A stretch of 64,000 nt of DNA, taken from assembly GCA_015058845.1 (NCBI GenBank), contig SVBO01000003.1, positions 62,001 to 126,000 on the forward strand. Direction: 5' to 3'. Under the pieces are notes generated by a model. It was not told where the DNA came from. It did no database searches and was given only the letters and a program-made list of their open reading frames with translations. Position 1 is the stretch's first letter, and each line of letters opens with the position of its first letter. This DNA is from Erysipelotrichaceae bacterium. Its GTDB lineage: Bacteria; Bacillota_I; Bacilli_A; Erysipelotrichales; Erysipelotrichaceae. A program made the position numbers and the translations under genes. Below, piece by piece: positions 1-64,000 of this stretch.

Positions 1-303
1 TTAACTGTTGCCAATGTAGGGATCGCTATGGGGGGTATTGGTTCTGATGCGGCTATTGAAGCGAGTGATATCGTATTTATGGAAGATGATATTGGAAAGT
101 TAGTGACAGTATTCGATATTGCTTTATTTACGAAGAAGATCGTAGTACAGAACTTAGTATTCGTATTTATGATCAAGGCTATTACATTAGTACTAGGCGC
201 ATTAGGATATGCTTCCATGTGGATGGCAGTGTTTGCCGATGTGGGAGTAAGTATCTTAGCGATCTTGAATGCTATGCGAATTTTAACTAGAAAATATGAG
301 TGA
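1..303 (+). CDS. Heavy-metal P-type ATPase, C-terminal fragment (Zn/Cd/Pb type)
   Basis: This is the last 100 codons of a gene that begins left of the window, open in frame from base 1 to TGA at 301-303. The fragment begins in the conserved stretch after the phosphorylation domain (VGIAMGGIGSDAAIEASDIV), where the hinge and ATP-binding region meets the last two membrane helices. The seventh helix carries a Lys (MIKAITLV) and the eighth an Asp (VFADVGVSIL). In the ZntA/CadA group these residues bind the metal, so export of Zn, Cd or Pb is the likely role. The protein ends soon after helix 8, as is usual for the family. An intrinsic terminator overlaps the stop codon. The family is certain; the exact metal is inferred. 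Confidence 0.88.
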   Translation, partial: LTVANVGIAMGGIGSDAAIEASDIVFMEDDIGKLVTVFDIALFTKKIVVQNLVFVFMIKAITLVLGALGYASMWMAVFADVGVSILAILNAMRILTRKYE

Positions 304-322
304 TAGAAATATCACTCTTTTT
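298..322 (+). terminator. Intrinsic terminator of the P-type ATPase gene
   Basis: Perfect stem GAGTGATA / TATCACTC with a GAAA loop followed by five T; the left arm overlaps the stop codon. Confidence 0.85.
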
Positions 323-335
323 ATGTAAGTTATAT

Positions 336-363
336 TTTACAATCTTATAAACTACGATATAAT
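336..363 (+). promoter_or_regulatory. Putative sigma-A promoter of the MATE gene
   Basis: TTTACA at 336-341 and TATAAT at 358-363 with a 16-base spacer, about 65 bases before the start codon. Confidence 0.6.
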
Positions 364-430
364 ATAAACTATAAGAATTGTTTTTGTGTGTAGTAAGCAT
401 GTAAATATATATTTGAAAGAAGGTTGATGT

Positions 431-1828
431 ATGAGTAGCAAGGCTTATCAGATCGATATGGCAAATGGAAGTTTGTTAGATAAGATCATTTTGTTCTCTA
501 TTCCATTAATGCTATCAGGCATATTACAATTATTATTCAATGCAGCAGATATCGTGGTAGTAGGTAGATTTGCAGGTTCTACTTCACTCGCAGCAGTAGG
601 GGCTACTAGTACATTGATCAATCTTTTAGTAAATCTATTTATTGGTCTATCTGTTGGGGCCAATGTAGTGGTGGCGAAACATCTTGGAGCACATAATGAT
701 GAAAAGGTAGTAAGTGCTGTTCATACAGCGATCTTTATTGCACTTGTAGCCGGTGCTTATTTAACTGTATTTGGCGTATTAGCATGTCGTACTTTACTAG
801 AATGGATGTCTACTCCTTATGATGTGATCGATTTATCTACGATCTATTTACGTATCTATTTCCTGGGAATGCCTGCTACTATGGTGTATAACTTTGGAGC
901 AGCGATCTTACGTGCGCAAGGGGATACGAAGAGACCTTTATATTACTTATCATTAGCAGGTGTTGTGAATGTTCTTCTAAATCTATTCTTTGTAATTGTG
1001 TTACATATGGATGTAGCGGGCGTAGCTCTTGCAACTATTGCTTCTCAATATATCTCTGCGTTTTTAGTAGTGGTATGTTTACGTAATGAGGAAGGTGCCC
1101 TACATCTAGATCTTAAGAAGGTAAGATTCAATAAGTCTATGTTCTTCGAGATCGCTAAGATCGGTCTTCCTGCAGGTCTACAAAGCTCTGTGTTTGCGAT
1201 CAGTAATGTTGTAATCCAATCTACAGTCAATACCTTTGGTTCGATCGTAGTGGCTGGTAATTCGGCTGCTTCTAATATCGAAGGTTTCGTGTATACTGCT
1301 ATGAATACGTTCTATCAAGCTGCTCTATCATTTACTGGGCAAAGTGTAGGAGCTAAGAATTATAAGCGTATTAATAAGATCATGTTTACTTGTCTTGGAC
1401 TAGTGACTATTACTGGTCTGATCACGGGTGTAGGTGCTTATAGGCTTGGTGAGTTCTTGGTGGGGATCTATTCAACTGATCCTGCTGTAGTAGCTGCTGG
1501 TTGTGTGCGTTTGAAGTATGTGAGTCAAGTGTATTTCTTGTGTGGTATTATGGATGTTATGGTAGGTATGCTTCGTGGTATTGGGTATTCAGTGATGCCT
1601 ATGATCGTAGCATTACTAGGTGTATGTGGATTCCGTCTGGCTTGGATCTATACGATCTTCCCATTGAATCCGATCGTAGATAGTATTTATATTTCGTATC
1701 CGATCTCTTGGATCTTAGCATTTACTGTGCATACGGTTTGTTATGTGGTTTTAAAGGGTAGATGGCAAAGAAAGAGAGAAGAAGCAGATCGATTAGAAGA
1801 AGAAAGAGCATTATTAGAGAATGAATAA
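431..1828 (+). CDS. MATE family efflux transporter
   Basis: This 465-residue protein is hydrophobic throughout, with about twelve membrane helices. It opens with the typical MATE start (GSLLDKIILFSIPLMLSGILQ) and has the helix 1-2 motif FNAADIVVVGRFAG. Length and layout match the MepA/DinF branch of the multidrug and toxin extrusion family, which exports cationic drugs or metabolites in exchange for Na+ or H+ at the cytoplasmic membrane. The ATG at 431 follows the purine-rich site GAAGG. The gene has its own promoter and terminator, so it is probably transcribed alone. The C-terminus is charged and cytoplasmic (KREEADRLEEERALLENE). The substrate cannot be told from sequence. Confidence 0.93.
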   Translation: MSSKAYQIDMANGSLLDKIILFSIPLMLSGILQLLFNAADIVVVGRFAGSTSLAAVGATSTLINLLVNLFIGLSVGANVVVAKHLGAHNDEKVVSAVHTAIFIALVAGAYLTVFGVLACRTLLEWMSTPYDVIDLSTIYLRIYFLGMPATMVYNFGAAILRAQGDTKRPLYYLSLAGVVNVLLNLFFVIVLHMDVAGVALATIASQYISAFLVVVCLRNEEGALHLDLKKVRFNKSMFFEIAKIGLPAGLQSSVFAISNVVIQSTVNTFGSIVVAGNSAASNIEGFVYTAMNTFYQAALSFTGQSVGAKNYKRINKIMFTCLGLVTITGLITGVGAYRLGEFLVGIYSTDPAVVAAGCVRLKYVSQVYFLCGIMDVMVGMLRGIGYSVMPMIVALLGVCGFRLAWIYTIFPLNPIVDSIYISYPISWILAFTVHTVCYVVLKGRWQRKREEADRLEEERALLENE

Positions 1829-1829
1829 G

Positions 1830-1852
1830 ACCTCAGTATATACTGAGGTTTC
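1830..1852 (+). terminator. Intrinsic terminator of the MATE gene
   Basis: Inverted repeat ACCTCAGTA / TACTGAGGT followed by TTTCTTGTTTTC, starting just after the stop codon. Confidence 0.8.
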
Positions 1853-1881
1853 TTGTTTTCAAATGCTTTATGGAGTATAAT
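1853..1881 (+). promoter_or_regulatory. Putative promoter of the hydrolase-acetyltransferase pair
   Basis: TTGTTT at 1853-1858 and TATAAT at 1876-1881 with a 17-base spacer. It lies directly after the MATE terminator and 23 bases before the next start codon. Confidence 0.65.
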
Positions 1882-1904
1882 CTGTATAGATAGGAGGAGA
1901 AGAT

Positions 1905-2717
1905 ATGATCGAGAAGATATATGAAACATCTTGTGGAAATATTCATTATTGGATAGATATAGTAGATCTTGAAACAATTACGTTAGTCTTTCTTCCTGGA
2001 CTAACTGCAGATCATAGACTCTTTACGAAGCAAATAGACTACTTCCAAGGTAAATTTAACATCTTTGTATGGGATGCTCCTGCTCATGGGAGATCATGGC
2101 CTTTTGAATTTAACTTTGATCTCTTTGATAAAGCCAGGTGGTTACATGATATCCTAGAGAGTGAACAATTACGATATCCAGTGATCATAGGACAATCTAT
2201 GGGAGGATATGTTGGACAAGCATATTCACAGTTGTATCCAGATGCCTTAAAAGGATTCATTTCGATCGATTCTGCTCCCTTACAAAGAAAATATGTAACA
2301 GCAATAGAAATATACTTACTAAAGAAAATGGAGCCTGTATATTTGTATTATCCATGGAAATGGTTGTTGAAGAGTGGTACTAACGGAGTGGCTACTAGTG
2401 AATATGGAAGAAAGTTAATGTATGATATCATGATGACATATGATGGAGATAAGAAGAGGTATTCGAAGATATCTGGCCATGGTTTTAGAATGTTAGCAGA
2501 AGCTATGGAGAAAGATCTTCCTTATGAGATCAAATGTCCAGCATTATTGATCTGTGGAGAAAAGGATAGAGCAGGTTCATGCATACGATATAATAAAGCA
2601 TGGCATAAGAATACTAATATCCCATTAGAGTGGATAAAAGGAGCTGGTCACAATTCAAATACCGATAGACCAGAGATAGTGAATCAATTGATAGAAATGT
2701 TTATAAAGAAAGTATAA
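1905..2717 (+). CDS. Alpha/beta hydrolase
   Basis: This 270-residue protein has the alpha/beta-hydrolase fold. The nucleophile elbow is GQSMGGY (Ser near residue 98), the likely acid lies in CGEKDRAG and the catalytic His in GAGHNSN near the end. The early motif LPGLTADHRLF supplies the oxyanion-hole region. There is no signal peptide, so it is cytoplasmic. Likely activity is on an ester, lactone or thioester; the substrate is unknown. The ATG at 1905 follows a very good ribosome site (TAGGAGGAG). It sits 14 bases before the acetyltransferase gene and probably shares its transcript. The family is sure, the reaction is not. Confidence 0.88.
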   Translation: MIEKIYETSCGNIHYWIDIVDLETITLVFLPGLTADHRLFTKQIDYFQGKFNIFVWDAPAHGRSWPFEFNFDLFDKARWLHDILESEQLRYPVIIGQSMGGYVGQAYSQLYPDALKGFISIDSAPLQRKYVTAIEIYLLKKMEPVYLYYPWKWLLKSGTNGVATSEYGRKLMYDIMMTYDGDKKRYSKISGHGFRMLAEAMEKDLPYEIKCPALLICGEKDRAGSCIRYNKAWHKNTNIPLEWIKGAGHNSNTDRPEIVNQLIEMFIKKV

Positions 2718-2731
2718 GTAGGAGGAGTAGT

Positions 2732-3304
2732 ATGATCCGTATTGTGAATGATAAGGATGTCGAAGAACTACTAAATATATATTCATACTACGTAAAGAAT
2801 ACAGCAATATCATTTGAATATGATGTACCGTCTCAAGAAGAATTCACTAATAGAATACGTAGTATCAAAGATAAATATCCTTATTTAGTCTATGAAGAGA
2901 ATGGTAAGATAGTAGGATATGCTTATGCTACTTACTTCAAGACTAGAAGAGCGTATGATCATAGTGTAGAGGTATCTATTTATGTGGATAGAGAGTATCA
3001 TGGTAGAGGAATTGGAAGTGCTTTATATGAAGCATTAGAGAAGATCCTAGTATTACAGAATATCTTGAATATGTATGCTGTTGTAACTTATCCTGATGTA
3101 GAAGATGAGTACTTAACGATGCATAGTAGACATTTCCATGAGCACTTAGGATTTAAGGTAGTGGGAGAGTTTCATAAGTGTGGAAATAAGTTTGGTAGAT
3201 GGTATAACATGGTATATCTAGAGAAGTGTATTGGAGAACATGATGTACCTGTATTACCAGTAGTGACGTTTGAAAATATTATACATAAAGTAGATCTAAA
3301 GTAA
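2732..3304 (+). CDS. GNAT family N-acetyltransferase (phosphinothricin acetyltransferase-like)
   Basis: The 190-residue protein is a GCN5-related acetyltransferase. The acetyl-CoA pyrophosphate loop is visible as EYHGRGIGSALYEALEK near residues 90-106. The N-terminus (MIRIVNDKDVEELLNIYSYY) and the segment NTAISFEYDVPSQEEF resemble the phosphinothricin/methionine sulfoximine acetyltransferases. Such enzymes transfer acetyl from acetyl-CoA to a small amine. The C-terminus adds about 20 residues beyond the usual core. It follows the hydrolase gene with an AGGAGGAG ribosome site and ends at a bidirectional terminator. The substrate is inferred only loosely. Confidence 0.85.
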   Translation: MIRIVNDKDVEELLNIYSYYVKNTAISFEYDVPSQEEFTNRIRSIKDKYPYLVYEENGKIVGYAYATYFKTRRAYDHSVEVSIYVDREYHGRGIGSALYEALEKILVLQNILNMYAVVTYPDVEDEYLTMHSRHFHEHLGFKVVGEFHKCGNKFGRWYNMVYLEKCIGEHDVPVLPVVTFENIIHKVDLK

Positions 3305-3307
3305 AAG

Positions 3308-3334
3308 AAAGGCTGATCGATATGACCAGCCTTT
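3308..3334. terminator. Bidirectional terminator between convergent genes
   Basis: AAAGGCTG / CAGCCTTT hairpin placed between the acetyltransferase gene and the convergent lipoprotein gene; the A-rich left side gives a T-run on the minus strand. Confidence 0.7.
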
Positions 3335-3342
3335 AGTACTTA

Positions 3343-4032
3343 TTAACACTTACTGTCGCAAACTTCTCTAAATGTACGAACGAATCCATCGTGATAGATC
3401 TTCTTTAATTCAGCTCTTTGCTCTTCATTTAATCCTACATACGGATCTTCTTGAGAATCTACACTACCCTCATGGAATAAAAGGATCTCTCCCTCTTTCA
3501 CAAATACGACAGTAGGGAAATATAAACGCTTGATAGAATCATCATTTAGTCCCTCATAGACACTCGCATGCTCACCTAGAGCCTCTACTAACTCATAGTA
3601 ACCATCCTTAGCCTCTGTAGTGATCTCAACAGAACCATCTTCCTTTAACTTCTTCACATCACGATAGTCCTTCGCATTGAAGTAGTAAATAGTATCTACC
3701 ATATCCGCCTTCGCAGTCTCAGTTAAAACCTCTACCACATTACGACACCAAGGACAAGTAGGATAGCCAAAATAGATCACACCAGTACCACTCTCTAATA
3801 CTTCCATCACTTCCTCATAAGAAGCATAATACATAGGATTATCCTCACTGATCTCTACAGAAAGATACTCCTTACCACTATTCGTAAAAGAACCATTGAA
3901 CTCCTCATACTCACTCTTGAAAGTAATAGGATCCTGTGTATGATCAACCACATCTCCCCCATGATTCGTACTAGGTGTACAACCACTCAAAGCCAATAAA
4001 CCTATCAATAAAGCCAAACATAGTTTCTTCAT
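3343..4032 (-). CDS. Thioredoxin-fold lipoprotein with CPWC motif
   Basis: The 229-residue precursor starts with a lipoprotein signal peptide (MKKLCLALLIGLLALSGC), with Cys18 the likely lipidated residue. The mature part is a thioredoxin-like domain with GYPTCPWCRNVV near residue 90. CPWC is a redox-active CxxC, so an extracellular thiol-disulfide role on the membrane surface is likely. A last Cys pair (CDSKC) ends the protein and could form a second disulfide or bind metal. Similar lipoproteins in Firmicutes are annotated as bacteriocin-transport or thioredoxin-like proteins. The gene stands alone on the minus strand. Partner proteins are unknown. Confidence 0.82.
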   Translation of the reverse strand: MKKLCLALLIGLLALSGCTPSTNHGGDVVDHTQDPITFKSEYEEFNGSFTNSGKEYLSVEISEDNPMYYASYEEVMEVLESGTGVIYFGYPTCPWCRNVVEVLTETAKADMVDTIYYFNAKDYRDVKKLKEDGSVEITTEAKDGYYELVEALGEHASVYEGLNDDSIKRLYFPTVVFVKEGEILLFHEGSVDSQEDPYVGLNEEQRAELKKIYHDGFVRTFREVCDSKC

Positions 4033-4223
4033 GTGCTTTAACCTCCATATAAACTCAAATTAATTATAGGAAAAGACAATAGAAATGTCAATTCCATAGC
4101 ATAGTAGAATAATAGATGAATTTTGAAAGTGGTTTCAGAAAAATAATAACTTTTCTTCCAAAGTTTGAGTTTACATTTTTACATTTATTATGTATAATTA
4201 TTTTGGTTGAAGGAGGGGATATT

Positions 4224-4613
4224 ATGAAACAAGTTGAGAATAATGCATTTTTCTGGCAAAAACTAGACTCTCTTTACTTTTCCTCATCTATTGTGATCGA
4301 AAGACCAAAAAATTCGAAGCATCCTCGTTTCGCAGATCTAGTATATCCAGTGGATTATGGTTTCTTGAAGGATTCATTGGCAAGTGATGGTGCAAAGATC
4401 GATGTATTCGTAGGTTCGCAGAATATGAAAAGGATCAATTCTATTGTAATTACTACGGATATTTTGAAAAGAGAATGTGAAGTGAAGCTGTTGATCGGTT
4501 GTAATGAAGAAGAGGAGCATGAGATCATGCATATGTTGAATCTTTCTGAGAATCAAAAGGCTATTTTGCTTCGTAGAAGTAGTGATATAGGTAATTTTGA
4601 GGATATGGATTAG
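4224..4613 (+). CDS. Inorganic pyrophosphatase-like protein with altered active site
   Basis: I start this 129-residue protein at ATG 4224, which has a strong GAAGGAGGGG site just upstream; an in-frame extension back to 4116 has none. Residues about 20-70 resemble the family I inorganic pyrophosphatase core: IERPKNSKHPRF, then DLVYPVDYGFL, then DGAKIDVFVG. In true pyrophosphatases the last stretch reads DxDPxD with three metal-binding Asp; here the middle one is Ala. The later catalytic Asp/Lys block is also missing and the protein is short (about 175 is usual). It may act on another phosphorylated substrate or be non-catalytic. The fold assignment is fairly secure, the function open. Confidence 0.72.
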   Translation: MKQVENNAFFWQKLDSLYFSSSIVIERPKNSKHPRFADLVYPVDYGFLKDSLASDGAKIDVFVGSQNMKRINSIVITTDILKRECEVKLLIGCNEEEEHEIMHMLNLSENQKAILLRRSSDIGNFEDMD

Positions 4614-4630
4614 TGCCATATCCTTTTATT
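4601..4630 (+). terminator. Intrinsic terminator of the pyrophosphatase-like gene
   Basis: Perfect stem GGATATGG / CCATATCC followed by TTTTATTTT; the left arm includes the last codons and the stop. Confidence 0.8.
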
Positions 4631-4704
4631 TTGAACTTCCTGTTAGAATTAAGATTACATTTGTTATAAACTGTGGTATGATATACGAGTAATATTGGAG
4701 AATG

Positions 4705-5622
4705 ATGAAAATGGTCAAGAAAGTGAATAGTAAACGTGAGAAAAGACTTCGTCAGTTGATGACGTTGATTATAGCTGCTGCTGTTTCAGTATTGTTGAAT
4801 GGTTTCTTTATGGTATATTCTTATTTAAGTCATCAAGAGATCAATGAACTAGAAGCACAAGTAGTACAATTACAAGAAGAGATCACTGATCATACTACAG
4901 TAAATGATGAACTGATCATGTATATTTCAGAGTTAGAGTATAAGAGTTCGCAATTATACTGTCCTACTTTGAATCCTACCCAAGGTAAGATCGCTTATCT
5001 TACATTTGATGATGGACCTACCTCACTTACCCCTAAAGTACTAGACGTATTAAAGGAATACAATGTACATGCTACATTCTTTGTCAATGGGGTCAAGGTA
5101 AAGGGCAATGCAGAGATCTTGAAGCGTATGATCGAGGAAGGACATACTATCGGAAATCATACGACTACGCATAAGTATGAAACATTGTATAGTTCTTTAG
5201 ATAACTTAAAAAGTGAGATCTTAGATACGAATTATCGTGTGTATGAAGCCACTGGATATACAGTAAAAGCCTTCCGTTTCCCAGGAGGATCTTCTAATAC
5301 ACAATTCATGACATATTCTCCAGATACACCATTAAATAGCTGGTTATCCATGATCCATGAATTAGGTATGGAATACTATGACTGGAATGTATCTAGTCTA
5401 GATGCTTCTGGTACCTATAAGAGTGCTGATCAGATCTATGAGGCTGTGATCAATGGAACTAAGAATAAGACACAGATCACTGTTTTGATGCATGATGTTC
5501 CTAATAATCAAACTACATTAGAGGCATTACCAAGGATCATTGAAACACTATTAGAACAAGGCTATTCTATTGAAGCATTGACTCCTAATAGTAAAGCAAT
5601 ACAACACAAAACTGTTTCATAA
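4705..5622 (+). CDS. Membrane-anchored polysaccharide deacetylase (NodB domain)
   Basis: The protein of about 305 residues has a short basic N-terminus, one membrane helix (about residues 15-40), a short coiled-coil-like segment (NELEAQVVQLQEEIT), then a NodB deacetylase domain. The catalytic motifs are clear: TFDDGP (base and metal Asp), HTIGNHTTTH (metal His pair), FRFPGG and the late LMHDV. Such enzymes remove acetyl groups from N-acetylglucosamine or N-acetylmuramic acid in peptidoglycan or another surface glycan, outside the membrane. Start choice is uncertain: ATGs lie at 4702, 4705 and 4711 behind GGAG at 4697-4700, and 4702 is too close to it. It is followed 10 bases later by a small lipoprotein gene. 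Confidence 0.88.
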   Translation: MKMVKKVNSKREKRLRQLMTLIIAAAVSVLLNGFFMVYSYLSHQEINELEAQVVQLQEEITDHTTVNDELIMYISELEYKSSQLYCPTLNPTQGKIAYLTFDDGPTSLTPKVLDVLKEYNVHATFFVNGVKVKGNAEILKRMIEEGHTIGNHTTTHKYETLYSSLDNLKSEILDTNYRVYEATGYTVKAFRFPGGSSNTQFMTYSPDTPLNSWLSMIHELGMEYYDWNVSSLDASGTYKSADQIYEAVINGTKNKTQITVLMHDVPNNQTTLEALPRIIETLLEQGYSIEALTPNSKAIQHKTVS

Positions 5623-5632
5623 GGAGATATAT

Positions 5633-6097
5633 ATGAGAGTATTTAAAAAGGTATTATTAGTCTTATGCATATGTATGTTAGCTGCTTGTGGTAAAGAAGA
5701 ACAGAAAGACATTCAACTAACAGATGCAATGAGCTATATTGAGAACAATTACATCGATACATTCACTACAGAAGTAAATGATTCAGATTTCTATACGATG
5801 TTTGAATTAGATCCAAGTCAGATCAAGCAACAAGTATACTATCAAGCATTCTTAGATGTGAAATGTGATGAGATCGCATTGATCCAAGTAAGTGATGAAG
5901 ATCTTGTAGAACAAGTGAAGACAGTACTACAAACACGTTTAGAAGCTATTACGAATGAGTTTGATGGATATATCGAAGCACAAAAGAATATCGCATCACA
6001 AGGTATCATCTTCTCTCGTGGTACTTATGTATTCATGATCGTGCATGAGGATGCTGTAGCCATTCAAGATTATCTGATCCATGAATTAGAGAATTAA
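5633..6097 (+). CDS. Small lipoprotein, possibly DUF4358
   Basis: The 154-residue protein has a clear lipoprotein signal (MRVFKKVLLVLCICMLAACG, lipobox LAAC). The mature part looks like the DUF4358 family in length and in the pattern of an early DAMSYIENNYIDTF segment and a later AIQDYLIHEL. No function is established. It follows the deacetylase with an AAGGAGA ribosome site and is probably co-transcribed, which suggests a cell-envelope role. The family call is from memory of the pattern and is moderate. Confidence 0.72.
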   Translation: MRVFKKVLLVLCICMLAACGKEEQKDIQLTDAMSYIENNYIDTFTTEVNDSDFYTMFELDPSQIKQQVYYQAFLDVKCDEIALIQVSDEDLVEQVKTVLQTRLEAITNEFDGYIEAQKNIASQGIIFSRGTYVFMIVHEDAVAIQDYLIHELEN

Positions 6098-6131
6098 GAA
6101 ATAATTCAGATATTATTCATAATTATTCAAA

Positions 6132-6165
6132 GCAAGTTGTATATGATATATATGCAACTTATTTT
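6132..6165 (+). terminator. Possible terminator after the deacetylase-lipoprotein pair
   Basis: AAGTTG at 6134-6139 and CAACTT at 6155-6160 flank an AT-rich, partly self-complementary loop and are followed by ATTTTGC. The T-run is weak. Confidence 0.5.
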
Positions 6166-6172
6166 GCTATAG

Positions 6173-6201
6173 TTGGAATTGTATTCCAAAACGACTATAC
6201 T
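6173..6201 (+). promoter_or_regulatory. Promoter with overlapping operator-like dyad (ABC operon)
   Basis: The -35 TTGGAA at 6173-6178 and the -10 TATACT at 6196-6201 are separated by 17 bases. A perfect inverted repeat, TTGGAAT-TGT-ATTCCAA at 6173-6189, covers the -35 and the start of the spacer, which is where a repressor would sit. The start codon of the ATPase gene follows 21 bases after the -10. Confidence 0.72.
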
Positions 6202-6222
6202 TATAGGAAAGGAGGGATCTAC

Positions 6223-6996
6223 TTGGAAGATAATAAACAAGAGGAAACAGTAGGATCTAAAGACGTGATCATTAGAGTAGAAGATATCCGTAAAGTATAT
6301 GTATTAGGAAATGAGAAAGTAGTAGCTCTAGATCGTATCAATTTAGAGATCTATCGTGGAGAGATCTTATGTATCTTTGGTACGAGTGGTAGTGGGAAGT
6401 CTACTCTATTAAATATGTTAGCAGGACTAGAGAAACCAACACAAGGAAAAGTGTGGATCGGTAAGACGAATATATCTGCTCTATCCGAGAATCAACTAGC
6501 GATCTTTAGACAACGTCATATAGGCTTTGTATTCCAATCCTATAATCTACTCAATATCATGACTGCTGTAGAAAATGTAGCACTACCACTTATGTTTAAA
6601 GGAATCGATAGAACGAAACGTCTAAAAGCAGCTAAGAAGATGTTGATGGAAGTAGGTTTGAAAGACCGAATGAATCATAAGCCTAATCAAATGTCTGGTG
6701 GTCAACAACAACGTGTAGGAGTGGCTAGAGCCTTTGTAAGTAATCCTAAGATCGTATATGCAGATGAACCAACAGGAAATCTAGATACCAAGACTACCAA
6801 AGAGATCATGGAATTGATGGTAAGGATGAATAAGGAACATAACCAAACGATCATCCTAGTAAGCCATGATCCAGAGATCGCAGCTTATGCAGATCGTGTC
6901 GTACATTTGATCGATGGTAATATCACAGAAATAGAAGTAAGAAATAGAAACGAGGGGAAACAACATGATACACAAATTCAAAGTATTACTGCTTAG
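6223..6996 (+). CDS. ABC transporter ATP-binding protein (LolD/MacB type)
   Basis: The 257-residue ATPase carries Walker A GTSGSGKST, Q-loop FVFQSYNLL, signature MSGGQQQRVGVARA, Walker B IVYADEPTGNLD and H-loop LVSHD. This pattern is typical of the MacB/LolD/FtsE group, which powers extracytoplasmic machinery rather than solute import. The start is a TTG at 6223 behind AAAGGAGGGA at 6208-6217; no nearer ATG fits. The C-terminus overlaps the next gene by 32 bases, implying translational coupling. It belongs with the surface protein and permease that follow, under the dyad-bearing promoter. Confidence 0.93.
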   Translation: MEDNKQEETVGSKDVIIRVEDIRKVYVLGNEKVVALDRINLEIYRGEILCIFGTSGSGKSTLLNMLAGLEKPTQGKVWIGKTNISALSENQLAIFRQRHIGFVFQSYNLLNIMTAVENVALPLMFKGIDRTKRLKAAKKMLMEVGLKDRMNHKPNQMSGGQQQRVGVARAFVSNPKIVYADEPTGNLDTKTTKEIMELMVRMNKEHNQTIILVSHDPEIAAYADRVVHLIDGNITEIEVRNRNEGKQHDTQIQSITA

Positions 6997-8752
6997 CTTA
7001 GTAGTATTCGCATCTGTAGTTAGTGTTAGTGCTACAACTGTAGAAAACACTGAATTACATTCCAAGCAAACGTATTATAGTGTAGATTGGGATGGAGAGA
7101 ACAACAAGGTAATAGGTACGACAGATGAAGTATATATCGATGCTTATTATAGCTTTGATGTTAGTAAGATCGTAGACAGCGAGTATACGATCGATGAAAT
7201 TATGGCAGAGGTGAATGGTAGTGGAGAAGCTAGCATTGCCGCAGATAGCTTCTTTGTCTCTTGGGGAAATGCGTATAATACACTTCATGTCACAGCAGAG
7301 TCTGCTATGAGTACTAAGAATACATTAGTGATCAAGGTATCTCATGGTACGAGCTCTCGAGGTGCTCTTAGATATCTAGGAAATGGGGCTGCCTATAGTA
7401 TCCAAGGTTCTGCAGAGTTTACAAAAGATGATACAACATATACTTTATCTTTAGATGAAGCCTTCGTGATCAATGAAACTAAAGCTGTAACTCATAAGAA
7501 TGATTATACTAAGTCTATTTATGTAACAGGATATACACTTCCTAATAAAGAGATCACTAAGAATGCACCCTTTACCATTGGTGTACAAGTAGTAGATCCT
7601 AACTTCTTATATTCTACTATGAGTGGAAAGACATTCGATAAGTCATTAGCGATCCTAACTGGTGAAGCATTTGGTAGTAGTAATAAACAAGGGTATATCT
7701 CTGATGTACGTAATGATCCGATGGGATATTTGATGTATACAGTATGGTTTGAAGATATTCGCTATTTAGAAGAAGGTCCATTAGAATTCAGTGTATCGTA
7801 TATGTTCCAGTATACACAGAATGGGCAATCTTTCTATGCTGATCAAACAAAAGAAGCCTCTACCGTGATCTATGAACTAAAACAATCTAGTGATGCTTCC
7901 TTTGTGCCAAATGTCATGATCACGAATTATACGGGACAAAATGGCTTAGTAGCAGGTACTAACTTAGAATTAAAAGTAGATTTCAAGAATACGAATAAAA
8001 CCATCGATGTGCATAATATCGTAGTCACAGTAGATGGTGGCAATACATTCCAACAAACAAAAGGTGTGAATAAGTTCTATATCGACTCTATTCCATCACA
8101 AGAAACATCTACGATCACATTATATATCACATGTCCTAAGACACTTACTCCAGGTAGCTATCCGATCGATTTCGATATCGAATATCAATATATTCATGAT
8201 GGAGAAACACAATCCCAAAGTACCAATGGAAAGATCTCTATCCCAGTGATCCAAGTAGATCGATTACAAGTAAATTATGTGAAGATGAGTAATGTGTACC
8301 AAAATAGTGAAGGAGAAGTCAACTACAGTATCATTAATACAGGTATGTCTACTTTACTAAATGCTAACTTACAGATCTTAGATGAGAATGAGGAAGTACT
8401 TGGTACATTATTCTTAGGTAGATTAGAGCCTAGTAAAGAGGCTAAGGGTAGTAATATTTATATCGTATTCCCTGAGGCTGGTGAGAAAGAGTTGACGGCT
8501 CGTATTACGTATGAGGATGATAACTTTAATCAAAAGGTGTTAGAAGAGAAGTTCATGGTCAGTGTGATCCCAAATGAAATCTGGATCGATGAACCGATCT
8601 ATGAAGATCCTATTATTGTCGAACCAGCAGAATCTGATTCGAATAGTATGTTATGGATCGGTGGTCTAGTAGTGGTAGTAGTGGGTGCATTAGGGGTTGT
8701 AGTATATAAGAAAAAGAAGAATAAAGGCGTGATCGACGATGAAGATCTATGA
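6965..8752 (+). CDS. ABC-operon surface protein with Ig/CARDB-like domains and C-terminal membrane anchor
   Basis: The 595-residue protein has an N-terminal signal peptide (about residues 1-22, ending SVVSVSA), a long extracellular beta-rich region and one membrane helix near residues 565-585 (SMLWIGGLVVVVVGALGVVV) followed by KKKKNK. The stretch FKNTNKTIDVHNIVVTVDG and the later NYSIINTGMSTLLNANLQIL have the spacing of CARDB or S-layer-type Ig folds. It lies between an MacB-type ATPase and its permease and overlaps both genes. It takes the place that a MacA-type adaptor holds in other MacB operons, so I infer it is the extracytoplasmic partner of this ABC complex. No known substrate. Confidence 0.8.
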   Translation: MIHKFKVLLLSLVVFASVVSVSATTVENTELHSKQTYYSVDWDGENNKVIGTTDEVYIDAYYSFDVSKIVDSEYTIDEIMAEVNGSGEASIAADSFFVSWGNAYNTLHVTAESAMSTKNTLVIKVSHGTSSRGALRYLGNGAAYSIQGSAEFTKDDTTYTLSLDEAFVINETKAVTHKNDYTKSIYVTGYTLPNKEITKNAPFTIGVQVVDPNFLYSTMSGKTFDKSLAILTGEAFGSSNKQGYISDVRNDPMGYLMYTVWFEDIRYLEEGPLEFSVSYMFQYTQNGQSFYADQTKEASTVIYELKQSSDASFVPNVMITNYTGQNGLVAGTNLELKVDFKNTNKTIDVHNIVVTVDGGNTFQQTKGVNKFYIDSIPSQETSTITLYITCPKTLTPGSYPIDFDIEYQYIHDGETQSQSTNGKISIPVIQVDRLQVNYVKMSNVYQNSEGEVNYSIINTGMSTLLNANLQILDENEEVLGTLFLGRLEPSKEAKGSNIYIVFPEAGEKELTARITYEDDNFNQKVLEEKFMVSVIPNEIWIDEPIYEDPIIVEPAESDSNSMLWIGGLVVVVVGALGVVVYKKKKNKGVIDDEDL

Positions 8753-10124
8753 TTTAGTAAGATATTGTCTAGCTAATCTTTGGAAGAGAAAGCTTAGAAC
8801 GCTTCTAACGACACTAGGCGTGGCGATAGGGACGACTTCTATCGTGATCATGATCTCATTAGGGGTAGGGCTAGAGAAGTCTCAAATGGAATCTATGAGC
8901 GAATGGATGGATCTTACTACTATCGAGGTATATAACTATAACAATATCTCTTATGATCAATATGGCAATCCTACGGTAGAACCAGGACAATTAGTATTAG
9001 ATGATGCTTTCATGGAGAAGTTGAATCAAATGGAGCATGTAGTAGCAGCTACAGCTAAGGGAAGTATGCCACTATGGGGAACGTATCCAGCATTTCGTAT
9101 TACGAGTGGTAGATATGGGTATAACAATAATGTAGTAGTGATGGATACTAGTATGTTGAAGGCATTAGGATATGAGTTGTCAGAAGGAAGATGGCCAAAA
9201 GAGGGAGAAGAGAATGTGATCCTCTTTGGAGAAGAAGCAGCGCATTATTTCTATAACATGGAAGTAACTGACTATGCCATGGGACCAGAATATGATGAGA
9301 ATGGGAATATCAAGGATCCAAAGGTAGACCCACTATCCTCTAGGATCACTATCACCCCTCAATATAACCAAGTAGAGTATGACAATGAAACAGGAGAAGA
9401 GTATCTAAAGCCTGGAGCACCTTCAGAGTTAAGACAATTCAAAGCCAATGTAGTAGGTGTTTTGAAAGCAGATGCTAAGAATTATGAAACCTATAATTCG
9501 ATCTTTATTAGCTTTGACTTCTATCATACCCTTATGAAGGAATACAACAAGATCAATGGGATCCGTAATACAGGTACCTCTAGTTATGAGACAGCTTTCG
9601 TAAAGGTAGATGATATGAATAATGTGGCTGCTGTACAGGAGTATATTACGAATGCTGGTTTTGATACTTGGAGTGCTGAGGAATACTTAGCGCAAAGTCA
9701 AGAGACGATGAATAATATTCAAATGGTTCTAGGGGCTCTTGGTGGCGTGAGTATGTTAGTAGCAGCAATTGGTATTGCGAATACGATGGTCATGTCGATC
9801 TATGAGCGTACGCGTGAGATCGGGGTCATGAAGGTCATTGGATGTAAGTTGAATGATATTCGTATGATGTTCTTGATCGAGGCGGCGTGTATTGGTATGA
9901 TCGGTGGTGTGATCGGTATAGGGGTAAGTTATGGTCTATCTCTTGTGATCAATCATTTTCTAGGTGGAATGATGGGATATGGGAATAGTGCTATATCGTA
10001 TATTCCACTTTGGTTAGTAGCCCTTGGATTCTTATTCTCAGTAGGAGTAGGGATCATCTCTGGCTTCTATCCAGCCCAAAGAGCAGTGAAGATCAGTGCT
10101 CTAGCAGCTATTAGACAAGAATAA
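8739..10124 (+). CDS. MacB/FtsX-type ABC transporter permease
   Basis: The 461-residue permease has the expected layout. One N-terminal helix follows LWKRKLRTLLTTLGVAIGTTSIV. A large extracytoplasmic MacB_PCD-like domain (about residues 45-325) comes next, then three C-terminal helices with the FtsX core (NTMVMSIYERTREIGVMKVIG, then FYPAQRAVKISALAAIRQE). Such permeases convert ATP hydrolysis into movement of their periplasmic or extracellular parts. It overlaps the surface-protein gene by 14 bases and ends the operon at a strong terminator. Substrates could be peptides, lipoproteins or antibiotics; none can be named. Confidence 0.92.
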   Translation: MKIYDLVRYCLANLWKRKLRTLLTTLGVAIGTTSIVIMISLGVGLEKSQMESMSEWMDLTTIEVYNYNNISYDQYGNPTVEPGQLVLDDAFMEKLNQMEHVVAATAKGSMPLWGTYPAFRITSGRYGYNNNVVVMDTSMLKALGYELSEGRWPKEGEENVILFGEEAAHYFYNMEVTDYAMGPEYDENGNIKDPKVDPLSSRITITPQYNQVEYDNETGEEYLKPGAPSELRQFKANVVGVLKADAKNYETYNSIFISFDFYHTLMKEYNKINGIRNTGTSSYETAFVKVDDMNNVAAVQEYITNAGFDTWSAEEYLAQSQETMNNIQMVLGALGGVSMLVAAIGIANTMVMSIYERTREIGVMKVIGCKLNDIRMMFLIEAACIGMIGGVIGIGVSYGLSLVINHFLGGMMGYGNSAISYIPLWLVALGFLFSVGVGIISGFYPAQRAVKISALAAIRQE

Positions 10125-10127
10125 GAA

Positions 10128-10161
10128 AAAGTACTGTTTGAAGGAATTCAGACAGTACTTT
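10128..10161. terminator. Bidirectional terminator between convergent genes
   Basis: AAAGTACTGT at 10128-10137 pairs exactly with ACAGTACTTT at 10152-10161; the inner TGAA / TTCA can extend the stem. It separates the ABC operon from the convergent 5'-nucleotidase gene. Confidence 0.8.
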
Positions 10162-10167
10162 ATTTCG

Positions 10168-11073
10168 TTATTGATTACTCTTATAAGGCACTTGGGCAGA
10201 AGGAACACTTTGAGAGGCAGGTAGTAAATGCGTAGCCTGATCATCAAAGAAGATATGAGCTCCAAAGGCTTCTAAGAAATCCTTCTTCTGGATCCCACCT
10301 AAGAAGAATGCCTCATCGATACGTACATTCCAAGCTCTTAAAGTACGGATCACTCGCTCATGCGCAGGAGCACTTCTAGCCGTTACGATCGCTGTACGGA
10401 TCGGACAATGGTCTAGATCGAATTGCTGTTGGATCGAAGAGATCGTCTTTAAAAAGTTTGCGAATGGTCCAGCAGGAAGTTCTTTCATAGCATTCTTACG
10501 CTCATTCTCTACAAAGGCATCTAGTCCATGTTTCTTAAAGATCATCTCAGATTCTTCAGAGAATAACACAGCATCTCCATCAAACGCAATACGGATCTGA
10601 TCCATATCCTCTACATTATATTCCACATCGCTACTCGTATAGATCAAACCAGCTGCAATCCCAGAATCGATCGCCGCTTGCACATCATCACTATACGCAG
10701 ATAAGAATAGATCTGTACGGAAAGCATTTAAGTAATTCGATAAATGTCTACCACTCGTAAGAGCCCCTCTAGTAATATCTAACCCATAATGCTCAATAGA
10801 CTTAAATACCCTTAAAGAAGTATCGGCACTATTACGACTCATTACTACAACTTCTACTCTACCCTTAGTCTCAGGATACTCATTTAACTTCAAAAGAGCC
10901 TTTACCAGTGAGAATCCACTACCAGGCTTCAAGATCTCATCCTCATGTTGGATCTGATATTCACTATATTTCTTATAACCTTCCTTCTCAAAGATCTCGT
11001 TTTCAACACGTAGATCGAACAAAGCACGAGAAGAAATACCAATTACTAATTTTTTATCTAACGTTTTCGCCAT
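10168..11073 (-). CDS. 5'-nucleotidase, cN-I-like (PF06189 type)
   Basis: The 301-residue cytoplasmic protein matches the bacterial 5'-nucleotidase family related to eukaryotic cytosolic 5'-nucleotidase I. Visible hallmarks are LVIGISSRALFDLR at the start (the HAD-like Asp position), VEVVVMSRNSADT (motif II Ser), RIAFDGDAVLFSEESE, and AHIFFDDQATH near the end. The enzyme removes phosphate from nucleoside monophosphates in purine or pyrimidine salvage. It is transcribed away from xpt across a 105-base gap, which suits a shared purine role. Length is close to that expected. Substrate preference is not visible. Confidence 0.86.
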   Translation of the reverse strand: MAKTLDKKLVIGISSRALFDLRVENEIFEKEGYKKYSEYQIQHEDEILKPGSGFSLVKALLKLNEYPETKGRVEVVVMSRNSADTSLRVFKSIEHYGLDITRGALTSGRHLSNYLNAFRTDLFLSAYSDDVQAAIDSGIAAGLIYTSSDVEYNVEDMDQIRIAFDGDAVLFSEESEMIFKKHGLDAFVENERKNAMKELPAGPFANFLKTISSIQQQFDLDHCPIRTAIVTARSAPAHERVIRTLRAWNVRIDEAFFLGGIQKKDFLEAFGAHIFFDDQATHLLPASQSVPSAQVPYKSNQ

Positions 11074-11126
11074 AATTTCACATCCTATTTCATGAAACTA
11101 TTATACTAAAAAAGAAATGTATATGC

Positions 11127-11132
11127 TATAAT
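11127..11132 (+). promoter_or_regulatory. Extended -10 element upstream of xpt
   Basis: TGC-TATAAT with no convincing -35. The remaining leader is too short for a purine riboswitch, and none is seen. Confidence 0.5.
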
Positions 11133-11178
11133 TAGAATATCAAAAGTAAAACTTAACATAATTATAGGAGAAAAGTGT

Positions 11179-11754
11179 ATGCAATTATTAAAAGATAAGA
11201 TCCTCTCTCAAGCTGAGATCGTAAATGCCCATGTATTAAAGGTAGATAGTTTCTTGAATCATCAAGTAGATCCTAAGTTGATGCAAGCGATTGGTAAGGA
11301 GTTTGCTAGAAAGTTTAAGGATAAGGGTATTACTAAGGTAGTTACTATTGAAACAAGTGGGATTGCACCAGCTGTATTTACGGCATTAGAACTAGGTGTA
11401 GATCTAGTATTTGCTCGTAAGGGTAAGTCTATTGTCTTAAATTCAAATCTATATCAAGTGCCTGTATTCTCTTATACTAAGGAGAAAGAGTATTCTTTAG
11501 TGATCAATAAGGCATTCTTGAATAGTGATGATAAGATCTTATTCGTGGATGATTTCTTAGCAAATGGGCAAGCATTAATGGCTGTTCAAGAATTGATCGA
11601 TTATGCGGGTGCTAAGATGGTAGGCGCTGGTATCGTGATCGAGAAGTCTTTTGAGGCTGGTAGAGCTCGTGCTGAGGAAACTGGTATCGAAGTATATTCA
11701 TTAGCTCGTATCAGTAAGTTATACGCAGATACTATTGAATTTGAAGGTGAGTAG
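11179..11754 (+). CDS. xpt: Xanthine phosphoribosyltransferase
   Basis: The 191-residue protein fits Xpt in length and sequence: MQLLKDKILSQAEIV at the start, IETSGIAPAVFTAL (residues about 60-73), and the PRPP-binding loop ILFVDDFLANGQA near residue 118. It converts xanthine and PRPP to XMP in the cytoplasm. The ATG at 11179 follows TAGGAGAAA. In many Firmicutes xpt sits behind a guanine riboswitch; here the leader is only about 40 bases, so regulation must differ. Its terminator overlaps the stop codon. Confidence 0.95.
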   Translation: MQLLKDKILSQAEIVNAHVLKVDSFLNHQVDPKLMQAIGKEFARKFKDKGITKVVTIETSGIAPAVFTALELGVDLVFARKGKSIVLNSNLYQVPVFSYTKEKEYSLVINKAFLNSDDKILFVDDFLANGQALMAVQELIDYAGAKMVGAGIVIEKSFEAGRARAEETGIEVYSLARISKLYADTIEFEGE

Positions 11755-11771
11755 TTCTACTTACCTTTTTT
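11744..11771 (+). terminator. Intrinsic terminator of xpt
   Basis: AAGGTGAGTAG pairs with CTACTTACCTT (one G-T wobble) and is followed by T's. Confidence 0.75.
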
Positions 11772-11810
11772 GTAAAGTCACTATAATTATAGAAAAGAAG
11801 AGGAATATAT

Positions 11811-13127
11811 ATGAGAATAGAAATCAAGAAAATGGGGATCAATGGAGAAGGGATCGGCTATACACCTAGTAATAAACCTGTCTTTGTAGAGGGGGTATTT
11901 GTAGGTGAGGTAGCAGAGGTAGAGATCATAGAAGAGACTCAGAAATATGCACGTGCTAAGGTGATCAAAAGACTTAAGAATTGTGAAGATCGTATTAAAC
12001 GTGTTTGTAATGTAGAAAAGTGTAATGCTTGTTCTTTGATGGAATTGAAGGCTAAGAAGCAAGTGGAGTTAAAACGTCAGACTGTAGCACAAAGTTTATA
12101 TAAGTATGCTGGTATTTCTTTAGATAAGATCGAAAGGATCACGTATAATCCATCTTTATTCCATTATCGTAATCAATTAAAGATGCCTATACAAATGGTA
12201 GATGGTGTTTTATGTTGTGGTATGTATTTGCCTAATTCTAATGTGTTCGTGCCTGTAGAGGCTTGTAAAGTACATGAGAAGGTATTAGATGATCGTAGAA
12301 AAGAGATCGAGAAGATCTTGAATAAGCATGAGTGTCAAGCCTATGACAAGAAGAGTAAGAAAGGCTATCGTACATTAGTGTTACGTCATTTGGACGGTAA
12401 GTTCCAATGTACATTCGTTACTGGGAAAGATAAGATCTCTGAGGCTGTGTTAGAGGATATTATGGCATTACCTGGTATGGTGAATGTGGGACAAAGTATC
12501 AATACTGAAAGAGGTTCTGAAATCTTTGGTAGTAACATCCGTATTCTAAGAGGAGAGAAGGGGATCGAAACTAACTTATTAGATACACGTTTATTTATCT
12601 CTAATCGCTCTTTCTTCCAACTCAATACGGAACAAACTAAGCAATTATATGGCTGTGTGAGAAAGTTATTAAGTGATGAGAAGTATCACTTGATCGTAGA
12701 GGCATATAGTGGTGTAGGTGGCCTTAGTTTAGTGGTACGTGATCTAGCAAGTAAGATCATTGGGATCGAGAGTATTCCAGAGGCTGTAGAGAATGCGAAT
12801 TACAATGCTTCTTTAAATGCGGCTGACCATGTTTCTTTTGTAGTAGGAGATGCGGGAGAGAAGTTAAAGGAATTAACACAAGAGTATCATGATATCGATG
12901 CTTTAGTAGTAGACCCACCTCGTACTGGATTAAGTGATGAGTTCTTAGGGTGTGTACTGCATTCTCTTCCAAAGAAGATCGTATATGTATCTTGTAATCT
13001 TTCTACTTTAGGAAAAGACTTAGCGGTATTACAGAAGAAATATCGTGTAGAGAAAGTAATCCCATTTGATATGTTCTCTCATACTCCATTAGTAGAGAAT
13101 GTTGTGTTATTAACTAGAAAAGGGTAG
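11811..13127 (+). CDS. rlmD: RlmD/TrmA-family RNA (uracil-C5) methyltransferase
   Basis: The 438-residue protein starts with a TRAM RNA-binding domain (residues 1-57). A Cys cluster near 57-75 (NCED, CNVEKCNACS) suits the Fe-S site of RlmD/RumA enzymes. The SAM-binding motif is IVEAYSGVGGLSLVV near residue 285. The catalytic region has VDPPRTGL and VYVSCNLSTLGKDL, with the nucleophilic Cys in SCN. The enzyme makes 5-methyluridine in 23S rRNA or tRNA. A second paralogue lies at 37958-39415; B. subtilis also has two such enzymes, so the precise target uridine of this copy is uncertain. It is followed four bases later by yaaA. Confidence 0.9.
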   Translation: MRIEIKKMGINGEGIGYTPSNKPVFVEGVFVGEVAEVEIIEETQKYARAKVIKRLKNCEDRIKRVCNVEKCNACSLMELKAKKQVELKRQTVAQSLYKYAGISLDKIERITYNPSLFHYRNQLKMPIQMVDGVLCCGMYLPNSNVFVPVEACKVHEKVLDDRRKEIEKILNKHECQAYDKKSKKGYRTLVLRHLDGKFQCTFVTGKDKISEAVLEDIMALPGMVNVGQSINTERGSEIFGSNIRILRGEKGIETNLLDTRLFISNRSFFQLNTEQTKQLYGCVRKLLSDEKYHLIVEAYSGVGGLSLVVRDLASKIIGIESIPEAVENANYNASLNAADHVSFVVGDAGEKLKELTQEYHDIDALVVDPPRTGLSDEFLGCVLHSLPKKIVYVSCNLSTLGKDLAVLQKKYRVEKVIPFDMFSHTPLVENVVLLTRKG

Positions 13128-13131
13128 TTAT

Positions 13132-13893
13132 ATGAAGATCATTATCTCACCTACTAAGAAGATGAAGGATAGTGTTGAGGGGTATGATGCGATCCATACT
13201 CCTCTTCTTTTAGAAGATACGAAAAGATTATATACAGTATTGTCTAAGATGTCTGTAGAGGAATTACAGGCTTGTTTTAAGTGTAATAGAAGTATTGCTA
13301 TGTTGAACTATGATCGCTTTCAGAGAATGGATCTAGAGCATGCGTATATTCCTGCGTTATTTGCGTATGAGGGATTAGCATTTCAATATATGGCTCCTAC
13401 TGTGTTTGATTATGAAGAGTTAGCGTATGTGGAAGAACATCTAAGGATCTTATCAGGGTTCTATGGGATCTTACGTTGCAATGATGCTGTTTCTTTATAT
13501 CGTTTAGAGATGCAGGCTAAGTTAGAGGTAGAAGGCTATAGTGATCTATATGAGTTTTGGGGAGATAGGATCGCTAGGGAGTTATTTGCTGATGAGGATG
13601 TTGTGTTGAATCTAGCGAGTGAGGAGTATAGTAAGGCTGTTCTTCCATATAAGGGTGCGTGTAGAGTGATCCAGTGTTGTTTTGTAAAGAATAGCAATGG
13701 GAAACTAGTGACACGAGCTACAGAGGCTAAGATGATGCGTGGAGAGATGGTCAGGTATATGGCTGTACATAAGGTGAAGGATCTAGAAGAGATCAAGAAC
13801 TTTAGTGCTCGTGGATATCATTTTAGGGAAGAATTATCTAGTGAGGATACATGGTTCTTCGTGTTTGAGGAAGAGAATGGTAGAGAGTTGTAA
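13132..13893 (+). CDS. yaaA: Peroxide stress protein YaaA
   Basis: The 253-residue protein begins MKIIISPTKKM, the YaaA/DUF328 signature, and continues with CNRSIAMLNYDRF, ALFAYEGLAFQYM and the C-terminal NFSARGYHFREELSSEDTW, all conserved in the family. E. coli YaaA lowers free iron and protects DNA during hydrogen peroxide stress; the fold binds DNA. It starts four bases after the rlmD-like stop and is probably cotranscribed. No terminator is seen downstream before the tRNA promoter. Confidence 0.92.
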   Translation: MKIIISPTKKMKDSVEGYDAIHTPLLLEDTKRLYTVLSKMSVEELQACFKCNRSIAMLNYDRFQRMDLEHAYIPALFAYEGLAFQYMAPTVFDYEELAYVEEHLRILSGFYGILRCNDAVSLYRLEMQAKLEVEGYSDLYEFWGDRIARELFADEDVVLNLASEEYSKAVLPYKGACRVIQCCFVKNSNGKLVTRATEAKMMRGEMVRYMAVHKVKDLEEIKNFSARGYHFREELSSEDTWFFVFEEENGREL

Positions 13894-13995
13894 TGATTAT
13901 TGACTGGATATGTTGCTTATTAGTGTAAATAGGATAAAAATGGTAAAGATTTAAGTGAAAAAGAATAAATTTTGTTAAAAAATATCAAAAAAGTA

Positions 13996-14024
13996 TTGAC
14001 GGTTCGTAATTTACATGGTATATT
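13996..14024 (+). promoter_or_regulatory. Strong promoter of the tRNA cluster
   Basis: TTGACG at 13996-14001 and TATATT at 14019-14024, 17-base spacer, 20 bases before the first tRNA. The approximately 100 bases before it (13894-13995) are AT-rich and show nothing recognisable. Confidence 0.8.
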
Positions 14025-14043
14025 TATAGAGCATTAAGCGAAT

Positions 14044-14119
14044 GGAGGTTTAGCTCAGTTGGGAGAGCATCTGCCTTACAAGCAGAGGGTCAGCGGTTCG
14101 AGCCCGTTAACCTCCACCA
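14044..14119 (+). tRNA. tRNA-Val (anticodon TAC)
   Basis: Cloverleaf: acceptor GGAGGTT / AACCTCC, anticodon stem TCTGC / GCAGA with loop CTTACAA, T-loop GGTTCGAGCCC (weak stem), encoded ACCA end. First of six tRNAs. Confidence 0.95.
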
Positions 14120-14122
14120 TTT

Positions 14123-14198
<76 letters not shown>

Positions 14199-14205
14199 TT
14201 AATCT

Positions 14206-14290
14206 GGAGGGGTAGCGAAGTGGCTAAACGCGACTGACTGTAACTCAGTTCCCTATGGGTTCGGCAGTTCGAATCTGCCCCCCTCCACCA
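14206..14290 (+). tRNA. tRNA-Tyr (anticodon GTA)
   Basis: A class II tRNA of 85 bases: acceptor GGAGGGG / CCCCTCC, anticodon loop CTGTAAC on stem ACTGA / TCAGT, a long variable arm (CCCTATGGG region), encoded CCA. Confidence 0.95.
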
Positions 14291-14297
14291 CTCATAT

Positions 14298-14371
14298 GCG
14301 GATGTAGTTCAATGGTAGAACTTCAGCCTTCCAAGCTGACTACGTGGGTTCGATTCCCATCATCCGCTCCA
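14298..14371 (+). tRNA. tRNA-Gly (anticodon TCC)
   Basis: Acceptor GCGGATG / CATCCGC, anticodon stem TCAGC / GCTGA with loop CTTCCAA, T-arm GGGTTCGATTCCC, encoded CCA. Confidence 0.95.
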
Positions 14372-14384
14372 TTTTATTTGGTAT

Positions 14385-14460
14385 TGGGGCATAGCCAAGC
14401 GGTAAGGCATCAGACTTTGACTCTGACATTTCCCTGGTTCGAACCCAGGTGCCCCAGCCA
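14385..14460 (+). tRNA. tRNA-Gln (anticodon TTG)
   Basis: Acceptor TGGGGCA / TGCCCCA starting with T, as usual for tRNA-Gln; anticodon loop CTTTGAC on stem TCAGA / TCTGA; encoded CCA. The CTG isoacceptor is at 59471-59545. Confidence 0.95.
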
Positions 14461-14472
14461 TTTTTTTATTCT

Positions 14473-14548
14473 GATCCCTTAGCTCAGATGGTAGAGCATT
14501 TGACTTTTAATCAAAGGGTCGGGAGTTCGAATCTCCCAGGGATCACCA
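14473..14548 (+). tRNA. tRNA-Lys (anticodon TTT)
   Basis: Acceptor GATCCCT / AGGGATC, anticodon loop CTTTTAA on stem TTTGA / TCAAA, T-arm GGGAGTTCGAATCTCCC, encoded CCA. Last gene of the cluster. Confidence 0.95.
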
Positions 14549-14560
14549 TTCTATAGAAAC

Positions 14561-14587
14561 AAAAGCACTGATTTCAGTGCTTTTTTA
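14561..14587 (+). terminator. Terminator of the tRNA cluster
   Basis: AAAAGCACTG-ATTT-CAGTGCTTTTTT, perfect stem with a T-run, 12 bases after tRNA-Lys. Confidence 0.9.
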
Positions 14588-14691
14588 TTATCTTTTACTT
14601 CTCATTATGAGAACTTATGTACTAAATATAGTAAATTATGTGATTTCAACAATTCTTTAATCTTTGTGATATAATACTATCCGAAAGGGTG

Positions 14692-14976
14692 ATGAACTAC
14701 ATGTATATTCTATTTTATATTTTGCTCTTTTCCATTGTTATAAGAATCATATCTGCGCTACTATTTGCTAGTCCATTATTTGGAATATTGATCATAGGAG
14801 CGATCTTATACACCTTATATCGTAATAAGAAACAAATGCAAGCATATGTAAATAATCAACAACGTACACAAGCATATACTAATTATCGTACTTATCAACA
14901 GCAAAGTAATACAACTACTTCGAATTCTAAGAATGATGTATTTGAAGCAGAATATACTGAAACAGAAGTGCGTTAG
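14692..14976 (+). CDS. Small membrane protein of unknown function
   Basis: About 94 residues with two closely spaced hydrophobic segments (about 3-25 and 27-41), then a hydrophilic tail rich in Gln, Thr and Asn (YVNNQQRTQAYTNYRTYQQQ) and an acidic end. The tail would be cytoplasmic if the helices form a hairpin. I do not recognise the family. A -10-like TATAAT lies at 14670-14675. Start is uncertain: GTG 14689, ATG 14692 and ATG 14701 are all in frame behind GAAAGGG. A terminator follows at once, so the gene stands alone. Confidence 0.65.
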   Translation: MNYMYILFYILLFSIVIRIISALLFASPLFGILIIGAILYTLYRNKKQMQAYVNNQQRTQAYTNYRTYQQQSNTTTSNSKNDVFEAEYTETEVR

Positions 14977-15002
14977 GCAGAAATCTTAATTTCTGCTTTT
15001 TT
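14977..15002 (+). terminator. Intrinsic terminator after the small membrane protein
   Basis: GCAGAAAT-CTTA-ATTTCTGC followed by TTTTTT. Confidence 0.85.
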
Positions 15003-15050
15003 AATCTTCATTTCAAGTGTATACTTGTAGTATAGAACAGGAGGGATATT

Positions 15051-16307
15051 ATGCCATTTGCCGATGAGATCCGTCCCCAAACATGGGATGACATAGTAGG
15101 CCAAAAACACATCCTATCTCCTAATGCACCACTCAGAAAGATCGTAGAATCTGGTACTGTACCAAATCTGATCTTCTATGGTCCACCAGGAACAGGAAAA
15201 ACAACCACAGCTAGATTGATCGCACAACAATCCAATATGCCATTATACAAAGTAAATGGAACTACCACATCCCTAGCTGAAATACGTGCTATCATAGCAG
15301 AAGCTGAATTATTAGACAATACACATGGAATATTACTATACCTAGATGAGATCCAGTATCTAAATAAGAAACAACAACAAAGTCTATTAGAATACATGGA
15401 GAATGGTAAGATCACATTGATCGCCTCTACTACAGAGAATCCATATTTCTATATCTATGGAGCAATACTATCACGTTCTACAGTATTCGAATTCAAACCG
15501 ATTGAAGCAAGTGAACTAGAGAAAGCCATCACTAGAGCATTTGATACATTATGTAAGAGAGAGAATAGTGAGGTAGAGATGGAAGTGGGGATCATTCCAT
15601 ATATTGCTGCTAATGTAGGGGGAGATTGTCGTAAGGCAATGAATACAGTAGAGTTATGTATGTTATCCTATGATGCACAAGGAAATCGTAAGAAGATCAC
15701 GAAGGAATTAGTAAGACAATTAACGCAAAGAAGCTCTATGAAGTATGATAAGGAAGGAGATCAACACTATGATCTACTATCCGCACTTCAAAAGAGTATC
15801 CGTGGATCTGATGAGAATGCAGCACTCCATTATCTAGCAAGACTCCTTATGGCAGATGATCTCATCTCACCATGTAGAAGACTATTAGTCATAGCTAGTG
15901 AAGATATTGGACTAGCCTATCCCCAAGCTATTACCATCGTGAAATCCTGTGTAGATGCTGCCTTACAAATAGGACTTCCAGAAGCTCGTATACCATTAGC
16001 ACAAGCGGTAGTACTATTAGCTACTGCTCCTAAGTCTAATAGTGCGTATATGGCCTTAGCAAGAGCTATGGAAGATATTCAAAATGGTAAGGGAGGAACA
16101 TTCCCAAGACAATTACAGAATATGCATTATGATGGAGTAGGAAATACACAACAAGGACAAAACTATAAGTATCCTCATGATTATCCAAATCATTATGTGA
16201 AACAACAATATCTACCAGATGATTTAAAGGATGTGAAGTATTATGAATATGGAGATAATAAGATCGAACAAGCTGCGAAAGCCTATTGGGATCTTATTAA
16301 GAAATAG
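15051..16307 (+). CDS. rarA: Replication-associated recombination protein A (AAA+ ATPase)
   Basis: The 418-residue protein is RarA/MgsA (WHIP/Mgs1 family). The N-terminus PFADEIRPQTWDDIVGQKH is typical. Walker A GPPGTGKTT lies near residue 44, Walker B as LYLDEIQYLNKKQQ, sensor 1 as ASTTENPYF and the arginine-finger region as ILSRSTVFEF. The C-terminal MgsA tetramerisation domain (from about residue 250) contains LLVIASEDIGLAYPQA and ends with the family-typical HDYPNHYVKQQYLPD. RarA acts at stalled replication forks in the cytoplasm. The ATG at 15051 follows CAGGAGGG. An AI-2E gene follows 8 bases on. Confidence 0.96.
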   Translation: MPFADEIRPQTWDDIVGQKHILSPNAPLRKIVESGTVPNLIFYGPPGTGKTTTARLIAQQSNMPLYKVNGTTTSLAEIRAIIAEAELLDNTHGILLYLDEIQYLNKKQQQSLLEYMENGKITLIASTTENPYFYIYGAILSRSTVFEFKPIEASELEKAITRAFDTLCKRENSEVEMEVGIIPYIAANVGGDCRKAMNTVELCMLSYDAQGNRKKITKELVRQLTQRSSMKYDKEGDQHYDLLSALQKSIRGSDENAALHYLARLLMADDLISPCRRLLVIASEDIGLAYPQAITIVKSCVDAALQIGLPEARIPLAQAVVLLATAPKSNSAYMALARAMEDIQNGKGGTFPRQLQNMHYDGVGNTQQGQNYKYPHDYPNHYVKQQYLPDDLKDVKYYEYGDNKIEQAAKAYWDLIKK

Positions 16308-16315
16308 GAGGCACT

Positions 16316-17488
16316 ATGATCAATAAGAAAATATGGAAGATCATTGAACCATGGGTATATCTAATAGCCATAGCTTTCTTATTCCTTTTACTAGTATTGA
16401 AATTTGATAATGTATATCTATTTGTAATAAGGATCTTGAAGATCTTTACGCCTTTATACTATGGACTAGGGATCGCCTTTGTTCTAAATGTACCCATGAA
16501 GACAATGGAAGAATTCATTTATAAGAAATATCCTAACATCAAATATAAACGCTTCATAAGACCCCTAACGATCTTAGTATCGATCTTATTAGTCTTAGTG
16601 ATCGTGAGTATAGCAGCCATCTTGATCGTACCACAGTTAACAAATTCGATCATTACATTGCTCTCTAATCTAGAAGGATATATTCAGAATATTATTACGT
16701 ATATCAATACGATCCTAGAAGGCTTTGGTTCAGAGAATAGGATCTATCTAGAAGAATTCTCTAAACTACCATGGGATCAGTATATCGATCAAGTACTAAC
16801 TAATTTTGAAGCTATGGTCAATGCCTATGGAGATACTGTTCTCCATAATGTTAAGGGTTTCACATCTACACTAGGTAATATCTTTATGGGAGTAATGTTG
16901 AGTTTATATCTACTAAGTGGGAAAGAACAATTCATTGCACAAGCTAAGAGAACTTGTTTAGCTGTATTTGGACCTAGTAGTAGTGCACAGATCTTACGAG
17001 TAGCCCATAATGCCAATGAGATCTTTGGAAACTTTATTGGGGGTCAATTAGTAGAAATGTTAGTACTAGGTACTTTATTCTATATTGGCTTGACACTATT
17101 CAATATGCCATATGCATTATTGATCTCGGTAATTACTGGTATCTCTGGTATCATACCGATCTTAGGGGCTATGATCGCCATGGCATTTGGGTTTGTAGTC
17201 ATTCTAGCGATCTCTCCTATGAAAGCGATCTGGTTCATTGTGTTATTCCAATGTTTACAACAATTTGAGAATAATGTGATCTATCCAAAGATCGTAGGAA
17301 AATCTGTAGGATTACAAGGAATCTGGGTATTATTAGCAATTATTCTATTTGGTGATCTATTTGGGGCTATGGGTATGATCGTGGCTGTTCCTAGTATGGC
17401 TGTGTTATATGGATTAGCAGGAGAATTCGTAGCAGATCGTATTCAAATGTTTCATGAGAAAGAGCTGATCCCAGAAGATATTGAGTGA
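16316..17488 (+). CDS. AI-2E family transporter (intact copy)
   Basis: The 390-residue membrane protein has about seven to eight helices and the PF01594 pattern: PLYYGLGIAFVLNVPMKTMEEF early, GVMLSLYLLSGKEQFI in the middle, then FGNFIGGQLVEMLVLGTLFY, ISGIIPILGAMIAM and the last helices. Members export small molecules or ions (autoinducer-2, Na+); substrate cannot be read from sequence. It follows rarA by 8 bases with an AGGAGG ribosome site, so it is probably cotranscribed. A related but frameshifted gene lies at 23650-24802. Confidence 0.9.
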   Translation: MINKKIWKIIEPWVYLIAIAFLFLLLVLKFDNVYLFVIRILKIFTPLYYGLGIAFVLNVPMKTMEEFIYKKYPNIKYKRFIRPLTILVSILLVLVIVSIAAILIVPQLTNSIITLLSNLEGYIQNIITYINTILEGFGSENRIYLEEFSKLPWDQYIDQVLTNFEAMVNAYGDTVLHNVKGFTSTLGNIFMGVMLSLYLLSGKEQFIAQAKRTCLAVFGPSSSAQILRVAHNANEIFGNFIGGQLVEMLVLGTLFYIGLTLFNMPYALLISVITGISGIIPILGAMIAMAFGFVVILAISPMKAIWFIVLFQCLQQFENNVIYPKIVGKSVGLQGIWVLLAIILFGDLFGAMGMIVAVPSMAVLYGLAGEFVADRIQMFHEKELIPEDIE

Positions 17489-17489
17489 G

Positions 17490-17518
17490 AGAAGTGAGGG
17501 GAAACTTTCACTTCTTTT
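17490..17518 (+). terminator. Terminator of the rarA-AI-2E unit
   Basis: AGAAGTGA at 17490-17497 pairs with TCACTTCT at 17508-17515, then TTTTC. Confidence 0.75.
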
Positions 17519-17612
17519 CTATTTTCGATATATGCATTACACATTGCAATTAAGCCTGAATTAGTGTATTATAATCTATAAGAGTAGTATTTACTTAGGA
17601 GGAAAATGAAAC

Positions 17613-18566
17613 ATGAAGATTAGTTTATTAGAGCCTATTGGTGTTTCTAAGTGCGTGATCGATGAATTAGCAAAGGGTATCACTGATAGAGGACATGAGT
17701 TTGTTTACTATGATACTAAGACAACTGATGTTGAGGAATTAAAGAGACGTTCTGCTGGTAGTGATATCGTAATGATCGCTAATAATCCTTATCCTACAGA
17801 AGTAGTAGAATCTACTGATGCTTTAAAGATGTTAGCAGTAGCATTCACTGGTATCGACCATATCGGTGTTAAGGCTTGTAAAGAAAAAGGTATCATGATC
17901 TGTAACTCTGCTGGATATTCTAACCAATCAGTAGCTGAATTAGCGATCGGTATGGCTGTATGTGGTCTTAGAAATATGGCTAAGGGTAATACAGTAGTAC
18001 GTAATGGTGGTACTAGTGCTGGTCTAGGTGGTCGTGAGATCTGTGGACGTACTGTAGGTATCATTGGTCTTGGTAATATCGGTATGGTAACTGCTAAGTT
18101 ATTCCAAGCATTTGGAGCTAAGGTAATTGCATATAACCGTAGTGAAAAGGAAGAAGCTAAGGCATTAGGTATTGAATATAAGTCATTAGATGAAGTATTA
18201 TCACAAAGTGATATCGTATCTCTACACTTACCTTTAAATGATTCTACACGTGGATTCATCAGCGCAGATAAGATCGCATTAATGGGTCCTAGAACAGTAT
18301 TCATCAACTGTGCACGTGGTCCTATCGTTGACAATGCTGCATTAGCTAAAGCATTAGATGAAGACAAGTTAGGATTTGCTTGTGTAGACGTATTCGATAT
18401 GGAACCACCTATTCCTGCTGATTATCCATTATTAGCTGCTAAGAATACATTATTAACACCTCACCAAGCATTCATTTCTGAAGAAGCTATGGTACGTCGT
18501 GCTAATATCGTATTCAATAACGTATATGCTTATCTAGATGGTAATCCAGTAAACGTTTGTAAATAA
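17613..18566 (+). CDS. D-isomer-specific 2-hydroxyacid dehydrogenase (NAD-dependent)
   Basis: The 317-residue enzyme has the split substrate-binding domain (N- and C-terminal parts) and a central Rossmann domain with GIIGLGNIGMVTAKLF near residue 150. The catalytic triad is in place: Arg in FINCARGPIVD, Glu in VFDMEPP and His in LLTPHQAF. Such enzymes reduce 2-keto acids with NADH (for example glyoxylate, hydroxypyruvate, 3-phosphohydroxypyruvate). There is no ACT domain, so it is not the long SerA form. Its codon use, with many GGT and CGT codons, looks like that of a well-expressed gene. It stands alone with its own terminator. Confidence 0.92.
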   Translation: MKISLLEPIGVSKCVIDELAKGITDRGHEFVYYDTKTTDVEELKRRSAGSDIVMIANNPYPTEVVESTDALKMLAVAFTGIDHIGVKACKEKGIMICNSAGYSNQSVAELAIGMAVCGLRNMAKGNTVVRNGGTSAGLGGREICGRTVGIIGLGNIGMVTAKLFQAFGAKVIAYNRSEKEEAKALGIEYKSLDEVLSQSDIVSLHLPLNDSTRGFISADKIALMGPRTVFINCARGPIVDNAALAKALDEDKLGFACVDVFDMEPPIPADYPLLAAKNTLLTPHQAFISEEAMVRRANIVFNNVYAYLDGNPVNVCK

Positions 18567-18580
18567 TTAAATCGTGTATT

Positions 18581-18612
18581 AGATACTGCTTGTAATGGGC
18601 AGTATCTTTTAT
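18581..18612 (+). terminator. Terminator of the dehydrogenase gene
   Basis: AGATACTGC at 18581-18589 pairs with GCAGTATCT at 18599-18607, followed by TTTTATTT. Confidence 0.85.
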
Positions 18613-18664
18613 TTGTGTACTTTCTATAAATACGATATAATCTAATTAGAAAGTAGGTGAGTCT

Positions 18665-19060
18665 ATGAGGAAGCATATTAAAAGAACATGTATGTTATTT
18701 CTATTAGCTCTATTCTCATGGATCTTTGCGATCACTCTTCCTAGTAGCGCACATGCATGGTTCACATTGATCACAGTGGGATTATTGATGGCAGGTGTTT
18801 CTTATACAGGCGTATGCTTATTCTATAAGTTTGCGCCAAGTATGTCTCCTTATAAGGCATTCGCCCTTGTCGATGGTCTCATAGGCCTTGCACTAGCCCT
18901 CTATGCGGTATATGATATCTTGACTGATACAGGCTGGTTTGCTGGGTTACTAGGAGCTATTATATTGATGTTTATAGTACCGATCAATATGGGTCTATTG
19001 GTAGTAGATCTAATACTGTGGTATATTCATAAGAATAATACAAGAAAGAGAGATCAATAG
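18665..19060 (+). CDS. Hypothetical membrane protein (four helices)
   Basis: The 131-residue protein begins MRKHIKRTCMLF and has four predicted membrane helices (about 8-25, 32-52, 65-84 and 90-118), ending in a basic tail (HKNNTRKRDQ). I recognise no family. A TATAAT-like box lies about 30 bases upstream and AAGTAGGTGA provides the ribosome site. It ends at a hairpin shared with the convergent protease gene. Confidence 0.7.
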   Translation: MRKHIKRTCMLFLLALFSWIFAITLPSSAHAWFTLITVGLLMAGVSYTGVCLFYKFAPSMSPYKAFALVDGLIGLALALYAVYDILTDTGWFAGLLGAIILMFIVPINMGLLVVDLILWYIHKNNTRKRDQ

Positions 19061-19069
19061 ATCTCTCTT
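19046..19069. terminator. Bidirectional terminator between convergent genes
   Basis: AAGAGAGATC / GATCTCTCTT with a four-base loop. The left arm overlaps the stop codon of the plus-strand gene. Confidence 0.65.
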
Positions 19070-19074
19070 GTGCT

Positions 19075-20040
19075 TTATATAGAAGATGGTAGAAATAACA
19101 TAATACCTGCTAAGATAGTGATCAATACCACATAGGCAATGAATCCCTTAGACTTAAATAATAACTCTCTCTTATCCTTTTCACTTAGAGGTAGCTCTAG
19201 GGGATCTAGTGTGATCTTCTTACGTAACCTTACTACATATACTATAGCCACAAAGATCATTGAGAACATGATCCATGAGCCTAGTGTTGGGTAATGAGTT
19301 ACTAGCCATGGTAATACTAAGGAACCAGTTAGATTCGTTAAGAAGTGTAAGATCACTACGTTAGTGAGTGAATTGGTCTTAAGATAGATGTAGCATAAGA
19401 AACATCCGATCGGGATCGCATACATGATCTGAACAATATTCCCATGGAATAATCCAAAGATGATACCAGAGGTAATGATACAGAAGGATTCTCCTAGTGG
19501 ATATAGTTTAGATACGATCATCTTACGGAATATGATCTCTTCCATAATAGCAGGGATCATACAAGCAAATATCACTGTATAGATCGGCTCTCCGATTATA
19601 TAATTCTCTATAGGATTGGCTTCTCCACCAGTAATAGAGGTTAAGAAAGATGCGATCATGCTACCAAAGATATTGAAGAAGTACAAGATCCCGATACATA
19701 CTACAGATAGTAATAGGATATTAGGGATATTGAGTCTTTTCTTAGGAGTATGTATAGGAGTATCTGGTAGTGAATGGATGATCATGTAGAAGATGGGGAA
19801 GGCGATCATATAGAGTGAGATATCTGTTACTAGCCAATTGACTAATTCACTAGGAAGTGAGAGTGTTTGGCTTAGGGAATGGGCGAGAGTTACGATGGGG
19901 ATGGAGGCTAGTTGAGTTAGTAAGGTAAACCAAAAGAAAGCCCATGTGATCTTATTGATCTTCTTGTATAAACGACGTTTTAAATAGAGGATATCCTCTT
20001 GGGTAACTTCATTTACTTCTGGTGTTATTACTTCATCCAT
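19075..20040 (-). CDS. CPBP family intramembrane glutamic endopeptidase
   Basis: The 321-residue membrane protein has about eight helices and the three CPBP (Abi/CAAX protease) motifs: EEIIFRKMI near residue 165, FGLFHGN near 200 and HFLTNLTG near 235. These supply the catalytic Glu pair and the His residues. The N-terminus is long and polar (DEVITPEVNEVTQEDILYLKRRL). Bacterial members process prenylated or other membrane substrates, and some mature or confer immunity to bacteriocins. No bacteriocin gene is visible next to it. A second CPBP gene lies at 26013-26741. Confidence 0.88.
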   Translation of the reverse strand: MDEVITPEVNEVTQEDILYLKRRLYKKINKITWAFFWFTLLTQLASIPIVTLAHSLSQTLSLPSELVNWLVTDISLYMIAFPIFYMIIHSLPDTPIHTPKKRLNIPNILLLSVVCIGILYFFNIFGSMIASFLTSITGGEANPIENYIIGEPIYTVIFACMIPAIMEEIIFRKMIVSKLYPLGESFCIITSGIIFGLFHGNIVQIMYAIPIGCFLCYIYLKTNSLTNVVILHFLTNLTGSLVLPWLVTHYPTLGSWIMFSMIFVAIVYVVRLRKKITLDPLELPLSEKDKRELLFKSKGFIAYVVLITILAGIMLFLPSSI

Positions 20041-20094
20041 TGGTAATACCTCCCATTCTAATTCGTAAAGCCATTATATACTAGAAAGAACTAT

Positions 20095-20123
20095 TTGACA
20101 ATTTATTTGCTGAATCTTATACT
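20095..20123 (+). promoter_or_regulatory. Promoter of dut
   Basis: TTGACA at 20095-20100 and TATACT at 20118-20123 with exactly 17 bases between them. Confidence 0.78.
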
Positions 20124-20146
20124 TGGGTATATAAGAGGTAAAGTAT

Positions 20147-20656
20147 ATGAGGAAAATTGCTAGATTTGAGAAGGTAAGTGTTGAGAGATTCGTGAAGGAT
20201 TATATGGATAGTTTTGCTGTATCTAAGGAGTGTGCAGTAGAGGTATATGAGGGGATCAAGAAACCACAACGTGCTACGGTAGGTTCTGCTGGGTATGATT
20301 TCTATGCACCATGTGATTTCACTTTGGCACCAGGGGAGACGATCAAGATCCCTACAGGGATCCGTTGTTATATTCATGATGGATGGGTATTACAAATCTT
20401 CCCTCGTAGTGGGTTAGGGTTTAAGTATCGTTTACAGTTGAATAATACGGTAGGGATCATTGATAGTGATTATTATGGGTCTGATAATGAGGGACATATT
20501 TTTATTAAGATCACGAATGATTCTAATGAGAATAAGATAGTATCTGTGAAGATGGGGGAGGGTTTTGCGCAAGGGATCTTCTTAGAATATGGTATTTGTG
20601 AGGATGATGATGTGTGTGAGATCCGTAATGGTGGTTTTGGTAGTACGACTAAATAA
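20147..20656 (+). CDS. dut: dUTP diphosphatase
   Basis: The 169-residue protein contains all five trimeric dUTPase motifs in order: SAGYDFYAP (I), PRSGLGFKY (II), GIIDSDYYG (III, with the catalytic Asp), GEGFAQGIF (IV) and NGGFGSTTK (V). It hydrolyses dUTP to dUMP and pyrophosphate, keeping uracil out of DNA. About 35 residues precede the usual start of the fold. It has its own promoter; no clear terminator follows, so reading into the next gene is possible. Motif II reads LQIFPRSG, slightly different from the common form but with the Arg and Ser kept. Confidence 0.94.
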   Translation: MRKIARFEKVSVERFVKDYMDSFAVSKECAVEVYEGIKKPQRATVGSAGYDFYAPCDFTLAPGETIKIPTGIRCYIHDGWVLQIFPRSGLGFKYRLQLNNTVGIIDSDYYGSDNEGHIFIKITNDSNENKIVSVKMGEGFAQGIFLEYGICEDDDVCEIRNGGFGSTTK

Positions 20657-20723
20657 ACGATTGTTGATGATGTAGTAGTTGTATTTGTGGTATAATGCAT
20701 ATATATGGATAGGAGTGATATGG

Positions 20724-21119
20724 ATGAAGTGGTTACGTAAGTTTATGTACGATAAGTATGGTATGGATCAATTGAATATGGCTCTTCTTTGGGGTGGTAT
20801 TATTCTATCTTTGTTCTCTTGGTTGATCCCGAATCATCTGATCCGTCTTCTTATTATGTATATTCCTTTGGTATTATGTTTATTCCGTATGTTGTCTAAG
20901 AATTATGAAGCTAGAAGAAGAGAGAATGACGCTTTTGTATTAAAGATCTATCCTTGGCAGAAGAAATGGAGTAAGTTTATGGCTCGTCTTAAGGGGAGTA
21001 GAACGCATAAGTATTTTAAGTGTCCTAACTGTAAGAGGGAACTACGAGTGCCAAGAGGTAAAGGTAAGATCGAGATCACTTGTCCTCGTTGTTCTGTGAA
21101 GTTTGATGCGAAGTCATAA
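20724..21119 (+). CDS. Membrane protein with C-terminal zinc ribbon
   Basis: Starting at ATG 20724 behind ATAGGAGTGA gives 131 residues; the open frame upstream to 20679 has no ribosome site. Two membrane helices (about 22-37 and 43-58) are followed by a basic linker and a zinc ribbon, CPNCKRELRVPRGKGKIEITC-type, with paired CPxC knuckles at about residues 101-104 and 120-123. The ribbon would face the cytoplasm. The FHA-like basic spacing (RVPRGKGKI) is common in Firmicute zinc-ribbon membrane proteins. Function unknown. Confidence 0.78.
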   Translation: MKWLRKFMYDKYGMDQLNMALLWGGIILSLFSWLIPNHLIRLLIMYIPLVLCLFRMLSKNYEARRRENDAFVLKIYPWQKKWSKFMARLKGSRTHKYFKCPNCKRELRVPRGKGKIEITCPRCSVKFDAKS

Positions 21120-21128
21120 GTAGGAATG

Positions 21129-21158
21129 AGTCATCGTATGTGCGATGACTTATTTATT
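21129..21158 (+). terminator. Terminator of the zinc-ribbon gene
   Basis: AGTCATCG / CGATGACT with a six-base loop, followed by TATTTATTTG. Confidence 0.75.
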
Positions 21159-21282
21159 TGAATTAATAATTTGTCTATAGAATATTTATAATATTATGTG
21201 ATTGAATAAGAATATGATACAAATATAGTGTAATATTACATTTCTTATTTTCTTGCATTTATCATATTTTGTTATTCATTAG

Positions 21283-21310
21283 TTGCATTTCTGGGGTTTT
21301 GGAGTATAAT
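21283..21310 (+). promoter_or_regulatory. Promoter of the gene at 21337
   Basis: TTGCAT at 21283-21288 and TATAAT at 21305-21310 with a 16-base spacer. Confidence 0.65.
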
Positions 21311-21336
21311 ATAGGTATATAAAGAGGTGATTGTTA

Positions 21337-22923
21337 ATGGCACATCGTAAGGCAAATGTGATCAGTTTGATCGCTAGTTTAGTGGTAGGTCTTGTTTTAT
21401 TCTATTTGATCCTTCCTCCTTTGAATGTTAGTTCAGGGGCATTTTGGGTGTTCATTGGTATTTTAGTAGCGGTATTTGCGGCTGTGAATACTATGTTATT
21501 GACTAAGGGGTTAAAGCCTCAGGTATCAGGGATCGCCAAGTATGTAGTATTAGTATATTGCGCATGTTTAGTTTTGATCATGGGGCTAAATCTATTCATG
21601 TCTCCAATCTTTACTGCTAGATCCTATGCTTCTCGTATTACTGTGAATGAGACTACGGATTTCTATAGTGATGTGCAAGAGGTGAATTTTGACCATCTTC
21701 CTTTGCTAGATAAAGCTTCTTCTCAAAAACTGGGAGATCGTGTGATGGGGCAGATGCCTGAGTTAGTTTCTCAGTTCTATGTTTCAGATCTATATACACA
21801 GATCAATTTAAATGATCAGATCGTTCGTGTAACTCCTTTAGAGTATGATGGAGTCGTTAAGTACTTTACAAATCGTAGTGAGGGTGTAAAGGGGTATATT
21901 ACTGTTAATAGTGTGGATGGTGAAGCTAATCTTGTGAAGTTAGAAGAGGGTATGCGTTATATGCCTTCTGCTTATTTCTTTGAGAATTTATACCGTCATG
22001 TTCGTTTCGCTTATCCTTTCGAGATCCTAGGGGATCCTACATTTGAATTAGATAATTCTGGTAAACCATATTGGGTATTCCCATGTATCTCTTATTCTGG
22101 TGTAAATCTTAAGACTGAGATCGAGGCAGTGATTTTAGTAGACCCTGTAGAAGGAGATATGGAGAAGTATAATGTAGGAGAAGTCCCTACATGGATTGAT
22201 CATGTATATCCAGCTTCATTGATCATTGAGCAAGTAGATCAATGGGGGGAATTACGTGGTGGATATTTGAATTCTATCTTTGGTCAAAAGAATGTAGTGA
22301 ATACGACTGATGGATATAACTATACTGTGATGAATGATGATGTGTATTTATATACTGGTATTACGTCTAAGGCTAGTGATGAGTCTAATCTAGGGTTCAT
22401 TCTTTCTAACTTAAGAACGAAAGAAACACATTTCTATTCTGTTCCAGGTGCTGAGGAATATAGTGCTATGGCGAGTGCTCAAGGACAAGTGCAACAAATG
22501 GGATATGAAGCTTCTTTCCCATTATTGATCAATTTAAATAATAAGGCAACATACTTGATCTCTTTAAAGGATAATGCGGGTCTAGTAAAGATGTATGCTT
22601 TTGTAGATGTAGCGGATTATCAAAAGGTAGTAGTAAGTGATGCTTCTTTAGGAATCGAAGCGGCTGCTAAGAAATATATTGGTGATGTAGATATAGTGAT
22701 AGATGAGTCAGAGATCGATGTGATCGAGATCATGATTGCTAAGATCACAGATGCGAATATTGAGGGGAATACGTATTATTATTTCGAAGATATGGATCGT
22801 ATAAGATATCGTGCTAGTATTGCTGTGGCACCGTTAGAGTTACCATTCTTAGAGAGTGGAGATGTTGTAGAGCTTTCTTATTACTTGAATGAGGGTATTC
22901 GTGAAGTGATCGAGATCAATTAG
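21337..22923 (+). CDS. Large membrane protein with extracellular domain, function unknown
   Basis: ATG 21337 is preceded by AAAGAGGTGA at 21321-21330 and gives 528 residues. Three hydrophobic segments lie in the first 95 residues; the rest is a long soluble region, presumably outside the membrane. That region is mixed alpha/beta with no motif I can name (examples: YWVFPCISYSGVN, VPTWIDHVYPAS). Similar large proteins with a few N-terminal helices occur in Firmicutes without known role. A terminator overlaps the stop, so the gene stands alone. No function is proposed. Confidence 0.8.
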   Translation: MAHRKANVISLIASLVVGLVLFYLILPPLNVSSGAFWVFIGILVAVFAAVNTMLLTKGLKPQVSGIAKYVVLVYCACLVLIMGLNLFMSPIFTARSYASRITVNETTDFYSDVQEVNFDHLPLLDKASSQKLGDRVMGQMPELVSQFYVSDLYTQINLNDQIVRVTPLEYDGVVKYFTNRSEGVKGYITVNSVDGEANLVKLEEGMRYMPSAYFFENLYRHVRFAYPFEILGDPTFELDNSGKPYWVFPCISYSGVNLKTEIEAVILVDPVEGDMEKYNVGEVPTWIDHVYPASLIIEQVDQWGELRGGYLNSIFGQKNVVNTTDGYNYTVMNDDVYLYTGITSKASDESNLGFILSNLRTKETHFYSVPGAEEYSAMASAQGQVQQMGYEASFPLLINLNNKATYLISLKDNAGLVKMYAFVDVADYQKVVVSDASLGIEAAAKKYIGDVDIVIDESEIDVIEIMIAKITDANIEGNTYYYFEDMDRIRYRASIAVAPLELPFLESGDVVELSYYLNEGIREVIEIN

Positions 22924-22945
22924 AAGCGTGTATACGCTTCTTTTT
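22922..22945 (+). terminator. Terminator of the gene at 21337
   Basis: AGAAGCGT at 22922-22929 pairs with ACGCTTCT at 22934-22941, followed by TTTT. Confidence 0.8.
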
Positions 22946-22971
22946 AAAAGGAAGTATAAAGGGGTATTGGT

Positions 22972-23568
22972 ATGAGTGAGTTTATGAAATGGATAGATTC
23001 TTATGAATCTTATGTAGAGAATGCTAGTTTTAAGGGAGAACAGATCGTAGAACTTATGTTTGATGGTTCGATCGAGTTTGATCATTGTCGCTTTGAGAAT
23101 TGTAGTTTTCTACATTGTAGGTTTCAAAATGTGATCTTTACGAGTTGTGAATTCATTCATTGTGATTTCTCCAATACTACTTTCAGAAGTTGTGGTATGC
23201 ATCATTTGAAGTGGAATAATTGTAAGTGGATGGGCACTATTATTTTAGAAACAAGGATCAAAGATATTGAAATGGTAGAGTGTAATTTACGATATGCTGT
23301 GTTAGATACTTGTAAGATCAATGAATGTAAGTTGCTGAAATGTTATGCTCCTTATATTCGTTTTACACATGTAGAATGGAAAGAGATAGAATTGGATTCA
23401 TTGGATCTTACAGGAAGTGAATTTGCTTATACTAAGTTAAAAGGTATTGATCTTTCTACTTGTCAGATCGAAGGGATCAGTGTTAGTGTACAAGATCTAA
23501 GAGGTGTGATCGTAGATACTGTGCAAGCATTACAATTGTGCTCATTGTTGGAGATCACTGTGAAATAA
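22972..23568 (+). CDS. Pentapeptide-repeat-like protein
   Basis: The 198-residue protein is built from degenerate A(D/N)LxX-type pentapeptides with Cys and aromatic residues on the inner positions, for example CRFENCSFLHCRFQNVIFTS and ESCDFSNTTF-like runs from residue 35 on. The fold would be a right-handed quadrilateral beta-helix. Some members mimic DNA and protect gyrase; most have no known role. There is no signal peptide. The Cys content (over a dozen) suggests a reducing cytoplasm. The ATG follows AAAGGGGTATTGGT with modest spacing. Confidence 0.8.
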   Translation: MSEFMKWIDSYESYVENASFKGEQIVELMFDGSIEFDHCRFENCSFLHCRFQNVIFTSCEFIHCDFSNTTFRSCGMHHLKWNNCKWMGTIILETRIKDIEMVECNLRYAVLDTCKINECKLLKCYAPYIRFTHVEWKEIELDSLDLTGSEFAYTKLKGIDLSTCQIEGISVSVQDLRGVIVDTVQALQLCSLLEITVK

Positions 23569-23649
23569 TTAAGTGTTTCTTAATAAAAGCTAATTTATTT
23601 GAATTTGAAACTTTTGTGTGCTATTATCATACAAGGAGGAGTATGCACT

Positions 23650-24802
23650 ATGAAATTTTTGAAAGGTGAGAAAGGATATCATCCTGTTATTACATATTCG
23701 CTTATTGCTATTATTTCTATTGGATTTTATTTCTTTAAAACGTTTTGATATTGTAAAGGAGTTCCTAGACAAACTTGGTGGTATACTAACACCTTTTGTT
23801 ATGGGGTTTGCGTTTGCATTCTTATTACGTTCTCCTATGCGTTTTATTAAGCATACTCTGTTAAAGAATCTTCCAGTTAAAGAGGAGACAAAGCATTTCT
23901 TAGCAGTTGTGGGTGCCATGATCTTTGGGGCAATCTGCGTAACGATCTTCTTCTTGTTATTGGTTCCTCAATTGTATGATTCAGTTATGACGTTATATTC
24001 TAATGTTAGATTATATATCGATAACTTTAATCATATTATGGTAGATGTGATGGAGAAATTGAATTTAGATTCAGCGTTAGTAATAGAATATATTCAAAAG
24101 TATATTCCTGATGCTGAGAAACTAAGTGAGATCGCATTCAACACTCTTTCTTCTTTGATCCCTAACGTTGTGACTGCTACTATTAATGTAGCTTCACTTA
24201 CATTGAATACATTGATCGCATTGATCGTTACTGTATATTTCTTATTAGATATTGAGGGGTTTAAGTATCAAACAAAACGTGCTGTATATGCTTTCTTTGA
24301 GAATGAGACTGCAGCATATCTAGTATCAGTAGGACGTATGTCAGCTCGTATCTTCAATGATTTCATTAGTGGTAAGATCATCGATTCTATCATTATTGGT
24401 ATTCTATGTTATATTGGTATGACTTTATTCAAGATGCCTTACTCATTGTTGATCAGTGTAATTGTGGGTGTCACTAATGTCATTCCTTTCTTTGGACCAT
24501 TTATCGGAGCGATCCCAGGAGCATTCATCGTGCTTGTTTCCTCTCCAAATCAAGCTATTTGGTTCGTGTTATTTATCTTAGCACTTCAACAGTTTGATGG
24601 TAATATCTTAGGTCCTCGTATTCTAGGAGATTCTATTGGTCTTCCTGCTGTTTGGATCATGTTTGCGATCTTGATCTCTGGTGGGTTATTTGGTCTTTCA
24701 GGAATGTTGATCGGTGTGCCTACTTTCTCTGTGATCTATTTCTTAGTGAAGGAGAAGATCGATAATAATCTATCTAAGAAACAAAATGTAATTATAGAAT
24801 GA
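23650..24802 (+). pseudogene. AI-2E family transporter interrupted by a frameshift
   Basis: A good ribosome site (GGAGGAG near 23635-23641) leads to ATG 23650. That frame reads MKFLKGEKGYHPVITYSLIA and ends FYFFKTF at TGA 23746-23748. The adjacent frame continues without a break from there to 24802 with RFDIVKEFLDKLGGILTPF, the exact continuation of the first helix of AI-2E proteins. Skipping one base in the run TTTT at 23743-23746 restores a single 383-residue protein with all the family helices. The downstream frame could start only at GTG 23666, which has no good ribosome site and yields an unlike N-terminus. Sequencing error, true mutation and programmed frameshifting remain possible; the intact paralogue is at 16316-17488. 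Confidence 0.75.
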
Positions 24803-24812
24803 GGTGATAGTT

Positions 24813-25544
24813 TTGGATCTACGTGTTACTAGTATCATAATGATCTTTGTGTTTATGGTTTCTTTTGTTGCTGTCTATATGATATTGCGATTAAAACAAA
24901 TGTTAGATGATAGAGCTTTTGTGTTTGGGATCTTTGCAGCGTTTGTGGTGCAAATGATGTCTGGTTTTATTGTATTAGATAGTTCTAAACTCTCTTTGTT
25001 TATTAATGGTTTGTTCTTAACATTGGTATTCTATAATATCTTTGTGTTATTTGGATTAAGGTCTACTCGAGTTGCTATTGATGAGAATAGTTTCTATTCG
25101 TATTATAGTGGTATGGGGATCGTGGGTAATTTCTTATCATTCTTCTTTCTAGGGGTTAGTGGTTTCATGGTCGATGTGTATTCTAATAATCCAGAATATG
25201 TTGAGATGATGGGTGAGGATGTTATGAAGATCCTGATCGATACTATGAATGTGGCACTTGGTCAAGAATTATGGATCTTAGTGGTATCTGTGATCACAGC
25301 GATCGTTGTTTCGTATTTTACGCTTAGAATGTTTGTGATCGGGTTTACTCGTAAGGTCATGAGAACGAATTTTAAAGGGATGTTAGTTTTATTCGCATAC
25401 TACATAGTGTCATTGTTTGTAACTGCTAATACTCAGGAATTATATTTACAAGCTGGGTTATATGCAGGGGTTGCGTTAGCGTCTTATTTAGTATATCTTC
25501 AATCTAAAGATGATCGTCCTAGTATTACGATCGTTGTGAAGTAA
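24813..25544 (+). CDS. Hypothetical membrane protein (about seven helices)
   Basis: The start is most likely TTG 24813, with GAGGTGA at 24801-24807 as ribosome site; the in-frame GTG 24804 lies inside that site. The 243-residue product is almost wholly hydrophobic, with about seven helices. No family was recognised. Segments such as FTRKVMRTNFKGMLVLFAYY give the positive-inside pattern. It starts 10 bases after the AI-2E gene and shares its transcript. Confidence 0.7.
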   Translation: MDLRVTSIIMIFVFMVSFVAVYMILRLKQMLDDRAFVFGIFAAFVVQMMSGFIVLDSSKLSLFINGLFLTLVFYNIFVLFGLRSTRVAIDENSFYSYYSGMGIVGNFLSFFFLGVSGFMVDVYSNNPEYVEMMGEDVMKILIDTMNVALGQELWILVVSVITAIVVSYFTLRMFVIGFTRKVMRTNFKGMLVLFAYYIVSLFVTANTQELYLQAGLYAGVALASYLVYLQSKDDRPSITIVVK

Positions 25545-25554
25545 TAGTATTATT

Positions 25555-25586
25555 AGCAGATGTGTTAGTACATGTCTGCTTTTCTT
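25555..25586 (+). terminator. Terminator after the membrane-protein gene
   Basis: AGCAGA at 25555-25560 pairs with TCTGCT at 25575-25580 (inner TGT / ACA adds pairs), followed by TTTCTTTT. Confidence 0.7.
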
Positions 25587-25673
25587 TTACTGAATTATAT
25601 CATCGTTGAAATTGCTAGTGTAATATGATAGAGTGAAGATAGAGGAAAAGTAATTGACAAAGGAGATATTAGC

Positions 25674-25982
25674 ATGTTGGTATATTCTAGTATCATGTTT
25701 ATAATGGCGATGGTTTTTATGGTAATAAGCATTGCAATATACAATGGCAGAACTGATTTGATTCATGATTACCATCAGACTAAAGTTGTCGATAGATTAG
25801 CATATGGAAAGGCTTTTGGGAAAGCATTGTTTGTAATTACAATCGTGTTAATACTTAGTGGTATCATAGGCCTACTAGATAATTTGGCTATGCTTGCTAT
25901 TGTGATTCTAATTATAGGATTATGTATTGGAATATACGGCATTGTTGTTGTGCAAAGAAAGTACAATAAAGGAGTTTTCTAA
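25674..25982 (+). CDS. Small membrane protein, DUF3784-like
   Basis: The 102-residue protein has three membrane helices (about 2-23, 50-68 and 72-92). The cytoplasmic loop after helix 1 reads YNGRTDLIHDYHQTKVVDR, followed by AYGKAFGKAL, resembling the DUF3784 pattern. Function unknown. The ATG follows AAAGGAGATATTAGC. It is followed 30 bases later by a CPBP protease gene and could be part of the same transcript. Confidence 0.72.
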   Translation: MLVYSSIMFIMAMVFMVISIAIYNGRTDLIHDYHQTKVVDRLAYGKAFGKALFVITIVLILSGIIGLLDNLAMLAIVILIIGLCIGIYGIVVVQRKYNKGVF

Positions 25983-26012
25983 ATTCCTATTTGAAATAGA
26001 GGTGAAACATAG

Positions 26013-26741
26013 ATGCTAGAGAAATTGTATCGAAAAAGTGAGATCTGGTATGCGATAGTATGGATCATTGCATATGTAGTGTTTGCTTCACTGGGAGATA
26101 ACTTATCAGCAGAGATAGGTGTTTTAAAGATCATTACATTACCAATATTGCTAGTATTATCTATGGTAGTGTTTATCTTTGTGGTAAAGAATGGATTAAG
26201 CGTGAAATATGGTCTATGTAAACCACAGTTACCTAGTAATCAAATGTTATATTACATTCCATTGATCGTTTTGCTGACTGCTAATTTATGGTATGGTGTA
26301 GCCCTGAATACATCATTGTTAGAAACTGTACTATATATCTTATCTATGTTCTGTGTTGGTTTTCTGGAGGAAATGATATTCCGTGGTTTTCTATTTAATG
26401 CAATGGCAAAGAATGGTGTGCAATCAGCGATCATTGTTTCTAGTGTTACTTTTGGAGTTGGGCATATTGTGAATCTAATAAATGGTTCTGGAGCAGATCT
26501 ATTATCGAATCTTCTACAGGTAATCTATGCAGTCGCTATTGGATTTGCATTCATGTTGATATATTATAAAACAAAGAGTTTGATACCTTGTATTTTAACT
26601 CATTGCATCTTTAATGCTTTAAGTATATTTTCAAATGAAGTTGTAATAACTCCACAAAGACATTTCATATCAGGTATGTTAATTGCTATTATTGCAGGTG
26701 GTTATGCCTTGTATATTGCATGGAGAGTAAAGGAGAGGTAG
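26013..26741 (+). CDS. CPBP family intramembrane metalloprotease
   Basis: The 242-residue membrane protein has about seven helices and the CPBP motifs EEMIFRGFLFNAM (near residue 120), FGVGHIVNLI (near 150) and HCIFNALS (near 205). It is shorter than the copy at 19075-20040. Such enzymes cut within the membrane; substrates are unknown. The ATG follows GAGGTGAAACATAG. The small DUF3784-like gene precedes it and a short unknown gene follows after two bases. Confidence 0.87.
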   Translation: MLEKLYRKSEIWYAIVWIIAYVVFASLGDNLSAEIGVLKIITLPILLVLSMVVFIFVVKNGLSVKYGLCKPQLPSNQMLYYIPLIVLLTANLWYGVALNTSLLETVLYILSMFCVGFLEEMIFRGFLFNAMAKNGVQSAIIVSSVTFGVGHIVNLINGSGADLLSNLLQVIYAVAIGFAFMLIYYKTKSLIPCILTHCIFNALSIFSNEVVITPQRHFISGMLIAIIAGGYALYIAWRVKER

Positions 26742-26743
26742 AT

Positions 26744-27160
26744 ATGAAGAGAGAGATTCGTGATAATATTAATGTAGCTTATACTCTACATGATATGAAT
26801 GTAATCTCATTTGAGATAAATAATAATGATCTAATTATGAGAACACAATCAGGTATAGTTGAAACTATTCCTCCTTATAGACAACTTGATGGGTATGTGG
26901 AGTTCCATGCTATTAATTGGGATTTTAGTTATGTCTATATGCTAGGGGTTAGTGGAAATGTAAGTACATTTACTGGGAAAAAGATGTTCTTGAAAGACTT
27001 CATAGAAAGATATCCTGTATTTGGTTTTTGTGTTATGGATGAGACATATGGATATAATATGACGAAGTATTGTGGGTATCTTATGGTGCAGAGAAAGCAC
27101 TGTGAATGTGTGATTGAGATATATCATGAGGGAGATATGGTGTTTGTTTTGAAAGAATAA
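26744..27160 (+). CDS. Hypothetical protein, 138 residues
   Basis: ATG 26744 lies two bases after the protease stop codon with AAGGAGAGG at 26730-26738 as ribosome site. The product is soluble, with no signal peptide or helices, and rich in aromatic residues (HAINWDFSYVYMLG). No family is recognised. The close spacing implies translational coupling with the protease gene. Confidence 0.72.
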   Translation: MKREIRDNINVAYTLHDMNVISFEINNNDLIMRTQSGIVETIPPYRQLDGYVEFHAINWDFSYVYMLGVSGNVSTFTGKKMFLKDFIERYPVFGFCVMDETYGYNMTKYCGYLMVQRKHCECVIEIYHEGDMVFVLKE

Positions 27161-27185
27161 TAATGTAATTGAATACTATTAAATA

Positions 27186-27222
27186 GGCACTACAAGATCT
27201 ACAGATCCCATAGTGCCTTTTT
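27186..27222 (+). terminator. Terminator of the CPBP-containing operon
   Basis: AGGCACTA at about 27185-27192 pairs with TAGTGCCT at 27211-27218, then TTTTTC. The approximately 135 bases after it (27223-27358) show nothing recognisable. Confidence 0.8.
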
Positions 27223-27358
27223 CTTTACACTTTCCTATCCTCTTGTATAAGCCTATACAAATGCTTAGAAGAGGAATTACAATTAGAAGTATACTTATGT
27301 ATATAATGACATAATCCCTCTAGAATGCCTTTAAATAAAGCGTAAAGAAAACAAAAAG

Positions 27359-27380
27359 AAAAGGTGATCTCTCACCTTTT
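27359..27380 (-). terminator. Terminator of the CorC-like gene (minus strand)
   Basis: AAAAGGTGA-TCTC-TCACCTTTT; on the minus strand it is followed by a T-rich run. Confidence 0.85.
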
Positions 27381-28638
27381 AGTCGTTATCATCGATTTCT
27401 TCTGTTAAGTGGATCTCGATAGATTGTACAGTCTTACCATCACTCTCAGCAACAGTAATTTGGAAACGACCATACTCGATCTTATCACCAACCATAGGGA
27501 TCTTATCAAATAAATGGATCACCCAAGCACTGACAGTCGTAAACTCATATTCTTCCTTCATATCAATATCGAAGTATTCAAACATCTCTTCTAAATTCGC
27601 ATTACAAGAGATCAAGTAATTCTCTTCATCGATCTTAGTAAAGTACTCAATAACCTCATCATGCTCATCCCAGATCTCACCAACAAGCTCCTCAAGCATA
27701 TCTTCTAACGTAATAATACCAGCAGTACCACCATACTCATCAATAACAACAGTCATATGTGTCTTATGATTTTGAACCTGTCGTAATAACTCACTCACCT
27801 TGATATAAGGACTTGTATATAAAACATCTTGAATAGCAGGTCTAATAGAAGTCTCTTTATCTAAATACAAACGGAAGAAATCTTTCTCGTGAATAATACC
27901 TATGATATTATCGATAGAACCCTCATACACAGGGAAACGAGAATATCCATGTAAACTGAAAGCCTCTAAAATATCTTCCATAGAATCTTCGATATCTACA
28001 GCTACAACATCTACACGAGGAGTCAGAATATCTTTAACCTCTAATTCATTAAACTCAATAGCATTACTGATCAAGTTACCATCACGCTCATTGATATCAC
28101 CATCTTCAGTAGCCTCTTCTACAATAGTAAGTAGCTCTTCTTGAGACATACTATCATCATTATCGAACTTGAATACTAATCCCAAAGTCTTCTTCCATAA
28201 AGTAGAAAGAGCATTTACAGGAGTTAGAACAAGCATCAATAGATCAACGATATCTACCACTGCCATAGCATATCCCACAGGATATTCCTTAGCAATAGTC
28301 TTAGGAGTGATCTCACCAAAGATCAATACTAAGATCGTCATAACAGTAGAAGCGATCGTAACCCCATTTAAAGGATATAACTTTACAAATAGCACAGTAG
28401 CAAGAGAAGAACTTAGGATATTTACTAAGTTATTTCCTACTAATATCGTAGTGATCAACTTGTCATAGTTCTCCACAAGACGTAATACTTTCTGAGCCTT
28501 ACGATTTCCATCATTTGCTAGATTCTTAACACGAATACGATTTAAACTAGAGAACGCAGTCTCAGTAGCAGAAAAGAATGCTGATAATAAGATCAACACA
28601 ATTATAGTAATTATTAATATTAACGATTGATTATCCAT
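27379..28638 (-). CDS. CNNM/CorC (HlyC) family membrane protein
   Basis: The 419-residue protein has a CNNM (DUF21) membrane domain (residues about 1-180; SAFFSATETAFSSLNRIRV), a CBS pair (about 200-325; DILTPRVDVVAVDIEDSMED, then IDEYGGTAGIITLEDMLEEL) and a C-terminal CorC_HlyC domain (about 335-410). Members move or regulate Mg2+ and Co2+ across the cytoplasmic membrane. The name hemolysin is historical. The gene is alone and is preceded by a promoter and a leader of about 190 bases that looks structured. Confidence 0.92.
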   Translation of the reverse strand: MDNQSLILIITIIVLILLSAFFSATETAFSSLNRIRVKNLANDGNRKAQKVLRLVENYDKLITTILVGNNLVNILSSSLATVLFVKLYPLNGVTIASTVMTILVLIFGEITPKTIAKEYPVGYAMAVVDIVDLLMLVLTPVNALSTLWKKTLGLVFKFDNDDSMSQEELLTIVEEATEDGDINERDGNLISNAIEFNELEVKDILTPRVDVVAVDIEDSMEDILEAFSLHGYSRFPVYEGSIDNIIGIIHEKDFFRLYLDKETSIRPAIQDVLYTSPYIKVSELLRQVQNHKTHMTVVIDEYGGTAGIITLEDMLEELVGEIWDEHDEVIEYFTKIDEENYLISCNANLEEMFEYFDIDMKEEYEFTTVSAWVIHLFDKIPMVGDKIEYGRFQITVAESDGKTVQSIEIHLTEEIDDND

Positions 28639-28829
28639 AAACTAAAATATCTCCTATCCATTTTCTAAAATTAATCCAAATTCTACTAGTTCATCAGCAC
28701 AGTAGATCTAATGTAAGCAGCAGCATTCGAAGAAATTTCAGTCTTGGAATAGGGCAATGTATCATTTGTCCTATATAGCTGTTGCGCGTGAGGCACCCAT
28801 CCATGTAGCGACACTTCCTTTCATTTAAT
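28639..28829 (-). ncRNA. Structured 5' leader of the CorC-like gene, class not assigned
   Basis: The predicted transcript runs about 190 bases before the start codon, far longer than other leaders here. On the minus strand it contains GTGTCGCTACATGGATGGG, then GTGCCTCACGCGCAACAGC. A hairpin follows in which ATAGG pairs with CCTAT and the inner CAA(A)TG with CATTG, at about 28752-28777. Another potential hairpin, CTACT/AGTAG, lies close to the gene. Given the likely metal role of the gene, a cation-sensing leader is an obvious guess, but I could not match it to the M-box, NiCo or yybP-ykoY consensus. The 96 bases beyond the promoter (28865-28960) show nothing. Confidence 0.4.
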
Positions 28830-28835
28830 GAAATA

Positions 28836-28864
28836 ATAATAACATATATATATATAAAATACAA
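28836..28864 (-). promoter_or_regulatory. Promoter of the CorC-like gene
   Basis: On the minus strand TTGTAT (28864-28859) and TATTAT (28841-28836) with a 17-base AT-alternating spacer. Confidence 0.68.
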
Positions 28865-28990
28865 CACTTTCTTATCTTTAATACTTTACGTGTAAAAAGA
28901 GTCTTACACAAAATACCAATAATTACAAATTGAAAACCCTTCCATCGCAAATTTTTCGTTTCACATATTCTCAAGTAATAGCAAGTATGG

Positions 28991-28996
28991 TACAAT
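28991..28996 (+). promoter_or_regulatory. Extended -10 promoter of ppdK
   Basis: TGG-TACAAT with only a weak -35 (TTCTCA at 28968-28973, 17-base spacer). The predicted 5' end carries a small GNRA-capped hairpin, GTGC-GAAA-GCGC at 29002-29013, which may stabilise the mRNA. Confidence 0.55.
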
Positions 28997-29043
28997 AACA
29001 AGTGCGAAAGCGCGTTAATCTTATGTAAAGGAGGAACAATAAC

Positions 29044-31674
29044 ATGAGCAAGAAATATGTATATAATTTTAGCGAAGGTAATGGCTCAATGCGTGAACTT
29101 CTTGGTGGTAAGGGGGCTAACTTAGCAGAAATGGTAAACTTAGGTATGCCAGTTCCAGATGGTTTCACTATTACTACTGAAGCATGTTTACGTTATTATG
29201 ATGATAACGAAGTCGTTGCTGATGAGATCGTTGCAGAGATCTTCCAAAAACTTGATGAATTGGAAGTACGTAGCGGTAAGACTTTTGGGGATAAGAATAA
29301 TCCTCTATTAGTATCTGTTCGTAGTGGTGCTAGAGCTTCTATGCCTGGTATGATGGATACTATCCTTAACTTAGGTCTAAATGATGAGGTAGTAGAAGGA
29401 TTTGCAGCTCTTACTAATAATCCTCGTTTCGCTTATGACTCTTATCGTCGTTTCATTCAAATGTATAGCGACGTTGTTATGGAGCTACCTAAGCATGAAT
29501 TCGAAGTAATAATTGATGAAATGAAGGCTGAACGTGGTGTTAAGTTAGATACAGAACTTAATGCAGATGACCTTAAAGAAATGGTAGTTCGTTTCAAGAA
29601 GTTCTACAATGACAATCTTCATAGTGAATTCCCAACTGATCCACGTGAACAATTAATGGGAGCTATCAAGGCTGTATTCCGTTCTTGGAACAATCCTCGT
29701 GCTATCTACTATCGTCGTATGAACGATATTCCTAGTAGCTGGGGTACTGCTGTAAACGTTCAAACAATGGTATTTGGTAACATGGGTGAAACTTCTGGTA
29801 CAGGTGTAGCATTCACTCGTAACCCTTCTACTGGTGAGAATAAATTATATGGTGAATTCTTAATGAATGCACAAGGTGAAGACGTAGTTGCTGGTGTACG
29901 TACTCCTCAATCTATCGATCAATTAAAAGAAGTTATGCCTCATGCATATGAAGAATTTGCAGCTAATGCTAAGAAATTAGAAGAACACTATAAAGATATG
30001 CAAGATATGGAATTTACTATCGAGAATGGTAAATTATATATGTTACAAACTCGTAACGGTAAGCGTACTGCTACTGCTGCATTAAAGATCGCTGTAGATC
30101 TAGTAGAAGAAGGTATGATCTCTAAGCAAGAAGCTATCCTTAAGGTAGAACCAAATGCTTTAGATGCATTATTACACCCAGGCTTCGATGCAACAGAATT
30201 AAAGGCAGTAAAACCTCTAGCAACAGGTCTTCCTGCTTCTCCAGGGGCTGCTTGTGGTACAGTAGTATTCTCTGCTGAAGATGCTATCAAGGCTCATGCA
30301 GAGGGTGCTAAGGTCATTCTAGTTCGTCTAGAAACTTCTCCAGAAGATATCGAAGGTATGCACGTATCTCAAGGTATCTTAACAGTACGTGGTGGTATGA
30401 CATCTCACGCAGCTGTAGTAGCTCGTGGTATGGGTACTTGCTGTGTAGCTGGTTGTGGTGATATCAATATCGACTATGATAAGAAGCAATTCAATGTGGG
30501 TGATGTAGTGATCAAAGAAGGCGACTACATTTCATTAGATGGTACAACTGGTCATGTATATGGTCAAGCTATCAAGACAGTTCCAGCATCTATTTCTGGT
30601 AACTTCGAGAAATTCATGACTTGGGCTGATGAATTCGCTCAAATCGAAGTACGTACAAATGCAGATACTCCAAGAGATGCTATGCAAACATTAGCATTCG
30701 GTGCTAAGGGTATCGGTCTGATCCGTACTGAACATATGTTCTTCGAAAACGATCGTATCAAGGCTATGCGTGAAATGATCGTATCTAAGACTCCTGAACA
30801 ACGTCAAGTAGCTCTTGCTAAGTTATTACCAATGCAAACAAGCGACTTCCAAGCTATCTTCGAGATCATGAAGGATCTACCTGTAACAATCCGTTACTTA
30901 GACCCACCTCTAAATGAATTCGTACCAAATGATCCAGAGGATATCGCTCAATTAGCAAAAGAAATGAACCTAGATGTATCAGAATTAAAGGCTATCATCA
31001 CTTCATTAGAAGAACACAACCCAATGATGGGTCACCGTGGATGCCGTCTATCTGTTACATATCCAGAAATCTCTGAAATGCAAACACGCGCTATTATTCA
31101 AGCTGCTATCAACGTTAAACGTGAACATCCTGAATACAAAGTTAAACCAGAGATCATGATCCCACTTGTAAATGACAAGATCGAAATGAAGTACTGCAAG
31201 AACATCGTTGTTAAGACTGCTGAAGAAGTTATGAAAGAAAATGACTTCCGTGTTGACTATGGTGTAGGTGCATGTATGGAAGTTCCTCGTGCTTGCTTAT
31301 TAGCAGATGAGATCGCTGAAGATGCTGAATTCTTCTCTTATGGTACAAATGACTTAACTCAAATGAGTTATGGTTTCTCTCGTGACGATGCTGGTAAGTT
31401 CTTGAAAGACTACTTCGATCGTAAGATCTATGAACAAGATCCATTCATCAAGATCGACCAAAAAGCTGTTGGTAAGTTGATGGAGATCGGTAATGAGTTA
31501 GGTAGAAAGACTCGTCCAGATATCAAGTTAGGTATCTGTGGTGAACATGCTGGTGAACCTACATCTGTTGAATTCTGCCATAGAGTTGGATTAACATATG
31601 TATCTTGTTCTCCATTCCGTGTACCTATTGCACGTCTAGCTGCTGCTCAAGCTGCTATCAAATATCCAAGATAA
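29044..31674 (+). CDS. ppdK: Pyruvate, phosphate dikinase
   Basis: The 876-residue enzyme interconverts pyruvate, ATP and phosphate with PEP, AMP and pyrophosphate. It has the N-terminal ATP-grasp part (ELLGGKGANLAEMVNLGMPV; SVRSGARASMPGMMDTILNLG), the swivelling phosphohistidine domain (GGMTSHAAVVARGMGTCCVAG, catalytic His near residue 455) and the C-terminal PEP/pyruvate TIM barrel (LIRTEHMFF, GICGEHAG with the catalytic Cys). Length matches the family. AAAGGAGG precedes the ATG. Codon use (many GGT, CGT, GAA) marks it as highly expressed. In anaerobic Firmicutes it often works in glycolysis as an energy-saving replacement or addition to pyruvate kinase. No PPDK regulatory kinase gene is adjacent. 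Confidence 0.98.
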   Translation: MSKKYVYNFSEGNGSMRELLGGKGANLAEMVNLGMPVPDGFTITTEACLRYYDDNEVVADEIVAEIFQKLDELEVRSGKTFGDKNNPLLVSVRSGARASMPGMMDTILNLGLNDEVVEGFAALTNNPRFAYDSYRRFIQMYSDVVMELPKHEFEVIIDEMKAERGVKLDTELNADDLKEMVVRFKKFYNDNLHSEFPTDPREQLMGAIKAVFRSWNNPRAIYYRRMNDIPSSWGTAVNVQTMVFGNMGETSGTGVAFTRNPSTGENKLYGEFLMNAQGEDVVAGVRTPQSIDQLKEVMPHAYEEFAANAKKLEEHYKDMQDMEFTIENGKLYMLQTRNGKRTATAALKIAVDLVEEGMISKQEAILKVEPNALDALLHPGFDATELKAVKPLATGLPASPGAACGTVVFSAEDAIKAHAEGAKVILVRLETSPEDIEGMHVSQGILTVRGGMTSHAAVVARGMGTCCVAGCGDINIDYDKKQFNVGDVVIKEGDYISLDGTTGHVYGQAIKTVPASISGNFEKFMTWADEFAQIEVRTNADTPRDAMQTLAFGAKGIGLIRTEHMFFENDRIKAMREMIVSKTPEQRQVALAKLLPMQTSDFQAIFEIMKDLPVTIRYLDPPLNEFVPNDPEDIAQLAKEMNLDVSELKAIITSLEEHNPMMGHRGCRLSVTYPEISEMQTRAIIQAAINVKREHPEYKVKPEIMIPLVNDKIEMKYCKNIVVKTAEEVMKENDFRVDYGVGACMEVPRACLLADEIAEDAEFFSYGTNDLTQMSYGFSRDDAGKFLKDYFDRKIYEQDPFIKIDQKAVGKLMEIGNELGRKTRPDIKLGICGEHAGEPTSVEFCHRVGLTYVSCSPFRVPIARLAAAQAAIKYPR

Positions 31675-31682
31675 GTATAATT

Positions 31683-31706
31683 AGGAAGGTGTATGCCTTC
31701 CTTTTT
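31683..31706 (+). terminator. Terminator of ppdK
   Basis: AGGAAGG at 31683-31689 and CCTTCCT at 31696-31702 followed by a T-run. Confidence 0.85.
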
Positions 31707-31756
31707 ATGTCTTTCCATAGAATTGCAAAATAGAAGTAAAAAGTATGTGAAGTGAC

Positions 31757-31784
31757 TTGATTCGACAAAGTAGAGTGCTATAAT
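31757..31784 (+). promoter_or_regulatory. Promoter of the HD-domain gene
   Basis: TTGATT at 31757-31762 and TATAAT at 31779-31784 (16-base spacer, TGC extension). Transcription would start near 31791, so almost no leader precedes the gene. Confidence 0.7.
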
Positions 31785-31806
31785 ATTCTTTGTGGGGGTG
31801 ATAATC

Positions 31807-32466
31807 ATAATAACATATCAAGAAATCATTAAGAATGAACCAATCAAAACATACATCATCAAAGCAGATGAATCTCTAGCAGCATTAGGATACACAGAAC
31901 ACAGCTTTGCACACGTGATGCACGTAGCAGAAATGGCAGGGTATATCTTAAGTACATTAGGATATAGTGAAAGAGATGTGGAACTAGCTAAGATCGCAGG
32001 GTATCTACATGATATAGGTAACTTAGTAAATCGTAAAGAACATTCACAATCAGGCGCAGTCATGGCATGGACACTACTATTAAATATGGGATGTGATCCA
32101 GAAGACATTGCAACGATCGTAACTGCTATTGGAAATCATGATGAAGGAACAGGGGTACCAGTCAATGCCGTAGCAGCTGCTATGATCTTAGCAGATAAAG
32201 CAGATGTTAGAAGAAGTAGAGTACGCAATACAGATAAGTCTACATTCGATATCCATGATCGAGTGAATTATTCTGTAAAGAAGTCTATTCTCAAGATCAA
32301 TGAAGAGAAAACGATCGTGAAACTAAAACTAACAGTAGATACGAAATATGGGTCTGTCATGGATTACTTCGAGATCTTTATGGAAAGAATGGTACTATGT
32401 CGTAAAGCTGCTGAGAAACTAGGATTGACATTCAAATTGATCATTAATGAACAACAATTGATCTAA
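31807..32466 (+). CDS. HD-domain phosphohydrolase, probable non-AUG start
   Basis: The protein has an HD fold: HSFAHVMHVAEMAG, then GYLHDIGNLVNRKEHSQSG (the metal HD pair), then GNHDEGTGVP and ILADKADVRRSRVRN. HD proteins hydrolyse phosphate esters, often of nucleotides. The start is odd. The frame holds GTG at 31792 and 31798, but these lie inside the Shine-Dalgarno-like GGGGGTGAT at 31794-31802. Family members, as I recall, start MITY-. Here ITYQEI is preceded by ATA at 31807, eight bases after GGGGG. I therefore place the start at ATA 31807 (about 219 residues), with a leaderless GTG 31792 as the alternative. Confidence 0.75.
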   Translation: MITYQEIIKNEPIKTYIIKADESLAALGYTEHSFAHVMHVAEMAGYILSTLGYSERDVELAKIAGYLHDIGNLVNRKEHSQSGAVMAWTLLLNMGCDPEDIATIVTAIGNHDEGTGVPVNAVAAAMILADKADVRRSRVRNTDKSTFDIHDRVNYSVKKSILKINEEKTIVKLKLTVDTKYGSVMDYFEIFMERMVLCRKAAEKLGLTFKLIINEQQLI

Positions 32467-32499
32467 CAAGTAGCAATTGCTACGCTAATAAACATAACC

Positions 32500-32525
32500 A
32501 AGGAAGAGATCTCTCTTCCTTTTTA
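32500..32525 (+). terminator. Terminator of the HD-domain gene
   Basis: AAGGAAGAGA / TCTCTTCCTT followed by TTTT. A second perfect palindrome, GTAGCAATTGCTAC, lies at 32470-32483 just after the stop codon. Confidence 0.82.
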
Positions 32526-32581
32526 AGTACATTCTTACTATAATATAACTAGTAACATATACTGATCATAGGAGGTATACC

Positions 32582-33502
32582 ATGAAACTATTTGACTTAC
32601 ATTGTGACATTGGAACAGATGTAGAAGAATCATTACGAAAAGGGATCAAAGATCCATTTACCACAAGACATTTAAACAAACTACACCAAGGAGATATCGA
32701 TTATGTATGTTGTGCCTGCTTCTTTGAAGGAAGTGAGACATGGGAATATATGGCTAAGATGATCACTGACTTAGAGAGAGAATTAGAACAAAGTGATGTA
32801 ACATTTGTGAAAGAGAAAGAAGATCTTTATAAAGAAGGAAAGACTCATGCGATCATTTCGGTAGAAGGTATGTGTGGTATTAAGGAAGAGCCAAGAGAGA
32901 AGATCCAGTTCATGGCTAAACATCATGTCAAGGTAGCATCCCTTGCATGGAATGATCAGAACTATCTAGCTAGTGGAGTGAAGTCAGATGTGTGTAGAGG
33001 CTTGACTGTGGCTGGGTTAGAGGCCATAGATGAGATGGCGAAGTGTGGCATTGCTCTAGATGTATCACATTTAAATGAAGCTAGTTTCTGGGATGTGATC
33101 AAGCATCATACAGGTAAGATCTGTGCTACCCATTCTAATAGTAAACACTTATGTGATGTAGAGAGAAATCTAACAAATCAACAGATCAGAGCGATCGCGC
33201 AAAGGGGAGGTATCATTGGTATGAATGCCTGTGCTTCCTTTGTCGATCCTGATAAGAGTAAACAAGATGCCTATCATCTAGCCTTACATGCGAAGTATAT
33301 CGCAGATCTGGTGGGAGTAGATCATGTAGCTTGTGGATTTGATTTCATGGATTTCTTTGAGGGTGAGGATTATATGGCGAAGGGTCTACATGATTCTAGT
33401 TGTGGTCAAAACTTTGTACGGGCATTATATGAAGTGGGTTTTAATGAGGAAGAGGTAGTAGCGATCTGTTATCAGAATGCTGTACGTTTCTTTAGTGAAT
33501 AG
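32582..33502 (+). CDS. Membrane dipeptidase family protein (peptidase M19)
   Basis: The 306-residue protein has the M19 zinc-site pattern of renal dipeptidase: FDLHCDIG at the start (first His and Asp), VEGMCGI (bridging Glu), ALDVSHLNE, ICATHSNSKHLCD (His pair) and VACGFDFMDFFEG. These enzymes hydrolyse dipeptides, including D-amino acid ones. Despite the family name it has no signal peptide or anchor, so it is cytoplasmic. The ATG follows TAGGAGGTAT. The gene is alone between two terminators. Confidence 0.9.
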   Translation: MKLFDLHCDIGTDVEESLRKGIKDPFTTRHLNKLHQGDIDYVCCACFFEGSETWEYMAKMITDLERELEQSDVTFVKEKEDLYKEGKTHAIISVEGMCGIKEEPREKIQFMAKHHVKVASLAWNDQNYLASGVKSDVCRGLTVAGLEAIDEMAKCGIALDVSHLNEASFWDVIKHHTGKICATHSNSKHLCDVERNLTNQQIRAIAQRGGIIGMNACASFVDPDKSKQDAYHLALHAKYIADLVGVDHVACGFDFMDFFEGEDYMAKGLHDSSCGQNFVRALYEVGFNEEEVVAICYQNAVRFFSE

Positions 33503-33503
33503 G

Positions 33504-33529
33504 AGCAGATGTTTATGCATCTGCTTTTT
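33504..33529 (+). terminator. Terminator of the dipeptidase gene
   Basis: AGCAGATG / CATCTGCT with a short loop and TTTTTG. Confidence 0.85.
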
Positions 33530-33663
33530 GTATGTCTATTTCTTAGTATAGTTACATAGAATAGATCATATGGTTTCATGAGGTGTTTCACACATATTTC
33601 ATACTTGTATTGCTATTTAAACTTGAAAGTACTATAATGAAATATAAGGAAAGGAGTGGTGTG

Positions 33664-35445
33664 ATGAAGACATATAAATTTATCTATCACTATCTGAAAG
33701 AAGATATCGGGCGTTTTGTAGGGGTAGTATGCGCCGTTATCGCATACGTTTTTTTTACGCTCTTATCTCCTTTGGTAATGGGGTTCATTATCGATAATGT
33801 GATCAAAGGATTACCATTAGAAAACCCAGTCATGATCCCGATCGTTACTATGCTTGGTGGAGTAGACGCATTCCGTGAGAAATTATGGATGTGTGGAGCT
33901 TTATTACTAGCTGTCAGTGTACTTACAGGTATTGGTATGTATCTAAGAGGAAGAGGAAATGCGTTTGTAAGTGAGAATATGGCCCAACGTATGCGTAATG
34001 ATCTGTATTCCCATCTACAAGTATTACCTTATGCTTATCATGTTTCAGCACGTACAGGAGATCTGATCCAACGCTGTACAACAGATGTTGACATCATCCG
34101 TAGATTCTTTGCAAGACAAGCTTCTGAGATCGTATATTCAGTATCTACTACGATCATAGCCATCGTGATCTTATTCTCGATCTATCCACCATTAGCCCTA
34201 TGTGCAGTAGTTAGTATGCCTTTCCTAGTATTCTTTGCTTATACTTTCTTCAAGAAGATGCAAGTTGTATTTAGAAAGAGCGATGAAGCAGAAGGTGATG
34301 TCTCTACTTGTGTACAAGAAAATCTAAGTGGAGCACGTGTTGTAAAGGCTTTCCATCGCGAGAGATATGAGATCGATAAGTTCGATAAGAAGAATCGTGA
34401 ATATACGGATTACACATTTGAAATGATCCGATTACTGGGCGTATATTGGTCATTAAGTGACTTAGTATGTTTACTTCAGATCCTAGCAGTATTACTACTA
34501 GGTGTATATTTCAGTATCCATGCGGATCTATCCATGGGTAACTTTGTAGTATTCGTAAGCTATGAAGGTATGATCCTATGGCCAGTACGTAACCTAGGTC
34601 GTATTCTAGCAGATGTTGGTAAGGTAAGTGTCTCTGTAACACGTTTACGTGAGATCTTAGAAGAAGATCAGGAAGATATGGAATCTGGAGTGCATGTAGA
34701 GCTACAAGGAAATGTTAGCTTTGAGAATGTACATTTCTCTTATGATGAACATACTCCTGTTCTAAAGGGTGTTAGCTTTGATGTTAAGGCTGGTGAAACA
34801 GTAGCGATCATGGGTCCTACAGGTAGTGGTAAGTCATCACTGATCCATTTACTAACTCGTTTATATGAATATGAGGGTTCTATCAAGATGGATGGTATAG
34901 AACTAAATACGATCAATAAGACGTGTTGCCGATCTCAAGTAGGTATCGTATTACAAGAACCATTCTTATTCTCTAAGACGATCAAAGAGAATATCAAGAT
35001 CGCTAATTCTTCGGCATCTGATAAAGAGGTATACAATGCAGCACGTATTGCCAGTGTCCATGATGTGATCCAAGAGTTCGACCAAGGGTATGATACAGAA
35101 GTTGGAGAACGTGGTGTTACTTTATCTGGAGGACAGAAACAAAGAATCGCTATTGCTCGTACTGTCTTGAATGGTTGCCCGATTATGATCTTTGATGATT
35201 CTCTTTCAGCAGTAGATACAGATACCGATGCAGCGATCAGAGAAGAGTTAAAGAAGATGGGTGGAAAGACTACGATGTTCATCATTACCCATCGTGTGAC
35301 TAGTACTGTGAATGCGGATAAGATCATTGTGTTAGAGAATGGTGTGATCTCTCAGATCGGTAACCATGAAGAATTGATGGCACAAGAGGGTCTATATTCT
35401 CGTATTGCACATATTCAACAGAATATCCAAAGAGGAGGCGAGTAA
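33664..35445 (+). CDS. ABC exporter subunit with degenerate ATP site (first of a heterodimer)
   Basis: Starting at ATG 33664 (AAAGGAGTGGTG upstream) gives 593 residues: a six-helix ABC membrane domain (about 1-320) and an ATPase domain (about 345-593). Walker A is GPTGSGKSS and the signature TLSGGQKQRIAIART is canonical. Walker B is IMIFDDSLSAVD, with Asp where the catalytic Glu usually stands. This marks the degenerate-site partner of heterodimeric exporters such as TM287/288, BmrCD and LmrCD. The next gene encodes the complementary subunit one base downstream. Substrate is probably drugs or lipids. Confidence 0.93.
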   Translation: MKTYKFIYHYLKEDIGRFVGVVCAVIAYVFFTLLSPLVMGFIIDNVIKGLPLENPVMIPIVTMLGGVDAFREKLWMCGALLLAVSVLTGIGMYLRGRGNAFVSENMAQRMRNDLYSHLQVLPYAYHVSARTGDLIQRCTTDVDIIRRFFARQASEIVYSVSTTIIAIVILFSIYPPLALCAVVSMPFLVFFAYTFFKKMQVVFRKSDEAEGDVSTCVQENLSGARVVKAFHRERYEIDKFDKKNREYTDYTFEMIRLLGVYWSLSDLVCLLQILAVLLLGVYFSIHADLSMGNFVVFVSYEGMILWPVRNLGRILADVGKVSVSVTRLREILEEDQEDMESGVHVELQGNVSFENVHFSYDEHTPVLKGVSFDVKAGETVAIMGPTGSGKSSLIHLLTRLYEYEGSIKMDGIELNTINKTCCRSQVGIVLQEPFLFSKTIKENIKIANSSASDKEVYNAARIASVHDVIQEFDQGYDTEVGERGVTLSGGQKQRIAIARTVLNGCPIMIFDDSLSAVDTDTDAAIREELKKMGGKTTMFIITHRVTSTVNADKIIVLENGVISQIGNHEELMAQEGLYSRIAHIQQNIQRGGE

Positions 35446-35446
35446 T

Positions 35447-37333
35447 ATGAACGATTTCAAAGAAGAAGAATTTGAAAATAGTAAAGTCTCAGCATCTTTA
35501 TGGATCAAGGTTCTTAAACAATTAGGAGAGACTAAGAAGCATTTGATATACCTAGCGATCTTTATGTTGATGCAAGCAGGGATCGATGTTGTATTACCTC
35601 TTATGAATACCTATGCGATCAATAACTATGTAGGAAATAGTAGTGTTACTACTCGCTCTCTAATTATATTTGGTATAGTGTACTTTGCACTGATCATCTG
35701 GCAAGCAGTCAATGTATATTTCTTCTTTAAACAAGCTGGACATATTGAAATGGGTTTCTCGTATTCCATGCGTAAGAAGGCCTTCAAGAAGTTACAAGAA
35801 CTATCTTTTAGTTATTATGATAAGACTTCTGTAGGATGGATCTTAGCTCGTGTAACGAATGATATCGCTAGATTAGCAGAAATCGTATCTTGGTCATTAA
35901 CAGATATCGTTTGGGGTATTGCTATGATGATCGGGATCAGTGGCGTTATGCTATCGATCAATGTGAAGCTGAGCTTATTAGTATTCGCGATTATTCCATT
36001 CCTATTTGCACTATCTATGTATTTCCAGAAGCGTATCTTACAGTTACACAGAGCTTCTCGTAGAGTCAATTCGAAGATCACAGCAGCTTTCAATGAAGGA
36101 ATCACAGGAGCTAAAACTACGAAGACATTGGTATTAGAAGAGGCTATGTATACTAACTTCAAGGAATTAACAGGTGAATTACGCATGAAATCTATTCGGG
36201 CTGCTCTATTCAATTCCTTATTTATGCCGATCGTAAGTACATGTAGTTCATTAGCTATCGCATTATTACTGAATGAAGGTGGTAGCATGGTGATCGGCGG
36301 GGTCATCGAGTTTGGTACTTTATACTTATTCGTCAATTATACGCAAAGTTTCTTTGAACCTCTACGTCAGATCTCATCGCTTATGGCAGAATTACAAATG
36401 GCACAAGCTAATGCGGAACGTGTTATGTCCTTGCTAGAAACAGAACCTGAGATCGTAGATACACCAGAAGTCATTGAGAAGTATGGGGATATCTTACACC
36501 CTAAGTTCGAGAACTTTGAGGAACTACATGGAGATGTTACCTTTGACCATGTAGATTTCTATTACAATGAGAATGAGATCGTGTTGAAGGATTTCAATTT
36601 AGAAGTGAAACAAGGTCAAACTATTGCTCTAGTAGGTGAAACTGGTAGTGGTAAGAGTACGATCGTTAACTTAGTATGTCGTTTCTATGAGCCTAAGTCT
36701 GGACGTATTCTGATCGATGGTAGAGATATTAGAGAGAGAAGTATTGGTTGGTTACATCATAACTTAGGGTATGTGTTACAGACACCATTCTTATTCAGTG
36801 GTACGATCAAAGAGAATATTCGCTTTGGTAAGTTAGATGCTACGGATGAGGAGATCATGGAGGCTGCTAAGTTAGTCAATGCGCATGATTTCATTATGAA
36901 GTTAGAGAATGGATATGATACGGATGTGAATGAGGGCGGTTCTCGTCTATCTACTGGAGAGAAACAATTGATCTCTTTTGCTAGAGCATTGATCGCTGAT
37001 CCAAGATTACTGATCCTAGATGAAGCAACAAGCTCTATCGATACAGAGAAAGAGAAACAGATCCAAGATGCTATCGTAACGATCCAGAAGAATAGAACTA
37101 GTTTCGTAGTAGCCCATCGTCTATCCACGATCGTAGATGCAGACCGTATCTTAGTACTTAAGAAGGGTGTTGTCGTAGAGGATGGTACTCATGAGGAATT
37201 GATGGCTAAAGAGGGATATTACTATCGCTTATATACTAATCAGTTCAATGAGGAACAACAAGCAAGTCTATTACAACTGAATAAGAAAAGAGCTAAAGAA
37301 CAAAGCCAAGAGGTCAACTTTGAGGAAGAGTAG
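35447..37333 (+). CDS. ABC exporter subunit with catalytic Glu (second of a heterodimer)
   Basis: The ATG at 35447 is one base past the upstream stop, with AGAGGAGG before it; product 628 residues. It has a membrane domain (about 30-345) and an ATPase domain (about 380-610). Walker A is GETGSGKST and Walker B LLILDEATSSID with the catalytic Glu intact, but the signature is altered to LSTGEKQLISFARA. Pairing its weak signature with the degenerate Walker B of the first subunit gives one impaired and one active ATP site, the known asymmetry of heterodimeric exporters. An acidic N-terminal tail (NDFKEEEFENSK) precedes the first helix. Confidence 0.93.
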   Translation: MNDFKEEEFENSKVSASLWIKVLKQLGETKKHLIYLAIFMLMQAGIDVVLPLMNTYAINNYVGNSSVTTRSLIIFGIVYFALIIWQAVNVYFFFKQAGHIEMGFSYSMRKKAFKKLQELSFSYYDKTSVGWILARVTNDIARLAEIVSWSLTDIVWGIAMMIGISGVMLSINVKLSLLVFAIIPFLFALSMYFQKRILQLHRASRRVNSKITAAFNEGITGAKTTKTLVLEEAMYTNFKELTGELRMKSIRAALFNSLFMPIVSTCSSLAIALLLNEGGSMVIGGVIEFGTLYLFVNYTQSFFEPLRQISSLMAELQMAQANAERVMSLLETEPEIVDTPEVIEKYGDILHPKFENFEELHGDVTFDHVDFYYNENEIVLKDFNLEVKQGQTIALVGETGSGKSTIVNLVCRFYEPKSGRILIDGRDIRERSIGWLHHNLGYVLQTPFLFSGTIKENIRFGKLDATDEEIMEAAKLVNAHDFIMKLENGYDTDVNEGGSRLSTGEKQLISFARALIADPRLLILDEATSSIDTEKEKQIQDAIVTIQKNRTSFVVAHRLSTIVDADRILVLKKGVVVEDGTHEELMAKEGYYYRLYTNQFNEEQQASLLQLNKKRAKEQSQEVNFEEE

Positions 37334-37344
37334 ACCTCTTTTCT
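37308..37344 (+). terminator. Terminator of the ABC exporter operon
   Basis: AAGAGGTC at 37308-37315 pairs with GACCTCTT at 37333-37340, then TTC; it overlaps the last codons. Confidence 0.7.
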
Positions 37345-37384
37345 TATTCCTTCTACATATACTAGTAGATAGGAGGTATAAGGA

Positions 37385-37876
37385 ATGAGAGAGATATATC
37401 GATTGTATGAGGATACGACACAGAAACCTATGTTATATGCGAATATTCAAGGAACTAAAAAGTATCCAAGTATTACTGGTTCTGTAGCATTCTATGAGAG
37501 TAGAGAAGGAACGTGGTTAGCTATACATGTGAGTGGATTACCAGTAATGGATGGGGAATGTATATCTCCATTCTTTGCATGTCACATCCATGAGGGAGAT
37601 AGTTGTAGTGGTAATGAGGAAGATCTATTAGCAGATACGAAGGGGCATTATGACCCTACTGATTGTTCTCATCCAATGCATCTTGGAGACTTAGTACCAC
37701 TATATGCAAGAGATGGATATGCAGATATGTACTATCTGATCAGTGGGATCGATGTGAGAGAGTTTACTGATCATACATTCGTGATTCATGCTCACAGAGA
37801 TGACTTCATGAGTCAGCCCTCTGGAGATTCTGGTGAGAAGATCGCTTGTGGTGTGATAGTAGAGAATTATTCCTGA
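37385..37876 (+). CDS. Cu/Zn superoxide dismutase-like protein without signal peptide
   Basis: The 163-residue protein matches the Cu/Zn SOD fold. The metal ligands are all visible: HIH in FFACHIHEG (Cu), HYDP (bridging His), the His of DCSHP and the His and Asp of MHLGDL (Zn), and VIHAH (Cu). The disulfide Cys pair is likely in GDSC and ACGVI. The active-site Arg appears replaced by Lys (SGEKIACG instead of SxRxACG). No secretion signal or lipobox is present, unlike most bacterial SodC proteins. It may be cytoplasmic or have a different role. The ATG follows GGAGGTATAAGGA. Confidence 0.84.
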   Translation: MREIYRLYEDTTQKPMLYANIQGTKKYPSITGSVAFYESREGTWLAIHVSGLPVMDGECISPFFACHIHEGDSCSGNEEDLLADTKGHYDPTDCSHPMHLGDLVPLYARDGYADMYYLISGIDVREFTDHTFVIHAHRDDFMSQPSGDSGEKIACGVIVENYS

Positions 37877-37893
37877 TCATTTATTTGGTCAGG
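37872..37893 (+). terminator. Hairpin after the SOD-like gene
   Basis: CCTGATCA / TGGTCAGG (one G-T pair) overlapping the stop codon; the following T-run is poor, so termination may be weak. Confidence 0.5.
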
Positions 37894-37957
37894 TTACATA
37901 AGTATTCCTATAAAATGCTAATATGTGGTACAATATACTAATAAAGAGGGTATGAAT

Positions 37958-39415
37958 ATGAAGCAAAGAAGAACTAATGAAAGATATGATAAGAGAAATA
38001 ATGATCGTAAGAATACGAATAGAAGAGAGTACAATGTACCTAAGAAAGGAATTAATACAAAGAGTAAGGAAACTAGTATTACTGCTAGTGTTATATGTAA
38101 AGAGATGGATGAGGATGGTAAGGGTGTTGTATTCTACCAAGGACAACGTTATACGGTACCTACATTATTAAAGGGAGAAGAGGCTGAAGTAGAACTAAGT
38201 CAATCACGTTTCTCTAAAGAAGGGAAGATCTTGAAGCTTACTAAGAGTAGTCCGATCCGTATTAAATCTAAATGTCTTGTGTTTGAAAAGTGTGGTGGTT
38301 GTCAGTACCAACATGTTTCTTATAAAGATCAGTTATCATTAAAGGAGAAGTATATTCGTGATCAATTCGCTGCTATTAAGGGTAAGTATACGATCGCTCC
38401 TATTTGTGGTAGTGAGATCGAGGAATACTATCGTTGCAAGAATCAGGTAGTATATGGCCTAGATCAAAAGGATAAAGTGATCAGTGGGTTCTATGCAGAG
38501 AATACACATAAGATCATTGATTTTGATGAATGTCGTATCCAGTCTCAAGTAGCGAATAGTATCATGCTTACTATCAAGAAGATGTTACCTAAGTATCGTA
38601 TCATTCCATTTAATGAAGATAGTAAAGAAGGGTTCTTACGTCATGTGTTGATCAGAATAGGGGCTTATTCTAAGCAAGTCTTAGTGGTATTCGTAGTCTC
38701 TAGGGAGATATGGCCTGGTAGAAAGAATTTCGTGACTGAGTTACGTGAAAAGCATCCTGAGATTACTACGATCGTGCAGAATATCAATAATAGTTCTACG
38801 AGTATGGTACTTGGTACTAAAGAAAGAATACTAGTAGGTAAGGGGTATATCGAAGATCAGTTATGCGGTATGACATTCCAGATCTCTTCTGCTTCTTTCT
38901 ATCAAGTAAATCCACCTATGGCACAGAAGTTATACAACAAAGTGATCGAGCTAGCTAGTCTTACTGGTAAAGAAAGAGTACTAGATGTATATTGTGGTAC
39001 TGGTACTATTGGTCTGATCGCAAGTGTGAAGGCTAAGGAAGTGATCGGGATCGAGTTAAATAGCGATGCGTATAGCGATGCGATCCGTAATGCGAAACGT
39101 AATGAGAGAGAGAATATCGAGTTCTATAATGCAGATGCTACGGAGTTTATGTTAGAGATGGCACAGGCGGATGAGAGGGCTGATGTGGTGATCATGGATC
39201 CTCCTAGAAGTGGGGCTACTGAGGCTTTTGTGAAGGCTGTGGGTGTTCTTAGACCTAAGAGAGTGGTATATGTGTCTTGTAATGTAGAGACACAGGTGAG
39301 AGATATTAAGTGGTTTATGAGAGAGGGATATAGAGTTATAGAAGTACAGGGTTTTGATCTATTCCCTTCTACTAGACATGTGGAGAGTGTGTGTTTGTTA
39401 GAGAAATATAAGTAA
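37958..39415 (+). CDS. rlmD: RlmD-family 23S rRNA (uracil-C5) methyltransferase, second copy
   Basis: ATG 37958 lies at proper distance from AAAGAGGG at 37943-37950 and gives 485 residues. A basic, disordered N-terminus of about 40 residues (KQRRTNERYDKRNNDRKN) precedes the TRAM domain. The Fe-S motif CLVFEKCGGCQYQH is complete, unlike the first copy. The SAM motif is VLDVYCGTGTIGLIAS and the catalytic region DPPRSGATEAF and VYVSCNVETQVRD. It makes 5-methyluridine in 23S rRNA. A TGG-TACAAT -10 element lies at 37929-37934. The basic tail probably adds RNA affinity. Confidence 0.93.
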   Translation: MKQRRTNERYDKRNNDRKNTNRREYNVPKKGINTKSKETSITASVICKEMDEDGKGVVFYQGQRYTVPTLLKGEEAEVELSQSRFSKEGKILKLTKSSPIRIKSKCLVFEKCGGCQYQHVSYKDQLSLKEKYIRDQFAAIKGKYTIAPICGSEIEEYYRCKNQVVYGLDQKDKVISGFYAENTHKIIDFDECRIQSQVANSIMLTIKKMLPKYRIIPFNEDSKEGFLRHVLIRIGAYSKQVLVVFVVSREIWPGRKNFVTELREKHPEITTIVQNINNSSTSMVLGTKERILVGKGYIEDQLCGMTFQISSASFYQVNPPMAQKLYNKVIELASLTGKERVLDVYCGTGTIGLIASVKAKEVIGIELNSDAYSDAIRNAKRNERENIEFYNADATEFMLEMAQADERADVVIMDPPRSGATEAFVKAVGVLRPKRVVYVSCNVETQVRDIKWFMREGYRVIEVQGFDLFPSTRHVESVCLLEKYK

Positions 39416-39434
39416 TTAGTTGTGAGGTATTGCT

Positions 39435-39869
39435 ATGGGAGTTATAGATATTGCTAGTTCTAGATCTATATGGAGAGGTCTAGATTATTATAATGCGAAA
39501 AAAGTTGTTTCATGGAAGATGGTAGATGCATACAAATATCAAGGTAAGGTATCTGGAAGTAATGGGAAAGAATATGATGTTCTTTTAGATACAGATCATC
39601 CGAAAAGATCTACTTGTAATTGTCCATTTGCCGATGGGCGTAGAGTTATTTGTAAACACATGATCGCATTATACTTTACAGCTGAACCAGATAAAGCTGA
39701 GGCTTTCTTGAAGGCGGTAGAAGAGTGGGAAGTGGAAGAGGAAGAAAGAAAAGTCGAACATTATCTTGAATTGAAGAAATATGTTAAGAGTCTTACAAAA
39801 ACACAATTACAAGAAGAGCTTCTTTCAGCATTAATAGAACTAGAAGAAAGAAATAATCGCTATTGGTAA
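39435..39869 (+). CDS. SWIM zinc-finger protein
   Basis: The 144-residue protein has a SWIM motif, CNCPFADGRRVICKH (CxCx8CxH spacing about residues 56-70), in a context STCNC...ICKHMIALYF typical of SWIM-domain proteins. The zinc module binds nucleic acid or protein. The rest is helical and acidic with a late coiled-coil-like region (EEWEVEEEERKVEHYLELKK). It lies 20 bases after rlmD and may share its transcript. Function unknown. Confidence 0.85.
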   Translation: MGVIDIASSRSIWRGLDYYNAKKVVSWKMVDAYKYQGKVSGSNGKEYDVLLDTDHPKRSTCNCPFADGRRVICKHMIALYFTAEPDKAEAFLKAVEEWEVEEEERKVEHYLELKKYVKSLTKTQLQEELLSALIELEERNNRYW

Positions 39870-39896
39870 GAATGAGATGATCAGGAGTTGATATGT

Positions 39897-41747
39897 ATGA
39901 GGAAGTTCATTCAAATAATAGTAAGTCTACTACTAGTACTATCTATCGTAGGTTGTACAGATACTAATGTAAGTACACTACCAACAATAGAGCATAGTAT
40001 TCTAGCAAATAGAACACAATGGAGAAATAGTGAGGAACTATATGAAGTAGAGACTCATGCTTTTGATAGTGTACAAGGCTCTAGTTTGTATAGATTCCAA
40101 GAGGATCTTCTTAGTACATATTATGTATATAACAGTGAGTTAAAGAAGAGTATCTATCATGTAGATAGGATCAGTATTACAAGTGGTGAGGTAGTTTCTA
40201 GTATTCAGATAAAAGATATGATGACACCTGAGGTACAAGTACTAGAGGAACATATAGTGATCAAGGATCTAAATGATAACAGTGCTTATGTGTATGATGA
40301 TACATTTACATTGGTAGAAGAGTATACGTTTGATTCTATATACTTTGTATTCAATACTACTGCAGAGAGAGCATATGTATTTACAGAAGGTAATGGTATT
40401 GAAGTGATAGATCTAGTGAATGATACTGAGTCTATAGTATTCGAACATGCTAGAGATATTACTCTAACAGAAGTGAATGATACATATGTTGCATTTACCT
40501 ATGTAGATATAGATACACTGAGAAGAACAGGTGCGGTATTAGATATTAACCTGGGAGATATTGAAGCATTTCCTTTAGACTATTCTCCTAAGAATATGGA
40601 GTATGGGAATGGTACATGGGTAGCTGAGTTATATACTGATACTACTTATGTAGTAGGTAAGAGTGAAGAGCTAGGTGTAGTGGATACAGAGAAATTAGAG
40701 ACTATCTCTTTAATGAGTGGTTCTGGTCATATCTTACATAAAGCATTCAATAAGGAATGGCAAAATATCCTAACTGTATATGATAGTACTGGTAAGTATA
40801 TTGATTGTGTTGAGTTAGTAGGTACTGTGAATACACTGATGCAAGATATGGTATGGTATGAGGAGTATAATGGGTACTTCATGACTCTTATGAGTGACGA
40901 AGATGGTATGGATAGGTTACTATTCTGGGAATTAGCTGAAGAGTCTAGTGAAGAGCTAGAGATGCAAAGTATTGATACATTAGGACATGTAGAAGTGGGG
41001 CATAGTGTGTCTGAGGAACTTTACAAGAGAGCTGAAGAGATAGGGGATATGTATGGTGTAGATATCTTGATAGCTGAGCAATGTGATACTGTATTTACTG
41101 ATCATACAGCTGAATTACTAGTTGAAGAAGAGGATATCGAGATCGCTTTAGAGACTATCAAAGCTACATTAGAAACATTCCCAGAAGGGTTCTTTGATCA
41201 ATTAAAACATGATACCTATAGTACGATAGAATTACAGTTAACAGGTATGTTAGCTAAGAATACAAGTACAGAAGATATTACGTATATCTCACAAGCATTC
41301 GTGTATAGTGAAGAAGATAAGTTAGTGATGGTAGTAGATAGTAGAGGTACTCATAGTAGTATCAATCAGGTATTACAACAAACTATGTATCATGAGTTCT
41401 CACATATGATCGATAAGAGATTATCTTTCCGAAGCAGGTATGTTAGTGATGCTGTGTATAGTGAAGAGGTGTGGAATAGTTTGAATCCAAATAGTTTTGA
41501 GTATTATGGACATTATTATGGAGTACTACTTCCTGAGTATAGAGAGTACTTCATTGATCCGTATGCTTGTAGTAATGCGGATGAGGATAGGGCTAGGATC
41601 TTAGAGTATGCTGCTATGGGGAAGTTAGATGGTTTTAAAGACATGGATGGAATCATGGCTAAGTATGCGTATTATTGTGAGAGTATTCGTGATGGGTTTT
41701 ATAGTAGTGAGTGGGAAGAAGTAGTGTGGGAAAGTATAAATGATTAA
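39897..41747 (+). CDS. Lipoprotein with C-terminal HExxH zinc-peptidase-like domain
   Basis: ATG 39897 follows CAGGAGTTG and gives 616 residues. The signal peptide MRKFIQIIVSLLLVLSIVGC ends in a lipobox (SIVGC). Residues about 40-360 contain repeated short beta-strand units (for example NDNSAYVYDDTFTLVEEYTF) that look like a beta-propeller. Residues about 370-616 hold MYHEFSHMIDKR, an HExxH zinc-peptidase motif, with a downstream acidic helix (NADEDRARILEYA) that could give the third ligand. I infer a surface-attached metallopeptidase with a substrate- or wall-binding propeller. Family not identified. Confidence 0.8.
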   Translation: MRKFIQIIVSLLLVLSIVGCTDTNVSTLPTIEHSILANRTQWRNSEELYEVETHAFDSVQGSSLYRFQEDLLSTYYVYNSELKKSIYHVDRISITSGEVVSSIQIKDMMTPEVQVLEEHIVIKDLNDNSAYVYDDTFTLVEEYTFDSIYFVFNTTAERAYVFTEGNGIEVIDLVNDTESIVFEHARDITLTEVNDTYVAFTYVDIDTLRRTGAVLDINLGDIEAFPLDYSPKNMEYGNGTWVAELYTDTTYVVGKSEELGVVDTEKLETISLMSGSGHILHKAFNKEWQNILTVYDSTGKYIDCVELVGTVNTLMQDMVWYEEYNGYFMTLMSDEDGMDRLLFWELAEESSEELEMQSIDTLGHVEVGHSVSEELYKRAEEIGDMYGVDILIAEQCDTVFTDHTAELLVEEEDIEIALETIKATLETFPEGFFDQLKHDTYSTIELQLTGMLAKNTSTEDITYISQAFVYSEEDKLVMVVDSRGTHSSINQVLQQTMYHEFSHMIDKRLSFRSRYVSDAVYSEEVWNSLNPNSFEYYGHYYGVLLPEYREYFIDPYACSNADEDRARILEYAAMGKLDGFKDMDGIMAKYAYYCESIRDGFYSSEWEEVVWESIND

Positions 41748-41751
41748 TAAG

Positions 41752-41783
41752 ATGATCAACGATTATTGTTGATCATTTTTTAT
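41752..41783 (+). terminator. Terminator of the lipoprotein gene
   Basis: ATGATCAAC / GTTGATCAT with a seven-base loop and TTTTTTATTT. Confidence 0.88.
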
Positions 41784-41821
41784 TTATTCCTATATATCTG
41801 TATGAATCATAGATATAAAAC

Positions 41822-41849
41822 TTACAAATTACTAATAAACTAATATTAT
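41822..41849 (+). promoter_or_regulatory. Promoter of an orphan short transcript
   Basis: TTACAA at 41822-41827 and TATTAT at 41844-41849 (16-base spacer; TTATAT two bases on is an alternative). No ordinary gene lies between this and the terminator at 41938-41960. Confidence 0.6.
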
Positions 41850-41856
41850 ATAAAAG

Positions 41857-41960
41857 AAATATCGGGTCGGTGATCATTATGCATATATATGCATGGTTGT
41901 GAATTGGGTGTTGATGTTAGTGGTGGAGATATAGAAGAGCATTCGAATGAATGCTTTTTT
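41857..41960 (+). ncRNA. Short transcription unit with a seven-codon reading frame, possible leader or sRNA
   Basis: From the promoter to the terminator the transcript would be about 105 bases. It contains a mini-ORF at 41879-41902 reading MHIYAWL, preceded by GGTGAT at 41869-41874, a fair Shine-Dalgarno site. The one Trp codon is notable because the next operon resembles a tryptophan-type ABC importer. However, that operon has its own promoter after this terminator, so the unit could be either an attenuator leader or a separate small RNA. No T-box is present. Confidence 0.45.
41938..41960 (+). terminator. Terminator of the orphan transcript
   Basis: Perfect stem AGCATTC-GAAT-GAATGCT followed by T's, with no ordinary gene ending before it. 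Confidence 0.85.
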
Positions 41961-41998
41961 CTTAGCTTATTCATAAATTTACAATCGCTTTCAGAAAC

Positions 41999-42044
41999 AA
42001 AATGTAAATGAAGTGTTGACTTCACATTTTAAAAGTATTAAAAT
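41999..42044 (+). promoter_or_regulatory. Promoter of the TrpXYZ-like operon with inverted repeats
   Basis: TTGACT at 42016-42021 and TAAAAT at 42039-42044 with a 17-base spacer. The -35 is enclosed by AAAATGT (41999-42005) / ACATTTT (42024-42030), and the inner repeat TGAAGT-GTTG-ACTTCA (42009-42024) overlaps it. Both could be an operator. Confidence 0.7.
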
Positions 42045-42091
42045 CAAAATGTATTTAATTTAAAGAAATGTGAATTTAAGGGGAGGGTATT

Positions 42092-43081
42092 ATGAAGAAA
42101 TTATTAGCTCTATTAGCAGTATGTGCTATGATGTTGTGTTCATTAACAGCATGTTCAAGCAGTGATGGAGGAAACAAAGATTCTGCTATACTTAAGATCG
42201 GTGTACTACAATACATGCAACATCCATCATTAACTGAATCATATGAAGGCTTTGTCGATGGCCTAAAAGAAGCGGGATATGTAGATGGTGAAAACATCAA
42301 GATCGATTACCAAAACGCATCTGGAGAAGATAGTAACAGCCATCAGATCTGTGAACTATTCGAAGGTAACAACGTAGACATGGTATTAGCTATCGCAACG
42401 CCAGCTGCTCAATCAGCAGTCAATGTATTCCAAGACACAGATATTCCAGTCCTATTCACAGCCGTAACAGACGCTGAAGAAGCAGGCTTAGTAGTAAGTA
42501 ACGAAGCCCCTGGCAAAAACGTAACAGGTACACTAGATATGCCAGTGATCTATGATCAGATCTCAGTGATCAAAGAAGTATTACCTGAAGCTAAGACACT
42601 AGGTATCCTTTACACATCTAGTGAACCAAACTCAGAGATCCAAGCAGAAGAAGCCAAAGCAGCAGCACAATCTCTAGGTATGGAAGTAGTCATCCAAACA
42701 GCCTCTTCTTCTAACGATATCAAACAAGTCGTTGAATCCGTAGTAGGTAGTGTAGATGCTGTATATATCCCATCAGATAACGCATTCGCAAATGCTATGG
42801 CAACAGTACATGCAACAGCAGTAGAGAACCAATTACCGGTATTTGCTGCCGTAGAAGCTATGATTGCTGAAGGTGCTATCGCAACAACAGCTATCGATTA
42901 CTATGAATTAGGTAAACAAACAGCAGCCCAAGCAGTACGTGTATTAGAAGGTGAAAGTGCTTCTAATATTGCTGTAGAAACCCAAGAAGAATGTGCCCTT
43001 GTAGTGAATAAAACATTCGCAGAGAGTGTTGGTGTAGTGATTCCTGAAGAAATTGTGAAGAAAGCAGCAGTAGTATACTAA
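42092..43081 (+). CDS. ABC transporter substrate-binding lipoprotein (TrpX-like, COG2984)
   Basis: The 329-residue precursor has a lipoprotein signal (MKKLLALLAVCAMMLCSLTAC). The mature part follows the PF04392 pattern: ILKIGVLQYMQHPSLTESYE, then IKIDYQNASGEDSN, AIATPAAQSAVNVFQDTDIP, LFTAVTDAEEAGLV and ALVVNKTFAESVGV. In streptococci related TrpX proteins are proposed to bind tryptophan or tyrosine. GGGGAGGG precedes the ATG. It is the first gene of a three-gene importer (permease, ATPase). Substrate is inferred from family only. Confidence 0.9.
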   Translation: MKKLLALLAVCAMMLCSLTACSSSDGGNKDSAILKIGVLQYMQHPSLTESYEGFVDGLKEAGYVDGENIKIDYQNASGEDSNSHQICELFEGNNVDMVLAIATPAAQSAVNVFQDTDIPVLFTAVTDAEEAGLVVSNEAPGKNVTGTLDMPVIYDQISVIKEVLPEAKTLGILYTSSEPNSEIQAEEAKAAAQSLGMEVVIQTASSSNDIKQVVESVVGSVDAVYIPSDNAFANAMATVHATAVENQLPVFAAVEAMIAEGAIATTAIDYYELGKQTAAQAVRVLEGESASNIAVETQEECALVVNKTFAESVGVVIPEEIVKKAAVVY

Positions 43082-43082
43082 T

Positions 43083-44009
43083 ATGACAGTCAGTAGTTGG
43101 TTGTGGAGTATACAAGGGGCAGCTACACTGGGGCTAATTTGGGGAATCATGGCCTTAGGTGTATATCTAACATATCGAGTATTACATTATTCTGACTTAA
43201 CAGTCGACGGAAGTCTAACACTCGGTGGCGCTATTTCTGCGGTATGTGTAGCCTCAGGAATGCAGCCGATCCTAGCGATCTTAGTAGCCACAGTAGGGGG
43301 GATGCTTGCTGGTACTATTACAGGTGTGCTACATACAAAGTTCAAAATACCAGATCTATTAGCAGGTATCCTTACCCAGTTTGGATTATATTCCATCAAT
43401 CTAAGGATCATGGGAAAAGCTAATTTTGGTCTATTAAATCAAATCACATTATTCTCTCAGATCAAAGACATGGGAGTACCATCTAAATGGGCAGGCTTCA
43501 TCGTAGGACTATTATTCATCATTATTCTAGTAGTCATGATCTACTGCTTCTTTGGAATCGAGATCGGTTGCGCATTACGTGCTACTGGTAATAACCCAGA
43601 TATGGTCAAAGCTATGGGTGGCAATACGAAAGCCTATATCGTACTAGGACTAGTGATTGGAAATGGTCTAGTAGCTATGTCTGGTGCATTCTTAGCCCAA
43701 TACCAAGGCTATGCCGACATCAACATGGGCGTAGGTACGATCGTAATTGGTCTAGCGAGTATTATGATCGGAGAAGTATTATTCAGTAAGCGTACGTATT
43801 TCCATCGTTTATTTGGCGTAGTGATCGGTTCAGTTGTATATCGTATCATCATTGCTGTAGTATTACGTATCAGCATGAACTCTAATTGGATCATTAAGAT
43901 CACATCTGATGACATGAAACTTATCACAGCCTTCATCATCATCCTAGCCCTATGTGCACCCAATATCAAAGAATACTTTCAAGCAAAGTTTTCTAAGGAG
44001 GATCAATAG
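43083..44009 (+). CDS. ABC transporter permease (TrpY-like, COG4120)
   Basis: The 308-residue membrane protein has about eight helices in the branched-chain amino acid/TrpY permease fold (LGLIWGIMALGVYLTYRVLH; DLTVDGSLTLGGAISAVC; the ATPase-contact region GCALRATGNNPDMVKAMGGN). It starts one base after the lipoprotein stop and its stop abuts the ATPase start. It forms the membrane channel of the importer. Confidence 0.92.
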   Translation: MTVSSWLWSIQGAATLGLIWGIMALGVYLTYRVLHYSDLTVDGSLTLGGAISAVCVASGMQPILAILVATVGGMLAGTITGVLHTKFKIPDLLAGILTQFGLYSINLRIMGKANFGLLNQITLFSQIKDMGVPSKWAGFIVGLLFIIILVVMIYCFFGIEIGCALRATGNNPDMVKAMGGNTKAYIVLGLVIGNGLVAMSGAFLAQYQGYADINMGVGTIVIGLASIMIGEVLFSKRTYFHRLFGVVIGSVVYRIIIAVVLRISMNSNWIIKITSDDMKLITAFIIILALCAPNIKEYFQAKFSKEDQ

Positions 44010-44807
44010 ATGTTAGAGTTAACACATGTATATAAATCCTTCAATATCAAGACACCAGTTCAGAAAGATGTCTTGAAAGATCTAAGTCTTACTTTGCATG
44101 AAGGTGATTTCGTAACCGTGATCGGTGGTAATGGAGCTGGTAAATCTACGATGTTGAATGCAGTAGCAGGCGTATTCCCAGTAGAGAAGGGAAGTATCCA
44201 TATTGCAGGAGAAGATGTTACTAAGATGCCTGAGTATAAACGGGCTAAGTATATTGGAAGAGTCTTCCAAGATCCATTAAAAGGAACTGCGGGAGATATG
44301 TGGATCGAAGAGAATTTAGCTATGGCTTTACGTAGAGGTGAGAAACGTGGTTGTAAGTGGGGGATCAGTAATAAGGAACGTGAGTTATTTAAAGAACTTC
44401 TAAAGACATTAGATCTAGGGTTAGAAGATCGTTTAGATTCTAAGGTAGGTCTATTATCGGGAGGACAACGACAAGCCTTAACATTACTCATGGCTACGAT
44501 CAAGAAACCAGAGTTATTATTGCTAGATGAACATACAGCTGCACTAGATCCACATACAGCAGCTAAGGTATTAGAAATTACGAATAGAGTCGTTACAGAA
44601 AATCATCTAACGACACTTATGGTCACACATAACATGAAGGATGCTATCAAGTATGGCAATCGTTTGATTATGATGCATAATGGAAAGATCATCTATGATG
44701 TATCAGGAGAAGAGAAGATGAATCTGCAAGTTTCTGACTTACTTATGAAGTTCGAGCAAGTAAGTGGTGGCGAATTTGCGAATGACCGTATGTTATTATC
44801 TAAATAG
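44010..44807 (+). CDS. ABC transporter ATP-binding protein (TrpZ-like, COG1101)
   Basis: The 265-residue ATPase has Walker A GGNGAGKST, Q-loop VFQDPLKG, signature LLSGGQRQALTLLMA, Walker B ELLLLDEHTAALDP and H-loop MVTHN. It begins directly at the base after the permease stop codon, with AAGGAGG upstream, and completes the importer. HTAALDP, in place of the common ATSALDP, is typical of this subfamily. Confidence 0.94.
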   Translation: MLELTHVYKSFNIKTPVQKDVLKDLSLTLHEGDFVTVIGGNGAGKSTMLNAVAGVFPVEKGSIHIAGEDVTKMPEYKRAKYIGRVFQDPLKGTAGDMWIEENLAMALRRGEKRGCKWGISNKERELFKELLKTLDLGLEDRLDSKVGLLSGGQRQALTLLMATIKKPELLLLDEHTAALDPHTAAKVLEITNRVVTENHLTTLMVTHNMKDAIKYGNRLIMMHNGKIIYDVSGEEKMNLQVSDLLMKFEQVSGGEFANDRMLLSK

Positions 44808-44813
44808 AATTAT

Positions 44814-44838
44814 GAGGAAGTGTATGCTTCCTCTTTTC
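44814..44838 (+). terminator. Terminator of the TrpXYZ-like operon
   Basis: GAGGAAG / CTTCCTC with a six-base loop and TTTTC. Confidence 0.82.
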
Positions 44839-44909
44839 TGATTTCAGATAGAAATACGGGTATAGATATGGTAGAATTTAGATGTATATTACAAATAAGG
44901 AGGATAGAT

Positions 44910-47900
44910 ATGAATAATAAGAATCTGAAATTATGGGGAGCATTAGTTCTATTCTCACTTATTGGGCAAGTCGCATGGACAGTAGAGAATATGTACTTAA
45001 ATGTATTTATCTATAAGATCTTCCATGCTACGGCTTCAGATATCTCATTCATGGTAGCAGCTAGTGCTATTACAGCAGCTCTAACCACTATTCTAATAGG
45101 TGCATTATCAGACAAAGTAGGGAAAAGAAAGGTATTCATCTGTGGGGGATATATTCTATGGGGAATATCGATCTTAGCCTTCTCCTTCATAAGACTAGAG
45201 TACTTAGAACCCCTAGTAGGTAGCACTATCACAGCTGCTACACTAGGTGTTCAACTAGTCATAGCAGTAGATTGCCTAATGACATTCCTAGGTTCTTCTG
45301 CCAATGATGCAGCATTCAATGCATGGTTAACAGAGAGTGGAGATGAGTCTAATAGAGGTAAATTAGAAGGTGTCAATGCTATGATGCCTGTGCTATCTAT
45401 CTTAGTGGTATTTGGTGGCTTCATGTCCTTTAACTTAGATCTAATGGAATCATGGATCACGATCTTCCTGATCATTGGTATTACTGTAATGAGTATAGGG
45501 GTACTCGGAATATTCCTGATCGAAGATCATGTGGAAACAAACACAGAGATCAGTTATTGGCATAATGTATGTTACAGTTTCACAAAGGAAGCTATTACAC
45601 AGAATCCATTGTTATACCTAGTGATCGCTGCCTTTGCAGTATTCGGTATAGCGATCCAAGTCTATATGCCATATCTAATACTATATTATGAGCAAACATT
45701 ACAAATGACGAATTACACATTGATCTTAGCACCAGCTATCATCATTGCCTCTATCGCAACAGTAGGCTATGGGAAACTATATGACATGCTTGGATTTCAA
45801 ACATCGATCAAACCCTCATTACTAATGCTTATAGTAGGGTGTAGTATCTTATATCTATGTACTTCTATAGTATGGGTATTCATTGGATCATTATTGATGA
45901 TGTGTGGATATCTATGTAGTATGGCGGTATTTGGGGCTATGATGAGATCTCACATTCCTGTAGAGAAGAGTGGCCAATTCCAAGGAGTACGTATTATTGG
46001 GCAAGTATTGATCCCTGGAGTAGTAGGCCCATGGATCGGTTCCTTTGTACTTCGTAATGCGGAAGTGATCGTGAATAATGATGGTACAACGTCATTCTTA
46101 CCTAGTAGTGATCTATTCTTAGTCACTGTGATCATTACAGTAATCGTATTACTATGTACAAAGTATATCGAAGAGTATATTCGTAATGCGAATTATACAC
46201 TGACTAGTATGGGGCAAGAGGAGATCCAGGATAATGATATCTTATGGAATGAGTATCCTAGACCTCAACTAAAACGTAACAATTGGAAGAATCTGAATGG
46301 CATCTGGGATCTAAATGGTACCAAGATCAGAGTCCCTTTCCCACCACAATCTGCGTTATCTTTATATCAACATAAAGTGAAAGATACCCTTACATATACC
46401 CATCATTTCGATCTTTCTAAACAATTAGACCAAGAAAGAATCCTTCTCCATTTCGGAGCAGTGGATCAGATCGCGGAAGTATATGTGAATGATGCACTAG
46501 TGGGTAAACATGAGGGGGGGTATCTACCATTTACCCTAGATATCACAGAGTGTGTGAAGTATGATCATAAGAATACATTGGTCGTGAAAGCTATTGATAC
46601 ATTATCCACAGATTATCCATATGGTAAACAAACGAAAGCACGTGGTGGTATGTGGTATACACCAGTCAGTGGGATCTGGAAGAGTGTATGGCTAGAACAA
46701 GTACCTACTACTTATATTCGTAATATCAAGATCACACCAGATCTACAAGGGATCCAGTTAGAGGTCGATATAGAAGGAAACTATACAGAACTAAAAGCTT
46801 CTATTACTTTGCCAGATGGTTCTATATACACACAATCGATCCAGAAGAGAGATTATATCTTATTAGAAGGATTATGGATCAATGAGGAAAGCTATGTTCC
46901 AAGACTTTGGACACTACAAGATCCATATCTATATACTATGAAGATCGTATGTGACAATGATGAGATCGAAACATACTTTGGACTTCGTACAGTAGAGATC
47001 AAGGAATATAAAGGAAAGCAAAGAGTGTGTCTGAATGGAGAACCAATATTCCTACATGGTATTCTAGATCAAGGATATTACTGTGATGGTATCTTCTTAC
47101 CAAGTGAAGAGAAAGAGTTTGAAAGAGATATCTTACGTATGAAGGAACTAGGCTTGAACTTATTACGGAAACATATCAAGATCGAACCAGAGTGTTTCTA
47201 TTATTACTGTGATCTACATGGTATGTTAGTCATGCAAGATCATGTGAATAGTGGGAAGTATAACTTCTTAAGAGATACAGCTCTACCAACTATAGGGATC
47301 AAGAACCTACCAGAAGGGAAGAAGAAGGATTGTAAGCAACAAAGATTCTTTACCCAACATATGTTAGATACCCAAGCCCACTTATATAATCATCCATGTA
47401 TCATATCATATACAGTCTTCAATGAAGCATGGGGACAATTTGATTCTAATGCCATGTATAGACTTGCGAAAGAAAATGATCCAACACGTATCTATGATGC
47501 TACCTCTGGATGGTTTGCTAAGGGAGAAAATGATTTTGATAGTGAACATATTTACTTCAAGAGTATTCCATTATCTCCTAAAGAAAGACCATTATTATTA
47601 TCAGAGTTTGGTGGATATACTTATTTAGCTGAGGGACATGTCTTTGCGAAGTATTCGCATTATGGATATGGAGTATCAGAAACTAAGGAAGAATTACAAG
47701 GAAAGATCAGTGATACGTATAGAACTATGGTAATTCCATTTATTAAAGAGGGATTATGTGGTAGTATATATACACAGTTAAGTGATGTGGAAGATGAGAT
47801 CAATGGTCTATATACCTATGATCGAAAGGTATGTAAGGTAGATCAAGAAGAGATGTGTAAGTTACGTCATGAAATGGATATCATCGTTGAAGAGATCAAA

Positions 47901-47927
47901 GGAGAAGAGCATGAAAGAGAGAATTAA
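44910..47927 (+). CDS. Fused MFS-type transporter and GH2 glycoside hydrolase
   Basis: ATG 44910 follows AAGGAGG and gives 1,005 residues in one uninterrupted frame. Residues about 1-430 are a transporter with some twelve helices (LWGALVLFSLIGQVAW; the MFS loop IGALSDKVGKRKVF). From about residue 448 a glycoside hydrolase family 2 protein begins: sugar-binding jelly roll (HFGAVDQIAEVYVNDALVGK), Ig-like sandwich, and TIM barrel. The acid/base is likely the Glu in VFNEAWGQ (near 838) and the nucleophile the Glu in LLSEFGGY (near 898), as in beta-glucuronidases and beta-galactosidases. The hydrolase has no signal, so it would face the cytoplasm and act on the imported sugar. The M20 gene follows with overlap. 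Confidence 0.9.
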   Translation: MNNKNLKLWGALVLFSLIGQVAWTVENMYLNVFIYKIFHATASDISFMVAASAITAALTTILIGALSDKVGKRKVFICGGYILWGISILAFSFIRLEYLEPLVGSTITAATLGVQLVIAVDCLMTFLGSSANDAAFNAWLTESGDESNRGKLEGVNAMMPVLSILVVFGGFMSFNLDLMESWITIFLIIGITVMSIGVLGIFLIEDHVETNTEISYWHNVCYSFTKEAITQNPLLYLVIAAFAVFGIAIQVYMPYLILYYEQTLQMTNYTLILAPAIIIASIATVGYGKLYDMLGFQTSIKPSLLMLIVGCSILYLCTSIVWVFIGSLLMMCGYLCSMAVFGAMMRSHIPVEKSGQFQGVRIIGQVLIPGVVGPWIGSFVLRNAEVIVNNDGTTSFLPSSDLFLVTVIITVIVLLCTKYIEEYIRNANYTLTSMGQEEIQDNDILWNEYPRPQLKRNNWKNLNGIWDLNGTKIRVPFPPQSALSLYQHKVKDTLTYTHHFDLSKQLDQERILLHFGAVDQIAEVYVNDALVGKHEGGYLPFTLDITECVKYDHKNTLVVKAIDTLSTDYPYGKQTKARGGMWYTPVSGIWKSVWLEQVPTTYIRNIKITPDLQGIQLEVDIEGNYTELKASITLPDGSIYTQSIQKRDYILLEGLWINEESYVPRLWTLQDPYLYTMKIVCDNDEIETYFGLRTVEIKEYKGKQRVCLNGEPIFLHGILDQGYYCDGIFLPSEEKEFERDILRMKELGLNLLRKHIKIEPECFYYYCDLHGMLVMQDHVNSGKYNFLRDTALPTIGIKNLPEGKKKDCKQQRFFTQHMLDTQAHLYNHPCIISYTVFNEAWGQFDSNAMYRLAKENDPTRIYDATSGWFAKGENDFDSEHIYFKSIPLSPKERPLLLSEFGGYTYLAEGHVFAKYSHYGYGVSETKEELQGKISDTYRTMVIPFIKEGLCGSIYTQLSDVEDEINGLYTYDRKVCKVDQEEMCKLRHEMDIIVEEIKGEEHEREN

Positions 47928-49185
47928 GCAAACGATTCGTGAAATGGAACAGGAGATCATTGAGTTAGGAGAGGATCTATTCTCTCATCCTGAACTTGGT
48001 TTCAAGGAGTTTGAGAGTAAGAAGAAGATCATGGCTGCGTTAGAGAAGAATGGGATCCATGTAGAGAAGGAATACTTTGAAACTGGATTTGAAGTAAGTA
48101 TTGGGAATGGAAATGGACCAGTGATCGGTCTGATCGCTGAGTTAGATGCGATCGTTACGCAAGGGCATCCGCAAGCGGATCCGAATACACAAGCTGCTCA
48201 TTCATGTGGACATAGTGTACAGGGAACAGTGATGTGTGCAGCTTTGATCGCTCTAAAGCGTAGTGGTGTACTAGATGCGTTAGATGGTACAGTAAAGGTA
48301 TTCTTTACACCTGCTGAAGAGTTCTGTGATATGGAATATCGTCAACAGTTAGTAGAACAAGGTAAGATCGAGTATTACTCTGGTAAAGAGAATATGTTAG
48401 CAGCAGGAGTATTCGATGACTGTGATGTATTGTTATCAGTCCATGTAATGGGTGAGAGTAAGTATGATTATTCTGTGAATTCTACACTAGCAGGATTCAC
48501 GTTCAAACGTATTACATTCTTAGGTAAGGCAGCCCATGCAGCAGTCATTCCACATCTAGGAGTGAATGCTCTAAATGCCTTCACATTATTCCAAAGTGCT
48601 GTAGGAATGCTTCGTGAAACATTTGTCGATGAGGATAAGGTACGTATCCATGGTATGGTAACTGAAGGAGGACAAAGTGTTAATAGTATTCCTGCACAAG
48701 TAACTTATGAATGCTATGTACGTAGTGTAAATCCAACAACGATCCAAACATTAGATAAGCAATTAGAAAAGACAGCCTATCATTGTGCTGCAGCATTAAA
48801 TGCTGAAGTGAAGATCGAGAATATTCCAGGATATTATCCATTAGTACAAAGTGGACCAGTCAATGATCGTGTATTAGCCAATGTATTAGACTATGCTACG
48901 CATGATAAGATCTATTTCAATGAGGTCTCTATGGCAGCGGGAGATATTGGGGATATATCATTATTCAAGCCGATCATTCAATTAGGCATTGGTGGTACTG
49001 TGGGTAGAGTTCATGGGGATAGTTTCCGTATTAGTGATACTTCTAAGGTATATATCGAACCTGCTATGATCATGGCACAAACTGTGATCGATCTATTAGT
49101 TGATAGTGAAGGGACTAAGAGAATTGCTGAGGAATATCCTATTACTATGACTAAGGAAGAATATATAGATTCTTTAAAGCATTAA
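47911..49185 (+). CDS. M20 family amidohydrolase (AbgB-like)
   Basis: ATG 47911 follows AGGAGAAGAG and overlaps the upstream gene by 17 bases; product 424 residues. The M20 metal motifs are present: LIAELDAI, AHSCGHSVQG, FTPAEEFCD, a dimerisation domain (GKAAHAAVIPHLGVNAL) and the late SMAAGDIGDIS. The closest known group hydrolyses N-acyl or aminobenzoyl-amino acids. In CGHS the residue after His is Ser rather than the common Asp. The overlap suggests it works with the GH2-transporter product, perhaps on a linked glycan or conjugate. Exact substrate unknown. Confidence 0.9.
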   Translation: MKERIKQTIREMEQEIIELGEDLFSHPELGFKEFESKKKIMAALEKNGIHVEKEYFETGFEVSIGNGNGPVIGLIAELDAIVTQGHPQADPNTQAAHSCGHSVQGTVMCAALIALKRSGVLDALDGTVKVFFTPAEEFCDMEYRQQLVEQGKIEYYSGKENMLAAGVFDDCDVLLSVHVMGESKYDYSVNSTLAGFTFKRITFLGKAAHAAVIPHLGVNALNAFTLFQSAVGMLRETFVDEDKVRIHGMVTEGGQSVNSIPAQVTYECYVRSVNPTTIQTLDKQLEKTAYHCAAALNAEVKIENIPGYYPLVQSGPVNDRVLANVLDYATHDKIYFNEVSMAAGDIGDISLFKPIIQLGIGGTVGRVHGDSFRISDTSKVYIEPAMIMAQTVIDLLVDSEGTKRIAEEYPITMTKEEYIDSLKH

Positions 49186-49192
49186 TTATAAA

Positions 49193-49218
49193 GGGACTGT
49201 GATATCACAGTCCCATTT
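49193..49218. terminator. Bidirectional terminator between convergent genes
   Basis: Perfect palindrome GGGACTGTGAT / ATCACAGTCCC followed by ATTTTAC; ends both the M20 gene and the minus-strand gene after it. Confidence 0.75.
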
Positions 49219-49221
49219 TAC

Positions 49222-49602
49222 TTAACAACGATTACATTGGTGTAGTGTATATAAATAACACCAGATCCCACCTAGTAATAATACTAAGGATACGATAAAG
49301 AAAGCAGTTCCGATAAATAATACGATCGTATTGGCGATCCCTAGTAATACAATGATACTAGAGAATACGGCTAATAGACCCCCTACGATCGCTAGATTAC
49401 CACATAGACAATAGTGTGATGTAGTATCAGTTCCTGTTAGGTAAATGAATACTAGAGTAAGTAATACGACAGTTGCTAGTCCTGCTATAGTAGTGACTAC
49501 AGTAGGAATGAAGATTCCATTTGTTAGGGCTACGTAAGTAAGCAGACCTGCTAATAGAGCTAAAACAACGATCCGGAATAAATATGTAACAGCATTCCTC
49601 AT
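49222..49602 (-). CDS. Hypothetical membrane protein with Cys motifs
   Basis: The 126-residue protein has about four helices. A CLCG motif lies at the start of the third helix (SHYCLCGNLAIVGG) and the protein ends HQCNRC. The four or five Cys could bind a metal or form disulfides. No family is recognised. The gene stands alone on the minus strand with an AAGGAGTATG ribosome site. Confidence 0.68.
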   Translation of the reverse strand: MRNAVTYLFRIVVLALLAGLLTYVALTNGIFIPTVVTTIAGLATVVLLTLVFIYLTGTDTTSHYCLCGNLAIVGGLLAVFSSIIVLLGIANTIVLFIGTAFFIVSLVLLLGGIWCYLYTLHQCNRC

Positions 49603-49682
49603 AACATACTCCTTTCTAGTAGATATGTATCTACAATACTAAGATATGCATAAAGAATGCTGTTTACTGTGTGTATGACTAA

Positions 49683-50717
49683 TTAATATTTGTTACGTAC
49701 CATTTCTAGTGCGCAAATGAAATCTTTCACAGTGATGGCTTCACTGTTATCTAAGATCACTGTACCAGTGAACTTACCAAATACTTGATGTTGGGTACTA
49801 ATGATCACTTTCAGATCTGTGTTAGCATAGCGATCAATGATCGGTTCAAAGATCCCGTTTACTCGATTATCATCACTAGTGATCTTCCATTGTTCTTCAA
49901 ACATATATTCTCCCTTATCATTCTTAGGAATATGGAAGAATACTTCTGATAACTTATGTACCTTACCATCATAGAAGATCACATTCTCACTAGCAGAAGA
50001 TCGATCTGAGAACCCATAGCCCCAGTTGATCCCAAATGTCTTACCATATACTAGACCACTACCAGTGCCCCAATACCAAGTATTATCATATGTCCAAACA
50101 CCACGACCCCAGTCTAAGACTGCAAAGTCTGTGTCTTTAGAGAATGTAAATACCTCATCTCCAATAGTTACTGTACCCTCAGCAGCAATACAGTTATTCT
50201 TTTGGTTATAATAGAAACAAGTAGGCTTCTCTTTCCATGGTGTAGCAATGACCATAGATTCCTCATATTGATCTTCTAAGATCAGATCAGCATCTAGATC
50301 CTTTCCCTGATCAAACTTAGGATAATGACAACGAATATGTCTCTTACCATCCTTTACATTCACTTTGATCTGAACATCCTTACCAATATATTGAGAAATA
50401 CCAGCATCAGGAGTAGCAGGCAGATTAAATTTACCCATAGGGAAGGCTGTTAATACAGTTTGTGTACGATTAGATGGTACACGGAAGTCTAATACAGATA
50501 CAGAGATCATACCAAGATAGGCTAGATCAGAGATCGTAAAGGCTACTGCATAGTCCTTAGAATTGATCAAGTAATAATCCCATTCCTTGATCCTCCATTT
50601 AGGTGCTTGAATATTCTCTTTGTTATATCTCCAAACAGGAGTAAATGCGAAACCAGGATTTTCTATCAATCCTTTAGAATTTAATAGATCTTGTTGTTCA
50701 GTAATGATAGTTTGCAT
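49683..50717 (-). CDS. DUF2804 family protein
   Basis: The 344-residue soluble protein matches DUF2804: early ENPGFAFTPVWRYNKENI and WRIKEWDYYLINSKDYAVAF, middle ATPWKEKPTCFYYNQKNNC, and late LDWGRGVWTYDNTWYWGTGSG with FGINWGYGFSD. The fold is probably a double beta-barrel of the lipocalin-like group. Function unknown. It is transcribed away from the superoxide reductase gene. Confidence 0.85.
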   Translation of the reverse strand: MQTIITEQQDLLNSKGLIENPGFAFTPVWRYNKENIQAPKWRIKEWDYYLINSKDYAVAFTISDLAYLGMISVSVLDFRVPSNRTQTVLTAFPMGKFNLPATPDAGISQYIGKDVQIKVNVKDGKRHIRCHYPKFDQGKDLDADLILEDQYEESMVIATPWKEKPTCFYYNQKNNCIAAEGTVTIGDEVFTFSKDTDFAVLDWGRGVWTYDNTWYWGTGSGLVYGKTFGINWGYGFSDRSSASENVIFYDGKVHKLSEVFFHIPKNDKGEYMFEEQWKITSDDNRVNGIFEPIIDRYANTDLKVIISTQHQVFGKFTGTVILDNSEAITVKDFICALEMVRNKY

Positions 50718-50815
50718 AAAGAAACCCCTTTCAATTATACAATTCTATTATAAACCTATTTCTTAACTTAGCAATATCAGAAATAAGCATTAGTATCTAT
50801 ATGCACTGATATATA

Positions 50816-50843
50816 TTGTAAATGACTAAGAAAATGGTATAAT
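50816..50843 (+). promoter_or_regulatory. Promoter of the superoxide reductase gene
   Basis: TTGTAA at 50816-50821 and TATAAT at 50838-50843 with a 16-base spacer. The leader that follows has two small inverted repeats, AGATC/GATCT and GCTC/GAGC, before the ribosome site. Confidence 0.7.
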
Positions 50844-50898
50844 ATATGTGTAGATAGATCGTATATGATCTAGCTCGAATAGAGCAAGGAGGAACTTT

Positions 50899-51279
50899 AT
50901 GCAAGCGAAATTTTATCGTTGTAATCATTGTGGAAATATTATTGAAATGGTGCATGCTAGTGGTGTACCTGTGATTTGTTGTGGTGAGCCTATGAAGGAA
51001 TTAGTTGCGAATACTGTAGATGCTGCTGTTGAGAAACATGTTCCATATGTGGTAGTAGAGGGGAATATGGTGAAGGTACAAGTGGGTGAGGTCGAACATC
51101 CTATGATTCCTGAGCATTATATTCAATGGATCTACTTACATACAAATAAGGGTATTCAAAGAAAAGAGTTAACATCTGCAGAGAAACCTTATGCTGAGTT
51201 CTGTTTAGCACAGGGTGAAGAAGTGATCGCTGTTTACGAGTATTGTAATTTACATGGTTTATGGAAGAAGGAGCTATAG
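50899..51279 (+). CDS. dfx: Desulfoferrodoxin (superoxide reductase)
   Basis: The 126-residue protein is a two-iron superoxide reductase. Centre I uses CNHCG near residues 8-11 and the adjacent Cys pair in PVICCGEPM. Centre II uses the His residues of EKHVPY, EHPMIPEHY and YCNLHG, with the Cys of EYCN. It reduces superoxide to hydrogen peroxide in the cytoplasm of anaerobes without releasing oxygen. AAGGAGGAA precedes the ATG. The gene is alone. Confidence 0.95.
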   Translation: MQAKFYRCNHCGNIIEMVHASGVPVICCGEPMKELVANTVDAAVEKHVPYVVVEGNMVKVQVGEVEHPMIPEHYIQWIYLHTNKGIQRKELTSAEKPYAEFCLAQGEEVIAVYEYCNLHGLWKKEL

Positions 51280-51292
51280 TTCCTTCTTTTTC
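51265..51292 (+). terminator. Terminator of the superoxide reductase gene
   Basis: AGAAGGA / TCCTTCT overlapping the stop codon, followed by TTTTTCTTTTT. Confidence 0.82.
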
Positions 51293-51513
51293 TTTTTAAT
51301 TTAAATGGAACTGGATCAGTACTTTTTTTGATATCAAATTATGTTTCTTTATATATATGTCAATATGAACGATCAATATATCTAAGAGATCGCTGAATAT
51401 AAATAGTATGTTACTGGACTTAATGAGCGATAGTAATGTGTTGTTAAATGTGACACAAAAAAAGTGATTTGTTTCATAAGATTTTTCGTATGCGTTTTCA
51501 TTAATAATACCTC
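51293..51513. other. AT-rich intergenic stretch
   Basis: No gene, RNA or hairpin with a T-run was recognised here. The following 120 bases form the 61-bp tandem repeat that precedes the surface locus. Confidence 0.6.
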
Positions 51514-51635
51514 TTTTTTTTTTTTTTTCAGTTTTATTTTTATTTTTGAAATTTTTTTTTTAAATTTTTTATCATTTTTTTTTTTTTTTCAGTGATATAC
51601 TTATTTTTGAAAGAGTTTATGTAAATTTTTGATCA
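51514..51635 (+). repeat. Two tandem copies of a 61-bp T-tract repeat
   Basis: Copy 1 spans 51514-51574 and copy 2 spans 51575-51635. Each has fifteen T, then CAG, ten variable bases, ATTTTTGAAA, ten variable bases, then AAATTTTT and, after one base, ATCA. The corresponding elements are all exactly 61 bases apart. Copy 2 ends inside the likely -35 of the surface locus (TTGATC at 51629-51634; TTAATA at 51652-51657, 17-base spacer). Confidence 0.75.
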
Positions 51636-51657
51636 ATGTTTCATTTGCAAATTAATA
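51629..51657 (+). promoter_or_regulatory. Tentative promoter of the surface locus
   Basis: TTGATC and TTAATA with a 17-base spacer, directly after the T-tract repeat, which could act as an UP-like element. Confidence 0.45.
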
Positions 51658-51716
51658 CTGCTAATAGCAATGATCTATGTGTATATTGATTTTATTTGAA
51701 GGGGGAAATGGGGTTT

Positions 51717-54700
51717 ATGAGAAGATTATTATCTTTATTATTTGCTATTTGTATCATGGCCACTAGTATTGTGTTTTTCCCAACTGTTGTTTTAGCTGAT
51801 ACGCTAGAATTAGAAGATCATACAAATATGTATGGTGTACATATACATAATAATTCAAAAATTACTAGAAATGTGGGAGCTGATTCCTCTATTTCTTATA
51901 CCCTTGAGATTGAACTATCTTCAGACTATGCTTTGCAAAGAGGTAATGATAATGTAACAAGTACTGAAGATGATTACTATGTAGTTGATAAGAATGGTAG
52001 ATATCTTATTGAACTATGGGGTGGTGCTGGTGCTAGTACTGGTACAGAAGAAGATATGACTAGCGGTGGTGCTAGTGGATATGTATATGGTATCGTTACC
52101 TTAAAAGAAGGGGATATCCTTCTTTATACTCTTGGTGGTAAAGGTACTCAAACAAATACAGTAGGTCAAGGTGGCGGTGCTAATGGTGGTGGTGGCTACG
52201 GTGACCGTGGTAGTACTACTGTAGGTGGTGGCGGTGGTTACTCTGCTGTATTTATGTATGATGATCAAACCGAGATAGATAAGTTCTATGAGAATTATAT
52301 CGATAATGATGGTCATCTAGTCAGAAATGTAACTGAGGTAGACCGTCTATCAAAATATATCATGATCGCTGGTGGTGGCGGTGGTGCTGGTTCTTATGGA
52401 ACAGATACTCGTGGTACTGCATATGGTGGTCATGGTGGGAATATGAGTTCTACTTCGGTACATCTAGATACTTCATCTGGATATGCTGTTTCTGGTACTG
52501 TGTATGCTGGACAAGGTGGTGGGTCTACAGATGGTACTGGTGAATATGCTGGTAATGGTGGAAGTTATATTCCAGGTGATCCAGTAAAAACAGCTTGGGG
52601 TCTTGGTAAAGGTGTTCAACCAAATGACTGGGCTGGAAGTTATAATGATAATCTTGTTGGTGGAGCTGGTGGAGCTGGTAACTATCGTGGCGGAGGCGGT
52701 GGAGCTGGTTACGCTGGTGGTTCTGGTGGTCTGATGTCTAATATCGTACTTGCACAAGGTATAGGTGGCGGTGGTGGTGGATCATCATTTGTTGCAGATA
52801 TTTTTAACGGTAGTTTTGAAAAGCAAAATCCAAATGATTATCTAATTGGTTCTAAGAATACAGATAATGGTGGAAAGTTCCATATTGTATATCTAGATGA
52901 GTCAGATGATACTTATCTAGAACAAGTGGATATTGAATTTGCTCGTACACCCTATTTCAATATTACTGAGTTTGAAGCAATCAATACAATTACTAATGAA
53001 AATGGAAGTGTTAGAGAATCGAAGATATATGATTTTATTAATAATACAACAGATGATAGAAGATCGCTGATCAATATCGACTATACTGGATATAAGATGG
53101 AAGGTAATGTTCATGTTGATTTCATAAAAGATCAAAATGGAAATGTATCAAATACAAATGATTTTAATACAACTACTCTTAAGTTCTTGATCCCAAATGT
53201 TAATCTTAAACCTGAGGCACCAGATGGATCAGATCAATCCAAGGGTGTATTAACACTAAAATTAACATTTACTCCTAAAGAAGAGTTCGCTGGTGGTAAT
53301 AATGTTCCGCTATTTGCTGATGATCTAATTGAAGTTATTCCAACTGATACGAATTATACTAAAGGCGATGTTACATTTAAAAATCAAAATGGATATGTCA
53401 ACGTTCCTATGCATATCGATCCATCTCCTGTAAATCACACTCCACAAGGTCTAGATCCAGAACTTGTTGTTCATAAGGTGTCTAGTTTATATATTGATAA
53501 ATATGCAGATGTTCGAAATGATCTTTCTTCTGATTGGCGTTATTTCTTTATGGAGAGCATTAGTGATCATTCTGTTCGAGATGAATGGAATAATTCTATT
53601 CTTGTTATGATCGATGGGGTTGAGAATACGATTTCTCCGGATGAAACGACTAGATATTATATTGATATTACTGCTACTGCAAAACAGCCTACAGGTAAGA
53701 AGTATGCCGTATTAGGTGACGAGTTAACTACGCAGACATTTACAGGTATTTCTGTTATTACCATTGCTGGTACAGGTATTGGTACATTGAATGATAATGT
53801 AATCGTCTATAAGAAAGGTCTATCTTATACGGATGGCAAATATACATTAAGTCTTGATGTTTCTTCAGATGCTAGTGGATCTGTTATTGATGCCTCTGGA
53901 AGACTTCCTAAATTTACTGGTATTGAGTATGGATCAGAAGAATTAGGACGTGAATCGACTATTATTATTCCAGTAGATGGTATTTATACTATCACTCTTA
54001 AGGGAGGCGATGGTGGTACTGGCGGACATGCAAGTTTGTTCGGGAATCAAGGTGGTGCAGGTGGTAAAGGAGGATATATCCAAGCTTCTTTCGCATTCAA
54101 ACAAGGTACTATTCTTAAAGGATATGCAGGAGCTAATGCAAATGCCTCTAGTACGGCTGGTGAAGGTGCTGATGGTGGTGAATACTCTTATATTGCTGTT
54201 TTGAAAGATCTAGCTTCTGGTGAGATAGATTATTATCTAATGATCGCTGGCGGTGGAGGTGGTGGTGGAGGATCGAGTATTCTTGTTAAAGGTAGTAATG
54301 GTCATTCAGCTAATGATCAAAACTTCTATACTCCTACTACACCGTTAACCGATGCTTCTTCTTACATGGGCGGTAAAGGTAGTGCAGAAGATAACTGGCT
54401 TTGGGGTTCGGGAAATTCTGGAAGTGCTTATGGTAACTATGTATATCGTGGAATGATTAATGGTACAGAAGGAAGTGGATTAATAGAAGGTGAAGATGCT
54501 GCTAAAGAACTAAGCACATCTTCTACAAATGCTGGTGGCAGTGCTTCAATGAAATGTGAGAATCTTGGCTTTGGTTCTGGTATTGGTAATGAGGCAGCTG
54601 TTGGAAAATATACAATAGAGACTGCCATCTCTAAGTATTTCACAGTACATACTGTAGAGGATATTCCTCAAGTAACTGTTGTAAGAAAGGATGATGGAAC

Positions 54701-57383
54701 TACACCTGCATCAGTTAATGTTTCACTACAACGTATTAAAGAAGATGGTACAACAGTATTACCAGAGGATATTGCTGAGGATTATCTTTTTACTAGAGTT
54801 ATTGTTGATATAGATCTTGTTCCTACTACAAAGTCGTATACTACTGATAGTGTTACAAAGGATATAGCTTTTGTTGATTATACATTGAATATAGTGCTTG
54901 TTCCAAGAGAAGGATTCCTTGGTGGTAATGACGTTGAATTGATCGCTGCAAAGAAAGATGTATCTGGTTTATTAACTGGTATGAAACTTTCTCAAAGTAC
55001 ATATTCAGGTAATGATGAAATAACTACAGAAGAACAATTTATTAATATCGATGAGGATAGAACATTGGACTATGCTAATGTAACTATTCCGGGAAGTCTA
55101 ATAGATAGTATTACTCTTGAAACTCAGAATAAAACATATATTTATGGTGGTACTCCAGTTATTAAGAAAGATCTTGTAAAGAGTGTAAAACTACTAGATC
55201 TTGAAAAAGAATATACTTGGGAAGATGATTATATCAAGTTGATTGATCCACGCAATGATACAGAAGAGCTTAGACCTGAGAAAACTACTGTATATCAAAT
55301 TGAGGCAGGATATGGTCCTCTTTACGATGAACCTTATGCGACTGTTCATACTGCTGCTGTTAATATAGTCAAAACTGAACAAGCAACAGTATATACAAAT
55401 GCTAAAGTTACTTATGCAGTTACTGGTGTAACTCCAGATAACATTGAAAAAGATTCAGAAGGTAATTATACACAATTGATCACTTTTGGAGAAGGTGGTC
55501 ATGCGAATAGTGATTATTCAACATCTTTTACACTCATTGCGATGGGAAATGATGTTCATTACCACATGCCTAATGAGATTACAGTAGAAGTTGCTGGAGA
55601 AAAGCTTGTAGCAGGTACAGATTATGTATACACGAGAAAAGGTGATACAAACGCTGATCTTCTGATCTATAAAGGAAAAATTAATGGTGATGTCTTGATT
55701 ACTGTTGAAGCATGTCATGAATCGTATATGGTATCATACTTGTATCAAAAAGAACCTGAAAGTTCTGAGTATGAAGTAGTTGAGATTAAAGATAGACACT
55801 ATGGTGAACCAATTGAAATGGAAACAGATTTTGAAAGTGTTGGTAAAGATCTTCCAGCAAAATATGATCATTACGATCTTAAATGGACTTGGGATGGTGG
55901 CAATTCGGATCCTGTAACTGTAATGCCTAAGAGAAATGTTGTAGCAGTTGGTAGATATGTACCAAAGGAATATGATATTACTATTACTTATCAGTATGCA
56001 GATGGTACATTGATACGTACCGATACCCATAGTATTGCTCATAATACTGAGTTTACTATTAAGAGTGATGAGATCGCTGGCTATATAGCTGATAAACTTG
56101 TAATAAGTGATATAGTGGATGGTTCGAAAGAGCAAAAATATGTTGTTACGTATTCTTCGGCAGAAGGTAAATTAACTATTAACTATGTATATGAAGATGG
56201 TAAGGAAGCTGCTGAACCATATAGTCAACAATTAGAATATGGAGCTTCTTATGAAGTGATTTCTCCACCTATTAATGGATATACACCAGATCTTTCTATT
56301 GTTTCTGGTACGATGGACGATGATGGAGAAGTTCATACTGTTACATATAGTCCAAATACATATACAGTAACATTTGATCCTAATGGAGGAAGTATTTCTA
56401 ACATTGAAAGTACTAAATCTGTAGAATATGATTCTATATATGGACAATTACCAACACCTGTCAAACTAGGATATACGTTTGAGGGTTGGAAATTAAATGA
56501 TCAACTGATTGATTCTAATACAGTTGTTAAGATTACTGAAGATACTACTTTAACAGCTAGTTGGAAAGGATTATCATTCACTGTTGCTATCAAGTATGTT
56601 TCTGAAGAAGGTGAAGAGTTACGACCTAGTACTATTAATAGTCATGAGATAGGAACTGACTATTCATATACTTCACCACAAATTGAAGGATATAATTGCG
56701 AAACACCAATCGTATCTGGTAAGATGCCAGCGCAAAATGTAGTGGTTATAGTCTTATATACTAAAGTTAAATATACAGTTACTATCTATTTCACATGTTT
56801 AGATTCTAATGTTGAATTACCTGAGACGATAATTGAAGAGTATAAACATGGTGAATCATATAGTATTACTGTACCAACGATTTCTGGATATACATCTACA
56901 TTGAATGTCGTCAGTGGTGTGATCAATGCAGATAATGTTGAGGTAACAGTGTACTATTATGAATCTGTTGATGATATTACTATTACATGGGGAACTATGA
57001 ACTTCGAATATAACAAAGGAATATGGGATCCACAAACTCATACGTACTCTAATGGTAGTTTCTCTCCTATAGGGACAACTAATTATGTTACTTTTACAAA
57101 TAGTTCAAGTTCAACTGATTTTGAAGTTGATTTGCTTTATTATGCTTCTAGTCAATATCCGACTATAAGAGGAATATATTCTAATACTGAAGGTACAACA
57201 ATCACTTCTGTAACTCTTCCAAAAGCTAATGGAGATCCAGTGAGTGTTACGGTCTTCTTCAATATTAGAGAAGAGATTGAAGGGGATTCAACTAATGTAC
57301 CTCTTGGATCACAAGTACTTCCAGATAACTTTATCTCGGGTAATTGTACAGTTAGCATTAAAGAGAAAGGAGCTGGGGCATGA
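51717..57383 (+). CDS. Giant secreted glycine-rich, MucBP-like surface protein
   Basis: From ATG 51717 (AAGGGGG upstream; ATG 51708 is also in frame) the protein has about 1,888 residues. A signal peptide (RRLLSLLFAICIMATSIVFF region) ends near residue 28. A glycine-rich module spans about 95-365 (LIELWGGAGAS; IMIAGGGGGAG) and is followed by a domain with FAGGNNVPLF. The pair repeats at about 755-970 (ITLKGGDGG; MIAGGGGGGGGSS) with FLGGNDVELI near 1065. Residues about 1418-1750 hold MucBP-like repeats (ITYQYADGTLI; INYVYEDGKEA) and one Listeria-Bacteroides repeat (VTFDPNGGSI, then GYTFEGWKL). A final domain from about 1751 (ITWGTMNFEYN, WDPQTHTYSNG) resembles the small protein at 58288. No LPxTG or membrane anchor. 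Probable adhesin or fibre component. Confidence 0.85.
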   Translation: MRRLLSLLFAICIMATSIVFFPTVVLADTLELEDHTNMYGVHIHNNSKITRNVGADSSISYTLEIELSSDYALQRGNDNVTSTEDDYYVVDKNGRYLIELWGGAGASTGTEEDMTSGGASGYVYGIVTLKEGDILLYTLGGKGTQTNTVGQGGGANGGGGYGDRGSTTVGGGGGYSAVFMYDDQTEIDKFYENYIDNDGHLVRNVTEVDRLSKYIMIAGGGGGAGSYGTDTRGTAYGGHGGNMSSTSVHLDTSSGYAVSGTVYAGQGGGSTDGTGEYAGNGGSYIPGDPVKTAWGLGKGVQPNDWAGSYNDNLVGGAGGAGNYRGGGGGAGYAGGSGGLMSNIVLAQGIGGGGGGSSFVADIFNGSFEKQNPNDYLIGSKNTDNGGKFHIVYLDESDDTYLEQVDIEFARTPYFNITEFEAINTITNENGSVRESKIYDFINNTTDDRRSLINIDYTGYKMEGNVHVDFIKDQNGNVSNTNDFNTTTLKFLIPNVNLKPEAPDGSDQSKGVLTLKLTFTPKEEFAGGNNVPLFADDLIEVIPTDTNYTKGDVTFKNQNGYVNVPMHIDPSPVNHTPQGLDPELVVHKVSSLYIDKYADVRNDLSSDWRYFFMESISDHSVRDEWNNSILVMIDGVENTISPDETTRYYIDITATAKQPTGKKYAVLGDELTTQTFTGISVITIAGTGIGTLNDNVIVYKKGLSYTDGKYTLSLDVSSDASGSVIDASGRLPKFTGIEYGSEELGRESTIIIPVDGIYTITLKGGDGGTGGHASLFGNQGGAGGKGGYIQASFAFKQGTILKGYAGANANASSTAGEGADGGEYSYIAVLKDLASGEIDYYLMIAGGGGGGGGSSILVKGSNGHSANDQNFYTPTTPLTDASSYMGGKGSAEDNWLWGSGNSGSAYGNYVYRGMINGTEGSGLIEGEDAAKELSTSSTNAGGSASMKCENLGFGSGIGNEAAVGKYTIETAISKYFTVHTVEDIPQVTVVRKDDGTTPASVNVSLQRIKEDGTTVLPEDIAEDYLFTRVIVDIDLVPTTKSYTTDSVTKDIAFVDYTLNIVLVPREGFLGGNDVELIAAKKDVSGLLTGMKLSQSTYSGNDEITTEEQFINIDEDRTLDYANVTIPGSLIDSITLETQNKTYIYGGTPVIKKDLVKSVKLLDLEKEYTWEDDYIKLIDPRNDTEELRPEKTTVYQIEAGYGPLYDEPYATVHTAAVNIVKTEQATVYTNAKVTYAVTGVTPDNIEKDSEGNYTQLITFGEGGHANSDYSTSFTLIAMGNDVHYHMPNEITVEVAGEKLVAGTDYVYTRKGDTNADLLIYKGKINGDVLITVEACHESYMVSYLYQKEPESSEYEVVEIKDRHYGEPIEMETDFESVGKDLPAKYDHYDLKWTWDGGNSDPVTVMPKRNVVAVGRYVPKEYDITITYQYADGTLIRTDTHSIAHNTEFTIKSDEIAGYIADKLVISDIVDGSKEQKYVVTYSSAEGKLTINYVYEDGKEAAEPYSQQLEYGASYEVISPPINGYTPDLSIVSGTMDDDGEVHTVTYSPNTYTVTFDPNGGSISNIESTKSVEYDSIYGQLPTPVKLGYTFEGWKLNDQLIDSNTVVKITEDTTLTASWKGLSFTVAIKYVSEEGEELRPSTINSHEIGTDYSYTSPQIEGYNCETPIVSGKMPAQNVVVIVLYTKVKYTVTIYFTCLDSNVELPETIIEEYKHGESYSITVPTISGYTSTLNVVSGVINADNVEVTVYYYESVDDITITWGTMNFEYNKGIWDPQTHTYSNGSFSPIGTTNYVTFTNSSSSTDFEVDLLYYASSQYPTIRGIYSNTEGTTITSVTLPKANGDPVSVTVFFNIREEIEGDSTNVPLGSQVLPDNFISGNCTVSIKEKGAGA

Positions 57384-58213
57384 TACAATTAAACTATGTT
57401 TTAAAGAATGACTACGACAAGGTTATTAAACTAGGAAATGAAAGTGTATTTTGTTATTCTGATAAGAAGATAAAAGAATTATATCCTAGTGGTGGTTATG
57501 AACTTGTCGCAGAAACCAATGGAAAGTTAGGTTCTGCTGAAAAGGTAGGGATCCTTACTGTTAGTACTATGAACATTTCGATCTATAGTCAAGGTACTTA
57601 CAAAGGACTAAACAAAGTGATCGGGTATGTTGCAGTAGGTGAAGATCAGTATGTTGCTTTCTATAAGAGTAATGCTGCATTCATTGCAATAGTACTAGGA
57701 TTACTTACTTTGATCCTAGGAGCAGCGATTCTTATCGGATGGTTATTCGCTAATCCTAAGCCTCCTGTTGTAATAGAACCAGATAATCCACAACCTAGTG
57801 TAGATCCAGGAATCGTAGAGATCGATCCGATCTCTCCACTTCCAGATAAACCAGAGGTAACACCATCTAGTTCTGGAGGAGGATCAGTATCTATGGTATT
57901 TACAAAGGGAGTAACTGTTTCATTATCTAGCGATACATCTGAGATCTATTATCAGAATCCCGATACATCAGATCATAACGCTGTTCTAGAGCTATATATT
58001 GTATCGGATGGTGTAGAATACTTCATTGGTAAAACAGGTGTTATTCCGCCTGGAAACGCCTTATACGAGATGTCTATTGCTGAAAGAGATGCTAAGATCT
58101 CTACAGGAGTATACATGGGATTATTTAGAGTATCTTTCTATAATCCTGTTACAGGTGAGAGAGCTCCTCTACAATCAGATATCACAGAGGTAACGGTAAC
58201 TGTTACCGAATAA
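57380..58213 (+). CDS. Membrane-anchored partner of the surface protein
   Basis: The 277-residue protein starts within the ATGA overlap with the giant gene, implying coupling. Residues 1-90 are soluble (cytoplasmic side, YDKVIKLGNESVFCYSDKK), followed by one membrane helix near 96-121 (FIAIVLGLLTLILGAAILIGWLF). A Pro-rich wall-spanning linker (VVIEPDNPQPSVDPG) comes next. The extracellular C-terminal domain from about 175 contains EIYYQNPDTSDHNAVLELYI and KTGVIPPGNALY, closely like the domain in the protein at 58894. I infer that it holds a secreted partner at the membrane surface. No known family was recognised. Confidence 0.8.
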   Translation: MIQLNYVLKNDYDKVIKLGNESVFCYSDKKIKELYPSGGYELVAETNGKLGSAEKVGILTVSTMNISIYSQGTYKGLNKVIGYVAVGEDQYVAFYKSNAAFIAIVLGLLTLILGAAILIGWLFANPKPPVVIEPDNPQPSVDPGIVEIDPISPLPDKPEVTPSSSGGGSVSMVFTKGVTVSLSSDTSEIYYQNPDTSDHNAVLELYIVSDGVEYFIGKTGVIPPGNALYEMSIAERDAKISTGVYMGLFRVSFYNPVTGERAPLQSDITEVTVTVTE

Positions 58214-58287
58214 AAAGGATGCTATATATTTATATATATTGCATAAGTAATTAAGAATTCATATTATTTAGAAAGAAGGGTAGATTT

Positions 58288-58830
58288 ATGAAAAAACTTA
58301 TTACGCTTGCTATTAGTGCTTTGATGGTATTATCTCTTGGGACAACAGTGTTTGCTACAAGTACAAGTATAACAGATAGTGCAAATTTTAATAGCATAGA
58401 TCCTATTGATGTGTTGGTTAATGTAAATGTTGATGTTACAGAAACTAAATATAAAATTGATGTTGTTTGGTCAAATTTAGTATTCACTTATACATTTGAT
58501 GATTATGTTTGGAATCCTGGTAACCACACATATTCTACTGATGAAACAGGCAGATGGAGTCATAATGAAGGTACAGTAACTGTTACCAACCACTCTAATA
58601 AAACTGTTACTGTTGATGCTTCATGTCCTGATAATATTGCAGATGGTGTGGATGTAACTTTTAATATGACTAATGGTGATGAAGAATTAGAAACTGCTGA
58701 TGCAAATGAACGTTTAGGGGATGAAGAGAAAGCTGACAAAGTAGTTTATACAGTTTCTGTTAATGGGCAACCTAATTCTCGTACACAGCAAACATTAACT
58801 GTTGCTGAAGTAACATTATCTATCCAATAA
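58288..58830 (+). CDS. Small secreted protein with W/HTYS domain
   Basis: The 180-residue precursor has a signal peptide cut after VFA (MKKLITLAISALMVLSLGTT region). The mature chain has VVWSNLVFTYTFDD, VWNPGNHTYSTDE and WSHNEGTVTVTNHSNKTVTV. These align with the end of the giant protein (ITWGTMNFEYN, IWDPQTHTYSNG, YVTFTNSSSSTDF). It ends in a beta-strand (VAEVTLSIQ), without anchor or Cys. It has a strong ribosome site (GAAGGG) and lies 74 bases after the anchor gene, so it may be made in excess, as a subunit or wall-bound protein would be. Confidence 0.82.
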   Translation: MKKLITLAISALMVLSLGTTVFATSTSITDSANFNSIDPIDVLVNVNVDVTETKYKIDVVWSNLVFTYTFDDYVWNPGNHTYSTDETGRWSHNEGTVTVTNHSNKTVTVDASCPDNIADGVDVTFNMTNGDEELETADANERLGDEEKADKVVYTVSVNGQPNSRTQQTLTVAEVTLSIQ

Positions 58831-58845
58831 CCCACTACAACCATA

Positions 58846-58875
58846 AAACACACGGCATCCCCGTGTGTTTCTTTA
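58846..58875 (+). terminator. Terminator inside the surface locus
   Basis: AAACACACGG / CCGTGTGTTT with a five-base loop, followed by CTTT; probably partial, giving lower expression of the last gene. Confidence 0.78.
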
Positions 58876-58893
58876 AAGTATTAGGAGAATACA

Positions 58894-59391
58894 ATGGATA
58901 AAGTACAAAAAAGCATCATAGGAATACTAACTATGATCTTACTAGCATTGCTAGTGTATCTAACTACTATGATCACTAACAGACAATCAGATATTATTGT
59001 AGGGAACTTCCAAGCACCGCCATTCGAAGTACATGCTGAAATAGGTGTTCCCAATGAGGTAGATCCCTTACTTAATTACAGTGATATTATGATAGAAGGA
59101 AACTATGGTTTCTCTATCGCAGGTACACCATTACTAGAAAAGAATGAATTAAGTGTATACTTCACAAATCCTAAAGAGAATACAGTATGGTTACTATTAC
59201 GCGTTTATAATGCTCTAGGAGAAGAGATAGGTACTACTGGTATAGTTAGACCTGGTGAGTATGTTAAGACTGTTAGGTTAGATCCTAACGTGGATGATGA
59301 GTCTATTCGAGTAAAAGTATTGTCATATGAACCGGATACATATTATAGTTTAGGTACAGCGAGCGCTACATTACCAGTTATTACTAAGTAA
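58894..59391 (+). CDS. Second membrane-anchored partner protein
   Basis: The 165-residue protein has an N-terminal anchor (residues about 8-28, IIGILTMILLALLVYLTTMI) and an extracellular domain. That domain contains LSVYFTNPKENTVWLLLRVY and IGTTGIVRPGEYVKTVRL, matching the pattern of the protein at 57380 (YxxNP, later IGxTGxxxPG). It lacks the long linker and the cytoplasmic part. Probably the partner of the small secreted protein, by gene order. No known family. Confidence 0.8.
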   Translation: MDKVQKSIIGILTMILLALLVYLTTMITNRQSDIIVGNFQAPPFEVHAEIGVPNEVDPLLNYSDIMIEGNYGFSIAGTPLLEKNELSVYFTNPKENTVWLLLRVYNALGEEIGTTGIVRPGEYVKTVRLDPNVDDESIRVKVLSYEPDTYYSLGTASATLPVITK

Positions 59392-59394
59392 ACA

Positions 59395-59422
59395 ATGGTC
59401 AGTATAGAGATATACTGACCAT
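59395..59422. terminator. Terminator at the end of the surface locus
   Basis: Long perfect stem ATGGTCAGTATA / TATACTGACCAT with loop GAGA; the T-run is short. Confidence 0.75.
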
Positions 59423-59441
59423 AATAGTTATACAAAAGAAA

Positions 59442-59459
59442 AAGCACTCTTCAGTGCTT
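59442..59459 (-). terminator. Terminator of tRNA-Gln (minus strand)
   Basis: AAGCACT-CTTC-AGTGCTT; read on the minus strand it is followed by TTTTCTTTT. Confidence 0.8.
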
Positions 59460-59470
59460 ACTATCTACAA

Positions 59471-59545
59471 TGGCTGGGATAACAGGATTCGAACCTGTGC
59501 ATGTCTGATTCAGAGTCAGAAGCCTTACCGCTTGGCTATATCCCA
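59471..59545 (-). tRNA. tRNA-Gln (anticodon CTG)
   Basis: On the minus strand the acceptor is TGGGATA / TATCCCA, the anticodon loop CTCTGAA on stem TCTGA / TCAGA, and CCA is encoded. It resembles the TTG isoacceptor at 14385-14460. Confidence 0.94.
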
Positions 59546-59563
59546 ATAAATGTTTGCCTAAAT

Positions 59564-59592
59564 ATTATAGTACTACCATATCCTAAAGTCAA
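59564..59592 (-). promoter_or_regulatory. Promoter of tRNA-Gln(CTG)
   Basis: Minus strand TTGACT and TATAAT with a 17-base spacer, 19 bases before the tRNA. Confidence 0.8.
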
Positions 59593-59709
59593 TTAAAATG
59601 GAAAGAATGAGACATAAAAAGAAGGAAATACTACTTAAGATGTTGAATAAATAGGATTTGTATTATAAAATATATAAGTGAGTTAAATAATAGAAGAGGG
59701 GTTTTAATT

Positions 59710-61164
59710 ATGGAAAAAGCACGTACTAGATTTGCTCCAAGTCCTACTGGATATATGCATATTGGTAACTTACGTACAGCTCTATATGAATATTTAGTAG
59801 CAAAGAAAGATGGAGGAACATTCATCTTACGTATCGAAGATACTGACCAAGGTCGTATTGTAGAAGGAGCAGTAGATATTATCTATAATACAATGAAGAC
59901 ATGTGGTTTACATCACGATGAAGGACCAGATATCGGTGGTGAATATGGTCCATATGTGCAAAGTGAACGTATGCAATGTGGTATGTATAAAGAGTATGCT
60001 GAGAAGTTAGTAGAACTTGGTGGTGCTCACTATTGCTTCTGTGATGAAGCTGTATTAGCTAAGGAAAGAGAAGAAGCTGGAGAAGGTTTCTTATACGATG
60101 ATCCTTGTAAGTATTTAAGTAAAGAAGAGATCGCTGCTAAGATCGCAGCAGGCGAGAAGTATGTTATTCGTCAAAATATCGATCCAGAAGGTACTACATC
60201 ATTTGATGATGAAGTATATGGTCATATCGAAGTAGAAAACTCAGTATTAGATGAGCAAATTCTATTAAAGTCTGACGGATTCCCAACATATAACTTTGCT
60301 AACGTTATCGATGACCATCTAATGAAGATCACACACGTTGTACGTGGTAATGAATACTTATCAAGTACACCTAAGTACAATCTTATCTATGATGCATTTG
60401 GATGGCAAAAGCCTACTTATGTACACCTTCCACCAGTAATGAAAGATGAACATCACAAGTTATCTAAACGTAACGGAGATGCTTCATTCCAAGATCTAGT
60501 AGCTAAGGGTTACTTACCAGCAGCTATCATGAACTATATCGCATTATTAGGCTGGAGCCCAGCAGATAATGAAGAGATCTTCACATTAGAAGAACTAGCT
60601 GAAAAATTCGATGTATCACGTATCAGTAAGTCTCCATCTATCTTCGATATTGAGAAGTTAACTTGGATGAATGGTATGTACATCCGTAACATGGATGCTG
60701 AAGCTTGGTATGAGTTAGCATTACCTTATATGAAGAATGCTATCAAATCTGACGTAGATCTACATGCAGTAGCAGCTATCTTACAACAACGTACTGATAA
60801 GTTGACTGATATCGAACCAAATGTAGATTTCATTGATGAATTACAAGAATATGATACAGCATTATTCGTTCATAAGAAGATGAAGACTACAGAAGAGATC
60901 GCTCTTAAGTCATTGATCCACTGTAAAGAGATGTTAGAAGGTCTAGAAGAATACAACATGGAAACATTACATGATGGCTATATTGGACTTGCTACTAAGT
61001 TAGAGATGAAGAATGGTCAGATCATGTGGCCTGCTCGTATTGCTATTACTGGTAAAGATAAGACTCCTGGTGGTGCAGTAGAGATCTCTAATATCTTAGG
61101 TAAAGAAGAAACTATTCGTCGTATTACTGTAGGTATTGAGAAGTTACAAGCTAAGTTAGGATAA
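59710..61164 (+). CDS. gltX: Glutamate--tRNA ligase
   Basis: The 484-residue class I synthetase has the HIGH-type motif in RFAPSPTGYMHIGNLRTAL near residue 17 and the KMSKS-type loop as HHKLSKRNGDASF near residue 255. LRIEDTDQGR follows the first. Bacterial GluRS charges tRNA-Glu and, in species without GlnRS, also tRNA-Gln for later amidation. It lies between tRNA-Gln(CTG) and tRNA-Glu(CTC), both on the opposite strand. AGAGGGG precedes the ATG at longer than usual distance. Confidence 0.97.
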   Translation: MEKARTRFAPSPTGYMHIGNLRTALYEYLVAKKDGGTFILRIEDTDQGRIVEGAVDIIYNTMKTCGLHHDEGPDIGGEYGPYVQSERMQCGMYKEYAEKLVELGGAHYCFCDEAVLAKEREEAGEGFLYDDPCKYLSKEEIAAKIAAGEKYVIRQNIDPEGTTSFDDEVYGHIEVENSVLDEQILLKSDGFPTYNFANVIDDHLMKITHVVRGNEYLSSTPKYNLIYDAFGWQKPTYVHLPPVMKDEHHKLSKRNGDASFQDLVAKGYLPAAIMNYIALLGWSPADNEEIFTLEELAEKFDVSRISKSPSIFDIEKLTWMNGMYIRNMDAEAWYELALPYMKNAIKSDVDLHAVAAILQQRTDKLTDIEPNVDFIDELQEYDTALFVHKKMKTTEEIALKSLIHCKEMLEGLEEYNMETLHDGYIGLATKLEMKNGQIMWPARIAITGKDKTPGGAVEISNILGKEETIRRITVGIEKLQAKLG

Positions 61165-61167
61165 GAT

Positions 61168-61195
61168 AAACTGCAGGAAACTGCAGTTTTCTTTT
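61168..61195 (+). terminator. Terminator of gltX
   Basis: AAACTGCAG / CTGCAGTTT with loop GAAA, followed by TCTTTTT. Confidence 0.87.
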
Positions 61196-61210
61196 TACAG
61201 AAATAACAAA

Positions 61211-61233
61211 AAAGGAGATATCGCTATCTCCTT
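61211..61233 (-). terminator. Terminator of tRNA-Glu (minus strand)
   Basis: AAGGAGATA / TATCTCCTT; followed on the minus strand by TTTTGTTATTT. Confidence 0.8.
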
Positions 61234-61243
61234 AATTTACAAA

Positions 61244-61320
61244 TGGTGACCCGTACGGGATTCGAACCCGTGAATGTTGCCTTGAGAGGGCAATGTGTTC
61301 AACCGTTTCACCAACGGGCC
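61244..61320 (-). tRNA. tRNA-Glu (anticodon CTC)
   Basis: Minus strand: acceptor GGCCCGT / ACGGGTC, anticodon loop CTCTCAA on stem TTGCC / GGCAA, T-arm ACGGGTTCGAATCCCGT, encoded CCA. Confidence 0.92.
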
Positions 61321-61338
61321 ATTTATGAGAACATGAAT

Positions 61339-61367
61339 ATTATAGTGTAAAAGTTTGACTTTGGCAA
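61339..61367 (-). promoter_or_regulatory. Promoter of tRNA-Glu(CTC)
   Basis: Minus strand TTGCCA and TATAAT with a 17-base spacer. Confidence 0.75.
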
Positions 61368-61457
61368 TATTTATTTGAAGTTTTTTAAAAATATTCTTAT
61401 ATACTCCTATCAGTAAAGTACTCCTAATGTGATATAATACTATCAAAGGAGTATACT

Positions 61458-61910
61458 ATGAAAACATATCACTACCAAGCTCCCTTTGGGATCCTCTCAT
61501 TTCAAATACAAGATCAAGCTTTGATCCACATCAGTTTCCAAGATCTAGGAATCAATGATGAAGAAGATCAGCTTAGTATTCAGATCAGAAAAGAATTAGA
61601 TGAGTACTTTATGGGACAAAGAAAACAATTCACGATTCCCATATCATTAGACGTAACTCCTTTTCAAGATAGTGTCTATCAAGCATTACAAAGCATTCCT
61701 TATGGAGAAACTAGAACTTATCAAGAAATTGCTATTCAGATCCATAATAGCAAAGCCTGTAGAGCCGTAGGAAATGCTAACCATAATAATCCTATTCCCA
61801 TAATCATACCATGTCATAGAGTCATGGGAGTAAAGGGAGATCTAGTAGGATATGCAGGAGGAATAGCCACTAAACAATATTTAGTGGAATTAGAAAAGAA
61901 ATATTTGTAA
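61458..61910 (+). CDS. ogt: Methylated-DNA--protein-cysteine methyltransferase
   Basis: The 150-residue protein has the alkyl-acceptor motif IPCHRVMG near residue 120. SIPYGETRTYQEIA and RAVGNANHNNPIPI precede it, and GYAGGIATKQYLVELEKKYL follows. It removes alkyl groups from O6 of guanine by suicide transfer to the Cys. The ATG follows AAAGGAGTATACT. It is Ogt-like (no N-terminal Ada domain). Confidence 0.95.
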   Translation: MKTYHYQAPFGILSFQIQDQALIHISFQDLGINDEEDQLSIQIRKELDEYFMGQRKQFTIPISLDVTPFQDSVYQALQSIPYGETRTYQEIAIQIHNSKACRAVGNANHNNPIPIIIPCHRVMGVKGDLVGYAGGIATKQYLVELEKKYL

Positions 61911-61975
61911 TTCAGTGCAGAATCATTGCACTTTAGATAATAAATATATATAATGAATCGATAGGAGGGAATTAT

Positions 61976-63208
61976 ATGCAATTACCTAAATATGAAGAAA
62001 GTATGTTAGCGATCACTTCATCAATCCAGAAGTACTATGGAATCGATACACCATATCGTTCACTAACAGCTCTAGATAAAGAATTAGCAAAGGGTTATAA
62101 ACATGTGTTCATGTATTTGATCGATGGACTAGGTTATTATAATCTACAAAAATTAAAGAAAGAAATGCCTTATTTAAGCTCATTAGCAGTCCGTAAATTA
62201 AGCACAGTATATCCAAGCACAACAGTAGCCGCTACTACTACTGCTTGCTGTGGTCTACCACCAGTAGCGACTGGATGGATCGGATGGCATCAATACTTCA
62301 AAGAGTACAAGGAAGATTATATCTTGTTCAGAGATAGAGGATACTATGATGAGACTAAGCAATGTCCACGTAACATTGAATTCGATCTTATGAAGTATGA
62401 TCCCCTATGGGAACAAGTAGCTAGAACTGGTAAGTATGGTAGCTTCATCTATCCACCATTCAGAACTAAAGAAGTCACATGCTTCAAAGATCAATGTGAT
62501 ATGATCAAAGCTTCTGCTAATGATCCAACTAAAGAAGGGTATACTTATGTATATTGGGATAAATTAGATAGCCTTATGCATCAATATGGCGTAGAGAGTG
62601 ATGAGGTCAAGGCGCATGCTAGTGAGATCGATAGAAATGTGCAAGAGATGATGCAGTCTTTACCAGAAGATACTTTGATCATTTTGACAGCAGATCATGG
62701 TCATATGGATATCGAATATCTTCATTTAGAAGAACACGAAGATCTTGTATCTTTATTTGAAGTAGCTCCTACACTAGAAGCTCGTGCTGCAAGTTTCCAT
62801 ATTAAGGATGGTAAGCAAGAGGAGTTTGCTGAGTTATTTGAGAAGTATTATGGAGATTATTTTGTTTTATTTACGCATGAGGAAGTGTTTGAGAAGAAGT
62901 TATTGGGTCCTGGTGAACCATCTTCTTTAGCACATGAGTTTGTAGGAGATTTCCTAGCTTGTGCTACTGATAAGTATTGTGTATGTTATGTTCAAGAGGG
63001 TCCACCTAAAGGACAACATGCGGGTATGACTAAGACTGAGATGAATACCCCTATGATCTTATTGTCTAATCAAAAGAAGAAGACAGGGAAAGAGATCTTA
63101 GCAAATAGTCGTGCTAGTAAGAGTAGTTTACAAGGGAAGAACTTCAATAAGGTCGTAGGTAAGCCTAAGGATGTATCTGCGTTCCGTAGAGTAAACTTTA
63201 ATGGATAA
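61976..63208 (+). CDS. Alkaline-phosphatase-superfamily nucleotide pyrophosphatase/phosphodiesterase
   Basis: The 410-residue protein belongs to the type I phosphodiesterase/nucleotide pyrophosphatase group. Metal and nucleophile motifs are HVFMYLIDGLGYYNL near residue 42 and STVYPSTTVAATTTACCGLP near 80 (nucleophilic Thr). Later come YVYWDKLDSLMHQYG, ILTADHGHMD near 240 and QHAGMTKTEM near 345. No signal peptide is seen, so it acts in the cytoplasm. Substrate unknown. Its C-terminus is basic (KSSLQGKNFNKVVGKPKD). Confidence 0.88.
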   Translation: MQLPKYEESMLAITSSIQKYYGIDTPYRSLTALDKELAKGYKHVFMYLIDGLGYYNLQKLKKEMPYLSSLAVRKLSTVYPSTTVAATTTACCGLPPVATGWIGWHQYFKEYKEDYILFRDRGYYDETKQCPRNIEFDLMKYDPLWEQVARTGKYGSFIYPPFRTKEVTCFKDQCDMIKASANDPTKEGYTYVYWDKLDSLMHQYGVESDEVKAHASEIDRNVQEMMQSLPEDTLIILTADHGHMDIEYLHLEEHEDLVSLFEVAPTLEARAASFHIKDGKQEEFAELFEKYYGDYFVLFTHEEVFEKKLLGPGEPSSLAHEFVGDFLACATDKYCVCYVQEGPPKGQHAGMTKTEMNTPMILLSNQKKKTGKEILANSRASKSSLQGKNFNKVVGKPKDVSAFRRVNFNG

Positions 63209-63210
63209 TG

Positions 63211-63236
63211 AAAGCAGCCAATATAGGCTGCTTTTT
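63211..63236. terminator. Bidirectional terminator between convergent genes
   Basis: AGCAGCC / GGCTGCT with a six-base loop, followed by TTTTCTT. Confidence 0.82.
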
Positions 63237-63237
63237 C

Positions 63238-64000
63238 TTACTTATAAATAGCGTGATATTCTTCTAATGTTAAGTCATTCGTATGTAGTAATTCAGCTAA
63301 TTCAACCCCTACATAACGTAAATGAGAAGGCTCATAATCCATACCAGTAATAAACTCTTTTCCTTCTGGATATCTAAAGATAAATCCATAAGAAGCAGCA
63401 TGTTCTACTAACCAAGCATATTCATTCGTATTCACAAATGTAGTACCTTCTGGATAAGATGCCATACTAGAAACATTGACTGCTAGACCAGTTTGATGTT
63501 CATCATGACCAGGACGTGGTGTATAATCATCTACTTGTAATGAACCATATTGTTCTGATAACTTCGCATATCTACTAGATTGTTCTTCATAACTACGATA
63601 TGCAGTCATAGAAGCAAAGTAGATATCTTGTTCCTTAGCATCCATACACATAGCATTGAAGGCTGTAGTAGCTTCTTGTGTAAGTTTACCAGGATTGAAG
63701 GCACAGTATTGAGAGATAGAAGTAAGTTCTTCTGGAATGAATGTAGCACTTAATCCTTGTTTTTTAGTTACTAATGCATCATTAGTCATTACATCTATTG
63801 TTGTAGTATTCTCATATGGTTTTAGATATCCTTCCATATTACCTTTCTTGATATCTGAGATATACTGAGTAATATCAGTTTGTTTCTCAAAGATGAATAG
63901 GGGTACGATGTCCTCTTCTTCTAATGATTTAAAGATCGTTTTGATCTCTTCTTGTGTATATTCTAATGCGACTAGTTTATTATAGAAGTTCTTAGTGTTT
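63238..64000 (-). CDS. VanY/LdcB-type M15 carboxypeptidase family protein, 5' end outside window
   Basis: The frame is open on the minus strand from the right edge (64000) to the stop at 63238, so the gene continues beyond the window; the internal Met at 63837 is not the start. The visible 253 residues include an N-terminal helical part (LVALEYTQEEIKTIFKSLEE) and an M15B domain (MTAYRSYEEQ; RPGHDEHQTGLAVNVSS; EPSHLRYVG). In D-Ala-D-Ala carboxypeptidases the metal is bound by HxxxxxxD and a late His. Here the Asp is Asn (GLAVNV) and EPWH is EPSH. The protein may be weakened, or bind rather than cut peptidoglycan. Confidence 0.88.
   Translation of the reverse strand, partial: NTKNFYNKLVALEYTQEEIKTIFKSLEEEDIVPLFIFEKQTDITQYISDIKKGNMEGYLKPYENTTTIDVMTNDALVTKKQGLSATFIPEELTSISQYCAFNPGKLTQEATTAFNAMCMDAKEQDIYFASMTAYRSYEEQSSRYAKLSEQYGSLQVDDYTPRPGHDEHQTGLAVNVSSMASYPEGTTFVNTNEYAWLVEHAASYGFIFRYPEGKEFITGMDYEPSHLRYVGVELAELLHTNDLTLEEYHAIYK

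Follow-up and report, generated by a model that had tools for sequence, protein, structure and literature searches.

The stretch of Erysipelotrichaceae DNA analysed here (the window, 64,000 nucleotides of a 1.75 Mb genome) carries four ORFs on the + strand that encode, in order, a giant secreted protein, a membrane protein (anchor1), a small secreted protein and a second membrane protein (anchor2). The giant protein ends in a domain (W) homologous to the small protein, the two anchors have an extracellular domain in common, and the gene order recurs in other genomes; the names W domain, anchor1 and anchor2 were coined in the present analysis. We consider it rather probable that the four genes form an adhesin-display module assembled through contacts between W domains and anchors, the W proteins themselves bearing no sortase signal.

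Organisation of the locus

The initial annotation had described a four-gene cell-surface locus, and our reading of the ORFs agrees, all four genes being present, in order and on the same strand. Its proposed start at 51514 does not hold, as it falls in an upstream T-rich spacer; the giant gene begins with ATG at 51717, with TTG at 51696 as an alternative start. The features are the following.

51263..51290, +, terminator-like hairpin at the end of the upstream desulfoferrodoxin gene, bounding the operon upstream
51717..57383, +, giant secreted protein, 1888 aa (ORF, signal peptide, Pfam domains; relatives in L007, L008, L010, L012 and L063)
56973..57371, +, W domain at the giant C-terminus, homologous to the small protein (giant W profile match 1760-1892)
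57380..58213, +, anchor1, 277 aa (ORF, family alignment, model of the L007 orthologue): cytoplasmic N-terminal domain ~57380-57670, TM helix ~57680-57750, Pro-rich linker, extracellular Ig-like domain 57875-58210
58288..58830, +, small secreted W protein, 180 aa (ORF, profile comparison, model): signal peptide 58288-58356, beta-prone N-terminal extension 58357-58440, W domain 58444-58827
58846..58870, +, predicted RNA hairpin between the small and anchor2 genes, 10 bp stem, z -3.9
58894..59391, +, anchor2, 165 aa (ORF, profile comparison, model): N-terminal TM helix ~58912-58980, extracellular Ig-like domain 59005-59388
59395..59422, strand not assigned, perfect 12-bp hairpin just 3' of the anchor2 gene, z -6.0, likely the 3' end of the operon

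The giant stop and the anchor1 start overlap by exactly four bases (ATGA, 57380-57383), as noted previously, and this ATGA coupling in the window compares with spacings of -31 to 97 bases between the two ORFs in other clusters. Elsewhere in the window, a 1035-aa ORF at 44820-47927 (+) combines MFS transporter (PF07690) and glycoside hydrolase family 2 domains according to Pfam, and is either a transporter-hydrolase fusion or the product of a sequencing error merging two genes.

Read from the ATG at 51717, the giant protein begins with a signal peptide, and Pfam recognises in it a Gly-rich ALK_LTK_GRD domain (~51990-52856), four MucBP stretches, Muc_B2 and Flg_new, the MucBP/Flg_new/Muc_B2 repeats extending to ~56760 and beyond. 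No LPxTG occurs anywhere in the protein, whose C-terminal residues are CTVSIKEKGAGA, and it does not end in the LPxTG-type motif, hydrophobic stretch and basic C-terminal tail of the sortase-anchored class. Its earlier description as a Gly-rich, MucBP-like secreted protein devoid of LPxTG was thus accurate. The further claim that the system is independent of sortase stands for the four proteins of the locus; it does not extend to two related clusters that adjoin a gene for a protein with a sortase-type C-terminus (L066, 7162-8058; L102, 5148-6128), and the host genome itself has one sortase. Another cluster encodes a secreted protein of 4460 aa with a C-terminal W domain (L047, G460:C85, 5230-18612), and upstream of it lies a second giant gene whose W domain is nearly identical.

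Two pairs of related proteins

The small protein and the C-terminal ~135 residues of the giant have in common the motif W..(L/M).F.Y....W.P..H.Y......(V/I)TvtN.S...v.v, followed by a final strand. Their resemblance, suspected from the letters alone, is borne out by pairwise BLAST (E 3e-4) and by a comparison of family profiles, one made from seven giant sequences and the other from ten small ones (hhalign 98.9%, E 1.6e-17); the profile E-values given here and below refer to single comparisons. The W-domain matches in the window genome number exactly two, both at the present locus. A match in L002 was discarded as chance, in a dUTPase-like frame. Ahead of the W domain, the aligned small proteins retain a beta-prone segment with the pattern x-V-x-hydrophobic-x-hydrophobic, which is unpaired or disordered in the monomer model (pLDDT <50, residues 1-25).

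The extracellular domain common to both anchors, likewise anticipated by the initial annotation, is supported by pairwise (E 1e-3) and profile (95.8%, E 7e-9) comparison, is kept elsewhere, and has the core 'F.NP..........(I/L)...G....(I/V)..(S/T)G.i.pG'. Profiles of W and of the anchors have no detectable relation to each other (0.2%). Because both pair similarities are kept in other genomes, where the gene order recurs as well, they reflect more than chance.

The anchors of the window have an N-terminal TM helix, and those of L046 and L047 a lipobox (LTGC/LSSC). Either device places the Ig-like domain outside the cell, and the lipobox forms indicate that the anchors are exported and held in the membrane. 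The cytoplasmic domain of anchor1, of about 100 residues, is conserved, and it is folded and beta-rich in the model of the L007 orthologue. Distant versions in L013, L014, L069 and L070 carry a GLUG-like repeat domain in its place, predicted to be cytoplasmic in L069 (8699-10213) and L070 (10722-12317), and the lipoprotein anchor1 of L046 and L047 has no cytoplasmic part at all. GLUG-like repeats are usually extracellular.

Neither the small protein nor either anchor matches a Pfam or NCBIfam model above its cutoff, and a search of PDB sequences with the anchor and W profiles gave nothing credible; its matches to SAKe were set aside as a short motif repeated within a designed protein. On sequence grounds, the W domain, the anchor Ig domain and the anchor1 cytoplasmic domain are thus three conserved predicted domains with no family model above cutoff.

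Of the nine clusters, eight have a predicted hairpin between the small and anchor2 genes (z -3.9, -8.0, -3.2, -4.2, -5.5, -6.9, -5.9 and -6.3). Outside the window, seven of the eight clusters have an equivalent (z -3.2 to -8.0), the exception being L048 (z -1.8). The gap between the anchor1 and small genes gives z values of -0.5 to -4.8, weaker on average.

Distribution among genomes

Using local profile models, we found the order giant-anchor1-small-anchor2 in nine clusters (the window, L007, L008, L010, L012, L046, L047, L048 and L063), the anchor search profile including some of the loci that it later matches. These clusters are mostly from animal-gut Clostridia and so reach beyond the class of the window. 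These nine have one to four small genes each, with four in tandem in L008 and two in L063, and one genome (G460) holds three clusters; looser forms (L067-L070) have extra small genes or a displaced anchor1. The genomes are mostly MAGs, and several clusters are cut by contig ends. The possibility, raised at the outset, that the genes would fail to co-occur in related genomes did not materialise.

Among 146 genomes of one family, anchor2 occurs in 10, W in nine and both in eight (Fisher p 9.5e-11), leaving two with anchor2 and no W and a single one with W and no anchor2, in which anchor1 and a giant lie where a contig stops. An anchor2 scan of 84,980 species genomes returned six loci, all from Clostridia or Oscillospiraceae MAGs and most with record titles naming sheep, rabbit, deer or buffalo. 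The system is rare: in the class of the window, four of 395 genomes were positive, two of them with distant anchor relatives only, as were three of 391 genomes from the G460 class, and it is absent from the one congener of the window organism that was examined.

Some loci depart from the four-gene set. L009 has both anchors and no adjoining W gene. The anchor fold is kept in L017 (1429-1950), L018 (1288-1755) and L050 (7801-8364), where these distant relatives adjoin unrelated small secreted proteins, a ubiquitin-like one in L018 and one with 'VSYTVTIP' in L050; these loci may point to a larger superfamily in which Ig proteins anchored by their N-terminus are paired with secreted proteins. In G024, a genome from the family of the window, L013 and L014 are two copies whose genes for W proteins and for anchors of both types are scattered among O-antigen-ligase-like, glycosyltransferase, sugar-phosphate transferase and DivIVA-like genes, and this neighbourhood points to a possible connection with protein glycosylation or surface polysaccharide.

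A mobile-element origin was considered and rejected, W and anchor2 having no plasmid match and no viral-contig match. The record MT837052.1 (L102), deposited as an unverified 'Bacteriophage sp.' from human faeces, contains at 2518-6128 the order anchor1-W-W-anchor2 and a protein with an NPSTGD sortase-type tail, next to genes resembling those for a two-component system and an AbiEii-like toxin; it is probably bacterial DNA and a human-gut form of the system.

Comparison with known surface systems

WxL clusters of Lactobacillales and Bacillales, which combine small WxL, large WxL and WxLIP (DUF916-DUF3324) proteins, have the same layout and provide a working precedent (PMC10599100, PMC9772566). 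A further hallmark of WxL clusters is peptidoglycan binding by the shared domain. In both systems the last domain of a large adhesin is that of a stand-alone small secreted protein, with W replacing WxL here, a membrane-held Ig-like partner is encoded, a sortase-anchored protein often lies alongside, and the hosts are gut bacteria. However, the proteins themselves differ. The same family includes a further genome, G098, with a genuine WxL cluster (L099), and two other genomes of the class have WxL/DUF916 genes; against profiles built from these genes W scored 0.06-0.2% with WxL domains and the anchors 0.1-0.2% with DUF916 (hhalign); the faint match of anchor1 to DUF3324 reached 6% probability at best (E 0.006). 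The window genome has no Pfam WxL or DUF916 (PF06030) match. Small and large proteins of WxL clusters carry a WxL domain (PF13731) bearing two WxL motifs; here there is a single conserved W-x-x-hydrophobic motif, and W has no detectable relation to WxL. WxLIP is one two-domain protein (DUF916 and DUF3324) with a C-terminal TM, whereas here two anchors of a single Ig domain, lacking any Pfam match, are held by an N-terminal TM or lipid, anchor1 adds a cytoplasmic domain, and the clusters are mostly in Clostridia. The lack of family matches and the negative profile comparisons argue that the locus, WxL-like in layout yet without two defining features, is not a WxL cluster. The original proposal of a layout analogous to WxL built from different domains, which a match to WxL or DUF916 would have overturned, survives.

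The TasA/TapA and CalY/CapP filaments of Bacillus are similar in that secreted beta-sandwich proteins and a helper reach a Gram-positive surface independently of sortase. In contrast to them, no Pfam or NCBIfam match to TasA/camelysin above cutoff was found here, the giant adhesin bears the same domain as the small protein, and the operon has no signal-peptidase gene. Chaperone-usher pili likewise have a subunit domain common to tip adhesin and small pilin, Ig-like chaperones and weak fold matches to our models, but the present system has a monoderm layout, no usher, membrane-anchored Ig proteins and no sequence relation to them.

Structure models and proposed assembly

AlphaFold models were made as readthrough fusions, of the window small protein with anchor2 and of the L007 giant C-terminus with anchor1, from alignments of 22 and 26 rows restricted to correctly aligning subsets, as MAFFT spread small proteins over both domains. 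The suggestion of the initial annotation that complexes be predicted was thus carried out in part: the single domains are mostly confident (pLDDT ~80-97 where folded), and neither fusion has a confident interface (pTM 0.44 and 0.41). Distance-matrix correlation, which was unstable, did not single out the giant-anchor1 and small-anchor2 pairs. The top PDB fold match of both models (Foldseek) was the WxLIP chain 9i1y_B, over two Ig domains; at TM-scores of 0.15-0.27 we take this as an Ig-like fold only and reject it as homology. Other weak fold matches were the donor-strand pilins and chaperones CfaB, SafD/A, AggA, Caf1M and YadV.

In the assembly that we favour, the giant Gly-rich/MucBP protein would face outwards as an adhesin, its domains suggesting mucin or carbohydrate as ligand, while its C-terminal W domain and the free small W protein would be common assembly parts. 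Anchor1 and anchor2, held in the membrane by a TM helix (by lipid in some relatives), would act as Ig-like receptors or chaperones that capture W domains emerging from the Sec channel, so that both adhesin and W platform would stay on the cell surface with neither bearing a sortase signal. The contacts would most likely be made by beta-strand addition, comparable to that of WxL with WxLIP, for which it is an AlphaFold prediction (PMC10599100), and each anchor may have one secreted partner of its own. Stem-loops are known in general to alter dosage within operons (PMC5927463), and the mRNA hairpin 3' of the small gene would raise the abundance of the small protein above that of anchor2. In favour of this display module are the recurring gene order, the co-occurrence of W and anchor2, the homology within each pair, the lipobox forms of the anchors, the ATGA coupling, the giant's lack of a sortase signal, WxLIP as top fold match, the hairpin 3' of the small gene and the precedent of WxL clusters. 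Counting against it are the fusion models without interface, the weakness of the WxLIP fold matches, the L009 anchors without W and the different secreted partners in L017, L018 and L050.

A tentative and distinctly less probable explanation is a filament, in which small W proteins join into a polymer by donor-strand exchange, each using its N-terminal strand, the two membrane Ig-like proteins start and hold the fibre as chaperone and base, and the giant caps it as a mucin-binding tip adhesin; such a filament would have evolved independently of WxL, sortase pili and TasA, and we regard that too as doubtful. The conserved beta-prone segment, disordered in the monomer, fits this idea, as do small-gene counts of one to five in the clusters, a hairpin suited to excess production, the donor-strand proteins among the fold matches and the Gram-positive precedent of TasA/TapA (PMC10151520). 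Yet those matches are weak and of a kind that Ig folds give in general, a comparable N-terminal extension occurs on some giants (L046) as well, and no usher-like gene is present. A divergent WxL cluster, with W as a WxL domain and the anchors as WxLIP proteins, both changed past recognition, is improbable: the shared layout (PMC9772566, PMC10599100), WxLIP as top fold match for both models and the faint DUF3324 similarity would agree, but the near-zero profile scores, the missing second WxL motif, the TM at the opposite end and the lack of any genome Pfam WxL match do not, and the true WxL cluster in the same family makes the two systems look separate. That anchor1 serves mainly in signalling, relaying W-domain binding outside to its cytoplasmic domain, seems very improbable; the conserved folded domain and its replacement by GLUG-like repeats would suit such a role, but the lipoprotein anchor1 of L046/L047 lacks any cytoplasmic part and a known signalling motif was not found.

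Significance

The locus represents a recurrent, unnamed surface module that would, as the display module we favour, add to the few known means by which large Gram-positive adhesins are displayed without a sortase signal. Should the filament explanation be true, it would offer a further route to surface fibres or adhesin platforms in Gram-positive gut bacteria. Since it is found in animal-gut Clostridia and on a human faecal contig, the system may bear on mucus colonisation.
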